The notes below the pieces were generated by a model that made no database searches, was not told the origin of the DNA, and saw nothing but the letters and a program-made list of their open reading frames with translations. A DNA stretch of 64,000 bases from NCBI GenBank assembly GCA_035651655.1, contig DASRFG010000019.1, forward strand, positions 1 to 64,000, read 5' to 3'. Both the position numbers and the translations under genes were made by a program. How positions within the stretch are numbered: position 1 is the stretch's first letter; each line of letters starts with the position of its first letter. The DNA comes from Terriglobales bacterium. GTDB taxonomy: Bacteria; Acidobacteriota; Terriglobia; Terriglobales; Acidobacteriaceae. Below are positions 1-64,000 of the stretch, piece after piece.

Positions 1-1
1 G

Positions 2-193
2 AGTGTGGGTTCGCTCACATTGTGGAGCGCCTTTGTTGACGACGCCTCTAAGGGCGACATTCACCTGAAGATCAGTGGCGCCATTCTGCTCACCGCCACG
101 CTTATTCTGGGATTCGTGGGCGTCGCCAGCGGCATGCTGCCCGCGGTGAAAGCCGCCAGCCTCGACCCCATTGAAGCGCTTCGCTACGAGTAG
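2..193 (+). CDS. ABC transporter permease, C-terminal fragment (MacB/FtsX type)
   Basis: Only the last 63 codons are in the window; the 5' end lies outside it. The visible sequence has one hydrophobic segment (about ILLTATLILGFVGVASGML) followed by the ending PAVKAASLDPIEALRYE. That ending is characteristic of MacB/FtsX-family permeases, where the last transmembrane helix is followed by a short cytoplasmic tail with 'A..-DP(I/V)EALR'. Such permeases work with an ABC ATPase in lipoprotein or peptide export or cell-envelope signalling. The substrate cannot be inferred from this fragment. The family call is fairly safe because of the tail motif. Confidence 0.85.
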   Translation, partial: SVGSLTLWSAFVDDASKGDIHLKISGAILLTATLILGFVGVASGMLPAVKAASLDPIEALRYE

Positions 194-282
194 AACGCGC
201 ATTCCTGGTTTTCTAGAAGCGGAAAATAGCGGTTGATGGCGGTCGGAGCCCCTGGAGATTGTGCGCCATTTACAATAGGTCA

Positions 283-582
283 ATGGGCGCCCCCAACCCC
301 CGCCTTGAGCGTGTGTTAGAGCAACTTCGGCTTTACGAGCACCCTCTGCTGGATTTTGACGCGCGCCCGAAAGGCGAAGCGGTTGAGGTGATCATTCAAT
401 TTAAGGACCGCGCCACCCCGGTGCACACCTACTATTTCGAGCTGCACCCACGCGATCTCGACCACCCACAGTTTGAATGGACCTTCCAGCGCCAGCTCTA
501 TGACTGCCTCCACGATTATCTGGTCGAGATGTTTACTCGCACCCCGCAGAACCGCGCCGAACGGCAGCGCGAAGGCCTGTGA
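283..582 (+). CDS. Conserved hypothetical protein, 99 aa, upstream of MidA-type methyltransferase
   Basis: This is a small protein of about 99 residues starting at the ATG at 283 (MGAPNPRLE). A TTG further upstream in the same frame is possible, but the sequence between has no family-like character. It is rich in aromatic and charged residues (HTYYFELHPRDLDHPQFEWTF) with no signal peptide or membrane segment, so it is probably cytoplasmic. Its stop overlaps the GTG start of the following methyltransferase in a GTGA arrangement, which suggests translational coupling and a shared role. I do not recognise a named domain. Confidence 0.75.
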   Translation: MGAPNPRLERVLEQLRLYEHPLLDFDARPKGEAVEVIIQFKDRATPVHTYYFELHPRDLDHPQFEWTFQRQLYDCLHDYLVEMFTRTPQNRAERQREGL

Positions 583-1703
583 CCCTGCGCCAGCGCATCG
601 AACAGGAAATCCGCGCCCGTGGCCCCATTCCGTTCTCGCGCTATATGGAGATGTGCCTGTATGAGCCCGAACTGGGTTATTACGCCCGCCATGCCGAACA
701 GTTCGGTAAATCCGGCGATTTCTATACCTCCAGCGATGTACACGCTGTCTTCGGCCGCCTGCTGGCCCGTCAGTTTGAGGAAATGTGGCGCGTCCTCGGT
801 TCGCCAGAGAGAATTGATCTGCTGGAGCTGGGCCCCGGTCGTGGTTTGTTTGCCCGTGACGTGATGGACTGGTCGGAGCAGAAATTTCCTGACTTTTTTG
901 CAGCCCTTCGCTATGTGCTGGTTGAGAGCTCACCGGCGCTAGGCAATCGCCTGGCGCGCACTCTGGAAACCCATGTCGCGGCCGGCAAAGCTGTCATCAA
1001 GACCACACTGGACGATTTCCCATCTCCACTGCCCAATCCAGTTATCGTTTTTGCGAATGAGCTGTTTGACGCGTTGCCGGTGGAAGTTGTCTCCAGCGAA
1101 GGTGAGATGAGGATCAACTGCCAGAACGGACAGCTACGCGAGTCTTTCGTGCCGGCGTCACCCGGAGTGCAGGAATATCTGGACCGCTATGGCATCCATC
1201 CCGAGCCCGGCGAGCGTGTCGAGACTGGCCTGGTTGCGCAAAATCTTATGGCCCAGATCGCCAGTAAGATTTATAGCGGATTTGTCATGGTCGTTGATTA
1301 CGGCTACACCCGCGAAGAACAGCTCGCCGGCCGGCATCGCGGCACCATTACGGCAATCCGTAATCACACCGTCAGCCCCACCCCGTACGACGCGCCGGGA
1401 GAGCAGGACATTACTGCCCACGTGAACTTTACCGCCATTGCTGCCGCGGGCGAGCAGTCAGGCCTCAATCGCCAGGGTTTGGTTACACAAGCGCAATTTC
1501 TGATGGGGATTGGCGAAGAGAACCAGTTTGCCGATGCTTTCTCAGAGACTCGCCAGCCTCAGGAGCGCGCCAAGGTGGCCCTGCAACTGAAGCATCTTAT
1601 TACGCCCGCGGGAATGGGCGAGTCATTCCATGTGTTGCTGATGTCGAAGGGAGTTGATCTCTCGAAAGTCAAACAGCTCAGCGGACTTAAATTCGCCCGC
1701 TAG
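579..1703 (+). CDS. SAM-dependent methyltransferase, MidA/NDUFAF7 (COG1565, DUF185) family
   Basis: The protein has 374 aa, normal for the family. The N-terminus (IPFSRYMEMCLYEPELGYY) and the SAM-binding loop LLELGPGRGLFARDV near residues 82-96 match the COG1565 family. Its mitochondrial member NDUFAF7/MidA methylates an arginine of a complex I subunit. In bacteria the substrate is not established, so assigning complex I as target would be inference. GTG is the start codon, overlapping the stop of the upstream small gene. The gene converges on holA with about 20 bp between the stops. Confidence 0.9.
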   Translation: MTLRQRIEQEIRARGPIPFSRYMEMCLYEPELGYYARHAEQFGKSGDFYTSSDVHAVFGRLLARQFEEMWRVLGSPERIDLLELGPGRGLFARDVMDWSEQKFPDFFAALRYVLVESSPALGNRLARTLETHVAAGKAVIKTTLDDFPSPLPNPVIVFANELFDALPVEVVSSEGEMRINCQNGQLRESFVPASPGVQEYLDRYGIHPEPGERVETGLVAQNLMAQIASKIYSGFVMVVDYGYTREEQLAGRHRGTITAIRNHTVSPTPYDAPGEQDITAHVNFTAIAAAGEQSGLNRQGLVTQAQFLMGIGEENQFADAFSETRQPQERAKVALQLKHLITPAGMGESFHVLLMSKGVDLSKVKQLSGLKFAR

Positions 1704-1723
1704 CGACGAAGAGCACTGCCTCT

Positions 1724-2848
1724 TCACACCGGTAATTGCTCTTGCTGCCATCCCGCTGTTGGCACTTGTGTCTCCGATGCCAGGTCCAACACCAGTTTTT
1801 CCAGTAGAAGGCGTTTGCTCACCGGATTCGATCTGAGCGCAAGATCGGCGCGCGCGATCAGCCGCAGAGCACGCGTCAGCTCACGGCGCGATTTGTATCG
1901 CCGCGCCTGCTTGATTATGTCCTCCGCGGCAAACGGAGGCACGCGGAAGCCCTGCCACAATGCCTGCCACAGCGCCCGCGAGTCGCGCACGTTCCGCTCG
2001 GAAATAACCAGCATCTGGCGAAACGTCTTCGCGAGCATATAAAGATGTCCGATTGCAGCTTCCTCGCCATCACCGCTGCTCAACATTGCATCCAGCACTT
2101 GCAGTGCGCGCACCCGGTCCCTGGCAGAAATGGCATCCGTCAGTTCGTAGAGGGAGCGTTGCTTGGCTGCCAGTACCATCGTTTCCACATCCCCTAGGGT
2201 GACGCGTTTCTTCTCCCCCACGAACAGCAGCAATTTCTCCAGTTCGCTGGCAATCATCATCATGTCGCCGCCCAGCGCGTCCACGAGCTCCCGGGCTGCG
2301 TCGGCATCGAGCTTCGCATTCTGCCGCTCCGCCTCTCCATTCAGCCACCGGACGGCCTGGTTCTCCTCTACCCTGGCCAGCTCCACAATGCCGCAATATT
2401 CACCCAGAGTTTCGCGGATGCGCTCGTAGCGCTCGCGGTCGGTCAGCTCCATTCGCCGCGCATCGGCAGGGATACTGATGTGATCAGCAACAAAAATCAG
2501 CAGAGCATCGGGATTCGGATTCTTGGCATATGCTTCAATGGCCTCGAACTTTTCCTTTTGCGATCCGCGAGCATAAAGCGTCTTCACTCCGCGAATGAAG
2601 AACACCTGGAAAGGCGCCATCAGGGAAGGGGTGCGGGCGCGATCCAGAATCTCGGAAACCTCAGTTTCCGCCAGGTCAAACTCGTAGACGCTGAGGTCAC
2701 GCATGTCCGGCGGTATTAGCGATTGCAGAATGGCGTCGCGGCAGCGCTTGCGGAAGAAAACCTCATCTCCCACCAGGACGTACGCCGGTCGCAGCTTGCG
2801 GCCTGCGATTTCAGAGGCAAAACGCTCTGCCGCGGCGAAGGCGCCCAT
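1724..2848 (-). CDS. holA: DNA polymerase III subunit delta
   Basis: The delta subunit is the wrench of the clamp-loader complex, opening the beta sliding clamp during loading onto primed DNA. The 374-aa protein shows the HolA layout: an N-terminal RecA-like fold starting with RPAYVLVGDEVFFRKRCRDAI, a middle helical region with LVDALGGDMMMIASELEKLLLF, and a C-terminal collar domain ending near RLLLEKLVLDLA. It is the last gene of a minus-strand operon; its ATG shares a base with the lptE stop (TGATG). The order lptE-holA is widespread in Gram-negative bacteria, which supports both calls. Confidence 0.95.
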   Translation of the reverse strand: MGAFAAAERFASEIAGRKLRPAYVLVGDEVFFRKRCRDAILQSLIPPDMRDLSVYEFDLAETEVSEILDRARTPSLMAPFQVFFIRGVKTLYARGSQKEKFEAIEAYAKNPNPDALLIFVADHISIPADARRMELTDRERYERIRETLGEYCGIVELARVEENQAVRWLNGEAERQNAKLDADAARELVDALGGDMMMIASELEKLLLFVGEKKRVTLGDVETMVLAAKQRSLYELTDAISARDRVRALQVLDAMLSSGDGEEAAIGHLYMLAKTFRQMLVISERNVRDSRALWQALWQGFRVPPFAAEDIIKQARRYKSRRELTRALRLIARADLALRSNPVSKRLLLEKLVLDLASETQVPTAGWQQEQLPV

Positions 2849-3366
2849 CAGTACGCCTCCAGAATGCTGGTCACAAGAGCGCGAGCCAATTGCTCTGAGA
2901 TGCGTCCCAGCGCAGGCGATCTCTCGTCAAAAAAGCTCGCCACATCGTTCGACATTTCATACTCATCGTGATAATTGAAATTGGGATTCTGATACAGCAC
3001 CTTGCCGTGACGGTCGGTGAGAGAGACCTGCAGAACAATGACGACATTGGCGGTCGCTACTCTGCCTGTACGAGTGCCCACCGTGAGCGGGCCGGACGAA
3101 GTTCCCAACACGGTTCCGTGCAGTACGGCATCCGTGGAATCGTCTGGTTGCGTGACCACGCGGTAATGAGTTCGTCCGATGAATTCGTGAACAACTGACG
3201 CCGTGACCACCTGCTCGATGCGTGCAGTCTGGGTCTGGTTGGTGAAAACCGGAATGGCGATGCTGTGGATTTCAGACGGGAGTTGAACATTATGACCCGC
3301 GGTGTGATAGCCGCAAGCCGCCAGTAAGCAGAGGGCGAATAGCGATAGGCCGGCAAGCCGGCTCAT
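2848..3366 (-). CDS. lptE: LPS-assembly lipoprotein LptE
   Basis: LptE plugs the LptD beta-barrel and helps insert lipopolysaccharide in the outer membrane. The start is taken at the ATG at 3366 (MSRLAGLSLFALCLLAACGYH), giving a classic lipoprotein signal with lipobox LAAC and lipidated Cys18. An upstream start at 3411 would bury this signal. The mature part begins GYHTAGHNVQLPSEIHSIAIPVFTNQTQ, typical of LptE/DUF4136-like folds, at about 172 aa in total. It overlaps the preceding ASADH-like gene by 4 bp and holA by one base. Its presence implies a diderm envelope with LPS. Confidence 0.9.
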   Translation of the reverse strand: MSRLAGLSLFALCLLAACGYHTAGHNVQLPSEIHSIAIPVFTNQTQTARIEQVVTASVVHEFIGRTHYRVVTQPDDSTDAVLHGTVLGTSSGPLTVGTRTGRVATANVVIVLQVSLTDRHGKVLYQNPNFNYHDEYEMSNDVASFFDERSPALGRISEQLARALVTSILEAY

Positions 3367-4445
3367 TGGATCTTTCCTCGCGGGCGCGATGCCGCCATCG
3401 CTTCGGCGCACTCGACCGCCGTGCTGGCAGCGATTCGCAGGTTGTCAACCGCTGCCCAAATCCAGAATCCGTTCTCCTGGGTGGCGTCACGCCGCACCGC
3501 CACCAGAATGTCACTCTGTCCGGCAGCATTCACGTTGCTCGGGGATTCGTCCGCGCCCCGCGTAACAGTGACATGCTCGCCCGCCAACGCCTGCGCCAGA
3601 TCACCCACTGACACCGTGTCCTGCATTTCCACATAGATGGAGAATGCGTATCCATGGAAAACCGGCGCCTGTACTACTAAGAGCGAGGGCACCGTCGCTT
3701 GGCCGGCAGTGGTCCTGCGATAGTGATCCAGAACCCGTCTTTCCACCGACTCCAGCACCGGAACGGACTTCTCTCCGTATCGGGTGAGCAGGTTGAAAGC
3801 GACCTGCGCGTCAAAGACCTCCTTCGGCAGTTCATGGAACGAGAGCAGGTTTACCGTCTGCTCATGCAGCTCGTCCATGCCTCGGCGTCCATACTCGGAG
3901 GCCGGCTGGTAGAGGGTGGTCGCCATACGCGCTACCTTGCCGCTTTTTTGCGCTCGCAGCGCCACGAGCGCCATCACGACCGCGGCTGGATGAGCTACCA
4001 CTACGGGCGCGGGCTGGAGCTCGGGCGAAGGCGCCTGTCCTAGTTGCCGCTCTACCCAGGTGGAGCGCAAGCTGGCCGACGGTTCGTTCTCCAGGGCGAA
4101 TGAAAGATCTACAATCGCCGCTCCCGATTTTTGCGCCATATGCCAATGGGTTTTGGTGAACTTCTCTTCGGAAGCGAAAAAAGCAAAGTCCACGTCCTGG
4201 AAGTGCTCCGGCCGTACCGCTTGCACAAAACTGACCTCGTCGCCTACCGCTTCCAGTTGGCCCAAAGACTCGTCATCGTCGAGTAACTTCAGGTCACGAC
4301 GCGGAAACTTTCTATCATTGAGTACGTCAACCAGCTCTTTTCCTTTGAGCGTGGCCGCGCCCACGATTGCCACACGATAATTGCCGGCGCCACGTTCGGA
4401 CTCTGAACGCAAAGCTGGTGCTGCGGGTTTGAACTCTGGGCTCAC
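3363..4445 (-). CDS. Aspartate-semialdehyde dehydrogenase homologue lacking catalytic residues (USG-1-like)
   Basis: The 360-aa protein has the ASADH fold: Rossmann start YRVAIVGAATLKGKELVDVL (residues 23-42) and a C-terminal dimerisation domain. At the position of the catalytic Cys motif (normally NPNCST) it reads AHPAAVV, residues 151-157, so the nucleophilic Cys is Ala155. The region around the catalytic His reads VFHGYAFSIYVE instead of VFxGHSExVxxE, so that His is also missing. This resembles the non-catalytic USG-1 paralogues. It is therefore unlikely to make aspartate semialdehyde. It sits between pssA and lptE with 4-bp overlaps on both sides, so it is probably co-translated with envelope genes. 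Confidence 0.85.
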   Translation of the reverse strand: MSPEFKPAAPALRSESERGAGNYRVAIVGAATLKGKELVDVLNDRKFPRRDLKLLDDDESLGQLEAVGDEVSFVQAVRPEHFQDVDFAFFASEEKFTKTHWHMAQKSGAAIVDLSFALENEPSASLRSTWVERQLGQAPSPELQPAPVVVAHPAAVVMALVALRAQKSGKVARMATTLYQPASEYGRRGMDELHEQTVNLLSFHELPKEVFDAQVAFNLLTRYGEKSVPVLESVERRVLDHYRRTTAGQATVPSLLVVQAPVFHGYAFSIYVEMQDTVSVGDLAQALAGEHVTVTRGADESPSNVNAAGQSDILVAVRRDATQENGFWIWAAVDNLRIAASTAVECAEAMAASRPRGKIQ

Positions 4446-5323
4446 CTGAGCTCCGGGGCCTCCGTGTAAGCGGGTGGGGATGGCGGACTACCGCGCCGGT
4501 GCACTACGTAAAGCAAACGCCAAAATACCCCTGACAGCATATACGTCATGGCGATCAGAAACAGCACGGGCCGGGAAAAGATCCAAATCGCCGCAATCAG
4601 CAGTCCCAGAAGCACGATCAGCCGGGCGGGATGACGCCGGCGCATATCCAATTCTTTGAAACTATAGAACCGCCATGTACTGACCATCAGGAACGCACAG
4701 CTCAAGACCAGTGCCATCCAGATCAGCGAGAGCCACCACACGGCAATGGGATCTCCAGCAGCAAAATGGACCACGGCGGCAATCACGCCTGCGCCCGCCG
4801 GAATCGGCAACCCCACGAAGTATTTTTTCCCTGGCCGGCCTGGGTTTGAAGGTTGGGGGTTTGCCTGGATATTGAAGCGCGCCAGCCTACCGGCACCCGC
4901 CATTAAGAAGACAAAACTGATAATTCCGCCAATCTGGATCAGTTTCGAATGCAGCTCTGAGTTCGCCATCACCGGCAGCAATCGAAAACCCCACACCCAG
5001 GCGAGCAGGGCTGGAGCCACGCCGAATGTGACCACGTCTGCCAGCGAGTCCAGCTCACGGCCGAAGTCGCTATTGGTCTTGGTCAGACGTGCGAAAAAAC
5101 CGTCCAGCGCGTCGAAAACGACGGCGATACCAATGGCGCGCGCTGCGTTGTCGAAATGCCAGGGCTCGGTGACGCTGCCCTGCAGCACTTGCGAAATCGC
5201 GTAGTAGCCGGCCGCGATGTTCAGGGACGTAAACATCGAGGGCAGCAGATACATGCCTTTGCGCTGCCTCTTTTCACGTAATGGGTCATCTTCTCTGCGG
5301 CGCAGCGGAAAAGGGGTCCTCAT
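4442..5323 (-). CDS. pssA: CDP-diacylglycerol-serine O-phosphatidyltransferase (phosphatidylserine synthase)
   Basis: This integral membrane enzyme makes phosphatidylserine from CDP-diacylglycerol and serine. The CDP-alcohol phosphotransferase signature D-x2-DG-x2-AR-x8-G-x3-D-x3-D is complete: D71, D74, G75, A78, R79, G88, D92 and D96. Several hydrophobic segments follow. The N-terminus is basic and cytoplasmic ([15 protein letters not shown]). It overlaps psd by 4 bp upstream, so the product feeds directly into the decarboxylase encoded by the preceding gene to give phosphatidylethanolamine. Confidence 0.95.
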
Positions 5324-6006
5324 CGCGAACCTCCGTCAGTTTCACGAATTGCACTGGTCACAGAAACCGCTTCACCTTGCTCTTCTGCCACTTTAAACGG
5401 GAGGAGTGCCAGCACGCTTGACCCACCCCGCACCCGGTCACCGACTTTCACCTGCAGGGCAGCGGCGGCATCCATGATAACGTCCACCCTGGAGCCGAAC
5501 TTGATTAGGCCTACGCGCTCTCCGCGTTGTACCCGGTCGCCAATTTTCTTCGTGAACACAATACGCCGCGCCAGAACTCCCGCAATCTGCTTGAAAATTA
5601 CGGTGTGTCCCTCGCCCCGCACAGTCACAATGTTCTGCTCATTGCTTTGTGCGCTGCTTGAAGCCATAGCATTGTGGAATTTCCCCGTCTGGTAGCGGAC
5701 ATCCTGTATTACCCCGCCGATCGGCGAGCGGTTCACGTGCACATCGAAGACGCTCAGGAAAATACTGATTCGCGTGCGCGGCAAACCGTTCACATCTACC
5801 GTGCCCACATCTGTGACTTTGCCATCCGCCGGTGAAACCAACGCACCCGGCGTGTCCGGAATGGCCCGCTCCGGGTCGCGGAAGAACCATAGGAAAAAGC
5901 CGGCCAAAAGCAGCAGCGGCACACCCCAGCCTGGCCGCGTGAGCCAGCCAATCACTAGGGCCGCCCCCAGCAGACCTAGCGCGTAATAGTACCCGTCCTT
6001 AACCAT
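5320..6006 (-). CDS. psd: Phosphatidylserine decarboxylase, short (type II-like) form
   Basis: It decarboxylates phosphatidylserine to phosphatidylethanolamine at the inner membrane. The protein has 228 aa, the short form typical of many non-enteric bacteria. Two hydrophobic stretches lie at residues 8-24 and 28-42. The core has [24 protein letters not shown] (about 86-95), and the self-cleavage site KFGSRVD with Gly171-Ser172, where Ser becomes the pyruvoyl group. It is the first gene of the psd-pssA-ASADH-like-lptE-holA operon. The promoter is expected between 6007 and 6133, but no clear box was seen. Confidence 0.95.
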
Positions 6007-6133
6007 GGGTTAACAGTGATTATATTGGCAAAGAGGGGCTTTCGACCTCTGTAGTTGTGGCCGATGTCGTTGGATTCTTTGTTCCCGAAGCAGGGACAGC
6101 CCTGCGCCCCCGCGAGGGTGGGTAGGTGGCAGA

Positions 6134-6358
6134 CTAAGCGACTTGATGGGCAGTGCGGAACTGCCGCTCAATCTGTTCCATCTGGTCTTTGAGCCGCAGT
6201 TTTAGCTTCTTCAGCCGGACCTCTTCCAGCTTTTCATCTTCGGTTAGGTATCTTTTTTGGGTGAGTGAATCGAGGCGTTGCGAGTACTGCAGATGTTCTT
6301 GGGCCAACCGGCGAAACTCATCATGGTTGGCCATTAGCGCGTCTCTAGGAGATAACAT
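6134..6358 (-). CDS. DUF465 / YdcH-family small coiled-coil protein
   Basis: This 74-aa charged helical protein is rich in Glu, Lys and Leu (TEDEKLEEVRLKKLKLRLKDQMEQI), with the 'HDEFRRLAQEH' start and 'K..L..E......LK..KL.LKD' pattern of the DUF465/YdcH family. The function of this family is unknown. The ATG at 6358 follows a strong AGGAGG ribosome-binding site about 8 bases upstream, which decides the start. It lies 127 bp upstream of psd on the same strand and may be transcribed with it. Confidence 0.85.
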   Translation of the reverse strand: MLSPRDALMANHDEFRRLAQEHLQYSQRLDSLTQKRYLTEDEKLEEVRLKKLKLRLKDQMEQIERQFRTAHQVA

Positions 6359-6537
6359 CCAATCCTACCTCCTGTAATATCTCTGCAACAAACTAGCACA
6401 GGCCATGCCCGGCTTCAATGCCTTTCCAGCACCGAATAGCAATTTCAGGCTGAAATCGCCCGCTTGCGGTCGTCCACCAGATTGCTTCAGTCCTGGTGCA
6501 GTTTAAGTGCTTTGCTGTGAATAGCCGGGGCAAGTCA

Positions 6538-6631
6538 CTAAAACTTGTACTTATATGCAACCGCGTTCTCTTCTGGGCCGCGGTAGTAGCGCTCACGAAG
6601 TTCGACTTTTCCTGCCCGCTTTACCGATACC
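6538..6631 (-). pseudogene. Detached 3'-end remnant of a rimI-like acetyltransferase gene
   Basis: Reading the minus strand into the stop at 6538 gives about 30 residues ending VELRERYYRGPEENAVAYKYKF. This is the C-terminal signature of RimI and matches the intact rimI at 7923..8426 (YYRGPEENAVAYKYS). Nothing upstream in frame resembles the rest of an acetyltransferase. The last 40 bp (6551..6590) are 39/40 identical to 7960..7999, but the codons further in differ (AGKVELRER against CGFRQVGLRQG). The remnant probably marks the far junction of a cassette inserted at the rimI end. Confidence 0.7.
6551..6590. repeat. Copy A of 40-bp direct repeat (rimI 3' end)
   Basis: This 40-bp segment differs at one base from 7960..7999, in the same orientation. 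It encodes the end of RimI (on the minus strand, RGPEENAVAYK). The two copies are 1409 bp apart and bound the accessory stretch, as attachment-site copies of an integrated element would. Confidence 0.85.
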
Positions 6632-6715
6632 GCCCTATCTTCGCGAATACGACTACACCAAAGTGAAATTAAGGGTGCTGCTACAACACCCCGCCCGCCC
6701 CGGCCACGCTGCTTT

Positions 6716-6776
6716 GAGAACCTGCAATGCCCTGCAAGCAGCCGTTTGCGGCGCAAGCCGACACGCCAAAAGCGAC
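6716..6776. repeat. Imperfect about 60-bp direct repeat, left copy
   Basis: The segment begins with a 16-base string (6716..6731) identical to 7644..7659 and continues with a recognisably similar stretch (AGCAGCCGT-T-CGGCGC). It lies just downstream of the secreted-protein gene at 6803..7441, while the other copy lies upstream of that gene. Its origin is unknown; it may mark the borders of the gene's original mobile unit. Confidence 0.6.
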
Positions 6777-6802
6777 GTAGGCTTAACCACGACGAGATGA
6801 TC

Positions 6803-7441
6803 TCACGGACCAGGGCTGTTGTTAGCGCTGGTGCAGTTCCCACCGTCCTCGAAGATGTTGTCAATGGGCGAATTGCCGCCGTTCTGGTATGCCATGTTTC
6901 CCAACACTACTGAAGGGCAAACTACAAGGATTCCGCTCGACCCATTGGAATACACAAGATTGTCGATGATTCGGTGTGCCGCGCCGTGTTGAGAATCTCC
7001 GTTGCCAACATCTATCCCAACAACGTTGGCGAAAGCCCGAATGTGCTCGACCCGGTGACCTGCTCCAAAAGGTAAAAATATTCCCGCGTTGAAGTTGGTC
7101 ACTGCACCAGAGAGCACCTCAATGCCTTGATAGCCTTGAGATAAAACGTCAGAGTCAATTCCATCGCAAAGGCGAGCACAACTTGCTCCGGCAATTATTG
7201 TGTAGCCAGCAAGGTCAAGGGTCACAAAACTGCTTCTGACTAAGATGCACGCACTTCTACCGAACTGAGTCGGGATCGCGTTTCCGATGGACGCCACAAT
7301 GTTCGTGGTTAATACGTAAGACCCTCGCGCGGTAATCTTTGTCCAGTTGGTGATTGGGGTCGCAGCTTGAGCAAGGCCTGCGATTAACACCATAAAGAGT
7401 CCAATCGAGAGAGCGGTACGAGGAGCGATTACGCTTTTCAC
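6803..7441 (-). CDS. Secreted right-handed parallel beta-helix-like protein
   Basis: The start is placed at the GTG at 7441, preceded by GGGAGG about 7 bases upstream. This gives a clean signal peptide (MKSVIAPRTALSIGLFMVLIAGLAQA, residues 1-26) and a 212-aa product. A longer upstream reading lacks this logic. The mature part has short Asn/Gly-rich strand repeats (VTLDLAGYTIIAG, IRAFANVVGIDVGNG, NLVYSNGSSGILV, NMAYQNGGNSPIDNIF) like pectate-lyase-type parallel beta-helices with 'N.-YxNGG-GI' turns. No catalytic residues are evident. It sits in an accessory cassette bounded by direct repeats. Confidence 0.65.
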   Translation of the reverse strand: MKSVIAPRTALSIGLFMVLIAGLAQAATPITNWTKITARGSYVLTTNIVASIGNAIPTQFGRSACILVRSSFVTLDLAGYTIIAGASCARLCDGIDSDVLSQGYQGIEVLSGAVTNFNAGIFLPFGAGHRVEHIRAFANVVGIDVGNGDSQHGAAHRIIDNLVYSNGSSGILVVCPSVVLGNMAYQNGGNSPIDNIFEDGGNCTSANNSPGP

Positions 7442-7643
7442 AAGAGAGCCTCCCTGCCCAGAGTGGGCTTTGGGCGCGGATTCTAACGTGACTACCAAGT
7501 AGATGTCTAGCTTATTAGAGGCTGGAAACCCACGATTGACCGGCCTTTCGAGGGAGACTAATGGGCCGTTACCAACGCAGATGTTTTCTTCCGCTTGCAT
7601 GATTGGAGCTTTACGGTTCAGCAGCACCTTAACGGGTTGTAGA

Positions 7644-7704
7644 GAGAACCTGCAATGCCAAGCCTGTAAGCAGCCGTCTTCGGCGCGAGCAAGCCTACGG
7701 TCGA
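7644..7704. repeat. Imperfect about 60-bp direct repeat, right copy
   Basis: Partner of 6716..6776, with a 16-base identical start followed by a similar GC-rich stretch. It lies in the 305-bp non-coding region between the start of the secreted-protein gene and the broken gene at 7747. Nothing else recognisable is seen in that gap. Confidence 0.6.
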
Positions 7705-7746
7705 GCTTTTCTGACCACCCATGATGGAATAGAACGCGTTTCAAAA

Positions 7747-7937
7747 ATGGAAGCGCTCATTACTTGGGGGCTGACGACGCTGGTTGGTTCGTTTCTGGGT
7801 TCTTTTCTCTCGGGATACCTTCGGAAGAAAGGGAGAACCTGGCTACGCACGAAGATTTAAACAACGTCTTGTGGAACACATGGGAAACATCAATCACTTA
7901 CGTGAACCAATCGTCTCGCGAACTACTTGGATCGTAA
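7747..7937 (+). pseudogene. Frameshifted remnant of a small membrane-anchored hypothetical gene
   Basis: From the ATG at 7747 the reading frame gives MEALITWGLTTLVGSFLGSF and LSGYLRKKG, a single membrane anchor followed by a basic stop-transfer region, then hits a stop at 7858. Shifting frame near 7831 restores a sensible continuation (ENLATHEDLNNVL) up to a stop at 7935. 'KKGENLATHEDL' is a pattern I know from small hypothetical proteins with this topology. One base appears deleted in AAGAAAGGGAGAAC. The restored frame then ends after about 34 codons, overlapping the tail of rimI on the other strand, so the gene is broken and truncated. Confidence 0.6.
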
Positions 7938-8426
7938 GGAACGGGGTATCAGGCTATATTTATATGCAACCGCGTTCTCTTCTGGGCCGCGATAGTAGCC
8001 CTGGCGAAGCCCCACCTGTCTGAAGCCGCATTTCTCATAAAGAGCGCGAGCCGGCCGGTTGGACTCGCGTACCTCCAGGAAAATGGCTTCGGCGTGTTCG
8101 GCCCGAGCGCGCTCGAGCAGCTCAGTTATAAGGCGAGTGGCCCGTCCCCGGCGCGCGGCGGCAGAGCTCACGACAATGTTCTCCAACTCCCACTCCGGGC
8201 CGATCTGGCGGGCAACCAGGAACCCTTCTATAGCGTCGGATTCAGCCACCAAGGCCAGCCTGCCGGGAGCGGAGAAGATTTGCTGATACTGCGGTTCTGA
8301 CCAGTGGGCAGCCGTTTCGGCGGCGCGTTCGAGCGCGAGCATGGCGGCGATGTCGGACCGGCTGGCGATGCGGATGGAAACCATAGGCTCGGGATCAGGG
8401 TCCTGGCTTGGAGAAGATTTCTGCAT
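7923..8426 (-). CDS. rimI: Ribosomal-protein-alanine N-acetyltransferase (GNAT)
   Basis: RimI acetylates the N-terminal alanine of ribosomal protein S18 using acetyl-CoA. The GNAT fold is visible: IRIASRSDIAAMLALERA, acetyl-CoA loop region VVSSAAARRGRATRLITELL, and the C-terminal NRPARALYEKCGFRQVG plus YYRGPEENAVAYKY. The start may be the ATG at 8426, which overlaps tsaB by 32 bp, or the ATG at 8384 (MVSIRIASRSD). The tail after AYKY (SLIPRSLRSK) comes from DNA beyond the 40-bp repeat, so the original end seems to have been replaced. It is the last gene of meaB-mce-tsaB-rimI; tsaB-rimI linkage is common. Confidence 0.92.
   Translation of the reverse strand: MQKSSPSQDPDPEPMVSIRIASRSDIAAMLALERAAETAAHWSEPQYQQIFSAPGRLALVAESDAIEGFLVARQIGPEWELENIVVSSAAARRGRATRLITELLERARAEHAEAIFLEVRESNRPARALYEKCGFRQVGLRQGYYRGPEENAVAYKYSLIPRSLRSK
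7960..7999. repeat. Copy B of 40-bp direct repeat inside rimI 3' end
   Basis: It is 39/40 identical to 6551..6590 and in the same orientation. It contains the codons of the RimI signature end. Downstream of it on the minus strand the rimI reading frame runs into cassette-derived DNA. Confidence 0.85.
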
Positions 8427-9075
8427 CTGATCGCCGAATATAGTTCGCGTCCAAATCCTCTGGAGAAACTTTTTCTCCGGCCAGCATCTTCCCCAGCCCT
8501 ACGCGCGCGACAGCATCACTGCGCGGACGCTCGATTTCTTCAGCCAGCAATCCCGCTTCGCGAGCCCACTCCAGGATTCCCTTGTCCGGGGTGACTGCCC
8601 GCGCACCAGGATGAGATCGCACGTGAGCGACAAATTCCTTCCGGTTTAGCAACTGTTCGCCGATTGTCTTTGCCCGGCCTCCGGCAACTTCATATTCTCC
8701 GACGTAAGCTTCGCCCCGGCCGGCATCGAGTGCCGCGAAAATTTGGCCGTCTCCCTTTGCGGCCAGCGCAATCACCTCGAGCAGAGAGACTGCCGCGATG
8801 GGTCTTTGCAGGACCTCGGCCAATGCTTTAATTGCCGCCAGCCCCACACGAAGTCCAGTGAACGAGCCCGGCCCCGAAGCCACCACGAACCCATCAATTT
8901 GGTCTTTGGAGAAATTGTGCTGGGCGAGAAGGTCGGCAATTTGTGGGACCAATTGTGCGGAAAATGTGCCGCCCTCGAGCGGGACCATCTCTATGAGCTG
9001 GAAGCTGCGCTGATCACCTCGCGCTAACGCCACGCTGCCATGCTTACCCGAAGTATCGGTGGCGAGCAGCAGCAT
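8395..9075 (-). CDS. tsaB: tRNA threonylcarbamoyladenosine biosynthesis protein TsaB
   Basis: TsaB is the scaffold partner of TsaD in making the universal t6A37 modification of ANN-decoding tRNAs. The start at 9075 (MLLLATDTSG) gives the canonical N-terminus and a TAATG junction with the mce stop; an upstream start at 9102 is less likely. Visible family features are the ASKHA start LLLATDTSGKHGSVAL, the motif VASGPGSFTGLRVGLAAIKALA and the region VSLLEVIALAA. The length of 226 aa is typical. Confidence 0.94.
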   Translation of the reverse strand: MLLLATDTSGKHGSVALARGDQRSFQLIEMVPLEGGTFSAQLVPQIADLLAQHNFSKDQIDGFVVASGPGSFTGLRVGLAAIKALAEVLQRPIAAVSLLEVIALAAKGDGQIFAALDAGRGEAYVGEYEVAGGRAKTIGEQLLNRKEFVAHVRSHPGARAVTPDKGILEWAREAGLLAEEIERPRSDAVARVGLGKMLAGEKVSPEDLDANYIRRSDAEIFSKPGP

Positions 9076-9482
9076 TAAACGCCCTGCGGAGGATCTTCGC
9101 ACAGCTCCAGCAGCACCCCGCCGGTGCTCGAGGGATGGACAAAGACGTACAGGTGTCCGCCGGCTCCCACTTTTATATCCTCGGAAATTAAGCGCGTGCC
9201 ATCTTGCTTCAGCTTTTCGACCGTCGCCGCCAGATCGGGCACACGCAGCGCGATATGGTGTAGCCCCTCGCCCCGCCTGGCGATAAACCGTCCTATGGGT
9301 GAATCCTCGGATGTCGCTTCCAGCAGTTCGATGCGGCTCTCTCCCACCGGCACCATGGCGAGATGAACCTTTTCGTCCTCGACTGTCTCTTCACCGATCA
9401 CGGTCATACCCAGTTTTTCGTAAAATTTCTTAGCCTGAGCAAGCGACCGCACCGCGACGCCGAGATGATCAATGCTGAACAT
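9075..9482 (-). CDS. mce: Methylmalonyl-CoA epimerase (VOC family)
   Basis: It interconverts (S)- and (R)-methylmalonyl-CoA in propionyl-CoA catabolism. The 135-aa protein has two VOC beta-alpha-beta-beta-beta modules: FSIDHLGVAVRSLAQAKKFYEKLGM, and GLHHIALRVPDLAATVEKLKQDG with the ending GVLLELCED. Metal ligands expected for the family are visible as His in IDHLGVAV, Glu in SRIELLEAT, His in HHIALRV and Glu in LLELCE. It is coupled by a TAATG overlap to meaB upstream, and meaB is the usual companion of methylmalonyl-CoA mutase. The mutase itself is not in the window. Confidence 0.92.
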   Translation of the reverse strand: MFSIDHLGVAVRSLAQAKKFYEKLGMTVIGEETVEDEKVHLAMVPVGESRIELLEATSEDSPIGRFIARRGEGLHHIALRVPDLAATVEKLKQDGTRLISEDIKVGAGGHLYVFVHPSSTGGVLLELCEDPPQGV

Positions 9483-10402
9483 TATTTTTTTCCCAGCTTA
9501 CCAACAATTTCTTCTACTAGAGAATACGGGTCGCGCTGGTGGTCGGCAACCTGAGTGGCGTAACGCTCGAGTTGGTCCTGGCCCAGTTGCTCGCGCACGC
9601 GAGAGAGCAACCTCTCACGCAGCATTTCCACCAGACGCTCGCGCCAGTTTCTGACTTTCTTCTCCAGCGCGCGGTTCTCTTTCTGCAGGAAAGTTTCGTA
9701 GCTTGCAATCGCCGTCGCCAGCTCCTCCGTTCCTTGACCTTCACTGGCGACCGTCTTGACAATCGGCGGCGTCCACCTGTCTTTGCGTATGGCCAGAGAC
9801 TGCAAGGCTCTGATCTCGCGCTCCACCCGTTCCGCGCCTTCCCGGTCGCTCTTATTAATTACGAAGATGTCGGCGATCTCCATAATGCCGGCCTTGATGG
9901 TCTGCACATCGTCGCCCATGCCCGGAACGAGGATCACCACCGTTATATCTGCCAGCCGGACGATATCCACTTCATCCTGACCAACGCCGACGGTTTCGAT
10001 CAGCACCAGATCACGTCCCGAGGCGTCGAGCACGGTGGCGACGTCGGCGGTTGTGCCCGCAAGTCCGCCCAACGAACCCCGAGTCGCCATACTACGGATA
10101 TAGATTCCCCGGTCGGAATAGTGGGCCTGCATCCGGATGCGGTCTCCGAGAATGGCGCCGCCAGTGAACGGGCTTGTAGGATCCACCGCGATGATTCCCA
10201 CCGTGCGCTGCTGCTGGCGATAGTGCCGCGCGAGATGGTCCACCAGCGTGCTTTTGCCTGCTCCCGGCGCTCCGGTCACGCCGATCACTCGGGCCTTGCC
10301 GCTGAAGGGAAATAAGGCCTTCAGAATCTCCACCGATTCGGGCTCCCGGTTCTCCACCGATGTAATGGCCCGCGCCAGGGCCCGCATATCACCCGAGCGC
10401 AC
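9482..10402 (-). CDS. meaB: Methylmalonyl-CoA mutase-associated GTPase MeaB/ArgK
   Basis: This G3E-family chaperone GTPase protects and reloads the cobalamin cofactor of methylmalonyl-CoA mutase. Walker A is GAPGAGKS (residues 44-51); switch elements DPTSPFTGGAILGDRIRM and ETVGVGQDEVDIV, and the NKSD base-recognition motif, are all present. The start chosen is a GTG at 10402, but in-frame sequence before it (about NLNPEIQTLVQGV) looks like the normal MeaB N-terminus. The true start may therefore be a few codons upstream at a non-standard codon. It heads the meaB-mce-tsaB-rimI operon. Confidence 0.93.
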   Translation of the reverse strand: MRSGDMRALARAITSVENREPESVEILKALFPFSGKARVIGVTGAPGAGKSTLVDHLARHYRQQQRTVGIIAVDPTSPFTGGAILGDRIRMQAHYSDRGIYIRSMATRGSLGGLAGTTADVATVLDASGRDLVLIETVGVGQDEVDIVRLADITVVILVPGMGDDVQTIKAGIMEIADIFVINKSDREGAERVEREIRALQSLAIRKDRWTPPIVKTVASEGQGTEELATAIASYETFLQKENRALEKKVRNWRERLVEMLRERLLSRVREQLGQDQLERYATQVADHQRDPYSLVEEIVGKLGKK

Positions 10403-10472
10403 GCCTTGGACGAGAGTTTGGATTTCAGGATTCAGATTCTTTTACCGGACAGATTCAAGAAGCGAAATCCTG

Positions 10473-10928
10473 CTAGGTTTGCAGTAGAGGACCATTGGTG
10501 TCCAGTTTTAACAGTTTTCGCGCCAATCGCCCCAAGAGTGGATACTCCGCCCATTCTCCTCGGCCGGCTTTGATCCCGTACACGATCGCTACTACCAAAA
10601 CCAACACCCACATGCCCATCCATCCTAACCAGAATAGCGGCATAATGAGCAAGAATGTTGGTGGCGGTCCTGTAGACGTCTGTGGATGGCGGATGATTGC
10701 CCCGAAAATCACCAAGACCCACAGAACCATACCGACTACTGCTATGCAAACGTGCGCAATTTGGAGGAGCAATGCCTGCAAGGCATGAAAAGAAACGAAG
10801 CGCGATTCCCGCTTCAGCAAAAAAATGATCAACGGCGCTATCCACCAGCCTACGAGTTGTAAGACATGGGCCAAGGTCGCCATCGTGCGTTCGTCCTGCG
10901 TGGGGACGGAAGTCTCACAAGGCTGCAT
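10473..10928 (-). CDS. DUF4870 (Tic20-like) small membrane protein
   Basis: This 151-aa protein has three or four hydrophobic helices (LAHVLQLVGWWIAPLIIFLL, LLLQIAHVCIAVVGMVLWVLVIF, LLIMPLFWLGWMGMWVLVLVVAIVYGI). 'RFVSFHALQALLLQI' and the terminal 'AEYPLLGRL' fit DUF4870. The function is unknown. The ATG at 10928 has GAGGG about 7 bases upstream. It lies between the acyl-CoA dehydrogenase and meaB on the same strand, 17 bp and about 70 bp away, so it may be co-transcribed with both. Confidence 0.82.
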   Translation of the reverse strand: MQPCETSVPTQDERTMATLAHVLQLVGWWIAPLIIFLLKRESRFVSFHALQALLLQIAHVCIAVVGMVLWVLVIFGAIIRHPQTSTGPPPTFLLIMPLFWLGWMGMWVLVLVVAIVYGIKAGRGEWAEYPLLGRLARKLLKLDTNGPLLQT

Positions 10929-10944
10929 GCGATCCCTCTATGCT

Positions 10945-12084
10945 CTAATCTTTCAAAATCTGTCGCGCGATCACCAGCCTCTGAATCTCGCTCGTTCCTT
11001 CGCCAATGGTGCACAGCTTCACGTCGCGGTAAAACTTTTCCGCTGGATAATCCTTAATGAATCCATAGCCACCGTGAATCTGTACCCCTTCATTTGCGAC
11101 TCTAACAGCGACTTCGCTGGTGTAGAGCTTCGCCATGGACGACTCCAGAGTAGTCTTCATGCCGGCGTCTTTCATCGAGGCGGCTCGATAGGTGAGCATT
11201 CGGGCCGCATCAATTTCCGTCGCCATGTCCGCCAGTTTCCACTGGATTGCCTGAAAGTCGCTGATCGGGCGTCCAAATTGTTTGCGCTGCTTGGAATATT
11301 TGAGCGCCGCTTCGTACGCACCCTGCGCCATACCCAGCCCGAGGGCGGCAATCGAAATGCGCCCGCCGTCCAGGACTTGCATAGCATCAATGAAGCCGTC
11401 CCCTTCTTTGCCGAGTAAGTTTCCCGCTGGAATGCAGCAGTCTTCAAATATCAGTTCGGCGGTATCGCTGGCCCGCAGCCCGAGCTTGTTCTCTTTTTTG
11501 CCGGGACGAAATCCTTTTGTACCTTTCTCCACGATAAACGCCGAGAGCCCGTGGGTGTGGGCAGCCTTGTCGGTAACTGCGATCACCACCACCACGTCCG
11601 CATAGTGTCCGTTGGTGCAGAAGGTCTTAGTGCCATTCAGCACCCAGCAGTCTTTTTTGCGCAGGGCTGACATTCGTGCGCTTCCCGCGTCCGATCCGGA
11701 TCCCGGCTCCGTCAATCCCCAGGCCCCGATGGATTCTCCCGTGGCCAGCCTGGGAATGTATTTTTTCTTCTGCTCCTGGCTGCCCGCCAGGAAGATATGA
11801 TTGCTGCAGAGCGAGGTGTGCGCAGCCACGATGATTCCCACCGAGCCGTCCACACGCGACAGTTCCTCGATAGCGGTCACGTACTCCACATAGCCCATGC
11901 CGGCGCCGCCGTATTCCGGTGGAAAAATCGTGCCCAGCAGCCCCAGCTTCCCAAGTTCCTTGACGGTGGCCAGCGGGAACTCGCCAGCTTCGTCCCACTT
12001 CATTACGTTGGGCAGAATTTCGCGCTCGGCAAACTCGCGCACGCTCTTGCGCAGCTGCTGCTGCTCATCGTTGAGCTGAAAATC
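10945..12084 (-). CDS. Acyl-CoA dehydrogenase, short-chain/butyryl type
   Basis: This FAD-dependent enzyme introduces the trans-2 double bond into an acyl-CoA. Domain order is standard: N-terminal helical ([22 protein letters not shown]), beta domain with [18 protein letters not shown]-terminal helical with [21 protein letters not shown] and [34 protein letters not shown]. The catalytic base is expected as Glu in GEGTSE. I prefer the TTG at 12084, which follows GGAGGAG, over the TTG at 12117. The exact chain-length preference is not readable; branched-chain or butyryl substrates would fit the methylmalonyl-CoA neighbours. Confidence 0.92.
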
Positions 12085-12118
12085 CAAAAACTCCTCCCGG
12101 ACGCGTGAGGCTTGCAAC

Positions 12119-12137
12119 CCGTTGCTGCCGGCAACGG
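12119..12137. other. 7-bp hairpin between selW and acyl-CoA dehydrogenase gene
   Basis: CCGTTGC and GCAACGG flank a 5-base loop. There is no T-run after it on the minus strand, so it is not a typical intrinsic terminator. It could be an mRNA processing or attenuation element; this is weakly supported. Confidence 0.35.
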
Positions 12138-12199
12138 GAGCCCAGGTTCCGCAAAACGCTTCATTAGAACACAGCGGCGGGGGCTGGGAAAAATGTGAG

Positions 12200-12235
12200 C
12201 AAAACTAATGTTGGCAAAACTAATGTTGGCAAAAC
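12200..12235. repeat. Short tandem repeat, 15-bp unit, 2.4 copies
   Basis: The 15-base unit CAAAACTAATGTTGG occurs at 12200..12214 and 12215..12229, followed by a partial third copy. It lies just past the selW stop, within the gap before the acyl-CoA dehydrogenase gene. No function is evident; slippage is the simplest origin. Confidence 0.8.
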
Positions 12236-12247
12236 CAGGAGGGCAAA

Positions 12248-12472
12248 TTAAACCGCTTGAGCGGATTGCATGATCTCCGTGGCGGTGGGCATTCGTCCCG
12301 CTTGCTGCTTGGAGAACACGGTTTTTCCCTCCACGATTACGTCGAGTGATCCTAATCCGCCCATGCGGATTTTCACCTTCACTCCGGGGTTCTTTTCGAG
12401 CTCACGTTTCAGGCTCCCGGCCCGCTGTCGCGTGTCGGTTCACCAGAAACAACGCTTGATTTCAATGTTCAT
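12248..12472 (-). CDS. SelW/Rdx-family selenoprotein with in-frame UGA (CxxU)
   Basis: From the ATG at 12472 the frame reads MNIEIKRCFW, then TGA at 12442..12440, then TDTRQRAGSLKRELEKNPGV and on to TAA at 12248 (74 residues with UGA as residue 11). Reading UGA as selenocysteine gives Cys8-x-x-Sec11 after the first beta strand, followed by R..GSL..EL. The C-terminal half (GGLGSLDVIVEGKTVFSKQQ then AGRMPTATEI) fits the Rdx/SelW/SelT/SelH thioredoxin-like family, known to use CxxC or CxxU. The start overlaps the Mpo1-like stop as ATGA. A hairpin lies 5 bases after the UGA. The role is probably thiol/selenol redox with an unknown partner. It was missed as an ORF because of the UGA. Confidence 0.85.
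12403..12434 (-). promoter_or_regulatory. Candidate bacterial SECIS hairpin in selW
   Basis: Counting from the base after the UGA, bases 6-9 (CACG) pair with 34-37 (CGUG). Bases 16-20 (CGGGC) pair with 26-30 (GCCUG, one G-U). The apical loop CGGGA has several G, and a 6/3 internal loop separates the stems. The apical loop lies about 20 bases after the UGA, within the 16-37 range known for bacterial SECIS elements read by SelB. The pairing was found by eye; folding energy was not computed. Confidence 0.6.
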
Positions 12473-12750
12473 GCAGGCTTCTCTGTTCCTTGCCGTCGCA
12501 ATATCTTCTTCACCATCCACACCGGTGCCACAAAGACATGCGCAGGATTGCTCAGAAAGGCCGGCTTGTTGCCTTCAATAAGGTGGCCTAGCCAGGCCAG
12601 TGCAAACGCTGTCGGAATGAGCAGCACCGCAATGATGGGATGGAACCAGACCACAATTAATGAGGAAAACCCCAGCGGGATCGCCAGCATGTGCAGCGCC
12701 CGATTGACGGGATGATTATGTGCCCCGTCGTAATGCGAATAGAGACCCAT
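12469..12750 (-). CDS. Mpo1-like (DUF962/YGL010w) membrane protein
   Basis: The 93-aa protein carries the DUF962 signature YSHYDGAHNHPVNRALHMLAIPLGF near the N-terminus, with the conserved H-x2-N-x3-H pattern, and two hydrophobic helices. Yeast Mpo1 is a Fe(II) peroxidase/dioxygenase acting in alpha-oxidation of 2-hydroxy fatty acids; the bacterial members are largely uncharacterised. The ATG at 12750 has GGAGG five bases upstream; the TTG at 12762 is less likely. The stop overlaps the start of selW by 4 bp, implying translational coupling to the putative selenoprotein. Confidence 0.85.
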   Translation of the reverse strand: MGLYSHYDGAHNHPVNRALHMLAIPLGFSSLIVVWFHPIIAVLLIPTAFALAWLGHLIEGNKPAFLSNPAHVFVAPVWMVKKILRRQGTEKPA

Positions 12751-12768
12751 AGCAGCCTCCAATCAGCT

Positions 12769-13824
12769 TCATCGTCTGCAAATCTCGGCCAGTGCTTCGA
12801 TTGCCCGCGTGCAGCCCTCGCGATCCACATCCTTGTGCGTGACCATACGGATATTCTCCGCATCAATGCCGCTGGCCAGAATATTGCGCTCGCCCAGCTT
12901 TTTGCAGATCTCAAACGAGCTCAGGCCAGTTCCGGCTGTATTGAAAACAAGAATGTTGGTCACTACCTTGCTCGCGTCCAGCTGGATTCCAGGGATTTCG
13001 GCAAGTCCTTGCGCCAGCCGTCGGGCATTTTCGTGGTCCTCCGCAAGTCGCGCCGGCATCTTCTCCAGCGCAATCAGACCTGCGGCCGCCAGCACTCCTG
13101 CCTGCCGCATGCCACCGCCCAGCGATTTACGATACACCCGCGCCTGGTCAATGAAGGTACGGCTCCCCACCAGCATGGAGCCTACCGGCGCTCCCAGGCC
13201 CTTTGACAGGCAGAACATCACCGAGTCGCACTTGTTGGTGATCGCCGCCACCGGCCGGCCAAGCGCGGTTGCCGCATTAAAAATGCGTGCTCCATCCAGG
13301 TGCACCGGCAAGCCAGCCTCATGCGCGCCGTCGCAAATTTCGTCCAACACATTTTGCGGGTATACCGTTCCGCCCGCCATGTTGTGAGTGTTCTCCAGTT
13401 CAACCAGACCGGTCTGCGCGCGATAGTAAATCTTAGGTGCAATGCGTTTTTTGATCTCCGGCCAGGTTAGGATTCCGTCTTTCGCGGCAATTGTCCGCGG
13501 CACGCACCCGGAGAAATGCGACATCATGCCCATTTCATAGTTCAGAACGTGGCCGCGTTCGTCACAAATCACTTCCTGCCCGGGACGGGTATGCACTTTT
13601 ACCGCGATGGTGTTACCCATGGTGCCGGTGGGTACGAAGATCGCCGCCTCGCGGCCGAAGATTTCCGCTGCGCGTTGCTCCAGGCGATTGACCGTCGGGT
13701 CTTCGCCATAAACATCATCGCCGACCTCGGCTTCGGCCATCGCCCGCCGCATTTCGGGTGTGGGCTTGGTGACGGTGTCACTTCTCAGGTCAACCATTAC
13801 CGAACGCTTAGGTTCGTCGGACAT
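12769..13824 (-). CDS. ltaE: Low-specificity L-threonine aldolase (PLP enzyme)
   Basis: It cleaves L-threonine or allo-threonine to glycine and acetaldehyde. Fold-type I PLP features are clear: [20 protein letters not shown] at the start, [25 protein letters not shown] with the PLP-contacting Asp, and the Schiff-base lysine in [13 protein letters not shown]. The start is set at 13824 (MSDEPKRS) or possibly 13797 (MVDLRSD); the frame stays open to 13989, but that would overlap the upstream gene. It is followed after 18 bp by the Mpo1-like gene on the same strand. Confidence 0.93.
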
Positions 13825-13946
13825 CAACACCGTGCTGCGCGACTCGGATTTCAGCACCATAGAGATGAATGCGCCTGAGAGGAGCTTGAAACTCCAGAGT
13901 TTAATGAAATCACGTCGAATTTGCGACTGCTTTCGCCCATGCAGGA

Positions 13947-14954
13947 TCAGCCGGCTTTTGTCGCTGAGGCACGTTCGGCGATTGCGCAATACAGATCCAC
14001 GGCTGCCGCTAGCTGGTCCTTTTCTATGTACTCCCTTTCAGTATGGGCGACATGAATGGACCCGGGTCCGACCAGCATCGGTTCGCCCCAATTGGTGAGC
14101 GCCGGAATGTCTGTAGTGAAGGCCGCAACCATGGTCGGCACACCGTCAAGGGCGCGCAGTCGCATGTAGGGGATCTCGAGCACGAAGTTGACCTCTGCCA
14201 GGTCGCCAACTGCTGCAACAATGTTCCGCCGTAGCTCCTCCGCCGGTCCGACCAGCCGATACAACAAATGGGCGCGGGCGTAATCGGGAATCACATTGGG
14301 CGCGCGCCCGCCTTCGAGCACGCCGATGTTGACGGTCGTCGGCCCAATCTCTTCATTCACGGGACGGGGCACATTCCGCAACCGGTTCAGGGCTTCGAGC
14401 AATTTCTCAATTGCGGATTCGCCTAGTTCTGGATAGGCCGAATGCGCCATTCGGCCTTTTGCAGTGACCTCCACCCGCAGGGTCCCTTTCGACGCCAGCG
14501 CCATCTTGTTCTCAGTGGGTTCACCGTTAATCAGAAATTTACATCCCTGCGGCTGCTGATTTGCTACTTGTGCCCCTTGACTATCTTTTTCTTCGCCCAC
14601 CAGGAACATCAGCCCGACATATAGTCCCTGCTTGCGGAGCCGCTCCGCCGCCGCAATCTGTGCCGCAATGATTCCCTTGGCGTCGCACGATCCGCGACCA
14701 TAGATTCGGCCCACATCCTCGGACGATGGAATAAATGGCGGCACCGTGTCCATGTGAGTAGAAAGAAAGAGCGCCGGTCTGGGCTGCTGTGGCGGGTTTG
14801 CAAGCACGTTGAAGCGGTCGCCCTCCACCGGCATTTTCTTCACCTGGTACCCCAGCCGGGAGAGTTCCCGGTACAGGAATTCTCCCACCGGGCCTTCATT
14901 GCCGGTGATTGACTCAATGTCTACAAGCTGACGAGTGAGAGAGATGATGTCCAT
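13947..14954 (-). CDS. M20-family metallopeptidase/deacylase (ArgE/DapE-like)
   Basis: This di-zinc amidohydrolase has 335 aa. Zinc-site residues are visible: His67 and Asp69 in STHMDTVPP, Asp91 in GSCDAKG, the catalytic pair Glu121-Glu122 in VGEEKDS, Glu in INGEPTENK, and a late His in [11 protein letters not shown]. The dimerisation insert begins at [20 protein letters not shown]. The substrate could be an N-acetyl amino acid (acetylornithine, acetyl-lysine or similar) or N-succinyl-diaminopimelate; sequence alone does not decide. It is the first gene of the M20-ltaE-Mpo1-selW run. Confidence 0.88.
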
Positions 14955-15086
14955 CAGTGCAAGCAGGATAACGTATATTCAATTAGTGAATGATTGAATC
15001 CCTGAGTCATTTAGACATTGGCTGGTGACTCGGTTAAGCACGGATGCGATGATTCAGTTCCTCGATCCGTCAATGTTTCAATCTTT

Positions 15087-15752
15087 ATGGCCGATTCGCA
15101 GATCAAATCTTTTTCCCTGGAAGGGCCTGCGGGCAAGCTGGAAGCCCTATTGAATAGTGGCCGGGAAGACGCCACACACGTGGCGTTGGTTTGTCATCCT
15201 CACCCGCTTTTCGGTGGCACCCTTCACAATAAAGTTGTCTTTCACGCCATGAAGGCGCTGAACGGCTTTGGATTTCCTGTGCTGCGCTTCAATTTCCGCG
15301 GCACCGGCCTGAGCCAGGGAGAACACGATCATGGACGCGGAGAGGCGGAAGATGTCCGCGTCGCGCTGGAATGGTTGAAACGAGAGTTCAATCTGCCCAT
15401 TATTTTTGCCGGGTTCTCATTCGGCGCGGCGGTTGGCCTGCGCGCCGCTTGCTCTGATCCCAATGTGGTCGCGCTGATCTCGCTCGGTACCCCGGTGGCG
15501 CCAATTGACGACCGCAACTATGACTACTCCTTTCTTAAAGAGTGCCCGCTGCCGAAGCTCTTCGTAAGCGGAGCGCGGGACCAGTATGGGCCGCAGCCTG
15601 CACTCAAGCGGCTGGTGGAATCGGTGGCGCCACCGAAGGAACTGGTGCTGATCGAGGCTGGGGACCATTTCTTCGAAGGCCGCCTGGCTGAACTCCGCCG
15701 CACCATCGAGAACTGGGTACGTGACGCTGTGCTGCAGCAGGTCGCACATTGA
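15087..15752 (+). CDS. Alpha/beta hydrolase, COG2945 family
   Basis: The start at 15087 (MADSQIKSFSLEGPAGKLEAL) gives the family N-terminus; an upstream in-frame start at 15018 is unlikely. Family motifs are VCHPHPLFGGTLHNKV, FNFRGTGLSQGEHDHGRGEAEDV, nucleophile elbow GFSFGA, SGARDQYGP with the acid, and the catalytic His in EAGDHFF. COG2945 proteins are predicted esterases of unknown substrate, about 220 aa long and cytoplasmic. It is followed after 3 bp by the glycerate kinase gene. Confidence 0.88.
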   Translation: MADSQIKSFSLEGPAGKLEALLNSGREDATHVALVCHPHPLFGGTLHNKVVFHAMKALNGFGFPVLRFNFRGTGLSQGEHDHGRGEAEDVRVALEWLKREFNLPIIFAGFSFGAAVGLRAACSDPNVVALISLGTPVAPIDDRNYDYSFLKECPLPKLFVSGARDQYGPQPALKRLVESVAPPKELVLIEAGDHFFEGRLAELRRTIENWVRDAVLQQVAH

Positions 15753-15755
15753 GTT

Positions 15756-17111
15756 ATGCCGCCTTCAAACCATGCCGCGGGTAACCAGGCGAAAGAAACG
15801 CAGCCGATGCGCTCCACCGCCCGCGAGATCTTCCTGAGGGCACTCCGCGAAACCAGCATCAGCAAAGCATTCACACGGCATGTGCAGCTCGATAGAGCTG
15901 TCCTGCGCGTGGGGGAGGACCTCTACGATCTGAAGCGGCACAAGCGCGTCGCCGTAATTTCAATCGGCAAGGCCGCGTATACGATGCTCGACGCATTACA
16001 CCAGGAGTTGGGAGACCGCATCACCGGGGTCGCCGTGGGCGCCTCTGATCCGGTTTCGCCACTGAAGGGATTTCGGTACTTTCGCGGCGGCCACCCTCTG
16101 CCCAACGCCAATTCGGTTCGCGGGGCACAAGCCATATTGGAGTTCCTGCGCAAACGAAGGGTGTCGAAGCAACAGACCCCGCCTCTGGTTATTTTTCTTA
16201 TCAGCGGCGGCGGATCGGCAATTGCCGAAAAGCCGATCAGCAACAGCATCACCCTCGATGATCTGGTTGCAACTTATCGGGCTCTGGTTCTGTCCGGCGC
16301 AACCATCGCCGAAATCAACGCGATTCGCAAGCACCTCTCGACAATTAAAGGGGGCCGCATGGCGGTCGCTGCCGCGGGCGCGCACCAAGTTTCCATTTTG
16401 GTTTCCGACGTTCCCGAAAACTCGCCTGATTCTCTGGCCTCCGGTCCAACCATGCCGGACTCCTCGCGAGTGCAGGATTGTTATGCCATTGCCGTGAAGT
16501 ACTCTCTTGCCGAGCAGTTTCCGGAATCAGTACGGCGTCTATTCCTGGAGCGACGCCTTGAGGAAACTCCCAAGCCCGGTGATACCGCCTTCGCGCATTC
16601 CCGCTGGTGGACGATCCTCTCCAACAAACATGCAGTTCAGTCGGCAGCCGCTGAAGCTGCCCGCTCCGGCTTCGCAGTCGAGATTGATAACCGTCCCGAT
16701 GACTGGGATTACGAGAAGGCGGCCGATTATCTTCTCGATCGCCTGCGGGCTCTGCGTCAGGGCGTGGAGCGGGTATGCCTGATCTCAGGTGGCGAAGTTA
16801 CGGTGCGAGTGGCGGATGGCGGCATTGGCGGTCGCAACCAGCAATTCGTACTCTATTGCGCAGAAAAAATTGCGGGGCAAAACATTACCGCTCTCAGCGC
16901 AGGCACCGACGGCATAGATGGCAACAGCCCGGCTGCGGGAGCGGTCGCTGACGGCAGCACTCTGGAACGGGCCAGCAAGCTTGGTCACAATCCGGCCGAG
17001 GCACGCAAAAGCTTCAATGCCTTTCCACTCTTTGAAGCTCTGGGCGACGCGATTATCACCGGTCCCACGGGAAACAATGTCCGCGATTTGCGAATCCTGT
17101 TGGCGTACTGA
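15756..17111 (+). CDS. Glycerate 2-kinase (GckA/MOFRL family)
   Basis: It phosphorylates D-glycerate with ATP to 2-phosphoglycerate. The 451-aa protein has the DUF4147 N-terminal domain (AREIFLRALRETSISKAF, VISIGKAAYTMLDA, GGHPLPNANSVRGAQAI, LISGGGSAIAEKP, INAIRKHLSTIKGGRMA) and a C-terminal MOFRL domain (LISGGEVTVRV, GGRNQQFVLYCA, SAGTDGIDGNSPAAGAVAD). The start may also be the ATG at 15807 (MRSTAREIF), closer to the family's usual N-terminus. It is probably co-transcribed with the upstream hydrolase. Confidence 0.93.
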   Translation: MPPSNHAAGNQAKETQPMRSTAREIFLRALRETSISKAFTRHVQLDRAVLRVGEDLYDLKRHKRVAVISIGKAAYTMLDALHQELGDRITGVAVGASDPVSPLKGFRYFRGGHPLPNANSVRGAQAILEFLRKRRVSKQQTPPLVIFLISGGGSAIAEKPISNSITLDDLVATYRALVLSGATIAEINAIRKHLSTIKGGRMAVAAAGAHQVSILVSDVPENSPDSLASGPTMPDSSRVQDCYAIAVKYSLAEQFPESVRRLFLERRLEETPKPGDTAFAHSRWWTILSNKHAVQSAAAEAARSGFAVEIDNRPDDWDYEKAADYLLDRLRALRQGVERVCLISGGEVTVRVADGGIGGRNQQFVLYCAEKIAGQNITALSAGTDGIDGNSPAAGAVADGSTLERASKLGHNPAEARKSFNAFPLFEALGDAIITGPTGNNVRDLRILLAY

Positions 17112-17183
17112 TTCGCTTGACCGCGTTTCAAGTTTCACCTGATTACTGCAGGAACTCGAAGCTCGAAACTCGAAACTGAGAAA

Positions 17184-18065
17184 CTAAAAGAACTTGGTGA
17201 CCCCTTCTTCCATTACCACGACCTGGTCTTCAACCCCGGCCGCTCGCGCCTCTTTTTCCAGCAACTGAAGTGGTTCATCCACCGGTTCGTGCGACAAGCG
17301 AAAAGTTCCGTAGTGCATGGGCACCATCCAGCGGGCTTTCAGGTCGAGAAAAGCCCTCATCGCGTCCTCGGGGCTAGTGTGCACGTTGCGGAACGCGGGA
17401 GGGTTGTACGCGCCAATGGGCAACAGCGCGAGCTCCGGATGCAGTCGCCGGCCGATCTCGCGGAAGCCGGAGAAATACGCCGTGTCACCGGCATGGTAAA
17501 CGGAGTGGCGGCTGCCGCGAAGCACATACCCGCCGTAGCCGCGGTGGCGGTCTTTGATCACCCGCGCGCCCCAATGCCGCGAGGGCACACTGGTGATCGT
17601 GAGTCCTCCAGCACGATGATTGTTCCACCAATCCAGCTCAATGATCTCTTCAAACCCGAGGTCGGAAACCAGGTCCACCACATGCGGAGGCACGATGATC
17701 GCGGGTGGCCTGCCACCCCGTTCCAATGTTGCGCGTGCAATGGCGCGTAGCGAGGGCCGGTGCAGGTGATCAAAATGCGCGTGTGTGACCAGCACCAGGT
17801 CAATGGCGGGCAAGTCGCGAATGCGCAGCCCCGGCCGACGCAGCCGTTTCAACACGAACAACCAGGGGGCAAAATTAGGATCAATCAGAACACTCCGCCC
17901 GCCGATCTGCACGAAGAAACTGGCGTGCCCGATGAACGTAACCCCCAACTCGCCATTCGCGGCGAGCACTGGCTTGTGCGTCTGGCCCGTCCTGGGAGTC
18001 ACTACAGAGTGGCGCACCAGGCGTGTAAACTGGCCCGCCCGTCGCCTTAGCGTCAGATTCAGCAT
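17184..18065 (-). CDS. MBL-fold metallo-hydrolase (UlaG/NAPE-PLD-like)
   Basis: The protein has 293 aa. Metal motif HAHFDHLH with His95, His97, Asp99 and His100, later SRHWGARV, the bridging Asp in YHAGDTAYFSGF, and MVPMHYGTF as final His. The strand GVTFIGHASFFVQIGGRSVLIDPNF is typical of the UlaG/NAPE-PLD branch, whose members are lactonases or phosphodiesterases. No signal peptide is seen. The actual substrate is unknown. It is transcribed divergently from the dehydrogenase at 18299, with 233 bp between that hold no evident gene. Confidence 0.88.
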   Translation of the reverse strand: MLNLTLRRRAGQFTRLVRHSVVTPRTGQTHKPVLAANGELGVTFIGHASFFVQIGGRSVLIDPNFAPWLFVLKRLRRPGLRIRDLPAIDLVLVTHAHFDHLHRPSLRAIARATLERGGRPPAIIVPPHVVDLVSDLGFEEIIELDWWNNHRAGGLTITSVPSRHWGARVIKDRHRGYGGYVLRGSRHSVYHAGDTAYFSGFREIGRRLHPELALLPIGAYNPPAFRNVHTSPEDAMRAFLDLKARWMVPMHYGTFRLSHEPVDEPLQLLEKEARAAGVEDQVVVMEEGVTKFF

Positions 18066-18298
18066 GGATTGGTTAGCCGACTACTCCAATTAGACGCATT
18101 GGGCAGTGTTGATGATGCACTCGGGAGAACGCCCGCAAGCTCTGGCGCCATACGCTTCAACGTCGCCTTAGCTTCGTCTGCAATTCCGCCTGCAACTCCG
18201 CCCATTCTAGCCGAGACTACTCGGGAAATTTTCAGCCTCTGCTTGACCGTTCCGCGCGGCGTAATTTCTAATCGGCGTAGCTTCGGAAAGAGGGGTAA

Positions 18299-19177
18299 AT
18301 GAGGGTTGCATTTTTAGGTCTGGGAATCATGGGCCGTCCTATGGCGGCCAATCTCGTAAAGGCAGGTAACGAGGTCACAGTTTGGAATCGTACGCCGGGA
18401 CGGCAAGTGGAAGGCGGGCAGTCGGCCGCTACGCCTGCTGAGGCTGTGCAGAATGCCGAAGTGGTGTGGATGTGCGTTTCCGATACGAAGGCAGTCGAGG
18501 CAGTATTGTTCGGCGCGCAGGGTGTGGAGAGTTCCATTACCCCGGGAGCTATCGTGGTGGATTCCAGCACCATCTCCCCTTCCGCCACGGTGCGCTTTGC
18601 CGAGCGCCTGCGGGCACGGGGCTGTGATTACGTGGATGCCCCGATTACCGGCTCCAAAATCGGTGCCGAGAACGCCCAACTCATCTTTATGGTGGGCGGC
18701 TCAGAGAACACGATCGCTACTTTGGATCCACTCTTTCGAGCCATGGGCAAGACGGTCGTCCGCATGGGCGACGTGGGAAAGGGAGAATCGGCCAAGCTGG
18801 CCCTGAACCTGATGATCGCCCTTATCTATGAAGGTTTTGCCGAAGGCCTGACCTTGGCCACCAAGCTAGGAGTCGAACCGGAAACCCTGGTCAAACTGAT
18901 TCAGTCCACCATGGTGCGCTCGGGAGTGGTGGACTATAAGGCGCCCTTTGTTCTGCGGCACGATTTCTCTCCTAATTTCCCTCTCCGGCTTATGCATAAG
19001 GACATTCACCTCATGCTCGATGCCGCCAAGGAAGCGCGGGTCAAACTACCTGGGTTGGAAACTGTGGACGAAATCTACGAAGTAGCTACTGAAGAAGGCC
19101 AGGCCGACTTGGACTATGCCTCGACCCTTGCCCTGCTCGAAAAGTGGGCAGGAATCGAGGTAAAAACCTCAGCCTGA
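18299..19177 (+). CDS. NAD(P)-dependent beta-hydroxyacid dehydrogenase (HIBADH/GLYR type)
   Basis: Rossmann start MRVAFLGLGIMGRPMAANLVKAGNEVTVWNRT has the GxGxMGxxMAxNL signature. DAPITGSKIGAENAQLIFMVGG is the substrate-binding loop, and the catalytic Lys is expected in GKGESAKLALNLMIA. Length is 292 aa. The family includes 3-hydroxyisobutyrate, tartronate-semialdehyde and glyoxylate/succinic-semialdehyde reductases. NAD or NADP preference and substrate are not decided. A glycerate kinase nearby could make a tartronate-semialdehyde role attractive, but the genes are on opposite sides of a divergent gene, so this is weak. Confidence 0.88.
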   Translation: MRVAFLGLGIMGRPMAANLVKAGNEVTVWNRTPGRQVEGGQSAATPAEAVQNAEVVWMCVSDTKAVEAVLFGAQGVESSITPGAIVVDSSTISPSATVRFAERLRARGCDYVDAPITGSKIGAENAQLIFMVGGSENTIATLDPLFRAMGKTVVRMGDVGKGESAKLALNLMIALIYEGFAEGLTLATKLGVEPETLVKLIQSTMVRSGVVDYKAPFVLRHDFSPNFPLRLMHKDIHLMLDAAKEARVKLPGLETVDEIYEVATEEGQADLDYASTLALLEKWAGIEVKTSA

Positions 19178-19250
19178 GTACAGTTGAATCACCGCCGAGG
19201 CACTTTTCTCCTGACATCTGCGTTGCCTGAAACCGGCATCTGTGTAAAGG

Positions 19251-19910
19251 ATGCCGTTGTGGATGGCGATCCTCGATCTGGTCCTCGCAGTTGCCGTGGT
19301 GTCGGCCTGGTATTTCTGGTTCATTCACGTCAACCGCAATCGCGCGGTTCGCATCGTGCAATGGATTTGCGACGCCTGTGCCGGCCATGGGCGAGTGGCG
19401 CGAGTTTGCTGGGTGAGCGCTTCCCGTTTCCTGGTGCACATTCACTTCAGCTCGCAGCGCTTTCATGAGGCCCGGGTCTGTGTTCGGCTTTTGCCCCGTG
19501 AGATGCCACTGAATTGGCTGATCAGCCGCTGTCGTCGTGAGCAGGAGACGCTTACATTCGAAGCCGACCTCGATTGTCCCCCGGCCTTCAACCTGGAAGT
19601 GAATAACTATCGTTGGCAGCGCAAGCTGCCCCGCCGGACTACCCCTGATCCCAATCGCCTCATGCTGGTACGCAGCGGCCCCATTGTGTTGACAACGCGG
19701 GGAGATTGGCAGCGGGACCTTACGAACATGATGGATGGCTTCCTGGCTTCACGAGATTGTGATTTTCAAACCGTCAGCTTTCAGCGCCACTCTCCGCATT
19801 TCTCAGCCAGTGTGCCCCTGCATTCGCTCGACGTGCACGACCGCTGCTCATCCCGGCTCTTTGAAGCCCTTGAAGAGTTGGCGACTGACGCCTCCACGGC
19901 CACGTTCTAA
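19251..19910 (+). CDS. Hypothetical membrane-anchored protein, 219 aa
   Basis: I do not recognise a named family. One N-terminal transmembrane segment (MAILDLVLAVAVVSAWYFWFI) is followed by a basic, soluble cytoplasmic domain of about 190 residues. It is rich in Arg and paired Cys (WICDACAGHGRVARVCW). The ATG at 19251 opens directly into the membrane segment. It lies 73 bp downstream of the dehydrogenase on the same strand and ends before a strong hairpin at 19955, so it could be the last gene of that transcript. Confidence 0.65.
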   Translation: MPLWMAILDLVLAVAVVSAWYFWFIHVNRNRAVRIVQWICDACAGHGRVARVCWVSASRFLVHIHFSSQRFHEARVCVRLLPREMPLNWLISRCRREQETLTFEADLDCPPAFNLEVNNYRWQRKLPRRTTPDPNRLMLVRSGPIVLTTRGDWQRDLTNMMDGFLASRDCDFQTVSFQRHSPHFSASVPLHSLDVHDRCSSRLFEALEELATDASTATF

Positions 19911-19954
19911 TTCGCTGGCGCTCGGCAATCACCATATTCTGGCTGAAAAATAAA

Positions 19955-19976
19955 AGGGCCGCCCGTAAGCGGCCCT
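19955..19976. terminator. Bidirectional intrinsic terminator
   Basis: An 8-bp perfect stem AGGGCCGC/GCGGCCCT with a 6-base loop lies between the convergent genes ending at 19910 (+) and 19995 (-). On the minus strand the stem is followed by TTTATTTTT, so it is strongest for the BNR-protein gene. Confidence 0.85.
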
Positions 19977-19994
19977 GATTGCTCTTACCTCGGG

Positions 19995-22955
19995 TTAGGG
20001 AAGGTTTAACACCCACGCGCCCAGACCGTGGCTGGCGGCGAATAGTTTGCGCGCCTTAGGCACGATCGTGAGTCCGGCAACTTCCACGTTGGGCATTCCC
20101 GGCGCTGCCAGTCCCCAGCTCGATTCGCCGGATTCAAGGCGGAAGACGCCGAAATCGCTTGCCGCATAGAGGTCACCGCTTTGGTCATCACGCGCGACAT
20201 CTGTAATGGGGATGTCGTTCAAGTCATAGCTCCGATTGGTCCAGGTTGCGGTCCCCGCAATCGGGTTGTAGGTCACTTCGAATACGTGACCGGGTGTGGT
20301 CGGGGTGGCGGCACTGTAGCCGCTGTATGAGATCCAGGCGTGGTTTGCATTGGCAGAGTCAATGTAAATTCCACTGATGAATCGTCCCGGACTATTGGGG
20401 GCGAGGCTATCCAATCGGGTAAAGGTCACGCTCGCCGCGGGTTCTGCGGCGGCATTCTTGGAAATAAAAACACGCCCGGTTGAAGTTGCCGCCCACATTG
20501 TGGAAGAGTCACTTGCGCTCCGCCTCACGGAAGCAACATCACCTCCCACGCGATCTCCGTAGGTTGGCGAATTCAACTGGCCAGCCGGCCCTGGATCTCC
20601 GAGCGGCTGCCAGTCACCGCAGGTAACCGTGAAATCTCCGGTCCACTCATTGCAGTGCGCGCGGAACTCGCTGAGCGTCATCGAGCCCATGCCATGGGTC
20701 TTCGTCCGCCACACATGTGAAGTGCCGGCAAACATAGTTCTGCTGACCTTAGGATCAGAGATGATCGGAATGTAGAACTCCTGGGCCTCATACAGGAGCG
20801 GATCTCCGATCCAGTTCCAGTCAGCAATTAAGCCATCGCTGAAGTTTACGTCGGGTTGGGCAGCGTAGAAGGTATGGAATCGGAAATGACGATTGCTGAC
20901 GTCAAAGCCGGACTGTCCGCCGTCACCATGGATGGTCTGCAGCCATTTAACCGTGTTGCCATAGGACTCCCATGTGCCGTTGTCCTGAGTTCCACCCTGA
21001 AGGTCGCTAACGTCAAAGGGATTCACCGTGAGACTTTGGAACTGAAGAGTCGTCAGGCCCTTGTTTACGCCTTGCAGCACCGTGGGCACCCGCGACAATA
21101 GCTGTTTGCAACGGCTGAGTGCCGGCTCAGCAAGCCCACGCGAGTCGCATCTCCCTGATACGTCTGCGAATTGGCCGCTGGAGCGGATCACGCCGCCGTC
21201 GGAAGACTCGAAGAATTGGAAAGGATTGTTTGGATTGACCACAATGAAGTGCTGGTCGGGATGAATTCCATTGGGGTGGACATCATCCGTCGCATCCATC
21301 GTCATGTCCGTGAACGATACTCCGGCGTCAGTCGAGAGAACGACTCCCCGGCCATTGGAAATGCCAAGCGCCTCACCATACTGATAAGAGCCCAGCAAAT
21401 AAACCACGTCCGGATGCCCGTGCGGCGTAAAGACATAGTCGTCGTACCAGCATTGTCCGGTGCAGAAATTAAAAGATCCATATCCCGGATCAGCAGGATT
21501 TGGACTGGTTAGATCTGCGAACACCGGCGCGCCGCTCTGAACATCGTCGCTACGGAACAGCCGGCTGTAAGGCGCACCCACGTTCCCTTCGGCCACATAC
21601 ATACGCGTCTTGCCGCTGGCCAGGCGCGTCACTGAAATTTCCGGGCGTGTGGTAGTTTGCGCAGCATTCAGGGACGGCTTGATCTGTGTCCAGGTGGCCC
21701 CTCCGTCATTCGAACGCCAAACACCACGCGCGTACGATGACGCGTACACAGTGTTCGGGTCAGAAGGGTCAATCGCGACTCGCCGGACGCCACGTGGCGA
21801 GCAGGGTGTACCGTTGCTGGCTTCAGTTATGTCGCCAGTGCAGGGAGCGGTAGTGGAAAAACCATTGTGGATGAAAGACCAAGTCGCTCCACCATCGCTG
21901 GACTTATACAGTCCCCACTTGGGTGCGCCAGGCGTCAGCGTAACTACTCCACCACAACAGACTGAGGACTGCCCCCGAAGCGCTCGGGTTGAAGCTGCGT
22001 AAATGGTGTTCGAATCGCCGGGTTTGACGGCAATGGTGCCAATACCGCGGGCATTGAAGGCCGACTTTCCTAGTGGCCCAACCCAAGTATTCCCGCCATT
22101 GGTGGATTTGTACAACCCAACTCCGGCCTCGCAGCCGCTACCGCAAGCGTTAGCTTCACCCGTGCCGACCCAGATCGTGTTGCCGCTGGGATCGTTGGGA
22201 TCGATGGCGATCGAACCTACCGCGTTGATCTCGAATGGGGTCGATAGATATCTCCATTGGGGCTGGGACTGCAGCGCGTTGTCGGTACGCCAGATGCCTC
22301 CGCCCGCTGCCGCTATCCACATTCTGCAGCCAGCGTTTTCTCCAGACCTGTCCCCACCACCCGCTCCGCAATTATTCGCAATGGCTAGCGCCGTGGTCCG
22401 TCCCCCAGCCGAATACTCGTTGGGCACATACGCGATGCGGAAAGGGGTAAGTTGATAGACTGCATTGCTGGGGCCCACGTTCGCCCAGCCACGCGTCCTG
22501 CGCCGCACCCGATTGAAACCTTTGTCCTTGTGACCGGAGAAGGCCCTGCGGGCAGTCGTAATCCGGGACACGGGGATGTCATGTTCTGGGTAAGCGCGTT
22601 GCAGGAATGCCGCTTCCGCAGCCGATCCGGGGCCGCCGCGCGATTCTCCGCCGTTTCCGGGGATTGCCTCCTTGAGCTTTTCAAGGTGACGCGATAGAGC
22701 GATGGGCATGCCCTCTTCATTAACCGGGAGCTGCTTGCCGGTTGGTTTCACCGATCGGACGACTGGTTTTTTGTGATGCGCTGCGGTGCTCTTGGCAATC
22801 TCCGCAGTCCCCACCGTTAATGTTCGGTTTGAAACGGGACTGATGGACGCTGTAGTTCTCTGCTTTTTTACCTGGGATGAATTGAGAGTAAAAATCACTC
22901 CAGCGGTTAGCAAAGCAAAAATCATTAGGCCGAGCAGAAACGAAATTCGTTTCAT
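19995..22955 (-). CDS. Large secreted BNR/sialidase-type beta-propeller protein
   Basis: The start at 22955 (MKRISFLLGLMIFALLTAGVIF) has AGGAG upstream and an N-terminal signal or anchor segment; the open frame to 23129 adds no sensible protein. The 986-aa mature chain contains several Asp-box/BNR-like repeats: STNGGNTWVGP, SSDGGATWSF, SNDGGATWTQI, STDAGVSFTDM, each near 'D-x-(N/S)-DPNTVYA' strands. These resemble VPS10/sortilin-like and sialidase-like propellers, and many acidobacterial exported proteins carry them. No sialidase catalytic set is obvious, so the role (binding, adhesion or glycan hydrolysis) is open. A terminator follows at 19955. Confidence 0.8.
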   Translation of the reverse strand: MKRISFLLGLMIFALLTAGVIFTLNSSQVKKQRTTASISPVSNRTLTVGTAEIAKSTAAHHKKPVVRSVKPTGKQLPVNEEGMPIALSRHLEKLKEAIPGNGGESRGGPGSAAEAAFLQRAYPEHDIPVSRITTARRAFSGHKDKGFNRVRRRTRGWANVGPSNAVYQLTPFRIAYVPNEYSAGGRTTALAIANNCGAGGGDRSGENAGCRMWIAAAGGGIWRTDNALQSQPQWRYLSTPFEINAVGSIAIDPNDPSGNTIWVGTGEANACGSGCEAGVGLYKSTNGGNTWVGPLGKSAFNARGIGTIAVKPGDSNTIYAASTRALRGQSSVCCGGVVTLTPGAPKWGLYKSSDGGATWSFIHNGFSTTAPCTGDITEASNGTPCSPRGVRRVAIDPSDPNTVYASSYARGVWRSNDGGATWTQIKPSLNAAQTTTRPEISVTRLASGKTRMYVAEGNVGAPYSRLFRSDDVQSGAPVFADLTSPNPADPGYGSFNFCTGQCWYDDYVFTPHGHPDVVYLLGSYQYGEALGISNGRGVVLSTDAGVSFTDMTMDATDDVHPNGIHPDQHFIVVNPNNPFQFFESSDGGVIRSSGQFADVSGRCDSRGLAEPALSRCKQLLSRVPTVLQGVNKGLTTLQFQSLTVNPFDVSDLQGGTQDNGTWESYGNTVKWLQTIHGDGGQSGFDVSNRHFRFHTFYAAQPDVNFSDGLIADWNWIGDPLLYEAQEFYIPIISDPKVSRTMFAGTSHVWRTKTHGMGSMTLSEFRAHCNEWTGDFTVTCGDWQPLGDPGPAGQLNSPTYGDRVGGDVASVRRSASDSSTMWAATSTGRVFISKNAAAEPAASVTFTRLDSLAPNSPGRFISGIYIDSANANHAWISYSGYSAATPTTPGHVFEVTYNPIAGTATWTNRSYDLNDIPITDVARDDQSGDLYAASDFGVFRLESGESSWGLAAPGMPNVEVAGLTIVPKARKLFAASHGLGAWVLNLP

Positions 22956-23253
22956 GACACTCCTCTTGTAAGGGATTTTCTTTCCTGATGGAGACCGCGG
23001 AAACCTGGTTGGGGGATCTTCGAGAAACCCACTCGCACACTCAATGCTGGTCGCAGCCTTCTGAAACGCCCGCCAGTGGCCGCAACCGAACGGGCAGGGA
23101 TTATCGAGCGAGTGCTGCACATTTGTCAAGAGAGTTGTGGAATGTTTAGTGATCGGAAGCGACGTCTGTTAACTGAGTAGTAACGGACGGCCACGACGGC
23201 GAATGCGGTCAACCGCGGAACGGCCAGTCCTTCACGCCCGGTACAATTGTCGA
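22956..23253. other. Divergent intergenic region, no gene seen
   Basis: This 298-bp stretch separates the BNR-protein start (minus) from the GNAT start (plus), so it should hold both promoters. The only clear element is AGAGGAG just before the BNR start. No repeats or RNA genes were recognised. Confidence 0.5.
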
Positions 23254-23730
23254 GTGGACTACCGAATCCGCGATTTTTCGCCCGAAGATTTCGAAAAGCT
23301 CTGGAAGATTGACCAGCAGTGCTTTCCTCCCGGCATCGCCTATTCCAGGACCGAACTGCGTAATTACATGGGCGGGCGAGGTGCTTTCACACTTGTGGCA
23401 TCGATGGGAGATGGAGGCAGCAATAAATCAGAAAATCCAGCCTTGAGTGGGTTCCTGGTGGCCGAAGCCCACGCCGGCCGCAGCGGCCACATTATTACTA
23501 TTGACGTGCTGCCCACAGCTCGCCGGTCCGGCATGGGTTCAGCATTGATGAAGACAGCCGAAGAGCGGCTCCGGGCGGCGCGCTGTACTGAAGTCTTACT
23601 TGAAACTGCGGTGGACAATCTGCCTGCGCTGACTTTCTATAAGCGACACGGGTACGAACTGGTGAAGACCATCCCTCGCTATTACCAGAACAGCGTTGAC
23701 GCCTTCCACATGCGCAAGATCCTGTCCTGA
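23254..23730 (+). CDS. GNAT-family N-acetyltransferase, RimI-like
   Basis: The GTG at 23254 begins MDYRIRDFSPEDFEKLWKIDQQCFPP, the usual N-terminus of RimI-like acetyltransferases; the in-frame start at 23203 adds an unlikely leader. The acetyl-CoA motif is ITIDVLPTARRSGMGSALMKTAEERL, followed by NLPALTFYKRHGYELVKTIPRYY. Length is about 158 aa. It is a second RimI-like protein beside the one at 7923, and the target (protein N-terminus or small amine) cannot be read off. Confidence 0.85.
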   Translation: MDYRIRDFSPEDFEKLWKIDQQCFPPGIAYSRTELRNYMGGRGAFTLVASMGDGGSNKSENPALSGFLVAEAHAGRSGHIITIDVLPTARRSGMGSALMKTAEERLRAARCTEVLLETAVDNLPALTFYKRHGYELVKTIPRYYQNSVDAFHMRKILS

Positions 23731-23753
23731 CCTGCGACGATTACTTTGTGGGA

Positions 23754-23918
23754 TTACGCGGCCTCTTCTGGATCTTCGCACTGCGGGTCGGGATCGCTGG
23801 AGAGCGGATCACTCGCGGGGAAGGTATCGGCTAGAGTTTTGTCCAGCATCTTCTCCCGATCGCATTCTTCTTGCTTGGCCGGTTTCTCTGGAGGGGATTG
23901 CTTCTCAGGGTTGCTCAT
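23754..23918 (-). CDS. Small acidic protein, 54 aa, TFPASDP motif
   Basis: The ATG at 23918 has GAGGAG shortly upstream. The product is MSNPEKQSPPEKPAKQEECD, then a short helix LDKTLADTFPASDPLSSDPD, and ends PEEAA. The 'LD(K/E)TL-(A/E)-(D/E)TFPASDP' pattern recurs in small uncharacterised bacterial proteins, which supports a real gene. It has no signal peptide, is strongly acidic and Pro-rich, and carries two Cys (19 and 47). The function is unknown. It converges on the GNAT gene and is divergent from hyuA, with which it shares a 71-bp promoter region. Confidence 0.7.
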   Translation of the reverse strand: MSNPEKQSPPEKPAKQEECDREKMLDKTLADTFPASDPLSSDPDPQCEDPEEAA

Positions 23919-23989
23919 TCACTCCTCGCGGGCGCTGCTGATGACAAATGTTAAATTGTCACGGCTGGAAAAACCAGTTTTCATCCAGA

Positions 23990-26125
23990 ATGGCGCGGAA
24001 ATCACCAGCTCGCAAATCCATTCCTTTAGCAGAGATCACCCGCGTAGCGGTGGATACTGGCGGAACATTTACCGACTGCGTATGGCTGGAGAACGGCCGG
24101 ATTCGCATCGTGAAGGTATTTTCCACGCCCGCGGATCCATCGCAAGCGATCGTTGAGACGTTGCGCCGCACCGGCCTTGCGAGCGGCGTAGTGCTGTTGC
24201 ACGGTACCACCGTGGGCACGAATACGCTGCTACAACGCAAGGGCGCCCGCGTGGCTTTCGTCACCACAGAAGGCTTCGAAGATTCCATTCAGATCGGACG
24301 CCAGGCAAGGCCCAAGCTTTACAACTTTTTCTTCGATCCTATAGAGCCACTGGTTCCCCCAGAGCTGCGCTTCGGCGTGCCTGAACGCACGGGTTGCGAG
24401 GGCACAATCTTGCGCGCCCCAAGCGCGGAAGAATTAAACGAGCTTCGTGTGGCGGTTGAAGAGCAGCACCCGGAAGCCATTGCGGTCTCTTTATTATTCT
24501 CCTTTGCCAATCCACAAAACGAACGCATGGTGGCTGCTGCCTTAGGCGGGAGGGGTCGCCCCGGCCGCAAAGGCGAGAACGCAGTTCCATTCTCGATCTC
24601 CCACGTCATTCTTCCGGAGTTCCGTGAATACGAGCGCGCCAGCACCGTGGTGATGAATGCATATTTGCAGCCGGTGATGCAGCACTACCTGCGCAGTCTT
24701 CAAAGCCGCGTCTCTGAGTGGGAGGGCGAGGTTCGCCTCGGATCCAGGTTCAAGGACGCAGCGGGCACCCATCATTCGGCTGGCAGCTCGATCTTTGTGA
24801 TGCAATCCAGCGGTGGAATTACATCTCTTACGTCAGCGGCAGAGGAACCCGTGCGCACCGTGCTCTCAGGACCCGCCGGTGGCGTCGTCGGCGCGTCGGC
24901 GGTTGCGGCGCGCAGCGGCTTTGAGCGGATCATCTCCTTTGATATGGGTGGCACTTCAACTGACGTGGCACTGGTTGAGGGTCAGCCGCGCGCAACGAAC
25001 GAAGCAGAGATTGCCGGACTGCCGGTGCGCGTCCCCATGCTCGACATTCATACCGTTGGCGCGGGCGGCGGCTCGATTGCGCGCTTTGACGCGGCAGGCG
25101 CGCTGCGTGTGGGGCCAGAATCCGCCGGCGCCGATCCCGGCCCCATCTGCTATGGAAAAGGTGAGCAGCCAACCGTCACCGATGCCAACCTCCTGCTCGG
25201 GCGACTGTCGCCTGACAATTTTTTAGGTGGCGAGTTCACGTTGGATGTGACTCGCACCCGCCGAATTGTTGAACGCTGGCTGAAGCACAATCACAAATTC
25301 CTTCGCCCGGGTCTGCGTACTCCCGAAGCATTCGCCGGCGGCGTGATTCGGGTAGTGAACGCCACCATGGAAAAAGCCATCCGCGTGGTCTCCATCGAAC
25401 GCGGCTTCGATCCGCGCGACTTCACTCTGGTGGCCTTCGGCGGCGCCGGTGGCGTGCACGCCTGCGATCTGGCGCAGGCGTTGGGTATCCCTCGCGTTCT
25501 GGTACCGGCAATGCCGGGTGCGCTTTCCGCTTACGGTATTTTGGCCAGCGACATTGTGAAAGACTACTCGCGCACCGTCCTTTGGCGGGTTTCCGGGCGT
25601 TCGCCCAAACGCGAACTCCGCGCACAGTTTGCAGAATTCGATCGCGCTGCGCAGGCCGATTTCCGTCGCGAGCAGTGGCTGACGAAATCCCGCCGGGGGG
25701 CGGTGCGCCGTCAGCACACGCTCGACGTCCGCTATCGCGGCCAGGGATACGAGTTGAACGTTCCATTCAGCCGCGCCTGGCTGGGCGATTTTCATCATGA
25801 ACATCAGCGCCGGTATGGATACAGCCGCCCCGGCTCCGAAATCGAGATCGTTACTCTGCGTTCGCGGGCGCGATTGCCCAACAACGTAACGCCCCACTTC
25901 CAACCCCCAGCACCTGACGGCAGGCAGGCGAAGCCGTCCCATGCGCGTGTGTTTTTCAATGGCCGCAGTGTGGCTGCCGCTGTTTACGATCGCGCAGCGC
26001 TCGCCACGGGCAAGAGCTACTCGGGGCCGGCGATCGTCACCGAATACAGCGCGACTACAGTGGTTCCGCCCGGCTGGAACTTCAAGATTGATCGTGCGGG
26101 AAATCTTTTACTACAGACGACCTGA
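23990..26125 (+). CDS. Hydantoinase/oxoprolinase A-subunit family ATPase (HyuA)
   Basis: The ATG at 23990 (MARKSPARKSIPL) precedes the Hydant_A N-terminal domain, RVAVDTGGTFTDCVWLENG with HGTTVGTNTLLQRKGARVAFVTTEGF. The central actin-like ATPase domain has SGPAGGVVGASAVA and SFDMGGTSTDVALVEG, then HTVGAGGGSIARFD and ESAGADPGPICYG. Length is 711 aa. Family members hydrolyse N-methylhydantoin, 5-oxoproline or acetone (as carboxylase subunits), usually with a HyuB partner. No hyuB is next to it here, so the partner must be elsewhere or absent, and the substrate is unknown. Confidence 0.9.
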   Translation: MARKSPARKSIPLAEITRVAVDTGGTFTDCVWLENGRIRIVKVFSTPADPSQAIVETLRRTGLASGVVLLHGTTVGTNTLLQRKGARVAFVTTEGFEDSIQIGRQARPKLYNFFFDPIEPLVPPELRFGVPERTGCEGTILRAPSAEELNELRVAVEEQHPEAIAVSLLFSFANPQNERMVAAALGGRGRPGRKGENAVPFSISHVILPEFREYERASTVVMNAYLQPVMQHYLRSLQSRVSEWEGEVRLGSRFKDAAGTHHSAGSSIFVMQSSGGITSLTSAAEEPVRTVLSGPAGGVVGASAVAARSGFERIISFDMGGTSTDVALVEGQPRATNEAEIAGLPVRVPMLDIHTVGAGGGSIARFDAAGALRVGPESAGADPGPICYGKGEQPTVTDANLLLGRLSPDNFLGGEFTLDVTRTRRIVERWLKHNHKFLRPGLRTPEAFAGGVIRVVNATMEKAIRVVSIERGFDPRDFTLVAFGGAGGVHACDLAQALGIPRVLVPAMPGALSAYGILASDIVKDYSRTVLWRVSGRSPKRELRAQFAEFDRAAQADFRREQWLTKSRRGAVRRQHTLDVRYRGQGYELNVPFSRAWLGDFHHEHQRRYGYSRPGSEIEIVTLRSRARLPNNVTPHFQPPAPDGRQAKPSHARVFFNGRSVAAAVYDRAALATGKSYSGPAIVTEYSATTVVPPGWNFKIDRAGNLLLQTT

Positions 26126-26226
26126 CGCCCGATTACTTCCGCTTGATCCACCGCTGGCCGCAGTTCGGGATAACCGCAAAGCCGTTCTTTTCGACACTCA
26201 GTAAGTAGTTGGGCACTATGATCAGC

Positions 26227-29037
26227 TTATCGCTGCCCCGCCACAATCGCCTGCCAGTTCAGGATCGCGTTCCACACCAGGCGATGATCGCCGCGATTCA
26301 TGTCGCGATGCAGCGGGTTGAAGTTGAAACTTACTACATGCCCATGCGCGACGGGCATGTCGAGGATTGCCGGTCGACCAACGAGCCGGTCTTCGCCCCA
26401 GGCTTGTCCGCTTACCACAAACGGCGCGCCCTCGCGATCTCCCCACTCCATGACAATTCCGCTGCGGTCCTCCGGCCCATCCAGACAGGTGGTGCAATAG
26501 GCCATCCGCAGCCAGTGACGCGGCACGTCGTACAGGGGAAAGTTCTGCCGAAAAACCCAGGTGCGCGGCGAATAGCCATAAGCCAACGGATGGTCGGGGC
26601 GATCGAAAGTCACCCGCACATGCGCGCCGGGGGTGCGGGTCGGGGCGGTCTGTGCCGCCGCTGCCGATGCTCCACCGCCGCCCTGAGTGCTGCGAGGCAC
26701 ACCACCGGCCGCGCGCCGCACCCCGCGGACGATTCCCGCTTCCAAGGGAAGCATTGAGCCGCTGCCCAGCGTGACCAGCAATCCACCATCTTCTACAAAC
26801 TGCTGCAGCTGCCCCAGGCCTTCCCATCCGATCCCACCCGTGATGTCATCCGTTTCTGCCGGCGTTCCGAAGCTCGGAGTTTTTGGCGTCTTCTTGAACG
26901 GCATCGGGCTCCAGCGCTTGGGCAGTCCCTGGATTTGCTCGGCCAGCTCCAGGTCCACATGCCCATAGACAATCACGTCAACCCGATTGCGCAGCGCGCC
27001 GGCTCTGATGTCTTCATCACGCAAATAGGTGTAGGGCACCTTGCGCTGATCGAGCGAGTAGCGAATCCATCCGATGGAGTCCGTATCCGCCCATGGCACC
27101 CAGACGCCGATGCGGGCCGCCTTGGCCGCATGATGTTGCACGTCAGGAACCGCAGATGTGCTGGTGAAGTCCAGGCCTAGCTCAGATGCAGTCTGGCGAA
27201 CGGCATCAGCTAATCCCGCTTGCGCCGGAAGTATCCACGAGCCCGCAGGGAAGTCGGTTCCGCCCACTTTGAAGGCGCGCTCGGCAATCTCAATTCCGAA
27301 ACTCGCAAGCCGATATCGCGCAGCAAGAAGCGCCTCCTGGCCTGTGTCCTTCAACAGAAACACTGGACCGGCGCCGTTCACATTTCCCGCTGGGTGCGGC
27401 GGCTCGGTCAAGGGTGTCAGCGCCGCTGAACGCACCGACACGTCGGCTGTTGGAATCGCCTGCAGGTGAAAGTTCGCCGGCAGCTCCCAGGACACGTCGT
27501 CATAGGGTTCATTGCTGTCCTTGGGATAATGCTGCGGCGCTAGCAGGTCCACTGCATAGTTGCGATATGGCTGGTCCAGGGGCACCACATAGGTACCCGC
27601 AGCAAAGCTGCCCTCCTTCAGTTTGAGTGGCGCTTTCGTTTGTGCGACCTCAATGTGTTGCCCCATCAACCGCTCCACCATCTGGGCTACGCGCGTGTGG
27701 TCACCTTGGTCCTGCGGAATCAGAAACGCGTATGGCGGCTCGTTCAATCCCTTCTGCCAGGAGTTCCATCCCTTTGTGTAAAAATTCCGCAGCATTTCCT
27801 TGGCCCTGCCGGCGCTGTAATCCAGCACGGCGAGCGCGCCCGTCTCTGTGTAATTCAAGTTGTCGCGCGCCGACCAGGTCACTTCCCGGGTTGTCGGCGG
27901 CAACGGCCGATACCATTCCTTGGTCATCTCTGCCGGATCAACAATACGTTTCACCGTCTCCGCCGTTCCGTTTCCCCAAGTCTCGTAGCCCCGGCCCGTG
28001 CTGTTATGGTTCATGGCCACGGAATCAAGGTAAAAATGGCTGAATGCTTCCCCGAAGTTCCAGGTCGCGACTCCCGGCATTCCCATCGCGGTCATGGTCT
28101 CGACTTCATGAAAGCTCATGGCCAGAAATTCGCCGTAGGTAATAGGGTCAACATTGGGGTTGTACGGGCCGGTGCCATTCCAACTCATCAGCATCGGCAT
28201 ACCCTCATGAATGTCATGCACGACGACTGGGTGCCAATCAAAAAACATACGACGGACCGCCTTCGTAGTCTCGTGAGTTGCCTGATGGGAGTCGCGGTTG
28301 ATGTCCACAGACGCATATTTCGACCAATAGGGCGGCGACTGCCGGGGCAACGATGCGTAATCGGTCTTGCCCTTCAGATACCGATAGAACCACTCCACCA
28401 CCTTGTCTCGTCCGTCGGGATTCGAAACGGGATTCAGAAGGACAACCATCTGCTCACGGATCCGCTTGATCATCGGCTGTTCGGACACGGCCAGACGATA
28501 AGCCAATTCCAAAGTCGCCTCAGTAGAGCCTGATTCATCTGAGTGCAGTCCAGCATTGAAGTAGTAAATCGGCCGCGCGTTTTGAATAATGCGCTCTGCG
28601 GCCGCAGGATCAGTAGTGCGCGGATCCGCTAAGGCTGCGGTTGCCGCTCTCAGGCGATCAAGGTCGCGAATTCCGGCTTCGTCCGCAATCGCTACCATGA
28701 GGATCTCTCGCCCTTCCTCGCTGCGCCCGATGGTAAACACTCGTACTCTCGGCGAAACCGCCGCAAGCATGCGGCAGTATGCCTGGGCCTGTGCCGTGTT
28801 CGCGAACTCACCGGGAGCGCCGGTGATTCGTCCGAAAAAAGTCAGCGGCGAGGGCACCGTGGCCGAGGCTGGGAGGTAAGACACCCAGGGCGACATGAAA
28901 CGCTTGTCGCCAGTGGCGGCGGCGATGGCCTCGATAGACCCAGGCTGCGCCACATCGGGCGCAACATTGTTTTGTGACCACAGCAATGTTGTGAGGAGTT
29001 GGAAAAGCGACAGCGTCACAGCCATGAAGCGGAGCAT
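26227..29037 (-). CDS. Secreted M14-family zinc carboxypeptidase
   Basis: The 936-aa exported protein has signal peptide MLRFMAVTLSLFQLLTTLLWSQ. The start at 29037 has GAGGAG five bases upstream. The peptidase domain spans about residues 75-420: GRSEEGREILMVAIAD, zinc ligands in NAGLHSDESGSTEA (HxxE) and VVHDIHEGMP, with NPVSNPDGRDKVVEWFYR between them. The C-terminal half has a long domain of unknown role and the segment YGHVDLELAEQIQGLP, which may be GATase1-like. Large M14 proteins like this are common in Acidobacteriota and probably digest extracellular protein or peptide. No partner gene is obvious. Confidence 0.88.
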   Translation of the reverse strand: MLRFMAVTLSLFQLLTTLLWSQNNVAPDVAQPGSIEAIAAATGDKRFMSPWVSYLPASATVPSPLTFFGRITGAPGEFANTAQAQAYCRMLAAVSPRVRVFTIGRSEEGREILMVAIADEAGIRDLDRLRAATAALADPRTTDPAAAERIIQNARPIYYFNAGLHSDESGSTEATLELAYRLAVSEQPMIKRIREQMVVLLNPVSNPDGRDKVVEWFYRYLKGKTDYASLPRQSPPYWSKYASVDINRDSHQATHETTKAVRRMFFDWHPVVVHDIHEGMPMLMSWNGTGPYNPNVDPITYGEFLAMSFHEVETMTAMGMPGVATWNFGEAFSHFYLDSVAMNHNSTGRGYETWGNGTAETVKRIVDPAEMTKEWYRPLPPTTREVTWSARDNLNYTETGALAVLDYSAGRAKEMLRNFYTKGWNSWQKGLNEPPYAFLIPQDQGDHTRVAQMVERLMGQHIEVAQTKAPLKLKEGSFAAGTYVVPLDQPYRNYAVDLLAPQHYPKDSNEPYDDVSWELPANFHLQAIPTADVSVRSAALTPLTEPPHPAGNVNGAGPVFLLKDTGQEALLAARYRLASFGIEIAERAFKVGGTDFPAGSWILPAQAGLADAVRQTASELGLDFTSTSAVPDVQHHAAKAARIGVWVPWADTDSIGWIRYSLDQRKVPYTYLRDEDIRAGALRNRVDVIVYGHVDLELAEQIQGLPKRWSPMPFKKTPKTPSFGTPAETDDITGGIGWEGLGQLQQFVEDGGLLVTLGSGSMLPLEAGIVRGVRRAAGGVPRSTQGGGGASAAAAQTAPTRTPGAHVRVTFDRPDHPLAYGYSPRTWVFRQNFPLYDVPRHWLRMAYCTTCLDGPEDRSGIVMEWGDREGAPFVVSGQAWGEDRLVGRPAILDMPVAHGHVVSFNFNPLHRDMNRGDHRLVWNAILNWQAIVAGQR

Positions 29038-29154
29038 GCATCTCCTCGGAACGATTTAATTGGGAGTGACTTATGAACGCGAGGAGTGTACTACGAGGGG
29101 CCATGGCCTCTGAAGAATGGCCGCGCTGAAATCGGCTGCCCGCGGTCAGAGCTG

Positions 29155-30096
29155 TTAGTGGCAGGTTCCAGAGCCGGAATCAGTGAACGCCTTCCCGGCT
29201 TGCGGAACGAACTTCCATTCATAGCCACCGGAATGCAAGGTGAGTTTCAGTACTCCGAAGGTGTCAGCGTTACGGGCTTCGCTGTTAGGTTGGGGCGTCG
29301 CCGCCAATGTCCGGTGGGTGCTTTTTCCTCCCGTCCCCACTACGAATTCGCGGATGCCATGCTGGGAATCTGATTGCCCATTCGGGTCCTGAGGGGCAAA
29401 CCGCTCGTAATGATGATCGTGCCCGTTGATCACGATTTCAGCGCCCGCAGCGTAGAGTGCCTGCCACAAAGGTTTGACCGTAGGATCATTCCCGTGTTCG
29501 ACTCCGGAACTGAAAAGTGGCTTATGGAAATAGGCCAACGTGCACGTGGCTCGATGTGCTGTCAGATCCTCCCGCAGCCATTTCAACTGCGCAGATGCGG
29601 CGTCGCAGCCTCCAACCTTATCGCACTCACTGTTGAGCGCGATGACGTGCCACGCGCCCACTTCGTAACTGTAATAACCCTTCGATGGATCGCCGGCAGC
29701 TTCGCCGAAATAGCGCGTGTAGCCAGAGGAGCCGCCGCTGCGGTATTCGTGGTTCCCGGGCGCTGGCCGGGTGCGATCTTTAAATCGTCCCCACGTAGCG
29801 CCGTAACATTTTTGGAATTGCTCATCGGAACCGTCGGGGTATGCCAGATCGCCTGCGGCGAAAACCGTGCCGGGGATTTTCTCGATCAGCTTGGCAGTGG
29901 CCTCTGCGCCCACCAGATCATCGCAGGTTGCGATATCGCCGGCGCCCACCAGCACAGGGTATTCAGAGGTGGCAGCACTCTGTGTCTTCTTTGCTGGAGG
30001 CCTCTGCTCGGTCGTGTTGGACTGGGCGAGACAACTGGAAACGCTTGCCACCAGCAACAATAAGGTTAACGTTCGCGTCAGTTGTCTCGCCTCCAA
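29155..30096 (-). CDS. Exported metallophosphoesterase (purple acid phosphatase-like)
   Basis: Calcineurin-like motifs are all present: GAGDIA, AAGDLAYPDG, APGNHEY, YFHKPLF and NGHDHHYERF. The 313-aa chain starts MEARQLTRTLTLLLLVASVSSC; the Cys at the signal end fits a lipobox (VSSC), so it may be a lipoprotein. It probably releases phosphate from organic phosphate in the periplasm or on the surface. It lies 7 bp downstream of the TonB receptor on the same strand, which suggests the receptor takes up its product or substrate. No Pho box was identified. Confidence 0.88.
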   Translation of the reverse strand: MEARQLTRTLTLLLLVASVSSCLAQSNTTEQRPPAKKTQSAATSEYPVLVGAGDIATCDDLVGAEATAKLIEKIPGTVFAAGDLAYPDGSDEQFQKCYGATWGRFKDRTRPAPGNHEYRSGGSSGYTRYFGEAAGDPSKGYYSYEVGAWHVIALNSECDKVGGCDAASAQLKWLREDLTAHRATCTLAYFHKPLFSSGVEHGNDPTVKPLWQALYAAGAEIVINGHDHHYERFAPQDPNGQSDSQHGIREFVVGTGGKSTHRTLAATPQPNSEARNADTFGVLKLTLHSGGYEWKFVPQAGKAFTDSGSGTCH

Positions 30097-30103
30097 AAGT
30101 CGG

Positions 30104-32908
30104 TCACTGTTCCTTGTTCCGCAACGTCCAGCGCAGCCCGGCTGAGATGGTGCGGCTGTAATACTCCCGCTGAATGGGAAAGCGTTCGCTGCCGTTATAA
30201 AAACCGAACACTTCGTTGTTTAAGTTGAGAAGCGAAACAATTGCCTGGAGTCCGTGGCTGCGCGGGATCCAGTAGCTTACTTGTGCGTCAACCTGAGTGT
30301 GGGGATACAGGTAGGTATCCCCGTCTCCAAATTTGCTCGGAGCACCGGCATAGGACCAGAGGTATCCGTCATTGTGCGTCAGACCCATGCGGGCAGAAAG
30401 GCCCTTCCTGTCATAGGTCACGTCGAAGTTGAAGTTGTTTGGGGCAGTGCGCAATAGAGAGGGATGGTCAGTTCGCTCTCCGATCGCGACCGGAAAGCTT
30501 GCCCGCGAATGTGTGTAGCTGTAGTTCGCCCGAACGCCCATGCCGTTTAGCAAGCTGGGAAGGAAGGACAAGCGCTGCTGCCAGGCGGCCTCGATGCCCT
30601 CGATGTGCGCGTGCGGGCCATTAATTAAAGTTCCTTCGGTCGCGGTTTGGAATGGCACCGTGACCGAATAAATCGGATCATTCAGGTACTTGTAGAAAAA
30701 CCCGCCCTGGATCAATCCCAGCGGCCGCAAATAATGTTCCGCGACGACGTCGAAGTTGTGCGCGTGCGTCGGCTTCAGGTTTGGATTTCCTCTAGAGAAT
30801 TCCGGATTCGATGTGGGATCGTCAATAAAAAAAGGAGCGAGGTCGCCGAAGTTGGGCCGCGCGATCCCCATACCATAAGCTGCTCGCAGAATCGTGTCCG
30901 ACCCGAACCGATACTGGGCTTGAACACTGGGAAAGGCATTCACGTAGCTGTTGGTGGAGGTCTGCGGGACCGCGGGTGGCACAAAATCTCCCGCCGCATT
31001 GAGATTGAGCTTGTTCGCACGCAGCGAGTCATCGGTGGATTCGACTCTTACGCCCGCCTGCAGCCTCAGTCCCCCGAAACTAATCGTATCCATCACATAA
31101 CCCGCCCAGATGCGCTCGCCAATGTCGAAGGCGTTCTGCAGGTTATAAACAAGGTTTGGAGTCGGCCCGGAGAGCTGCCCCGCGTGGATTGCGGCAAGCA
31201 CCTTGTTGAAATCGGTGGTCGGACCGAACGCGTAATTCTTGAAGTAGTAGTTTGAATCTCTAAAATTACCGAGAAACAAACTCATGGGTAGAGTGCCGTT
31301 CGGGCTGAATCCCTCTCTGTCATCGCGTTGTGTTTTTCCCGCATCCCATCCCTTAAAACCTATTTCGATCGAACTGGAGTGCGAGCCGAGAGAATATTGT
31401 TTATTCAGCGAAATATCTCCCACCACGTCCCGCTCGAAAATGGTGTCGTTCTCTACCGAAGCAAACCCCAGAGTGTACGCATTGGGATCAAAAATATTTA
31501 CTCCATTCAGGACCGGAAACTTGGGGGTGAAGGGATCCGTTGTATCGACCGCAAATGCCACGCCGCCCGGCCCGCCGAATCCGGCCCGCGGAAAACCGCC
31601 TGTGTACTTGGCTTGCGAGAGAGCTATCTGATAGGAAAGCAGGGTGCTTCCAATTGCGTGTCGCGCCCCAGCCTGGGCGCTGAAAATCTGCTGCTCCGGT
31701 TTGCGATACACATCAGTGAAGCCCATGCTGCCGCAACCCTCAACCCCCGTGATGGTGGTGAGGTTACAGTTGTTATTCGGGTCGGCGGGGTTCGTAATGA
31801 AATTATCCACGCTCGGCGAATAGATCCAATTCTCCCCGTAGTCTTTGAACTTGGAGTACAGGCCGCGCAAGTACACGGAGGACATGTCACCCAGCTTGTA
31901 ATCGGTCTCCCCTCCGAATCCCCAGCGTGTCCGGTCATAGCGGTAATTACGCAGATCTATAGTGTTTGGTCCCTGGAAAACGGCCGGCGAACCATACGCG
32001 GGCTCAATGTCGTTGATGCCGCGGGCGTTGTAATCGTAGCTTCCGCCTAAAAGTAAACCGAACTTCTTGTTTGTGCCGAAGCGCTGCCCGGCAGTTCCCG
32101 CGAGCTGGTACAGAGATCTGCCTCCGCTTATTGGGGTGTAGCCGCCCATTCCCAAAAATGTCATGTAAGGCTGGTCGGTTGGAGTCCTGGTCACCAGGTT
32201 CACTGAGCCGCCAATCGCGTCCGCGTCCTGATTGGCCGAGAGCGTTTTATTGAGTTCCACCATATCCACGAGATCGGCGGGTATGACGTCGAGCTTAACG
32301 TTCCTAACTCCTTCGGGAGACGGCACGTGGATGCCGTCAATGGTCACATTGCTGAGGCGCGGCTCAGTGCCTCGAATCTGGATGTACTTGCCTTCGCCCT
32401 CATCCCGCTCTAGCGATACGCTGGGCAGCCGTCCCACCGCGTCGGCGATGTTGGTATTGGGAAGACTAGTGATGACCTCGGCCGGCAGCACCTGCACGAT
32501 ATTGTCCGCCGTTCGCTCGATGTTGATCGCCTCAACTTCTCCGCGCTGGCGGTCTCCACGGACCGTAACCACTTCGGTTTGGGACGCAATTTGCAGGACC
32601 GCATCAATATGTATGACCTGTCCGCTATTGACGGTGACATCACTCGAAAACGGCTTGTATCCGACATACGAGACCGTCACCGTGTAGCGACCGGGCGCCA
32701 GATCAGTGATCGTGAATTGTCCCTGGCCATCGGAAGCAACCGAAACGTTCTTCGGCTGTACTTCCACGCGGGCACCGGGCAACACACCCTGGCTTACATC
32801 CGTTACCGTGCCCGTAAGCATCCCTTTGCGTTCTTGGGCATGGATTGGTGTCAACGCCAGGACTGTCATGACCGCGAGCAGGAATAGCGAACAGAGAGAA
32901 CTGCGCAT
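30104..32908 (-). CDS. TonB-dependent outer-membrane receptor with CarboxypepD-regulatory-like domain
   Basis: The 934-aa protein has signal peptide MRSSLCSLFLLAVMTVLALTPIHAQ, a CarboxypepD_reg-like fold at about 25-110 (GTVTDVSQGVLPGARVEV, GRYTVTVSYVGY), then the plug domain (RTADNIVQVLPAEVITSLPNT, VTIDGIHVPSP, DADAIGGSVNLVTRT) and a beta-barrel ending in RTISAGLRWTLRN. The plug type resembles Caulobacter-type receptors that import sugars or other organics. The substrate is unknown. The gene is followed by a metallophosphoesterase in an operon-like arrangement, hinting at phosphorylated compounds. Confidence 0.92.
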   Translation of the reverse strand: MRSSLCSLFLLAVMTVLALTPIHAQERKGMLTGTVTDVSQGVLPGARVEVQPKNVSVASDGQGQFTITDLAPGRYTVTVSYVGYKPFSSDVTVNSGQVIHIDAVLQIASQTEVVTVRGDRQRGEVEAINIERTADNIVQVLPAEVITSLPNTNIADAVGRLPSVSLERDEGEGKYIQIRGTEPRLSNVTIDGIHVPSPEGVRNVKLDVIPADLVDMVELNKTLSANQDADAIGGSVNLVTRTPTDQPYMTFLGMGGYTPISGGRSLYQLAGTAGQRFGTNKKFGLLLGGSYDYNARGINDIEPAYGSPAVFQGPNTIDLRNYRYDRTRWGFGGETDYKLGDMSSVYLRGLYSKFKDYGENWIYSPSVDNFITNPADPNNNCNLTTITGVEGCGSMGFTDVYRKPEQQIFSAQAGARHAIGSTLLSYQIALSQAKYTGGFPRAGFGGPGGVAFAVDTTDPFTPKFPVLNGVNIFDPNAYTLGFASVENDTIFERDVVGDISLNKQYSLGSHSSSIEIGFKGWDAGKTQRDDREGFSPNGTLPMSLFLGNFRDSNYYFKNYAFGPTTDFNKVLAAIHAGQLSGPTPNLVYNLQNAFDIGERIWAGYVMDTISFGGLRLQAGVRVESTDDSLRANKLNLNAAGDFVPPAVPQTSTNSYVNAFPSVQAQYRFGSDTILRAAYGMGIARPNFGDLAPFFIDDPTSNPEFSRGNPNLKPTHAHNFDVVAEHYLRPLGLIQGGFFYKYLNDPIYSVTVPFQTATEGTLINGPHAHIEGIEAAWQQRLSFLPSLLNGMGVRANYSYTHSRASFPVAIGERTDHPSLLRTAPNNFNFDVTYDRKGLSARMGLTHNDGYLWSYAGAPSKFGDGDTYLYPHTQVDAQVSYWIPRSHGLQAIVSLLNLNNEVFGFYNGSERFPIQREYYSRTISAGLRWTLRNKEQ

Positions 32909-33125
32909 AGTTTGCCCCCCAGCTGATCTCGGATCTAAAACACTAAAATTCCGGTAAGAGAGGGAGACTAGATCACGAATATGAATATCGCGTTACAAGA
33001 ACTTTAAATTTTCAAGAATTCGGGCATCCCTGAGTTGGATAAGTCAGGACTTGTAAGGAAAATGACGGGCGGATACTACCACGAGTGCCAATCGCATCAT
33101 CATTAAAAATCGTTCATAAAATAAA
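32909..33125. other. Upstream region of the TonB receptor, no gene
   Basis: About 217 bp of AT-rich sequence between the TonB-receptor start and the terminator of the CsbD gene. It should hold the promoter of the receptor-phosphoesterase pair, but no clear -35/-10 boxes, operator or riboswitch was recognised. Confidence 0.4.
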
Positions 33126-33149
33126 AAAGGCGCTCGAGCGAGCGCCTTT
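33126..33149 (-). terminator. Intrinsic terminator downstream of the CsbD gene
   Basis: A 9-bp stem AAAGGCGCT/AGCGCCTTT with a 6-base loop. On the minus strand it is followed by TTTATTTTAT, so it ends the CsbD transcript that stops at 33172. On the plus strand the A-rich flank precedes it, so its effect in that direction is weaker. Confidence 0.85.
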
Positions 33150-33171
33150 CTGAAAACAGATAACAAGTGAC

Positions 33172-33432
33172 CTATGCTATATCTTTCTTTCCCCGTTCTT
33201 CTTCTCTACGGATTTCTTCCTCGTCCCGCATTTCTTCCGACTTCTTTTCCATGTCTTTAACTGCGTCGCGGCCGGCATCTTTCACTTTGCCCCACGCGTT
33301 TTGCACCTTGCCCTCAACCTGCTTTGCTGCTCCTTCGGCCTGGGTCTCTTCATTCCCAGTCCACTCACCTGCCTGCCGCTCAACTCGGCCTGCCACATCT
33401 TTGATCTTGCCTTTCACCCGATCTTTGTCCAT
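33172..33432 (-). CDS. CsbD-family stress-response protein
   Basis: The start at 33432 (MDKDRVKGKIKDVAGRVERQAG) matches the CsbD family N-terminus; the open frame to 33687 is accidental. The 86-aa protein is Lys/Glu-rich, with the repeating 'GK-(I/V)-K-(D/E)-..G' pattern: KDRVKGKIKDVAG, QVEGKVQNAWGKVKDAG. CsbD proteins are general-stress proteins, sigmaB-dependent in Bacillus, of unknown biochemistry. The Lmo0937-like gene precedes it by about 48 bp on the same strand, a pairing seen in stress clusters. Confidence 0.9.
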   Translation of the reverse strand: MDKDRVKGKIKDVAGRVERQAGEWTGNEETQAEGAAKQVEGKVQNAWGKVKDAGRDAVKDMEKKSEEMRDEEEIRREEERGKKDIA

Positions 33433-33479
33433 AAATGACCTCGCCGTTGATTTGACGTTTAGTTCGAGCTCGACGACCG

Positions 33480-33632
33480 CTAGGCTGGTGTGTTGCGGCT
33501 GGTGAGAAGCTGGAAAACCAGGGCCACTACTGCCAGAACCAGCAGAATGTGGATAAATCCGCCCAGGGTGTAGCTGCTTATAACCCCGAGTAACCAGAGA
33601 ACCAGAAGAACGATGAACAAGGTCCAAAGCAT
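33480..33632 (-). CDS. Lmo0937-family small membrane protein, 50 aa
   Basis: MLWTLFIVLLVLWLLGVISS, then YTLGGFIHILLVLAVVALVF and QLLTSRNTPA. The two transmembrane helices joined by a Tyr/Thr-Gly-Gly turn with 'IHILLVLAVV' are the signature of the Lmo0937/DUF5670 family. The function is unknown, but members often sit with CsbD and other stress genes, as here. The ATG at 33632 lies within a longer reading of the CsbD frame region but in another frame. It was found by translating the gap directly. Confidence 0.85.
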   Translation of the reverse strand: MLWTLFIVLLVLWLLGVISSYTLGGFIHILLVLAVVALVFQLLTSRNTPA

Positions 33633-33881
33633 CGGTTTTACCCTCAAGAAAGTCGGCGTGCTCTCTATAAGTGAGGTGCGGAAGCATCAGCCCGGGTTGT
33701 CAGTCTATCGCAAGCGCCTCCTGGTTTAGTGTCTTTCGTCACGTCAGAGGGGTCTTACGGTGGACTACAATCAGGCAGCTTCGGCTTTTCAGTCGATTTT
33801 TCAGTGGTATCAGAGCACGCGGTGAATCTTTTGCAGACGAAAAGTCATCAAAAGTTGAGTCAGGGTCACTCAAGGAGCAAC

Positions 33882-36332
<2,451 letters not shown>

Positions 36333-36364
36333 AGCAGTTCTAGTTTCAAGTTTTTAGTTTCAAG

Positions 36365-36393
36365 TGCCAGCCTCGAAGAGGGCTGGCATTTTT
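36365..36393 (+). terminator. Intrinsic terminator of lon
   Basis: An 8-bp stem TGCCAGCC/GGCTGGCA with an 8-base loop, followed by TTTTTG. It lies 33 bp after the lon stop. Confidence 0.9.
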
Positions 36394-36460
36394 GTTTGCG
36401 CTTTTTTGCTCAAGAGCTTTAACGCGAAGTTCGCAGAGGAAGCCCGCCGCATAAGCGCTG

Positions 36461-36489
36461 GGTAGGGGCTCCCGGTAGTGGACTACTTT
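36461..36489 (+). repeat. Left 29-bp inverted repeat
   Basis: The core CCCGGTAGTGGACTACTTT matches the reverse complement of 37562..37580 at 18 of 19 bases; the outer 10 bases match at 7 of 10. The core itself contains the short palindrome GTAGTGGACTAC. Confidence 0.85.
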
Positions 36490-37027
36490 GATTTTACCAA
36501 TCTAACAAATGGTATTCTATAGTCGGTATGCAAAGCGGATTAGCAACAGACCTGCAGACATAAATCAAGCCACTCATTTGACGGTCGAGCGCTCTACCGC
36601 TGGCCCTGAATCTGGGCAGCCAACCCTTAATATTGTAAGCCCTCTAAGTCTGAGGTGTCCGTGTAATGGTTCTTATGGGGGCGCAGGGGAGAAAAGGTTG
36701 GGGTAGGCGTAGCTTGGCAACAACGACGCCTGACGTACGCAGGAATACGCGTTACGTGCTAAGGCCGCTGGTCTAAACGGACAAAGCCCTTTAAACCATG
36801 AGGCTTGCTGCACTGGTTCAAGCACCTTCGTGCCTTTTCCGGCACCCTCGCATCTATATTAAACTGGGGGAACATTTGCATAGGAATCGAAGTTCTTATA
36901 GTAGAAATCCTGTGAACAAGCGGGTTATTTTGCTGGTTCATAGTGATTGTAATTAGCTAAAATAAAGGCAATTCCGTACATTATTTCGGATAACGGCTTG
37001 CAGGGCCGACCCAAGGGAGTAAACTAC
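36490..37027. other. AT-richer stretch without recognised gene
   Basis: 538 bp inside the inverted-repeat segment. Short open frames exist on both strands (for example 36759..36941 minus), but none resembles a known protein or has a convincing ribosome-binding site. No tRNA, tmRNA or RNase P signature was recognised. Confidence 0.5.
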
Positions 37028-37252
37028 GTGGCTCAGTTCGTTCGACGAAGGAATAGACGCATGAAGGGTGCTCCACCAATTCGAAAGACTAGTAAATTGT
37101 CGCGTGCCGAAGCGTTGCACGCAATGGCTTCTCTAATTGAGGAGCACATGACCGAACAGGGGCTTTCCGAAGACGAGAAGGACAAGCGCGTAGCGGAAGC
37201 TCGTCAGATGGTAGAATCGTCTAGCGGTGCAGCGCGCGCCAAGTCGCGATAA
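37028..37252 (+). CDS. Hypothetical small basic protein, 74 aa
   Basis: The GTG at 37028 follows AAGGGAG by about 8 bases, so it is preferred over the TTG at 36998. The protein begins MAQFVRRRNRRMKGAPPIRK and continues with two amphipathic helices (SRAEALHAMASLIEEHMTEQ, SEDEKDKRVAEARQMVES). It has a basic N-terminus, acidic-helical C-terminus, no membrane segment, and no family I recognise. The last 32 bp overlap the end of the convergent gene on the other strand. It lies in the inverted-repeat-bounded segment and may be accessory cargo. Confidence 0.6.
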   Translation: MAQFVRRRNRRMKGAPPIRKTSKLSRAEALHAMASLIEEHMTEQGLSEDEKDKRVAEARQMVESSSGAARAKSR

Positions 37253-37439
37253 TTCTCTCATAGCGTTCATGTCCCCGCGTTATTCCGAACCTACTTTTAA
37301 GTAGATCCTCGAGGACTTCTTCATCCTCGATTAGGTCAAGAATATCCGCCATTTCTTCTAAACGATCAACTTCGCGCTGTCGGGCCTCGCCTTTGGCGGT
37401 GCGTTGTTTGGCTATATTGAACGCCGATTTTTCTCTCAT
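37221..37439 (-). CDS. Hypothetical small helical protein, 72 aa
   Basis: MREKSAFNIAKQRTAKGEAR, then a highly charged helix (QREVDRLEEMADILDLIEDEEVLEDLLKSRF) and an Arg/Tyr-rich end (GHERYERIIATWRALHR). No known domain is recognised. It converges on and overlaps the 74-aa gene by 32 bp (37221..37252). Small convergent partners of this size can be toxin/antitoxin or regulator pairs, but nothing in the sequence proves that. Confidence 0.55.
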   Translation of the reverse strand: MREKSAFNIAKQRTAKGEARQREVDRLEEMADILDLIEDEEVLEDLLKSRFGITRGHERYERIIATWRALHR

Positions 37440-37561
37440 TTAAGAGGCGACCTGATGGGGCGGTTAAGTCTAGCCGATCCGTTCTACAAAGCCAAAATAC
37501 TTGATGCAAGTACCACAATCGCTTTTCAAACTGCGCCACCACCCATAAGGTGTTCAGATTT

Positions 37562-37590
37562 AAAGTAGCCCACTACCGGGCTCCCCAACC
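37562..37590 (-). repeat. Right 29-bp inverted repeat
   Basis: Inverted partner of 36461..36489, 25 of 29 bases matching. It lies 79 bp before the start of the cupin gene. Confidence 0.85.
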
Positions 37591-37669
37591 TTGACCTGCA
37601 CGCGGAGAAGGTGCACAATTCCCGCGCAACCGGGACAAAAAATCTCACGGTACCATGGGAGGAACGCAA

Positions 37670-38023
37670 ATGCGGAACATGTTGCTGTGTATGGTCGCAT
37701 GTCTGTTAGCTTCGCTGGCCTTCGCACAAGATCCTGTCAAGGTGGACCCGAAACATTACAAGATAGAAAAGGAGAACGATCAGGTACGGGTGTTGCGCGT
37801 GCATTACGGCCCGCACGAAAAATCAGTGATGCATGAGCATCCCAGTTCCGTGGCTACCTTTCTGAACGCCGGCCGCGTGAAGTTCACCTATCCTGACGGG
37901 AAAGCAGAAGAGCGCAGCTGGAAAGCCCACGACGTGATGGTGACTCCGGCTGGAACTCACTTGCCGGAGAACCTGACAGCCAAGCCTTTCGATCTTGTGC
38001 TGGTGGAGCTGAAAGGCAAGTAA
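37670..38023 (+). CDS. Secreted small cupin-domain protein
   Basis: The ATG at 37670 has GGAGGA about 9 bases upstream; the in-frame ATG at 37655 is too close to it. Signal peptide MRNMLLCMVACLLASLAFAQ ends at AFA, giving a mature protein of about 97 aa. The cupin core has RVLRVHYGPHEKSVMHEHPS with metal-type His residues, then TFLNAGRVKFTYPDGKAEER and VTPAGTHLPENL. Single-domain cupins like this often bind a metal or sugar; the role is unknown. It is the first gene past the inverted-repeat segment. Confidence 0.85.
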   Translation: MRNMLLCMVACLLASLAFAQDPVKVDPKHYKIEKENDQVRVLRVHYGPHEKSVMHEHPSSVATFLNAGRVKFTYPDGKAEERSWKAHDVMVTPAGTHLPENLTAKPFDLVLVELKGK

Positions 38024-38121
38024 TCTTCGCCACCCGGCAGGACTAGCGTTGGCTTCAGCGGGTCGGCTTCATGCGCTGGTCTCGCCCGGGTTTGCTCCCG
38101 GAGGGCTGCATTGGAGATACC

Positions 38122-39087
38122 ATGAGCAATTTCTCGCGGGCAATCATTCTTTTGCTCGTTTGCCAGCCACTTCTTCTTTCTGCTCAGACTACCGAGGTCT
38201 CCGCTTCAAACAGAAATTCAATACTTAATCTGTACGACGCCTTCGGCTACCAGAAGCGCGGCACGATGCTCGACTGGGGCTTCTCGGCACTGGTCCGCTA
38301 CAACGGCAAAACCATTCTCTTCGATACTGGCAATACCGCTGCTGGATTCGAGCACAACGTCAAGGCGCTAGGTGTAGACCTAAAGCAGGTTGACATTGCT
38401 GTGCTTTCGCACCGCCATCTGGACCACATTTCGGGTTTTGACTACATGTTAAAGATCAAGCCTGACGTGAAAGCGTACCTGCCTGCCGACCCCGCACTGG
38501 GCGCACCCACCCTCTATACTTTTTCGCATGACATGAAAGAAGCCTTGGCAGGGCTTCCACCCGAGCAGTTGTACTTCAGGGGCAAGGTCAATTCCATTAC
38601 CTGGACACCCGACTCTCGCTTTCATGGAATAAACCAGGAGTTTGTGCCGGCGACCCGGGAGATCGCTCCTGGCATTTATCTGATCGTGACGCGCTCGATC
38701 ATGCTGGGAGACTTCAACGCTTATCCCCCGCATGAGCCCGGACATCCCGATCTGGCAGGGTTCCCCGAACTGTCGCTTGCCCTCAAGACACAAAAAGGCG
38801 TGGTGCTGATTACGGGTTGCTCGCACAGCACCGTGGAAGCGATTATCCGGGCCACCAAAGAGTATCTCGGCGGCAACGTTGACCTGGTCGAAGGCGGATT
38901 CCACCTGTTTCCCTACGACGGCGATTACATTCTGAAGGTCGCGAAGCTGATGAAAGACGATCTTGGGGTGCAGCGCGTGGCTCCGGCCCATTGCACGGGC
39001 AATCTCGCATTCAAGATTTTCCGCGACTTGTACGGAGAGAAATACAACTACGCTGGCGTGGAATCCGAGGTCCCGTTCTCGCACTAA
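38122..39087 (+). CDS. Exported MBL-fold metallo-hydrolase (AIM-like/RFAP-synthase-like)
   Basis: The ATG at 38122 gives signal peptide MSNFSRAIILLLVCQPLLLS; the upstream frame to 38071 is not needed. Metal motif SHRHLDHISG, later GCSHSTVEAI and the final APAHCTGN. LFDTGNTAAGFEHNVKALGVDL is typical of the branch of metallo-hydrolases annotated as 7,8-dihydropterin-6-methyl-4-(beta-D-ribofuranosyl)-aminobenzene-phosphate synthase-like. The real substrate of exported members is unknown. Length is 321 aa. Confidence 0.87.
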   Translation: MSNFSRAIILLLVCQPLLLSAQTTEVSASNRNSILNLYDAFGYQKRGTMLDWGFSALVRYNGKTILFDTGNTAAGFEHNVKALGVDLKQVDIAVLSHRHLDHISGFDYMLKIKPDVKAYLPADPALGAPTLYTFSHDMKEALAGLPPEQLYFRGKVNSITWTPDSRFHGINQEFVPATREIAPGIYLIVTRSIMLGDFNAYPPHEPGHPDLAGFPELSLALKTQKGVVLITGCSHSTVEAIIRATKEYLGGNVDLVEGGFHLFPYDGDYILKVAKLMKDDLGVQRVAPAHCTGNLAFKIFRDLYGEKYNYAGVESEVPFSH

Positions 39088-39177
39088 TTGCCGATCGTCA
39101 CCGGATCCGTGGTCTAGCCTGGCCACCCTAACGCTGCGATAAACTACTGGCAACTGCGTATTGACTTACTGTCAGCC

Positions 39178-40005
39178 ATGCGCGTCCGAGTCCTATTTTT
39201 CGGGATGTTAAAAGAGGTTGCGGGGCGGGAGCGCGACAGCGTGGAGCTGCCCGAGCGCTCGCGCGTCTCCGACCTGCTGGGGAAGTATGCCGCAATGGCG
39301 CCTGCGCTCAAGCCTTATTACGACGTGATGGCGGTGGCGCTGAACCAGGAGTACAGCAATCCGGATGCGCCGCTGCACGAGGGCGATGAAGTGGCGTTGA
39401 TACCGCCGGTCAGTGGTGGGAAGTCGGGGGCAGGGAAGACGAGGCAGGGAAAAACGTCAAAAGCAAAGGCCGCGGACCGGAGTGTCCGCGCTACACAGGC
39501 GATGACTGGAGTTGCCGGCGGGACCCCGGCGCTACGCGGACAGCACGCGAGGATTGTCCGGGAGAAGATTGATGCTCATGCGGTGGCGGACGCGATCAAG
39601 CAGCCGGCGGATGGCGCGGTAGCGGTGTTTGAGGGAATCGTCCGCGATCATAGTCGCGGGCGGCGTACGCGTTATCTCGATTACGAAGCTTACGAGCCCA
39701 TGGCGCTGAAGCAGATGGAAGAGCTGGCGGAGCGCGCGCTGCAGCAGTTCAAGGTGCGGGAGGTCGCGCTGGTGCATCGGCTGGGGCGGTTGCAGATCGG
39801 CGAGACCAGCGTGCTGGTGGCGGTGGCGGCGGCGCATCGCGGGCCGGCGTTTGACGCCTGCCGCTGGCTGATTGATACCTTGAAGAAGACGGTGCCCATC
39901 TGGAAGAAAGAACATTTTGAGGATGGCGCGGTGTGGGCGGATGGGGAGCCGTTTCCGGCAGAGGTGTCACGGGCGGGGGCAGGCATCCCGGCAGCATCTA
40001 AGTGA
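39178..40005 (+). CDS. MoaD-MoaE fusion protein (molybdopterin synthase)
   Basis: Molybdopterin synthase makes molybdopterin from cyclic pyranopterin monophosphate using a thiocarboxylate on MoaD. Residues 1-81 are MoaD (RVRVLFFGMLKEVAG ... EGDEVALIPPVSGG); its terminal Gly80-Gly81 is internal here. Residues about 124-260 are MoaE (FEGIVRDHSRGRRTRYLDYEAYEPMA, AVAAAHRGPAFDACRWLIDTLKKTVPIWKKE), with catalytic Lys in the last stretch. A linker of about 42 residues joins them, part of it coded by palindromic DNA (39471..39541). Like mycobacterial MoaX, it should need cleavage after the Gly pair to be thiocarboxylated. Confidence 0.93.
   Translation: MRVRVLFFGMLKEVAGRERDSVELPERSRVSDLLGKYAAMAPALKPYYDVMAVALNQEYSNPDAPLHEGDEVALIPPVSGGKSGAGKTRQGKTSKAKAADRSVRATQAMTGVAGGTPALRGQHARIVREKIDAHAVADAIKQPADGAVAVFEGIVRDHSRGRRTRYLDYEAYEPMALKQMEELAERALQQFKVREVALVHRLGRLQIGETSVLVAVAAAHRGPAFDACRWLIDTLKKTVPIWKKEHFEDGAVWADGEPFPAEVSRAGAGIPAASK
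39471..39541. repeat. Palindromic REP-like units within the MoaD-MoaE linker
   Basis: Two hairpin-forming units lie in tandem: CGCGGAC/GTCCGCG (39471..39490) and GCCGG/CCGGC (39514..39530), each followed by GCTAC. A third GCGGAC ends the block. Together they code for the linker stretch RSVRATQAMT and GVAGGTPALRG. The pattern looks like an extragenic-type repeat captured in a coding frame. Confidence 0.6.
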
Positions 40006-40014
40006 CTAGTTTCC

Positions 40015-41016
40015 ATGATTTTTGTTGACCCAAGGCAAATTGCGCGCCTGGCGCTTACGGCCGTCGTGTTTTTGTTCAGCCTAATTGGGCTGGCACAAAA
40101 CGGAGATTCCAATCCGGCGACGGCGCGGCCGCCCTCTTCGACGCGCCCACCAAGTGCCAACGAAGACGACCAGAGCACCACATTCAAGGTCAACGTAAAG
40201 CTGGTGAACGTATTCGCCACGGTGGTGGATGAGCACGGCTCGCCGGTTGCGGGCCTGAAGAAAGAAGACTTCACGCTGTGGGAGGACAAGCGTCCGCAGA
40301 AGATTGCGTTTTTCGGGAAGGAGTCCGCGCTGCCGCTATCCATTGTTATGGCGATTGACGCCAGCCTGAGCACGCGCAAGGACCTGAAGCTGGAGACGGA
40401 GTCGGCGCGGCGATTTGTGCACGCGATTTTGCGGTCGGTGGATGCGCTTACACTGTATCAGTTCAGCGACGCAGTGGATGAGATGGTGACCTTCACGCCC
40501 GACCTGCGGCGCATAGACCAGGCGATTGACCGTATCCATGTGGGCTCGGCGACCGCGCTCTACGACACGTTGTATCTGGGCGCGCGTGCGTTGGGAAACC
40601 GCCAGGGCAGGAAGGTGATGGTCGTGATCACCGACGGCGGAGATACTTCCAGCAAGACGAGTTATGCCGAGGCGCTGCGGGCGGCGCAGGAATCTGAGGC
40701 AATTGTTTACAGCATTATCGTGGTGCCGATTGAGGCCGATGCCGGGCGCGACATTGGCGGCGAACACGCGCTGATTCAAATTGCCAGCGACACCGGCGGC
40801 AAACATTATTATGCCAGCTCGATCGCCCAGTTGGATGCCGCGTTTCGCCAGATCAGCGATGAACTACGAACACAGTACCTGCTGGCCTATTACCCGTCGC
40901 AACGGCTCTCGGATTCGCAGTTCCGGCGCATTGAGATTCAGGTGAACGGGCCCGCCGGCTCGGGCCTCGCGGTGCGCCATCGGACGGGGTACTACACCAT
41001 GAAGTCCGACTGGTGA
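40015..41016 (+). CDS. Exported VWFA-related domain protein (acidobacterial type)
   Basis: The 333-aa protein has an N-terminal signal segment (ARLALTAVVFLFSLIGLAQ). The VWFA-related layout is typical: FKVNVKLVNVFATVVDEHGSPVAGLKKEDFTLWED, then the MIDAS-type SIVMAIDASLSTRKD with D-x-S-x-S, MVVITDGGDTSSKT and ELRTQYLLAYYP. Many Acidobacteriota carry paralogues of this family, whose role is unknown. The start lies 9 bp after moaDE and could be co-transcribed, although a functional link is doubtful. Confidence 0.88.
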   Translation: MIFVDPRQIARLALTAVVFLFSLIGLAQNGDSNPATARPPSSTRPPSANEDDQSTTFKVNVKLVNVFATVVDEHGSPVAGLKKEDFTLWEDKRPQKIAFFGKESALPLSIVMAIDASLSTRKDLKLETESARRFVHAILRSVDALTLYQFSDAVDEMVTFTPDLRRIDQAIDRIHVGSATALYDTLYLGARALGNRQGRKVMVVITDGGDTSSKTSYAEALRAAQESEAIVYSIIVVPIEADAGRDIGGEHALIQIASDTGGKHYYASSIAQLDAAFRQISDELRTQYLLAYYPSQRLSDSQFRRIEIQVNGPAGSGLAVRHRTGYYTMKSDW

Positions 41017-41017
41017 G

Positions 41018-42031
41018 CTACTTGTTAGAGGCTGCGCTCGAGCTCTCGAGTTTGTTGACGAAAGTCCGAGTTTGTTCTGCCATGGGGCCGCTGGGATCGA
41101 GGCGCAGATACTCCTTAAATTCCCGCACCGCGCCTTCGTTGTCTCGTTTTCGCAAGTGAATATTTCCCAAGAGCACGTGGATGGGAGGAAATTCCGGATG
41201 CGTGGTGGCAACATTGGCGGCGTGCGGTTCCGCGTCCTCCACTTTGCCCATCGCGAAGTAGGTCTTTGCCAGTTCATATTCGGCGGCGGTGGCTTGGGGA
41301 TTGAGTTCCAGGCCGCGGGAAAGGCTCTTTTCAGCAGCGGGATAGTCTTTCTCGTGACTTAAAAGAATGCCGAGCGCGATGTGGGCGTCGGGCAGTTTGG
41401 GTTCGAGCTGAATCGCTTTTTCCAATGAAGACTTGGCGTCGGCGGGCTTGGCGTCCTCAAGGTAAGCCATGCCCAGCATCATGTAGGCGTCATAATAAGG
41501 ATGGTGGAGGCTGACGGCTTTCCGCAGGTGCTCAATGCTTTTTGGCGGGTCTTTTTTCTCCAGCAATAGCACCTTGCCGGCGGCAAACTCTTTGCGCGCC
41601 GGTTCCGGCACTGCTGCGTCGCGAACATTCAGACCGGCTTGAGGCCCCTCCGGAGGTAGAGCCGCTGGAACGTCCTTCCGGTCGGGCTGAAGATCAAACA
41701 TGACGTATTCCGTCGTGGCCATCGTGAGATCAACCTGCTGGATGGTTTCTTTGTAGCCCCTCTGCCGGACGTGAACCATGAAAACCTGCTGGCCCGGATT
41801 CTGAAAATCGAACTTGCCCGCTTGGTCCGTGTCGGTTTGAGCCTGAGTGTCAAAGCCCTGCCCTTCCAGTCTGACAAGGACGTGATAGAGCGGAGTGTGA
41901 GTCACAGCATCACGAACAACTCCGTGAATTTCAGTGTGGTGAGAGGGTGTTTGCTTCATCTGGGCACGCGCGGGAACGCTGGCCAGCAGTGCGCAAAGTA
42001 AGAGGAAAGTGATTCGAACGCGGTAATTCAT
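41018..42031 (-). CDS. Exported TPR protein with CarboxypepD-regulatory-like domain
   Basis: Signal peptide MNYRVRITFLLLCALLASVPARAQ. Residues 30-110 form a CarboxypepD_reg-like domain (HTEIHGVVRDAVTHTPLYHVLVRLEGQGF, ETIQQVDLTM). Residues about 150-330 hold four to five TPR repeats (HPYYDAYMMLGMAYLEDAKPADAKSSLEKAI, LPDAHIALGILLSHEKDYPAAEKSLSRGL, TAAEYELAKTYFAMGKVEDAEPH, PPIHVLLGNIHLRKRDNEGAVREFKEYL). It is probably periplasmic and scaffolding. Convergent with the VWFA gene, one base between the stops. Confidence 0.88.
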   Translation of the reverse strand: MNYRVRITFLLLCALLASVPARAQMKQTPSHHTEIHGVVRDAVTHTPLYHVLVRLEGQGFDTQAQTDTDQAGKFDFQNPGQQVFMVHVRQRGYKETIQQVDLTMATTEYVMFDLQPDRKDVPAALPPEGPQAGLNVRDAAVPEPARKEFAAGKVLLLEKKDPPKSIEHLRKAVSLHHPYYDAYMMLGMAYLEDAKPADAKSSLEKAIQLEPKLPDAHIALGILLSHEKDYPAAEKSLSRGLELNPQATAAEYELAKTYFAMGKVEDAEPHAANVATTHPEFPPIHVLLGNIHLRKRDNEGAVREFKEYLRLDPSGPMAEQTRTFVNKLESSSAASNK

Positions 42032-42157
42032 GGGTGCCTCCCCGGGGAGGACATTCTAGTACCACTACGAACGCGAATGACTTAAATAATTGAAGGAAGG
42101 ACGCGGGAGTGCCTGGCTTGACGCTCCGCCACAGCTCGCAATACCCTAATAGTTCTG

Positions 42158-44278
42158 ATGTTTATCTCTGTGGGTTGTGATGTTCTCTCGGCTCGGCGCC
42201 GCAGCGTGCGTTTGGTAACGTTGATCACAGCGCTGTTGCTGGTGATACCGAGTCTCTGCTTAGCAAAAGATAAAGCCTCTGCGCTTTCTCCCCACTATCG
42301 CGAATGGCTGACAAAAGATGCAGCCTACATAATTACGAACCAGGAAAAAGATGCGTTTTTGAGATTGACCAGCGATCAGGCGCGAGATCAATTCATCGAG
42401 CGCTTCTGGGAGATACGCAATCCGACTCCAGCTTCACCCGACAACGCCTACAAGACTGAGCATTATCGCCGAATCACGTACGCGAACCAGTACTTTGGGC
42501 ACGTGAGCCATACCGAAGGCTGGCGAACCGACATGGGACGCGTCTATATAACCTTGGGTGAACCCGCCCAAAAGCAGAAACTGCTTGGGCTGCAAAAGAT
42601 CGCGCCCATGGAGATCTGGTTCTACTCCAACGCAAACCAGGCATTGCCGCCTTTTTTCTACGTGGTCTTTTATCAGCGGGATCCAAGCAGTGAGTTCCGA
42701 ATCTATAGTCCCTATGGCGATGGGCCGGAAAAGCTCATCAACAGCGTGGCGGGGCCGCAACGTGCAGAAGCGCTGAAGATCATCTCAAACGATGCTGGGG
42801 CTGATGTCGCGCGGGTCACGATGAGCCTGATTCCCGATGAACCTGTGGATATGGAGGGCGGGCAAATCAGTTTGCAATCTGATGTGATGCTGGCGACCAT
42901 CCGGAACCTTGCCAACAATCCGCTGTCGCAAGAACAGCTGGCGAACCGTCGCCGGCTCCTCGAGGACGTGACCCACCGACTCATCCTGGGTCCTGAATAT
43001 CTGGATGTGCTTACTGTCCCGCTCCGTGACGCCGCAGGCGATATGAATTTGCATTACGTGCTGCGATTCAAGAAGCCGGAGGATTTTACGGTGGGAGAGG
43101 CCTCCAAAGGAGGCTACTACTACTCAATTCTTGCCGCAGTAAAAGTTTATTCCGCGGCCGGCAAGCTGATTTTTACTGACGAGAAAAAGATCGCGCGGGA
43201 AATAGGAAAAGATAAATTCGAAGAGATTAAGGGCAAGGTGTTCGGGTTTGAAGGATGGTTGCCACTTCCTCCGAGCAAGTACAAATTGGAATTCCAACTG
43301 ACCGACCTGTTGCGCAATGCTGCCTACCGTCGTGAGGTACAGGTAGCAATTCCGGAAGTGCAACCCGGAGAACTGCAGGTTTCTAATCTCGTTCCGTTTA
43401 CAGATGCAAGCATGATTGAGCCAGGGCAACAAACCTTGCCGTTCAGTGGCGCAGGCGTGCAATTTGTTCCCATGGCGGGCCAGGAACTGCAGTTGACCCA
43501 AGGCCGAGAACTAAAGTTTTTTTACCAAGTGTGGGATGCGCCGGCGGGAAACGTTTCTCGAGCGGGCAAGAAGCTTGACGTGGATTATTCATTCGGCAGG
43601 ATGGGAGCTAAGGACACCAAGACGCTGCACGATGAAATTCCCCTCGATCAGTTGGATCCGGGCGGCTCTGTCCTCAACGGAAAAAAGATACCGACCGTGG
43701 ATCTGGCGCCGGGGAATTATCGGCTGGTTATGACGTTGCGTGATCCGGACAGTCAAGCGAAGACCTATGGCTCGCTAAGTTTCAGCGTGCTAACGGCCTC
43801 GACCGCTTCGCCTGCGTGGGATGTTTCCGACGAGGGCTTAGCGGAGAGAGCCAAAAGCGGCACGGCAGACTATCAAAGGGCGACTTGCTACCAGGCACTC
43901 GGAGATCGCGAGCACGCGCTGGAGTGGTTTCAGAAAGCCTATGCGAAGAGTCCTAACGAAGAGCGTTTCCGCAGCAAATTGGTAGAAATGTATTTCGCCC
44001 ACCAGGAATATTCGCGCGTAGCCGATCTTTATGTAAAAAGCGGCATCGGCAACTCAACCGACGACGAAACAATTGTTAGGATCGCGGAGAGTTTCGACAA
44101 GACGGGAGACACCAGAAAAGCGGTTGAAGTGATGGAGTCAGCCGCCAGCCTGAAACCGGGGAGCGGGCCACTGCAGCTCGGTCTGGCTGAATATTATCGG
44201 AAGACTGGCGACCTGCAGAAAGCGGCAGCCGCTGAACAAAAGGGCAAACAGCTGATGTCAGCTCATCCCGAGTCATAG
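42158..44278 (+). CDS. Exported GWxTD-domain protein with C-terminal TPRs
   Basis: The 706-aa protein has a basic N-terminus (LSARRRSVRL) and signal segment VTLITALLLVIPSLCLA. The GWxTD domain is at about 35-200: HYREWLTKDAAYIITNQEKDAF, FWEIRNPTPASPDNAYKTEHYRRITYAN, TEGWRTDMGRVYITLGEP. A long middle domain of unknown role and C-terminal TPRs (YQRATCYQALGDREHALEWFQKAYAKS) follow. GWxTD proteins are common in Acidobacteriota and relatives; the function is unknown. The ATG at 42158 lacks a strong ribosome-binding site, and a nearby GTG cannot be excluded. Confidence 0.85.
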   Translation: MFISVGCDVLSARRRSVRLVTLITALLLVIPSLCLAKDKASALSPHYREWLTKDAAYIITNQEKDAFLRLTSDQARDQFIERFWEIRNPTPASPDNAYKTEHYRRITYANQYFGHVSHTEGWRTDMGRVYITLGEPAQKQKLLGLQKIAPMEIWFYSNANQALPPFFYVVFYQRDPSSEFRIYSPYGDGPEKLINSVAGPQRAEALKIISNDAGADVARVTMSLIPDEPVDMEGGQISLQSDVMLATIRNLANNPLSQEQLANRRRLLEDVTHRLILGPEYLDVLTVPLRDAAGDMNLHYVLRFKKPEDFTVGEASKGGYYYSILAAVKVYSAAGKLIFTDEKKIAREIGKDKFEEIKGKVFGFEGWLPLPPSKYKLEFQLTDLLRNAAYRREVQVAIPEVQPGELQVSNLVPFTDASMIEPGQQTLPFSGAGVQFVPMAGQELQLTQGRELKFFYQVWDAPAGNVSRAGKKLDVDYSFGRMGAKDTKTLHDEIPLDQLDPGGSVLNGKKIPTVDLAPGNYRLVMTLRDPDSQAKTYGSLSFSVLTASTASPAWDVSDEGLAERAKSGTADYQRATCYQALGDREHALEWFQKAYAKSPNEERFRSKLVEMYFAHQEYSRVADLYVKSGIGNSTDDETIVRIAESFDKTGDTRKAVEVMESAASLKPGSGPLQLGLAEYYRKTGDLQKAAAAEQKGKQLMSAHPES

Positions 44279-44290
44279 CCCCGGTTTCAA

Positions 44291-44317
44291 CCGCTTCACC
44301 ACAGTGAAGTGGTTTTT
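44291..44317 (+). terminator. Intrinsic terminator of GWxTD gene
   Basis: A 9-bp stem CCGCTTCAC/GTGAAGTGG (one G-U) with a CACA loop, then TTTTT. It starts 13 bp after the stop. Confidence 0.88.
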
Positions 44318-44337
44318 GGCCCCAAAATTATTCAAAA

Positions 44338-44370
44338 TTCCATAGCAGTTCATCCCCGTACACTATGGAA
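44338..44370. other. Interrupted inverted repeat TTCCATAG/CTATGGAA
   Basis: An 8-bp inverted repeat around 17 bases lies in the 250-bp leader before the first Oar-like receptor gene. It may be an operator or part of a transcript hairpin; only the symmetry supports it. Confidence 0.4.
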
Positions 44371-44474
44371 ATCCGAAACCGATGATGCCAGTAGATTCGT
44401 AAGTGATTGAAAGAATTACTGCATATCGACACATAGCAGCGGCAAACAAAGTGCAATAACAACTAGCTGTTTAT

Positions 44475-44568
44475 CCGCCGAAAGGCAGCGGCCCGGGGTA
44501 CCCAGGTATATCGGCCACGCAAAGGCCACCCCCAGAATTTTAGAACTCCCAGGTTCTTTGGAGGAAGA
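44475..44568 (+). promoter_or_regulatory. Structured 5' leader of Oar-like TonB receptor gene
   Basis: Three small hairpins can be seen in the last 95 bases before the start: GCC-GAAA-GGC, GGCC-ACGCAAA-GGCC, and AGAAC/GTTCT just before GGAGG. ACGCAAAG recalls a GEMM-type (cyclic-di-GMP) element, but the rest of that consensus does not fit. It may be an untranslated regulatory leader of unknown class. Confidence 0.35.
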
Positions 44569-47500
44569 ATGAGAAAGTACGTTTCAATCTTGGCGCTTGT
44601 TTTGGTGTTGCTCTTTACTTTTACGGCTCTAGCGCAAGAGTCTGCCGTGAAGGGCAATGTGAGCGGTACCGTAGTTGACCCGTCCGGCGCGGTGGTACCC
44701 AACGCGAAGGTCACTTTGAGCGGGCCCCAGGGCACGAGGACAGCAACTACAGACGGAAGCGGGCGGTTTTACTTTGACCTCCTGGTTCCGGGTGCCTATT
44801 CGGTGAAAGCTGAGGCCCAGGGCTTTAAGACCGCTGATGTGAAGGGAATCCAGGTTTTCACCAACCGAAACTCGAACATTCAGGTGAAGCTCGAGCCAGG
44901 CGGCGCGAGTGAGGTAGTCGAGGTGAGTGCGGCTGCAGTCACGGTAGACACGACATCTACTGCGGTCAGCACCAACCTTAACAATGACTTCTATTCCAGA
45001 GTTCCGGTGGCCCGCAATGTCACCGGTCTGTTCTATGCCAGTCCTGGAGTGACCTCGGGCGGCGGCACCGGTCCGGCGAACCCGTCAATCTCCGGCGGCA
45101 GCGGCCTGGAGAATCAATACGTGGCGGATGGCGTAAACATCACTGACGGCGCATTCGGTGGTATCGGCGTGTTCTCGCGCGTTTATGGATCGCTCTCCAC
45201 CGGTATTAACCTCTCATTCGTTAAGGAAGTGCAGGTCAAAACGGCTGGCTACGAGCCGCAATACGGCAAGAGCACAGGCGGTTTGGTGCAGATCGTTACC
45301 AAGTCTGGCGGTAACGACTTCCATGGCGGTATTTCAGGGTTCTTTGGTCCAAAAGCGTTTGAATCCCAGCGTTTGAACCCCGATAACTTCAACCGGTTGA
45401 ACCAAACCGGCTTGTTGCTTCACGACCAGGGTTACGACGTCGCCGGCGAAATCGGCGGCTATGTCCCAGGCCTGCGCAATAAGCTCTTCTTCTTTGGATC
45501 GTTCAATCCTTCGTGGAAGACTCAATTCGACCGCTTCGCGACTCTGCACGGGGCTTACAACTTCCCGCTGGTCGGCACGACGAATGACCTCAAACAGACC
45601 TTCTACAACTACGCAGCCAAGCTGACCTGGAAGCTCTCCGACAAGCACCAGTTAGAGTCGTCGGTGTACGGCGATCCAACACGCAGCAACACTGGCGCGT
45701 TCAACACCACCAGCACCTTTAGCGATACGACCTTCAGTAAGCTTTCGAACGGTACTCGCAACTGGGTGGCTCGCTACAACGGCGTCCTCTCGCCGACATG
45801 GCTGGCCAACGCGTCGTTCTCGTGGGGACACAACTACCTGACCGAGACGCCGAAGGCCCCGAACATTTACCAAATCCTCGACGTCACGGGTTGCGGTTTT
45901 ACGGGCACAACCGGCTCAACCTCATGCAGAACCCCACTCACGCCTGGGACGCTGGATGGACCATTGGGGCCGCTCTCTGGCATCTTTACTCGCCAGGGTC
46001 TGGGATTCAGTGAAACCACTCAGGGCGACAACTACGGGCTGAATTTCGATACCCAGAAGACAGTGGACAAGCTAGGTTCGCATACCTTCGGGATCGGCTA
46101 TCACTATGAACGCAACTTCTACAAGGGTAACCGCTCCCGTTCAGGCCCATCGTTTCCTATTACAGCGCTCATGGCGCTGGATCCGAATCGCGGCCAGGGA
46201 CTTGACGCGAGCGCAATCGGTCTGGTCAGCGATGCCGCATTCCAATTACGCGTAACATCGGCAACCGGCGCTTTCTGTACGTCTCCTGCGGGTGCTTGCC
46301 CCACTATGTTCGTTCCTGGAGCCGGGATAAAGAGTGTGTACCTTCGCCAAACCCGAGGCGAGTTCGGCAAGGTGCCATTCGACACGGACGGCAATTACCA
46401 TGCCGCCTACGTGAACGATGCCTGGTCGCCCAATCGCCATGTCACGATGAACATTGGGTGGCGTTGGGAGCAGCAACGTATGCAGGGCACGCCCTATACC
46501 GACTTCAGGACGGGCCAGAAGTTCCATACCCACTACACCTACACTGATAACTGGTCTCCCCGCCTTGGTCTCTCCATTGATCCCCTCGGCGATCGGAAGA
46601 GCAAGATCTATGGCAACTTTGCCCGGTACAGCTACGCCATACCGCTCGACATGGCGATCCGCTCGCTCAGCAACGAACTGGACTTCGGCGCAACCGCGTG
46701 GTTGCCGGTGGCCGATGCTTCCGGAAATGTTGCCCTCAACCCGGACGGCACGCTGGTGAACCCGATCCTTGACGATGCGCATTACGTCACTGCCGTCAGC
46801 GGCGCCAGCCTGTCTTCAACGACCAGCATCGCTCCCGGCACCAAAATGCAGTATTTGCAAGAGTGGATGGGCGGGATTGAACACGAGTTCCCCAAAGGGA
46901 TCGTCGTGGACGTCCGCTTCATAGACCGCAGGCTGAAGCGGATCGTGGAGGACATGGCCGGCATTTCACCGGAGGCCTTCCAGTGCTGCCTCAACCAGAA
47001 CTACCTGATCAGCAACCCGAGCGCAGGGACAGATCTGTTTATCAATCCAATTCAGGTTGATTATCCGGCGGGGGGCCTTCCCGCTTCTTGCGCATCGGGC
47101 GGTACTGCGACCGACTTCGCTGGCAACCCAGTGGGAGACTTCTGCATTACCAACCCTGCTACGGCAGGTCTCTTAGGGGCGGATGGCAAACCTGACGGTT
47201 TTGTCAATCCGGTCCGCATTTACAGGGCGGTGGAGTTTGAAGTCAACAAGAGCTTCAGCGCCGGCTGGCAGATGCGTACCAACTACCGCTGGTCTGAGCT
47301 TTCCGGCAACTACGAAGGCGCCTTCCGCAATGACAATGGCCAGAGCGATCCGAGCATCAGCTCGCTGTTCGACTTTGTCCGGGGCGATTTCGGCCTGCTG
47401 GGCGACCAATTCGCGGTGGGCTGGCTCAACACCGACCGTCGTCACATCATCAACAGCTATCTCAGCTATACGTTCAGTTCAAGTTTCCTCAAGAACCTAA

Positions 47501-47880
47501 CTTTGGGAACTGGCGTTCGAGTTGAGAGTGGCATTCCGATCAACGATCTGAGGGCGCACCCCGCTTACCAGAACTCCGGTGAGATACCGGTGGGCGGCCG
47601 CGGATCGCTGGGCCGTACGCCGACGGATGGGCAAGCCGACATCCACGCGGAGTATGGAATTAAGTTGACTGAACGTCAGATGCTGCACTTGGGCACTGAC
47701 CTGTTCAACATCACCAATCAAAGAACACAACTCCGTGTAGACCAGAACCAAGACCGGTCTTTCCTGGTATCGAATGCTGATTTTTTGAAACCGTACCAGG
47801 GAACCACTGGTGGCCTGAACCCGATCGTTGGCTTCCAGCGTCCGTTCAACGCGAGACTGTTTGCGCGCTGGACGTTCTAA
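44569..47880 (+). CDS. Oar-like TonB-dependent receptor, 1103 aa
   Basis: Signal peptide MRKYVSILALVLVLLFTFTALAQ, CarboxypepD_reg-like domain (residues 30-110: GNVSGTVVDPSGAVVPNAKVTL, GAYSVKAEAQGFKTADV), plug (TTSTAVSTNLNNDFYSRVPVAR, NQYVADGVNITDGAFGG, GYEPQYGKSTGGLVQIVTKSGGN), then a large beta-barrel ending in RPFNARLFARWTF with a terminal aromatic. This is the abundant acidobacterial SusC/Oar-like type, probably importing oligosaccharides or peptides. The start has GGAGGAAG upstream. A terminator follows at 47904. The substrate is unknown. Confidence 0.93.
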   Translation: MRKYVSILALVLVLLFTFTALAQESAVKGNVSGTVVDPSGAVVPNAKVTLSGPQGTRTATTDGSGRFYFDLLVPGAYSVKAEAQGFKTADVKGIQVFTNRNSNIQVKLEPGGASEVVEVSAAAVTVDTTSTAVSTNLNNDFYSRVPVARNVTGLFYASPGVTSGGGTGPANPSISGGSGLENQYVADGVNITDGAFGGIGVFSRVYGSLSTGINLSFVKEVQVKTAGYEPQYGKSTGGLVQIVTKSGGNDFHGGISGFFGPKAFESQRLNPDNFNRLNQTGLLLHDQGYDVAGEIGGYVPGLRNKLFFFGSFNPSWKTQFDRFATLHGAYNFPLVGTTNDLKQTFYNYAAKLTWKLSDKHQLESSVYGDPTRSNTGAFNTTSTFSDTTFSKLSNGTRNWVARYNGVLSPTWLANASFSWGHNYLTETPKAPNIYQILDVTGCGFTGTTGSTSCRTPLTPGTLDGPLGPLSGIFTRQGLGFSETTQGDNYGLNFDTQKTVDKLGSHTFGIGYHYERNFYKGNRSRSGPSFPITALMALDPNRGQGLDASAIGLVSDAAFQLRVTSATGAFCTSPAGACPTMFVPGAGIKSVYLRQTRGEFGKVPFDTDGNYHAAYVNDAWSPNRHVTMNIGWRWEQQRMQGTPYTDFRTGQKFHTHYTYTDNWSPRLGLSIDPLGDRKSKIYGNFARYSYAIPLDMAIRSLSNELDFGATAWLPVADASGNVALNPDGTLVNPILDDAHYVTAVSGASLSSTTSIAPGTKMQYLQEWMGGIEHEFPKGIVVDVRFIDRRLKRIVEDMAGISPEAFQCCLNQNYLISNPSAGTDLFINPIQVDYPAGGLPASCASGGTATDFAGNPVGDFCITNPATAGLLGADGKPDGFVNPVRIYRAVEFEVNKSFSAGWQMRTNYRWSELSGNYEGAFRNDNGQSDPSISSLFDFVRGDFGLLGDQFAVGWLNTDRRHIINSYLSYTFSSSFLKNLTLGTGVRVESGIPINDLRAHPAYQNSGEIPVGGRGSLGRTPTDGQADIHAEYGIKLTERQMLHLGTDLFNITNQRTQLRVDQNQDRSFLVSNADFLKPYQGTTGGLNPIVGFQRPFNARLFARWTF

Positions 47881-47903
47881 CTAGTTAACCTTTGTTTGAG
47901 AGA

Positions 47904-47933
47904 GGGAGGGCGAGAGCCCTCCCTTATTTTTTT
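47904..47933 (+). terminator. Intrinsic terminator after first Oar-like receptor
   Basis: Stem GGGAGGGC/GCCCTCCC with GAGA loop followed by TTATTTTTTT. It starts 23 bp after the stop at 47880. Confidence 0.95.
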
Positions 47934-48070
47934 GGCTGAAATCCCCCTCTAGGCCATTGCTCCGCCTACCAATTTGTAAATAAGCCCAAAGAAAATATGG
48001 GATTCTGGAATTAGTGAGCGCCGTAGCGCCTGTGTCGGTGGCCGGCTTCTGGCTAACTGACTGAAAATAC

Positions 48071-48088
48071 AAAGTAAATATTTACTTT
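48071..48088. promoter_or_regulatory. Perfect 18-bp palindrome AAAGTAAATATTTACTTT
   Basis: The symmetry is complete with no loop, so it is more likely a dimeric-regulator binding site than a hairpin. It lies about 195 bp upstream of the second Oar-like receptor in a 350-bp intergenic region otherwise without genes. No other copy was noticed in the window. Confidence 0.45.
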
Positions 48089-48281
48089 CAGAGTTGGTCA
48101 GTGCATTGCAGAGGAACCCTGTTCCCAAGCGAGACAAATCCGCCGTGAAACGCCTGTTTTTAGGTGTGAATGACGGAAGAGCGCCGTGGCGCGTGAAAAT
48201 TGCGCCTTGGGAACTGGGCTCCACGGGGTTTGGGGCCGATCTTTTCGTCAATAACTGGGCAAACCAAAAGGAAGGTAGAAA

Positions 48282-51200
48282 ATGAGCATCCCCCAAGCGA
48301 ATTGCAGAAAGCTGGGACGATTTTGTCTGGTATTGCTGACAGTACTTGCGTTAGTAAGCTTTGTTTCTCTGCTGTCGGCGCAGACAACTGTGGGCACCGG
48401 CAGCATTGTAGGTACGGTAACTGATCCGAGCGGAGCGGTGGTTCCCGGAGCGAGGGTCACGATTACCAATACTGCTACCGGTCAAAACATCGAGACGGTC
48501 AGTAATAATTCTGGTGCGTTCAATTCCGGTGCCTTGGCTCCTGGAAACTATAAAGTACAGGTTGCTGCAAAGGGATTCAGCACTGTCAGCGTGCCGGTCA
48601 CGGTGATGGTGGGTAACACGGCGACCGCGTATGCGAAGCTCGCTTTAGAGAGAGCCAAATAGTTGAGGTCCAGGGTTCAGAGGTTCAAGTAAACACTGAG
48701 CAGGCGACTGTTCAAGGCGTGCTGAATGCACAGCAGATCGAGAATTTGCCGGTGAGCGGGCGCAACTTCCTGGACTTGGCACAGCTGGAACCGGGAGTGC
48801 AAATCCAGGACGGCCAGAATTTCGATCCCACCAAGGCGGGTTATTCGTCGATTTCATTCGGCGGCAGGTTCGGGCGTACCGCACGCATCAATGTTGACGG
48901 CGTGGATGTGAGCGATGAGACAGTGGGAACCACGACGGCTGACATTCCGGCCAGTGCGATTGATGAATTCCAGCTGAGCCAATCTTCGCTGGATCTCTCG
49001 CAGGACCTGACCTCTTCAGGCGCGGTGAACGTGACCACAAAGTCTGGAACCAATGCGTACCATGGCGAAGGTTTCTACTACATCCGTGATCACAACTTTG
49101 CCGCGAAAGCACCGGGCGGTAACGACAATTACTTCCAACGTCATCAATATGGTGGGCGCTTCGGTGGGCCGATCATTAAAAACAGATTGTTCTTCTTCGC
49201 GGATGGTGAGCGTACGAAACAGGATTCGTTGGCAGGAGTGCTCCTGTCCGGAACCCCGTTTGATGCCTTTAGCGGCGGTTTCAGCCAACCATTTCGCGAG
49301 AACAACCTGGTGGGAAAACTGGACTATAACCTGGGTGGCAGCGCGAAGGCTTTCTATCGTTACTCATATTTTTCGAACTTGCTGGCAGCAACGTTTGGGC
49401 TGGGGTTTTCGGTTTACGACAACAAAGACGTGACCCGTCAGCACGTGGTTGGTTTGGACCTGGCCAAAGGAACATTCAGCCATTCTTTCCGCTTCTCTTA
49501 TTTGAAGTTCCAAAATCAGATAGCGGACGCCACTCTAACCAATCCCTCCCTGCCACTGTGCTGCACCGGGCTGGAACTGAGCTCGAGCAGCTTCTTCGTG
49601 GGACCCAACCTGCTGGCGCCGCAAAGCACTCCTCAATCGAACCACCAAATCAAATACGACGGCAGCAAGATTCTTCACGCTCACACTTTGCGGTACGGAA
49701 TTGCGTTCAACCACCTTCAGGGAGGCGGATTCGCAGATTTCTACGGGACCGCGCCACGGGTTTCGTGGACTGCCAGCACCGGTCCGGTAGGCAGTTTTCC
49801 GGGCGGAGCATCGAATCCTCTGAATTATCCGGTTCAACGGCTCCGAGTCGGCAATGGTCAAGGGTTCAATACTCTTGACCCGGCACTCGGTTTCCCAGCA
49901 GGAGGTTTAGGACCTGATAACCGGATCGGTATCTATATCGGGGACTCTTGGAAGATCAAGCCGAATTTCACCTTGAGCGCGGGGTTGCGCTACGACAGGG
50001 ACACCGGACGTACCGACAGCGATCTACCGGCTGACGCAGCCATAAACGCTGTGTTCCCAGGTCAGGGAAATCGGGTGAAGCAGGCGAACCTGAATTTCGC
50101 ACCGCAACTTGGTTTGGCGTGGGATCCGAAGAGCAATGGAAAAACCGTCATTCGTGCCGGAATTGGGCTGTTCTACGAGAACGTAATTTGGAATAACGTT
50201 CTCTTCGATCGCCCGCTTCGGCTACAGACCGGGGCGTTTAATGCTGTTACGAGTGCTTGCTTTAGAGGACAGCCGCAGCCGGTTCCGGTGAGCAAATCCA
50301 CAGATCCCAGCGGGTTCATTTCGCCTGTGGGCATTTGCAATCAGCCGGTCGGAGCTGTCATTCCCCAGATCATGTCATTCTGGCAGACGGTTTTAGCGGG
50401 GAACCCGCTCGACCTCAAGGCTCCAAACCCGAACTACATCGGGAATTTCCTTACTGCGGGACAGGGCAGCGGAGGCAACACCGGTCTGTTTGCACCTAAT
50501 TACAAGACCCCTCGTTCGCTACAGATGAACATCGGCATTCAGCGGGAAATCCGGCATGGGATGGTGTTCAGCGCGGACTTCCTGCGGAATGTTGAGACGC
50601 ATACTTTGCTGTCGATCGATCAGAATAGCGACGGCGATATCAGGACCTTCAATCCGGCGGCCGCACAACAAGCAATTGCGCTAACTAATACCTCCTTTTC
50701 CAGCTGCACAACCGTCGCGTGCGCGATCGCGCATGGCGCAACCATAGACGACTACGTGAATAATGGTTTGGGGAGCTCGAGCGACATTGGCGGCGTAGGT
50801 TGCAACCAGCCTGCCGCCAATGGTGGACTTGGTCATCCCTGCGCGTTCGGTGGAAAGAATCCGAACCAGGCGTCCTTCTTCAGTCTTCAGCCCATCGGGC
50901 GGTCGGATTACAACGCTTTGCAGATGAAGCTTGCGCAAAACGTGAGTAACCCAATGAAATGGATCAAGGCCGCGAACCTGCAAATTTCTTACAGCTTGTC
51001 ACGGTTTAGGAACAGCGGTGGCCTACAGCTAACGGGTACTCCTGGAGACAGTGATCAAGACTTTGTGCTGCAAACCGCCGATAACAACTCACCGGGAAGA
51101 TACTACGGGCCAGCGTTGCTTGACCGCACTCACCAGATATCGTTCGGTGGATTCGTGGATGCTCCGGGCGGCTTCCGGATTGGGCTGATAAGCCACTTCT

Positions 51201-51826
51201 ATAGCCCTCTCGCGAGCGCGATTGTTGTTCCGGGTACCGGCGATATCGGCGATATCTTTCGCACTGACTTCACCGGTGACGGTACGATCGGAGATCCACT
51301 TCCCGGCACGCACTTCGGGCAGTTCGACCGCGGAGTGGATGCCGGCAGCTTGAATAACCTGATCAACAATTACAACAACAACATCGCAAACCAACCCACT
51401 CCTGCAGGCCAGACCCTGATCCAGGCCGGCCTGATGACTGCAGCCGAATTGCAAGCTTTGGGCGGCGTTGCATCACACGTTTGTCTTGCACCGCCAGCGG
51501 TGGATCCGAGCTGCTCCTCGAACACACCGGGAAGCCAGGTCAACTTTACCTGGTTGCGGGCCATGGATTTGAAGTTAGCGTGGAGGCATACGTTTGCGGA
51601 GCGGTACACAATTGAACCCAGCGTGGGCTTCTACAATCTGCCTAATTTCAGCAACTTCAACCTGCCGCCGAACACGATGAATGGATTGTTATCTGGAGCG
51701 GGTTCGGGCGCAATCAATGGCACTACCAAAGCGGATAACGAATCATTCCGAGTCGGCAACGGCACGGGCGTCTATTCATTGGGTGCTCAGCGTCAGATCG
51801 AGTTCGGGATGAGATTTACGTTCTAG
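48282..51826 (+). pseudogene. Oar-like TonB-dependent receptor interrupted by a frameshift
   Basis: The first frame (48282..48662) gives signal peptide, then a CarboxypepD_reg-like domain (GSIVGTVTDPSGAVVPGARV), and breaks at TAG. Another frame, open from about 48647 to 51826, continues seamlessly with ESQIVEVQGSEVQVNTEQAT, then NAQQIENLPVSGRNFLDLAQ, plug (RINVDGVDVSDET, SGAVNVTTKSGTN) and the barrel ending IEFGMRFTF. One base is missing near 48647-48650 (TTAGAGAGAGCC), where related receptors have LxLGES. Without the shift it would be about 1180 aa. It could be a mutation or an assembly error; no classic slippery heptamer is present. Confidence 0.85.
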
Positions 51827-51855
51827 GCTGAAGGTGATTGACTATTTGTGTGACG

Positions 51856-51887
51856 CCACCAGTTCCCTCGGGAGCTGGTGGTTTTTT
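51856..51887 (+). terminator. Intrinsic terminator after second Oar-like receptor
   Basis: Stem CCACCAG/CTGGTGG extended by TCCC/GGGA, followed by TTTTTT. It starts 30 bp after 51826. Confidence 0.93.
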
Positions 51888-51940
51888 GTGCTCGCGTGGG
51901 TGCTATGTAGTCGGATTGGCTGCACGTGTAGAATGTAGCC

Positions 51941-52210
51941 ATGTCGTTCCGTGGAATTCCGCGTCCCTCGAAGAAAGGCAAGAATCCGCCGCCGGAAGAG
52001 ACTTACGAAGAGTCGGCGTATCTGAAGAGCCTGGGTGAGAAGCAAAAGCCCGTCGTAGTGAAGCTGATTGACGGAGAAATAGTAAAGGGCTGGATCGAGT
52101 ACTACGACAAGAATATGGTGCGCGTGACCCGGGAAGGCGCCCCCAACCTGTTCATTTTCAAACACCAAATCATGTATATCGCCGAAGACAGCGGGCGGCG
52201 GAAACCCTGA
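51941..52210 (+). CDS. hfq: Hfq-like Sm-domain RNA chaperone
   Basis: The 89-aa protein has an Sm-type core: YLKSLGEKQKPVVVKLIDGEIVKGWIEYYDKNMVRVTREG and the Hfq Sm2 signature FKHQIMYI (Hfq YKHAIST), with Lys74-His75 at the RNA-binding pore. It has a basic N-terminal extension (RGIPRPSKKGKNPP) in place of the usual Hfq start. Hfq helps small RNAs pair with mRNA. It is adjacent to suhB, whose ATG follows the stop directly (TGAATG). Divergence is moderate, so full Hfq function is probable but not certain. Confidence 0.8.
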   Translation: MSFRGIPRPSKKGKNPPPEETYEESAYLKSLGEKQKPVVVKLIDGEIVKGWIEYYDKNMVRVTREGAPNLFIFKHQIMYIAEDSGRRKP

Positions 52211-53083
52211 ATGGCGCAAGCGAAAGGCTCGTCTTCATCCGGGGAATCGCGGTCCGAGTTTTTGTCGCCTATCTGCGAGGTGGCGCGGGAAGCTGGAGCC
52301 CTGCTGATGGATTTTTTTCGTCAGCGCGTCAAGGTCGAGTACAAGGGCGACGTGGACGTGGTCACCGCGGCCGATCGCGCGGCTGAGAAGCTGATCTTTG
52401 AGCGTATCCGCAGCCGCTGGCCCAAGCACAACCTGATGGGCGAGGAAGGCACCCGCACCGAGCAAGGAAGCGATTATCGCTGGTATGTTGACCCGCTCGA
52501 TGGCACCACGAATTTTGCGCACGGGTATCCAGTATTCTGCGTTTCTATAGCGCTCGAGTTTCAGGGCGAACTGATCACTGGCGTCATCTTTGATCCCACT
52601 CGCAACGAGCTATACACGGCGGAGCGCGGACGGGGAGCATTCCTGGATGGTGAGAAGATCCACGTTTCCAGCGTGCCGCGGCTGGCGGAAAGCTTGCTCG
52701 CCACCGGATTTCCCAGCCAGAAGCGGCACAAAAATCCCAACATCTACTTCTACCACCAGATCACCTTGAAGACGCACGGAGTGCGGCGGGCCGGGTCGGC
52801 GGCACTGGACCTGGCCGCAGTGGCGTGCGGACGGTTCGACGGTTTTTGGGAGTTCAACCTCAATCCCTGGGACACGGCTGCGGGCGTGCTTTTGGTGGAA
52901 GAGGCGGGCGGTCAGGTGAGCGGATTTACGGGACAGCCATTCGAGATCAACAGCCGCGAAACCCTCGCCAGCAACGGGCTGATTCATGCGGAATTGTTGC
53001 GCGAGTTCGATGCTGTGTTTCGAGGAGAAGGACTGGAACAGCTGCCGTCGGTGGAGGAGTATGTAAGGACGCGGGAGAGCTAG
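52211..53083 (+). CDS. suhB: Inositol-1-monophosphatase family protein (SuhB)
   Basis: Mg-dependent phosphatase of the inositol monophosphatase fold. Motifs: metal Glu in GEEGTR, WYVDPLDGTTNFAHGYPVFCVSIAL, and the late WDTAAGVLLVEEAGG. Length is 290 aa. In E. coli SuhB also takes part in rRNA antitermination. Its start abuts the hfq-like stop without spacing, so the two are probably translated together. It converges on the kinase-TPR gene. Confidence 0.93.
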   Translation: MAQAKGSSSSGESRSEFLSPICEVAREAGALLMDFFRQRVKVEYKGDVDVVTAADRAAEKLIFERIRSRWPKHNLMGEEGTRTEQGSDYRWYVDPLDGTTNFAHGYPVFCVSIALEFQGELITGVIFDPTRNELYTAERGRGAFLDGEKIHVSSVPRLAESLLATGFPSQKRHKNPNIYFYHQITLKTHGVRRAGSAALDLAAVACGRFDGFWEFNLNPWDTAAGVLLVEEAGGQVSGFTGQPFEINSRETLASNGLIHAELLREFDAVFRGEGLEQLPSVEEYVRTRES

Positions 53084-53089
53084 CGTGGG

Positions 53090-55585
53090 CTAGGTGGTAT
53101 TGAACTCCTGTTTGTACTGCTCCCAGCGGCCGCGAACCTCGCCCATGATCTTCTGATACTGAGGATCGGACCGCAGGTTATCGTAGTTCTTGTCGTGCTC
53201 AAACCATGGATAATTGAGATTCCCGAGCTCAACCGCTCGCCTCAGCCACGAGATAGCCTGTTGTTTCTCCCCAAGGAGGGCATACATCCCTCCAGCCCAA
53301 TACGCGAGATCTCCGTCTATCACTTGTTGCGGACGGTAAGCGAATAAACGAGGGTCGATTTTTTCTCTCTTCCCCTGAGATGCATAGAGAAAAGCGGCGA
53401 ACCAGAGCGGTATGTCATCTCCGCTTTTTCCGCCGAGCTGCACCGAGCGGAGGAGGGGAGGCTCGGCCTCTTTTAACTTACCCTGGTAGTACAAGAACTC
53501 ACCAAGGAATGCTAAGAGCTTGAACTGATCAGGATTACTGGCCAATGCTTGCCTGACCTCCTGTTCTGCTTCCTGCGGTCGGCCGAGATAGAGAAGCATT
53601 CGGCCGTGCATCCAATTGGCCCTGGGAAGAGTTGGGTTCAGGTCGCGACTTTGTCGGAAGGCTTTCTCGGCCGAATCAAGCAGCCCGGCGTAATGGTAAG
53701 CATAGCCCAGTGAAGCCCAGGCGTATTCAACGTTGGGTGCGAGTGCCACAGCTTGGCGCAGGGTAGAGATTGCTTCCGAATTCCGCCCCTGCTCACCGTA
53801 AATTGCACCGAGCGAGACCAAGGCTTCCACTGAGCGTGGATTCAGTTGAAGGGCACGTTGGGCCGCTTCTGTCGCTAACTGCAGATTCTTCCGGGCATTC
53901 TCCCTGAAATTCATGCCCTCCAAGTTGTATAAGAACGCCAGCAGTGCATATGCATCGGCGAAATTGGGATCAAGCGAGACGGCCCGCTGGGCGAAGCTTT
54001 GGGCTTTTTGGATAGTGGCCAAATCGGAGCGGATGAAATATTCATTGCGGTAGAAACGTGCCTGCAGATACTCGTTGTAAGCTTCGGGAACGTTCGTCGC
54101 CGGCTGTTGAAGAGAGCTTTGTTCCGCAGGAGAGACCTGTACTGCCAGTCCCTGAATGACGCGGGTTGCAAGTTCATCCTCGAACTTAAACATTTCTCCG
54201 CTTTGCAAGTCGTAACGCTGTGCCCACTTCGTCGCCCCTGTCTGTGCATCGATGAGCTGCAGGGAGACGCGTACGACTCCGGTCGAACGCTGGTAGGTGC
54301 CGTCGAGAACCGATTGCACGCCGAGGTCTTTTGCCGCCTGCACAGGATCTGTGCTCTGCTTCACATATTTCAGAACAGAACTTGTAGGGCGGACGGCAAG
54401 GTTGTGCAGCGAGGCGAGGCGGCTGATGACGGCGTCTGCCATGCCGATTCCCCAACTGTCACTTCCAGCCTGCCCGGAAAGATCGCGGAATGGGAGAACG
54501 GCCATAGTTTGCGGAGAACTTGCAGTCGGGGCGGAAGTGGATGCGGGGCTCGGCGATGTTTCGGATCTGCGGCCGGGGAAGAAGTACCATCCCACGACAA
54601 CCAGTGCCAATGCGAGTATGCCCAGCCCAATACGGATGGGAATGCTACGCGCGAAATCAAGCGGCGACGTGCGGCCAGCAGTCTGCGCGGCCAGGAGCTT
54701 TCCAGATTCTGTGTCGCGCTTTAGCCGCTTCAAATCAGCCCTGAGCTCGGCGGCGGACTGATAGCGGATCTCTCGGTCCTTCTCCAGTGCCTTGCTGATG
54801 ACCTGCTCGAGGCCGACGGGAATCTCAGGATTGATCCGGACTGCCGATGTCGGAGCTCGGTTAAGTATCGATTCGAAGATCACGCCAGCCGTGTCGCCGC
54901 GGAAAGGAAGAGCGCCCGTCGTCATCTCGTACAGGACGGCGCCGAAGGAGAACAGGTCTGTGCGAGCGTCTAGTTCCTTGCCGCGGACCTGCTCGGGGGA
55001 CATATAAGCTACAGTGCCGATGGCGGTGCCTGGACTGGTGAGGTGCTCCTCGGCAACATCCTGGGTCGCAGCCGTGGCACCCATTACCTGCTTATCGGTA
55101 GAAACCTTCGCCAGCCCGAAGTCGAGTATTTTCGCCTGACCACGAGTGGTTACAAAGAGGTTGGCAGGTTTGATATCGCGATGAATGATGCCCTTTGCAT
55201 GTGCGGCATCAAGTGCGTCCGAGATTTGGATTCCAAGTTCGAGTGCGGTCTCGGTCTCGAGCGGCTTGCCTGCGATCTTGTGCTTGAGGGTCTCGCCTTC
55301 CAGGTACTGCATTACGATGAAGCGCTGGCCTTCATGCTCGCCGAAATCGTGGACGGTGCAGATGTTCGGGTGATCCAGCGCCGAAGCCGCGCGAGCTTCC
55401 CGTTCGAAGCGCTCCAGCGACTGCGTGTCCTGGGCGAGTTCCTCGGGGAGAAATTTGAGCGCAACGTGCCGACCCAGGCGGAGGTCCTCCGCCTCATACA
55501 CAACTCCCATGCCACCACCCCCGATTTTGCGGAGGATGCGATAGTGCGAAACCGTCTGGCCGAGAGGCTGGAAGGGAGTAGCCAC
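53090..55585 (-). CDS. Membrane Ser/Thr protein kinase with TolB-like and TPR domains
   Basis: The 831-aa protein has a Hanks-type kinase at about 15-275 ([55 protein letters not shown]), a transmembrane helix near 318-338 ([22 protein letters not shown]), then a TolB/FlgO-like domain ([12 protein letters not shown] ... [15 protein letters not shown]) and several TPRs ([63 protein letters not shown]). The architecture kinase-TM-TolB-TPR is characteristic of Acidobacteriota. It should sense a periplasmic signal; the target is unknown. Start ATG at 55585. Confidence 0.93.
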
Positions 55586-55772
55586 TGGCGGAAATGTTAG
55601 GCTGACCGCGGGAAACGGTCAATGAAAAGGCGCAAATCGGCCAGCAGACGCCCGCGAAGCGCGACCAAGGCGCCTGGGCGGAGGCCTTCTTGGACGGGCG
55701 TAGAATATGTGTATTGCTGCCCGCATCCAAATAGGGGCGGGCGGCTGGTACGGCTCCCGCTGAGATGAAGTT

Positions 55773-57806
55773 ATGACTGCGTCGCTTCTGGATCGAAAGA
55801 TTGAAAAACGGCCTGATCGGGTCCGCTTGCGGGGCCGGATTCTTTTCCTCACCGAAGACCCGGAACTGATCAAGCGCCAGCTCGCGGGCGAAGACCTGCC
55901 CTGGGACACGAAAAATCCAGCCAACAATCCCAAGCTTCGGGACGACATTTCGACCGACGAGATCACCCCGGCACACATCTGCTTTTTCTTTGACGAAACT
56001 TTGGGGGAGTTTCCCTATACCGGGTTGAAATGCGGCAGCGAGCTGCCGATCAAACGCGGCGACGTAAAAAAGGGCGGCTTCGTGGCCGCGGTGAGCGGGA
56101 AGCGGCGCGGGAAGGGCTCCAGCCGGGAGCAGTCGCCATACGCGGAGCGAAGCGCCGGCATTCAGCTGGTGATCGCGGAAAATATCGAGCGCATTTACAA
56201 GCAGAATTGCCAAAACCTGGGCGTGCTCACATCCACGAATTTCGGGCTGATTGACAAGATCCGCGCGGGTGAGGAGATTCCGCTGTCCGAGTTCACGCAG
56301 GGCGAAGATGAGATCACGCGGCAAATCATCGAGCACGGCGGCCTGTTCCCATTTAACGTGGCGCGCATGCAGGGCAAGGTTTTTTTACCGCCGATTGAAA
56401 CCAAGGCTCGGCCGATGACCGTGGCAGAAAAGATCTTTGCTCGGCACATGATCGCCGGCGGAGACAAAATAGGCGTGCCCGCAGTCAAGCCCGGAGATGC
56501 GGGTTTCGCGCGTACTGATCTACGCTTCAGCCACGAGTACGTCACGCCCATGGCTTCTATCTTTTTTGAGCATTTCGTCGGCAAAGATGCGCCGGTCAAC
56601 GATGCTGGCAGCGTGCTTTTTTTCCGCGATCACCTGACGTTTCTCGACGAAGTGCTCTCCGAAGAGAAGCGCAAGATGGGGCTGCTTGATCTTGCTACCC
56701 AACTGAAGCTCAAGCAGGAAGATTTCGCCAAGTCGCGTGGCATCAAGTTGCACGGCGAATTGCGCGATCGCAAAGGTTCGGAGGGCATTTGCCACTCGCT
56801 GGTTCTGGAGAGCTACGCGCTGCCGGGGCAGTTGAATGTCGGCTCGGATTCGCATACGCCCCACGTGGGCGCGATGGGCTGCGTTGCGTTCGGCATCGGC
56901 ACCACGGATGTATTCAATTCCTGGATCACCAAAGATGTACGAGTGAAGGTGCCGGAGAGCGTAAAGGTAGTCATCCGCGGGAAGCGCCGCCCCAACGTGA
57001 CGGCCAAAGACTTCATCCTGCAATTGCTGGCGCTCGATTACGTTCGCAGCGGCAAGGCGTTGGCCAAAGTCATGGAGTATGCCGGCGAGGCCATTGAAGA
57101 GCTCAGCGTGGACGAGCGCGCCACCATGACGAATATGGCGGCCGAGATCGGTGGATTTACCGGCATTGTGGCGCCTGACAACAAGGTAGTCGATTTCCTG
57201 GTGGAGCGCCGAGGAATGGATCGCAATAAAGCGCAACAGCTAATCGAAGGACTGAACAGCGATCCGGGTGCGCAGTATGCCCAGGTCATCGAACTGGATG
57301 CGGACCAGATTTTCCCCATGGTGGCCACGCCTGGGGATCCGGGAAACGGCAAATTCATCCGCGACCTAAATACGCCGGTGCCGGTTGAGATCGCCTACGG
57401 CGGCACGTGCACTGCCGGCAAGAATGAAGACATGGATATGTATGCTCGCGTGCTCGCCGACGCGCTCAAGCAAGGCAAGCGCGTGGCGGGCAGCTGCAGG
57501 TTCTATATTCAGTTTGGATCGCAGGAGACGCGAGATTATTGCATTCGCAAGGGCTATTTAGACGTCTTCAAGCGGGCGGGAGCGATTGTGATTGAGCCCA
57601 GTTGCGGAGCCTGTATCAACGCCGGACCGGGGGTTTCTACTCGCCCCGACCAGATCGTGATCAGCGCGCAGAACCGGAACTTCCCGGGGCGCAGCGGCCC
57701 GGGGCAGATGTATCTCGCGAGCCCTCTGACGGTCGCAGCGAGCGCGGTGGCCGGTTTTATTACGGAATATCAGCCCAGCGAGCAGCGGGAGTTGGTGCCG
57801 GCGTAG
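55773..57806 (+). CDS. Aconitase/isopropylmalate isomerase-family enzyme with swivel domain first
   Basis: 677 aa. Residues about 55-165 are a LeuD-like swivel domain (DDISTDEITPA; GSSREQSPYAERSAGIQLVI at 115-134). From about 215 follows the LeuC-like domain (TVAEKIFARHMIAG; GSDSHTPHVGAMGCVAFGIG). The [4Fe-4S] ligands are expected as Cys546 (GGTCTAGKN), Cys611 and Cys614 (PSCGACINAGPG). Usual aconitases have the cluster domain first and the swivel last, so the order is reversed. The enzyme could be aconitase, homoaconitase or an isopropylmalate dehydratase; the swivel loop does not decide. No leuA/leuB neighbours are seen, which favours an aconitase-like role. Confidence 0.85.
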   Translation: MTASLLDRKIEKRPDRVRLRGRILFLTEDPELIKRQLAGEDLPWDTKNPANNPKLRDDISTDEITPAHICFFFDETLGEFPYTGLKCGSELPIKRGDVKKGGFVAAVSGKRRGKGSSREQSPYAERSAGIQLVIAENIERIYKQNCQNLGVLTSTNFGLIDKIRAGEEIPLSEFTQGEDEITRQIIEHGGLFPFNVARMQGKVFLPPIETKARPMTVAEKIFARHMIAGGDKIGVPAVKPGDAGFARTDLRFSHEYVTPMASIFFEHFVGKDAPVNDAGSVLFFRDHLTFLDEVLSEEKRKMGLLDLATQLKLKQEDFAKSRGIKLHGELRDRKGSEGICHSLVLESYALPGQLNVGSDSHTPHVGAMGCVAFGIGTTDVFNSWITKDVRVKVPESVKVVIRGKRRPNVTAKDFILQLLALDYVRSGKALAKVMEYAGEAIEELSVDERATMTNMAAEIGGFTGIVAPDNKVVDFLVERRGMDRNKAQQLIEGLNSDPGAQYAQVIELDADQIFPMVATPGDPGNGKFIRDLNTPVPVEIAYGGTCTAGKNEDMDMYARVLADALKQGKRVAGSCRFYIQFGSQETRDYCIRKGYLDVFKRAGAIVIEPSCGACINAGPGVSTRPDQIVISAQNRNFPGRSGPGQMYLASPLTVAASAVAGFITEYQPSEQRELVPA

Positions 57807-57993
57807 GCCCTGTCACCCAGGCGCAAGAACGCGTGCTAACGCGACCCCCATTGCTGCTGAACGCAGAAATTTAGCCATGCGCTGCATGGGGCCGCAGAAT
57901 AGCCTTTTCGCTATACATCAGGCGTGGCATTCTTGCTAAAATAAGGGGTTTAGCGAGCCCTATTGCACCGTCCTAAAGGGAGACACAAAGCTC

Positions 57994-58263
57994 ATGGCCT
58001 ATGTAATCGCAGAACCGTGCATCGGAACCAAGGACACCGCTTGCGTGGACGCTTGCCCCGTGGACTGCATCCATCCGAAAAAGGATGAACCGGCGTACGC
58101 GAGCGAGGAGATGCTCTACATTGACCCGGTGGAGTGCATTGATTGCGGCGCCTGTGTTCCAGTGTGCCCGGTGTCGGCGATCTTCGCCTTGGATGACCTG
58201 CCGGAAAAGTGGAAAGCGTTCACGGAGCGCAACGCCGCATACTACGGCCGCACGCCAGCTTAG
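57994..58263 (+). CDS. fdxA: 7Fe/8Fe ferredoxin, FdxA type
   Basis: An 89-aa electron carrier. Eight Cys occur as C9, C17, C21, C25 (PCIGTKDTACVDACPVDCIHP) and C48, C51, C54, C58 (ECIDCGACVPVCPV). CIGTKD-x-x-C-x-x-x-C-P-x-x-C is the FdxA pattern binding one [3Fe-4S] or [4Fe-4S] and one [4Fe-4S] cluster. AAAGGGAG lies about 13 bases before the ATG. A gap of 187 bp separates it from the aconitase-family gene, so it probably has its own promoter. Confidence 0.93.
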   Translation: MAYVIAEPCIGTKDTACVDACPVDCIHPKKDEPAYASEEMLYIDPVECIDCGACVPVCPVSAIFALDDLPEKWKAFTERNAAYYGRTPA

Positions 58264-58477
58264 TCCTGCGCAAACCAGATTCGGCGCACATTTCGTGCTT
58301 ATTAAAGCGCGGGTGTGCGCCGTCGTTTTTTCTGGTTCTGCCGAATGACAACCAGGGTCGTGAATTCGACCTTCATGCCTTCCCATCCACCATCGCTCCA
58401 GTTAGAATGAAATTTCAGGTCATTACACAGCGTCAGCATACGGGCGCCAGGAAACGCGCCGGGAGCGGTACTTTTCC

Positions 58478-59215
58478 ATGCCGCTGAAGGACTCCGAGGC
58501 CATTGTTCTACGCACGTACCCGCTGCGAGAAGCGGACCTGCTGGTGACGTTTTTCACCCGGGCGGAAGGTAAGGTTCGGGGGGTCGCCCGATCTGCCAAG
58601 AAGTCGAAGCGGCGGTTTGGTGGAGCACTGGAGCCGCTCACCTGGGTACGGGTTTATTACGAGGACCGGGAGCGCCAGGAGCTGGCGCGTATTGATTCAT
58701 GCGAAGTATTGCAGTCTCCCCTGGCAGATCAGGTGAGCTATGCGCGCGCGGTGGCTTTGGCGCACGTGGCCGAGTTACTGGACGAACTCTTGCCCGACCG
58801 CGAAGCCAATGACGCGATTTTCAGGCTGGCTTTGGCGGCATTGGAGCAGTTGCGTAATGACCGCATCTGGATGCCACTGACCTATTTTGAGCTGTGGATT
58901 GCGCGGCTGGTGGGCTTTTTGCCAGAGTTAGGCGAGTGTATGGTTTGTGGCTCGGCGCTGAATGGTGGCCGCGCGTACTTTCATGCGCTGACCGACGGTC
59001 TAATGTGTGCCTCTGATAAGCGACTGGCGTCGTCGGAGATTTCGGCCGAGTCCCGGGCGCTTGCGGGTGAGATGTTTCACGCGCCCCTTGATCGTTTTGC
59101 CGCTCTGGAGTGGCCCAAGGCACGTGCAGCAGACCTGCGTAGATTTCTGGTGCAGACGCTCGAGCGGCACATCGAGAAGAAGCTGGTAACGGCTGGAATG
59201 CTGCACAAGATCTAA
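58478..59215 (+). CDS. recO: DNA repair protein RecO
   Basis: RecO loads RecA on SSB-coated single-stranded DNA with RecF and RecR. N-terminal OB-fold: SEAIVLRTYPLREADLLVTFFTRAEGKVRGVARSAKKSKRRFGGALEPL. Helical region with ELLDELLPDREAN. Zinc-binding motif CMVCGSAL with later MCASDKR. Length 245 aa, normal. It lies 22 bp before glyQ on the same strand; recO-glyQS is a frequent order. Confidence 0.95.
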   Translation: MPLKDSEAIVLRTYPLREADLLVTFFTRAEGKVRGVARSAKKSKRRFGGALEPLTWVRVYYEDRERQELARIDSCEVLQSPLADQVSYARAVALAHVAELLDELLPDREANDAIFRLALAALEQLRNDRIWMPLTYFELWIARLVGFLPELGECMVCGSALNGGRAYFHALTDGLMCASDKRLASSEISAESRALAGEMFHAPLDRFAALEWPKARAADLRRFLVQTLERHIEKKLVTAGMLHKI

Positions 59216-59236
59216 ATAGTTATATCCCTGACAGTC

Positions 59237-60280
59237 ATGAGCGCAACGGCTAAGAATCCGCCGACGTATCAGGAATTGATCCTGCGGCTGCAGAGCTTCT
59301 GGGCCGAGCGCGGATGCGTGCTGCAGCAGCCGTACGATCTGGAAGTGGGCGCAGGCACCATGGCGCCGGAAACTTTCCTGCGGGTGCTCGGGCCACAACC
59401 CTACAGAGTTGCCTATGTGCAGCCCTCGCGAAGGCCGGCGGATGGGCGCTATGGTGAGAATCCCAATCGGCTGTACAAGCACACGCAGTTGCAAGTCATC
59501 TTGAAGCCGCCTCCGGAAAATGTGCAGGACCTTTATTTGGAATCGCTGGCGGCAATCGGGATTGATTTGCGACAGCATGACATCAAGTTCGAAGAGGACA
59601 ATTGGGAATCGCCGACCCTGGGAGCGTGGGGGATCGGCTGGCAGGTAATGCTCGACGGCTTGGAAGTCACGCAGTTCACCTATTTTCAACAGTGTGGGGG
59701 AGTGGACTTAGAGCCCATTTCTGCCGAATTAACCTATGGGCTGGAACGCCTTGCCGCCTTCCTTCAGGATGTGGACAGCGTTTATGACATCGTGTGGGCA
59801 CGAGAGCAGAGCGGTGGTGTAGTGACCTATGGCGATGTTCGGCTGGCTGAAGAAGTGCAATTCTCGGTCTACAACTTTGAGTTGGCCGATGTGGAGAAAA
59901 CCTGGCAACACCTGCGCCTCGATGAAGCTGAATGTCGCGCGCTGCTGGACGCGTATGCTGACTTCAAAGCGGAAGTAGACAAGGGTTCCGACGGAAAACG
60001 TGCAGGGGATGAAGATGAGAAAAAGGACCACACGCGTTTTCCGGTGCTGCCGGCATATGAATTGTGTCTGAAGTGTTCGCATTTGTTTAATGTTCTCGAC
60101 GCGCGAGGAGCAATTTCGGTGACCGAGCGGGTGGGTGTGATCGCGCGCATTCGAGCGCTCGCGGTGGGTATTGCGCAAGCGTGGATCGATCAGCAGCGGA
60201 CGCCTGCTGAAGTGCCGGCAGAGGCGGAGCCGGAAAAAAAGACAAAGTCTGATCGAAAGAAAGCGAAGCAATTTGCCTGA
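59237..60280 (+). CDS. glyQ: Glycine-tRNA ligase alpha subunit
   Basis: Catalytic subunit of the bacterial alpha2beta2 glycyl-tRNA synthetase. Recognisable: [63 protein letters not shown] and [27 protein letters not shown]. The protein is 347 aa, longer than the usual about 300 because of a charged insert near residue 245 ([16 protein letters not shown]) and a Lys-rich tail ([19 protein letters not shown]). The glyS start overlaps its end by 8 bp. Confidence 0.97.
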
Positions 60281-62417
60281 TTTTCTGCTCGAGATCGGAT
60301 GCGAAGAGATTCCGGCGCGGATGATTGATGCCGCGTCGCTGGAGCTGCGCGAGCGTGTGCAAAAGCTGCTTCAGCGGGAGCAGCTTCAATCTGGTGGCGC
60401 TATCGTGAGTTTTGATACTCCGCGGCGGCTTGCGATACTAGCCCCGGGGATACCCAGTCAGCAGCCCGACACCGAAGAGCAGGTCACCGGGCCAGCGGTG
60501 AAAGTTGCCTTTAACAACGGACAGCCAACTCCCGCGGCACACGCCTTTGCCAAAAAAGTTGATCTGGATCTTTCGAAAATCGACCGGGTCAATACACCGA
60601 AAGGCGAGTACCTCACGGCCGTTGTCCGCAAGAAAGGCCGCCGGGCTGACGAGATTTTGGCCGAACTTCTGCCGAAAGAGATCAGCTCGATTTATTGGCC
60701 CAAGAGCATGTACTGGCGCTCCAAGGGCGAGCGATTCATCCGGCCGGTGCGATGGCTGGTCGCGATGCTTGACGAGCAGGTGGTGCCGCTCGAATTCGCT
60801 GGAATCCGTGCGGGATCGGAATCTCGCGGGCATAGAACGCTGGGCAAGGCCGTGCGCATACGCAGGCCGGCGGACTATGAGCCGTCCCTCGAAAACGTCG
60901 CAGTTGTGGCCAAGCGTGAGACTCGAGAGCACCGCATTCGCAAGGCTCTGGACGCCGCGACACGCACCGTTACCGGCGCCCGTTGGCGGGAGGACAAAGA
61001 TTTACTCGATACGGTGGTCAATCTTACCGAGTGGCCTTCAGTGATTGTGGGCGGATTTGATCCAGAATTTCTGGACTTGCCTGAGGAAGTGCTGGTCACG
61101 GTGATGCGCGACCACCAGAAATACTTTGCAGTGGAAGATTCCAGCGTCAGGCTCCTGCCGCATTTCCTGGCCGTCCTGAATACCGGCGCCGAGTCAGCCG
61201 ACGTCATTCGGCATGGGCACGAGCGCGTGCTGCGCGCCCGCTTCAATGATGCCCGCTTCTTCTGGCAGACTGATCAGAAAATTCCGTTGCGCGAGCGCGT
61301 TCCCATGCTCAAACAGGTGACTTTCCAGAAGGACCTGGGCAGTTACTACGACAAAACCATTCGAACGCAGCGCCTGGCGAGCCACGTTTCAGGAGTGCTC
61401 AAGGATGCGGGAGTTCCAATTCGTCCCGGAGTTCTCCATAAAGCTGCATTGCTGGCCAAGGCCGATCTCACTACCGAACTAGTGAAAGAGTTCACCGAAC
61501 TGCAAGGTATTGTCGGAGGACTGTACGCGCGAGTGCAGACTCTCGATCACGACATGGCAGAGGACGTCCGTCAGTTAATCGCCGATGCCATCTACGAACA
61601 TTACAAACCGGTTTCGATGGAAGACTCGGTCCCGCGGACTCTTGAGGGAGCGGTACTCTCGATTGCAGACAAAGCCGACAGCATTGCCGGAATGTTTGCA
61701 CTGGGGTTGCAACCGACGGGCTCGAAAGATCCCTTCGCGCTAAGACGTCAGGCCAATGGAATCGTAAAGACCATTGCCGAGAAGAAACTTGCCATGAGCC
61801 TGAGCGATTTAATGGCAGATGCCCGGGCAGGGTATAGCCAGGGGCCAGCGGAGAAGAAATTCACGAACGCCGATTTCGCCGGCTCAGTACGAGGTTTCTT
61901 TCGCGAACGCCTGGAGTTCTATATGCGCGACGCCCGAGGCTTTGCGTACGACGTGGTGAATGCCGTGCTGGCGGCCGGCTTCGACGACGTGGTAGATGCG
62001 GTGGCACGCGCGGAAGCAGTCACCGTCGTGAGGTCCTCACCCGATTTCGCGTCCATTTCCGTGGCCTTTAAGCGAATGAAGAATATTCTTCGGCAGGCCC
62101 ACGAGGCCGGCAGCGCACCGGCTGGGAGTTTCCACGCCGGGTCACTACAGGAACCGGCAGAGGTCAATCTGGCCGAGTTGCTGCCGCGAACGGCCGAATC
62201 GGTCCGCAAATTGCGTGCCGAGGGGAACTATGCGCAGGCGCTGATCGAGATTTCCCGACTCAGGCCCGCGGTAGATACGTTTTTCGATAAGGTCATGGTG
62301 ATGGTAGAAGACGAGCGCCTCCGCGCCAATCGTCTCGCGCTACTGCAGACCCTTCTAAAGGAATTTTCAACAATCGCTGATTTTTCAGAGATCGTGACCG
62401 AGAGCAAAAGTTCTTAA
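60273..62417 (+). CDS. glyS: Glycine-tRNA ligase beta subunit
   Basis: The start is taken as the TTG at 60273 ([19 protein letters not shown]), the canonical GlyS N-terminus; the open frame to 60171 overlaps glyQ and is not homologous. Family features: [73 protein letters not shown] and [15 protein letters not shown]. Length 714 aa. The 8-bp overlap with glyQ fits coupled translation and 1:1 stoichiometry. Confidence 0.97.
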
Positions 62418-62434
62418 CTTGAGAAAAGGAAAAT

Positions 62435-64000
62435 ATGAGCACTCAGACAATTACCGAATTAGATAAGGGCGTAATGGAGATGAAGGCACCAGCCACCAAG
62501 TACGTGTATTTCTTTGGAGGTGGCAAAGCTGACGGCAATGGGAAAATGAAGGACGACCTCGGCGGCAAGGGCGCCGGATTAGCGGAGATGACCAATGCCG
62601 GGCTGCCGGTCCCCCCGGGTTTCACTATCCAGACTGAAGCTTGCCGGGAATACATGCGAACAGCGAAAGTGTCTGCCGAAATCGAGAGACAGATGCAAGA
62701 GGCCCTTGCGCGTCTGGAGAAGCTACAGGGCCAGAAGCTGGGAACGGGTGAAAACCCGCTGCTGGTAAGCGTTCGCTCGGGCGCAAAGTTTTCCATGCCA
62801 GGGATGATGGATACCATCCTGAACCTCGGCCTGAACGATGAGAGTGTGGAAGCCTTGGCGCGGCGCAGCAATAATCCCCGTTTTGCGTACGATTCGTATC
62901 GCCGGCTGATTCAGATGTTCGGCAACGTGGTACTGGAGATTCCCAAGCCCGCATTCGATGAGGTTTTCGACGCAAAAAAGAAGCAAAAGAAAGCCAAGCT
63001 CGATACCGATCTGGATGCGCGCGCATTGCAGGAAGTGATTGAAGACTACAAGAATGTGGTGAAGAAACACGCCAAGCGCGACTTTCCGCAGGACCCACAT
63101 GAGCAGCTAGTGGCGGCGCGCGATGCCGTATTCCGCTCCTGGAACAACGATCGCGCCAAGCACTACCGTCGCATTAACAATATTTCCGATGATCTGGGGA
63201 CGGCGGTAAACGTTCAGGCGATGGTGTTCGGCAACCTGGGCGAGACCAGCGGTACGGGCGTGGGCTTCACCCGCAATCCGGCAACCGGAGTCAAGGAATT
63301 CTACGGTGAGTTCCTGATGAATGCGCAGGGTGAGGACGTAGTGGCTGGCATACGCACACCCGTCCCCATTTCCGAACTGAACAAGGTCATGCCGAATGTG
63401 TACAGCCAACTCCGCGACATCACTACACGGCTGGAGAAGCACTATCGCGACCTGCAGGATTTCGAGTTTACGATCCAGGAAGGCCGCCTGTACATGCTGC
63501 AAACCCGCAACGGAAAGCGCACCGGACGGGCAGCGGTCCGCGTGGCCATACAGATGGTGGAAGAGGGGTTGATCAGCAAGGAAGAAGCGATTTTCCGCGT
63601 GGAGCCCAACCAACTTTACGATTTTCTGGTACCGCGTTTGGATGAGAAGAATGTAAAGATCGAAGTATTGGCTACGGGCCTGCCGGCGTCGCCGGGTGCG
63701 GCTGTAGGTCAGATTGTGTTCACGGCCGATGAAGCCGTAGAAAAAACCAGCAAGGACAAGAAGACGCCGGTGATCCTGGTGCGCGCTGAAACCACTCCGG
63801 AAGATATTCACGGCATGGAAGTGGCCGCCGGGATTCTAACCTCGCGCGGTGGCATGACTAGCCACGCTGCGGTGGTCACTCGAGGCATGGGCAAGTGCTG
63901 CGTGGCTGGCGCGGGCGATATCGAAGTGGACGAGAAAGCGCACGAGATGCGGGTGAAAGGCCAAGTGCTGAAAGATGGCGACTGGATCTCTCTCGACGGC
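62435..64000 (+). CDS. ppdK: Pyruvate, phosphate dikinase, N-terminal part (runs off the window)
   Basis: It interconverts pyruvate, ATP and Pi with phosphoenolpyruvate, AMP and PPi. The ATG at 62435 follows AAGGAAAAT. 522 codons are visible: YVYFFGGGKADGNGKMKDDLGGKGAGLAEMTNAGLPVPPGF opens the ATP-grasp domain, SVRSGAKFSMPGMMDTILNLGLND and LGETSGTGVGFTRNPATG follow, and the phosphohistidine domain has GGMTSHAAVVTRGMGK with the swinging His at codon 477. The PEP/pyruvate barrel lies beyond the window. It starts 17 bp after glyS. Confidence 0.96.
   Translation, partial: MSTQTITELDKGVMEMKAPATKYVYFFGGGKADGNGKMKDDLGGKGAGLAEMTNAGLPVPPGFTIQTEACREYMRTAKVSAEIERQMQEALARLEKLQGQKLGTGENPLLVSVRSGAKFSMPGMMDTILNLGLNDESVEALARRSNNPRFAYDSYRRLIQMFGNVVLEIPKPAFDEVFDAKKKQKKAKLDTDLDARALQEVIEDYKNVVKKHAKRDFPQDPHEQLVAARDAVFRSWNNDRAKHYRRINNISDDLGTAVNVQAMVFGNLGETSGTGVGFTRNPATGVKEFYGEFLMNAQGEDVVAGIRTPVPISELNKVMPNVYSQLRDITTRLEKHYRDLQDFEFTIQEGRLYMLQTRNGKRTGRAAVRVAIQMVEEGLISKEEAIFRVEPNQLYDFLVPRLDEKNVKIEVLATGLPASPGAAVGQIVFTADEAVEKTSKDKKTPVILVRAETTPEDIHGMEVAAGILTSRGGMTSHAAVVTRGMGKCCVAGAGDIEVDEKAHEMRVKGQVLKDGDWISLDG

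Follow-up and report, generated by a model that had tools for sequence, protein, structure and literature searches.

A SelW/Rdx-family gene with an in-frame UGA

The minus strand at positions 12248-12472 of the window, the 64,000-nucleotide stretch of Terriglobales DNA analysed here, very probably encodes a selenocysteine (Sec)-containing, thioredoxin-fold redox protein of the SelW/Rdx (CxxU) family, with the UGA at codon 11 read as Sec. The evidence, all of it read from sequence, comprises the reading frame, its conservation in relatives, the Sec machinery of the genome, a candidate bSECIS hairpin and a predicted fold. Translation of the segment gives MNIEIKRCFW-U-TDTRQRAGSLKRELEKNPGVKVKIRMGGLGSLDVIVEGKTVFSKQQAGRMPTATEIMQSAQAV with exactly one in-frame TGA, which occupies the Sec position of a C8-F-W-U11 (CxxU) motif, exactly as proposed in an earlier sequence-only reading of this DNA. 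That reading also stated that standard ORF callers skip the gene, and it is indeed absent from the mechanical list of ORFs of at least 60 aa. Selenium use in the group is under-counted as a result of short genes of this kind being skipped by standard annotation. The gene and its neighbours are arranged as follows.

12248-12472, minus strand: SelW/Rdx-like gene, very probably a selenoprotein gene; 74 aa, MNIEIKRCFWU..., TAA stop
12440-12442, minus strand: in-frame TGA, putative Sec11 of CxxU; TGA in the same column in 27/27 clade genes keeping the motif
12449-12451, minus strand: TGT, Cys8, the partner Cys of CxxU; invariant in alignment A1
12469-12762, minus strand: upstream Mpo1-like (DUF962-type) gene; Pfam PF06127, 58.8 bits
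12769-13989, minus strand: upstream GntG/low-specificity threonine aldolase-like gene; NF041359, 426 bits; extent of the listed ORF, whose true start may lie further in
10945-12117, minus strand: downstream acyl-CoA dehydrogenase gene, by Pfam

Family membership and predicted fold

To place the protein in a family, we read through the UGA and compared the product with curated models. It scored 31.8 bits with Pfam Rdx (PF10262), whose cut-off is 22.6. The NCBIfam SelT/SelW/SelH models were also matched over the full length, all below their cut-offs; for TIGR02174 (CXXU_selWTH) the score was 29.6 bits against 34.2. The latter score is that of a divergent member compared with a curated model, with no structural feature missing. 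AlphaFold, run on the clade alignment, predicted a strand-helix-strand-strand-strand-helix order with a mean pLDDT of 90.6. The best solved structures in Foldseek were SelW-related proteins, with a TM-score of 0.84 to 2p0g_A and 0.70 to mouse SelW (2npb). A profile search recovered SelW-related proteins by sequence as well (2fa8 at 5.5e-11). The predicted fold is shared with 2p0g (Vibrio), 2fa8 (Agrobacterium) and 2npb at TM-scores of 0.70-0.85, whereas sequence identity to them is only ~20-24%.

The UGA is conserved in relatives

We searched 300 genomes of the same taxonomic family with a query carrying Cys at the Sec position, and 28 of them contained a match. The TGA falls in a single alignment column in 27 genes of one clade, the window gene included. 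The sequence after the UGA is under purifying selection: of 351 pairs, 346 show a pN lower than pS, and in the closest pair (L080 and L085) dN is 0.045 and dS 0.67 over this part. Despite the Cys-form query, none of the clade members detected in the 300 family genomes has Cys in place of Sec. The sequence-only reading had named loss of conservation after the UGA, or a TGC or TGT in place of the TGA, as findings that would speak against it. The downstream part is conserved, and a sequencing error is very unlikely because relatives carry TGA in the same column. One further match (L084) falls in the canonical SelW group. A search of plasmids with the selenoprotein sequence gave no match, and the one match from the contig scan, a short one in a Halomonas MAG covering residues 21-44, was disregarded.

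The genome carries the selenocysteine machinery

The presence of selA, selB, selC and selD had been proposed as a check, and all four were found in the window's genome: selA at 558 bits (cut-off 268), selB at 358 (cut-off 242), tRNA-Sec (selC) at 66.8 (cut-off 47) and selD at 361 (cut-off 125). ARAGORN called the tRNA as tRNA-SeC with anticodon TCA. For a second match above the tRNA-Sec cut-off (56.4 bits), the ARAGORN call was tRNA-Ile(TAT). Across the family, 26 of the 28 genomes matching the gene have selA above its cut-off, compared to 125 of the 272 without a match (Fisher p 6.5e-7, uncorrected for kinship). The two gene-matching genomes that gave no selA match both have selB above cut-off. 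The selD gene of the window's genome (L021:1501-2520, minus strand) itself contains exactly one in-frame TGA, in the context ...KAAGUASK..., where the active site of SelD normally has Sec or Cys. SelD is therefore probably a second selenoprotein of this genome.

A bSECIS-like hairpin follows the UGA

In the bSECIS model of PMC13188914, an apical loop of 3-9 nt with a G in its first two positions tops a stem of 4-16 bp, located 16-37 nt from the UGA, with a free energy of -7.5 kcal/mol or lower. The candidate in the window consists of two elements.

12410-12424, minus strand: core bSECIS-like hairpin, CGGGC (12424-12420), loop CGGGA (12419-12415), GCCUG (12414-12410); fits the model of PMC13188914
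12403-12432, minus strand: possible lower stem, in which 12432-12429 pairs with 12406-12403; -11.0 kcal/mol together with the upper stem

With 5 bp, the loop CGGGA (G at position 2) and a distance of 20 nt after the UGA, the candidate agrees with the model; its energy is within the limit with the lower stem (-11.0 kcal/mol), and the upper stem alone gives -6.8 kcal/mol. The lower stem is not conserved as such among relatives. Folding of the window copy as an isolated 48 nt favoured another structure (-14.4 vs -11.0 kcal/mol), with a probability of about 0.13 for the hairpin. Single-sequence folding showed no excess structure (z -0.24), a test that is uninformative, and Rfam returned nothing at gathering score for the window, which is neutral on the presence of a bSECIS. 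The hairpin that the sequence-only reading had placed at the right distance can be drawn at 12432-12403 and is supported by pairing in relatives, but another structure has the lowest energy in the isolated segment.

Over the 16 codons from the UGA, the minimum free energy of 34 genes was mildly below that of synonymous shuffles (mean z -1.06). A stronger test is the pairing of the specific hairpin. With the U of UGA as the starting point of the numbering, 16 of 27 genes form all of the pairs 19-33, 20-32, 21-31, 22-30 and 23-29. In total 110 of 135 pairs are formed in these genes compared to 79.5 +/- 4.6 when synonymous codons were shuffled within each gene (maximum 93 in 400 shuffles). In an alignment of 19 sequences, the share of cells that pair is 92.6%, and it falls to 9.5-42% when the partner is displaced by one to three columns. 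The outermost, closing pair is C-G in 12 of the 19, G-C in four and broken in three, and the G-C sequences are spread over two or more distinct branches of the tree (L066/L068/L074, and L073). On its 3' side this pair uses the last base of a Leu codon, and the choice between CTG and CTC tracks the opposite base. In some distant members of the clade the helix has to be shifted or bulged. Support for the putative hairpin comes from the relatives, through excess pairing and compensatory changes at the closing pair.

Other readings of the UGA

From the window's genome alone, a standard gene finder would stop at codon 11, as expected of a pseudogene or an assembly error in which TGA stands in place of TGC or TGT, the rest being a relic or the base miscalled. 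This explanation is already refuted in practice by the relatives: 26 of them, spread over many genera, share the TGA column and show purifying selection after it; the complete Sec machinery speaks against it too, and we give it a negligible probability. The earlier view that a stop-codon accident or a dead gene is unlikely is upheld by the same TGA column and the same selection. That the standard frame is open through the UGA would also suit its decoding as Cys or Trp, through suppression or a change of code. However, TGA terminates both the Mpo1-like and the aldolase gene, so UGA serves as a normal stop here, and a tRNA-Sec with selA and selB is present and co-occurs with the gene. Together with the bSECIS-like hairpin after the UGA, this makes such decoding just as hard to credit.

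Sec might also be inserted while the main role is non-enzymatic, either as a low-level selenium sink or as a regulatory UGA sensing the supply of selenium. The patchy occurrence of the gene (28 of 300 family genomes) is compatible with this idea, as is the lack of a known substrate or partner. In contrast, the conserved sequence after the UGA, the invariant Cys8 and UGA, and the complete, predicted SelW fold point to a working protein, and we consider a sink or sensor very improbable, if slightly less so than the two preceding explanations. Collectively, Sec insertion at UGA11, as we infer it from sequence, is very likely.

Gene neighbourhood and proposed mechanism

Neighbouring genes were counted within 1.5-kb flanks of the 28 clade loci, window included; given these short flanks, the counts are lower bounds. 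Of the 28 loci, 17 have a threonine-aldolase-like gene upstream and 18 an acyl-CoA dehydrogenase gene downstream. The start of the window gene overlaps the stop of the Mpo1-like gene as ATGA (12472-12469), as the sequence-only reading had noted, but the special link to Mpo1 that it raised is ruled out as incidental, since an Mpo1-like gene occurs in only 4 of the 28 loci (directly upstream in L057, L062, L067 and L070) and the next upstream gene varies. In L059, L061, L066, L069, L071, L073 and L082 this position is taken by a ~150-residue protein without an assigned identity, overlapping as ATGA in L059 and L061, and elsewhere by other genes. Close spacing or an ATGA overlap is often retained though the upstream gene varies, which suggests that the selenoprotein gene often comes last in a coupled arrangement whose upstream partner changes.

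In the mechanism that we propose, the ribosome coming from the upstream gene would re-initiate or couple where the two genes overlap as ATGA. SelA would make Sec-tRNA-Sec with selenophosphate supplied by SelD, and SelB, bound to the hairpin a short way past the UGA, would bring it to codon 11, after which translation would continue to the TAA. We expect Sec11 to act as the reactive selenolate, attacking a substrate that is oxidised or a peroxide. Cys8 would then resolve it as a selenenylsulfide, to be reduced by a cellular thiol system. By analogy with the CxxU family and the fold, this redox chemistry is likely; the physiological role of the selenoprotein, too, is an inference.

The RCxxU clade within the phylum

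An Rdx match is present in 116 of 396 genomes of the phylum, nearly always with one internal TGA, and most of these genes carry the motif YCxxUNYxPRA. Almost all SelW-like genes of other families of the phylum (L032-L053, L087-L100) likewise have TGA at the CxxU position and carry the canonical YCxxU motif. A few genes (L024-L031) have the Cys form, CxxC, and L024 comes from within the window's own family. Compared to the bacterial SELENOW-like selenoprotein (PF10262), the window protein has in common the Rdx domain, a CxxU with Sec second, a putative downstream bSECIS, a length of ~75 residues and a thioredoxin-like predicted fold. In contrast, its sub-clade reads (K/R)RCxxU rather than YCxxUNYxPRA and has one extra residue after Sec in the alignment. 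In a tree of 65 proteins, built on few columns and with unsure inner forks, the sub-clade forms one separate branch with 100/99 support and a length of 0.97.

A bacterial SELENOW-like selenoprotein was reportedly catalogued by Kryukov and Gladyshev in 2004. SELENOW-like CxxU selenoproteins (PF10262) have since been catalogued in bacteria (PMC1794560, PMC9312934, PMC13188914), with high confidence in PMC9312934 and PMC13188914, and the scarcity of Cys forms in Sec-using bacteria was noted already in 2006 (PMC1794560). We found no paper on the RCxxU sub-clade in the open-access literature. The description of the gene as undescribed therefore applies at most to this sub-clade: the part that seems to be new is an RCxxU group, well separated and all-Sec, within a SelW-like CxxU family already established in bacteria. 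It is possible, though we hold it only tentatively, that the clade is a functionally separate, undescribed selenoprotein subfamily with its own substrate, occurring only in the Sec form, restricted in our searches to one bacterial family plus one degenerate match in its order, and tied to a threonine-aldolase/acyl-CoA dehydrogenase neighbourhood.

One clade member, L082:1501-1734 (genome G411), reads MKIEIQTPLFPGDL... and has Pro in place of both Cys and Sec (QTPLFPGDL) in a frame that is open and alignable. Its genome keeps selA and selB, and its sister L073, of the same genus, retains CxxU. L082 is possibly a redox-dead SelW homologue. A clade without a Cys form in the searched genomes and with a member lacking both redox residues is a useful natural series, which could address the reason for the retention of Sec in SelW-like proteins and the targets of these proteins. 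In another family of the same order, L086:60-350 (G666) keeps the part after the helix start and seemingly lacks the CxxU end in frame; it lies near a contig end and is possibly a truncated or degraded copy. Two divergent TGA-containing clade copies, L063 and L085, occur together in one genome (G486).
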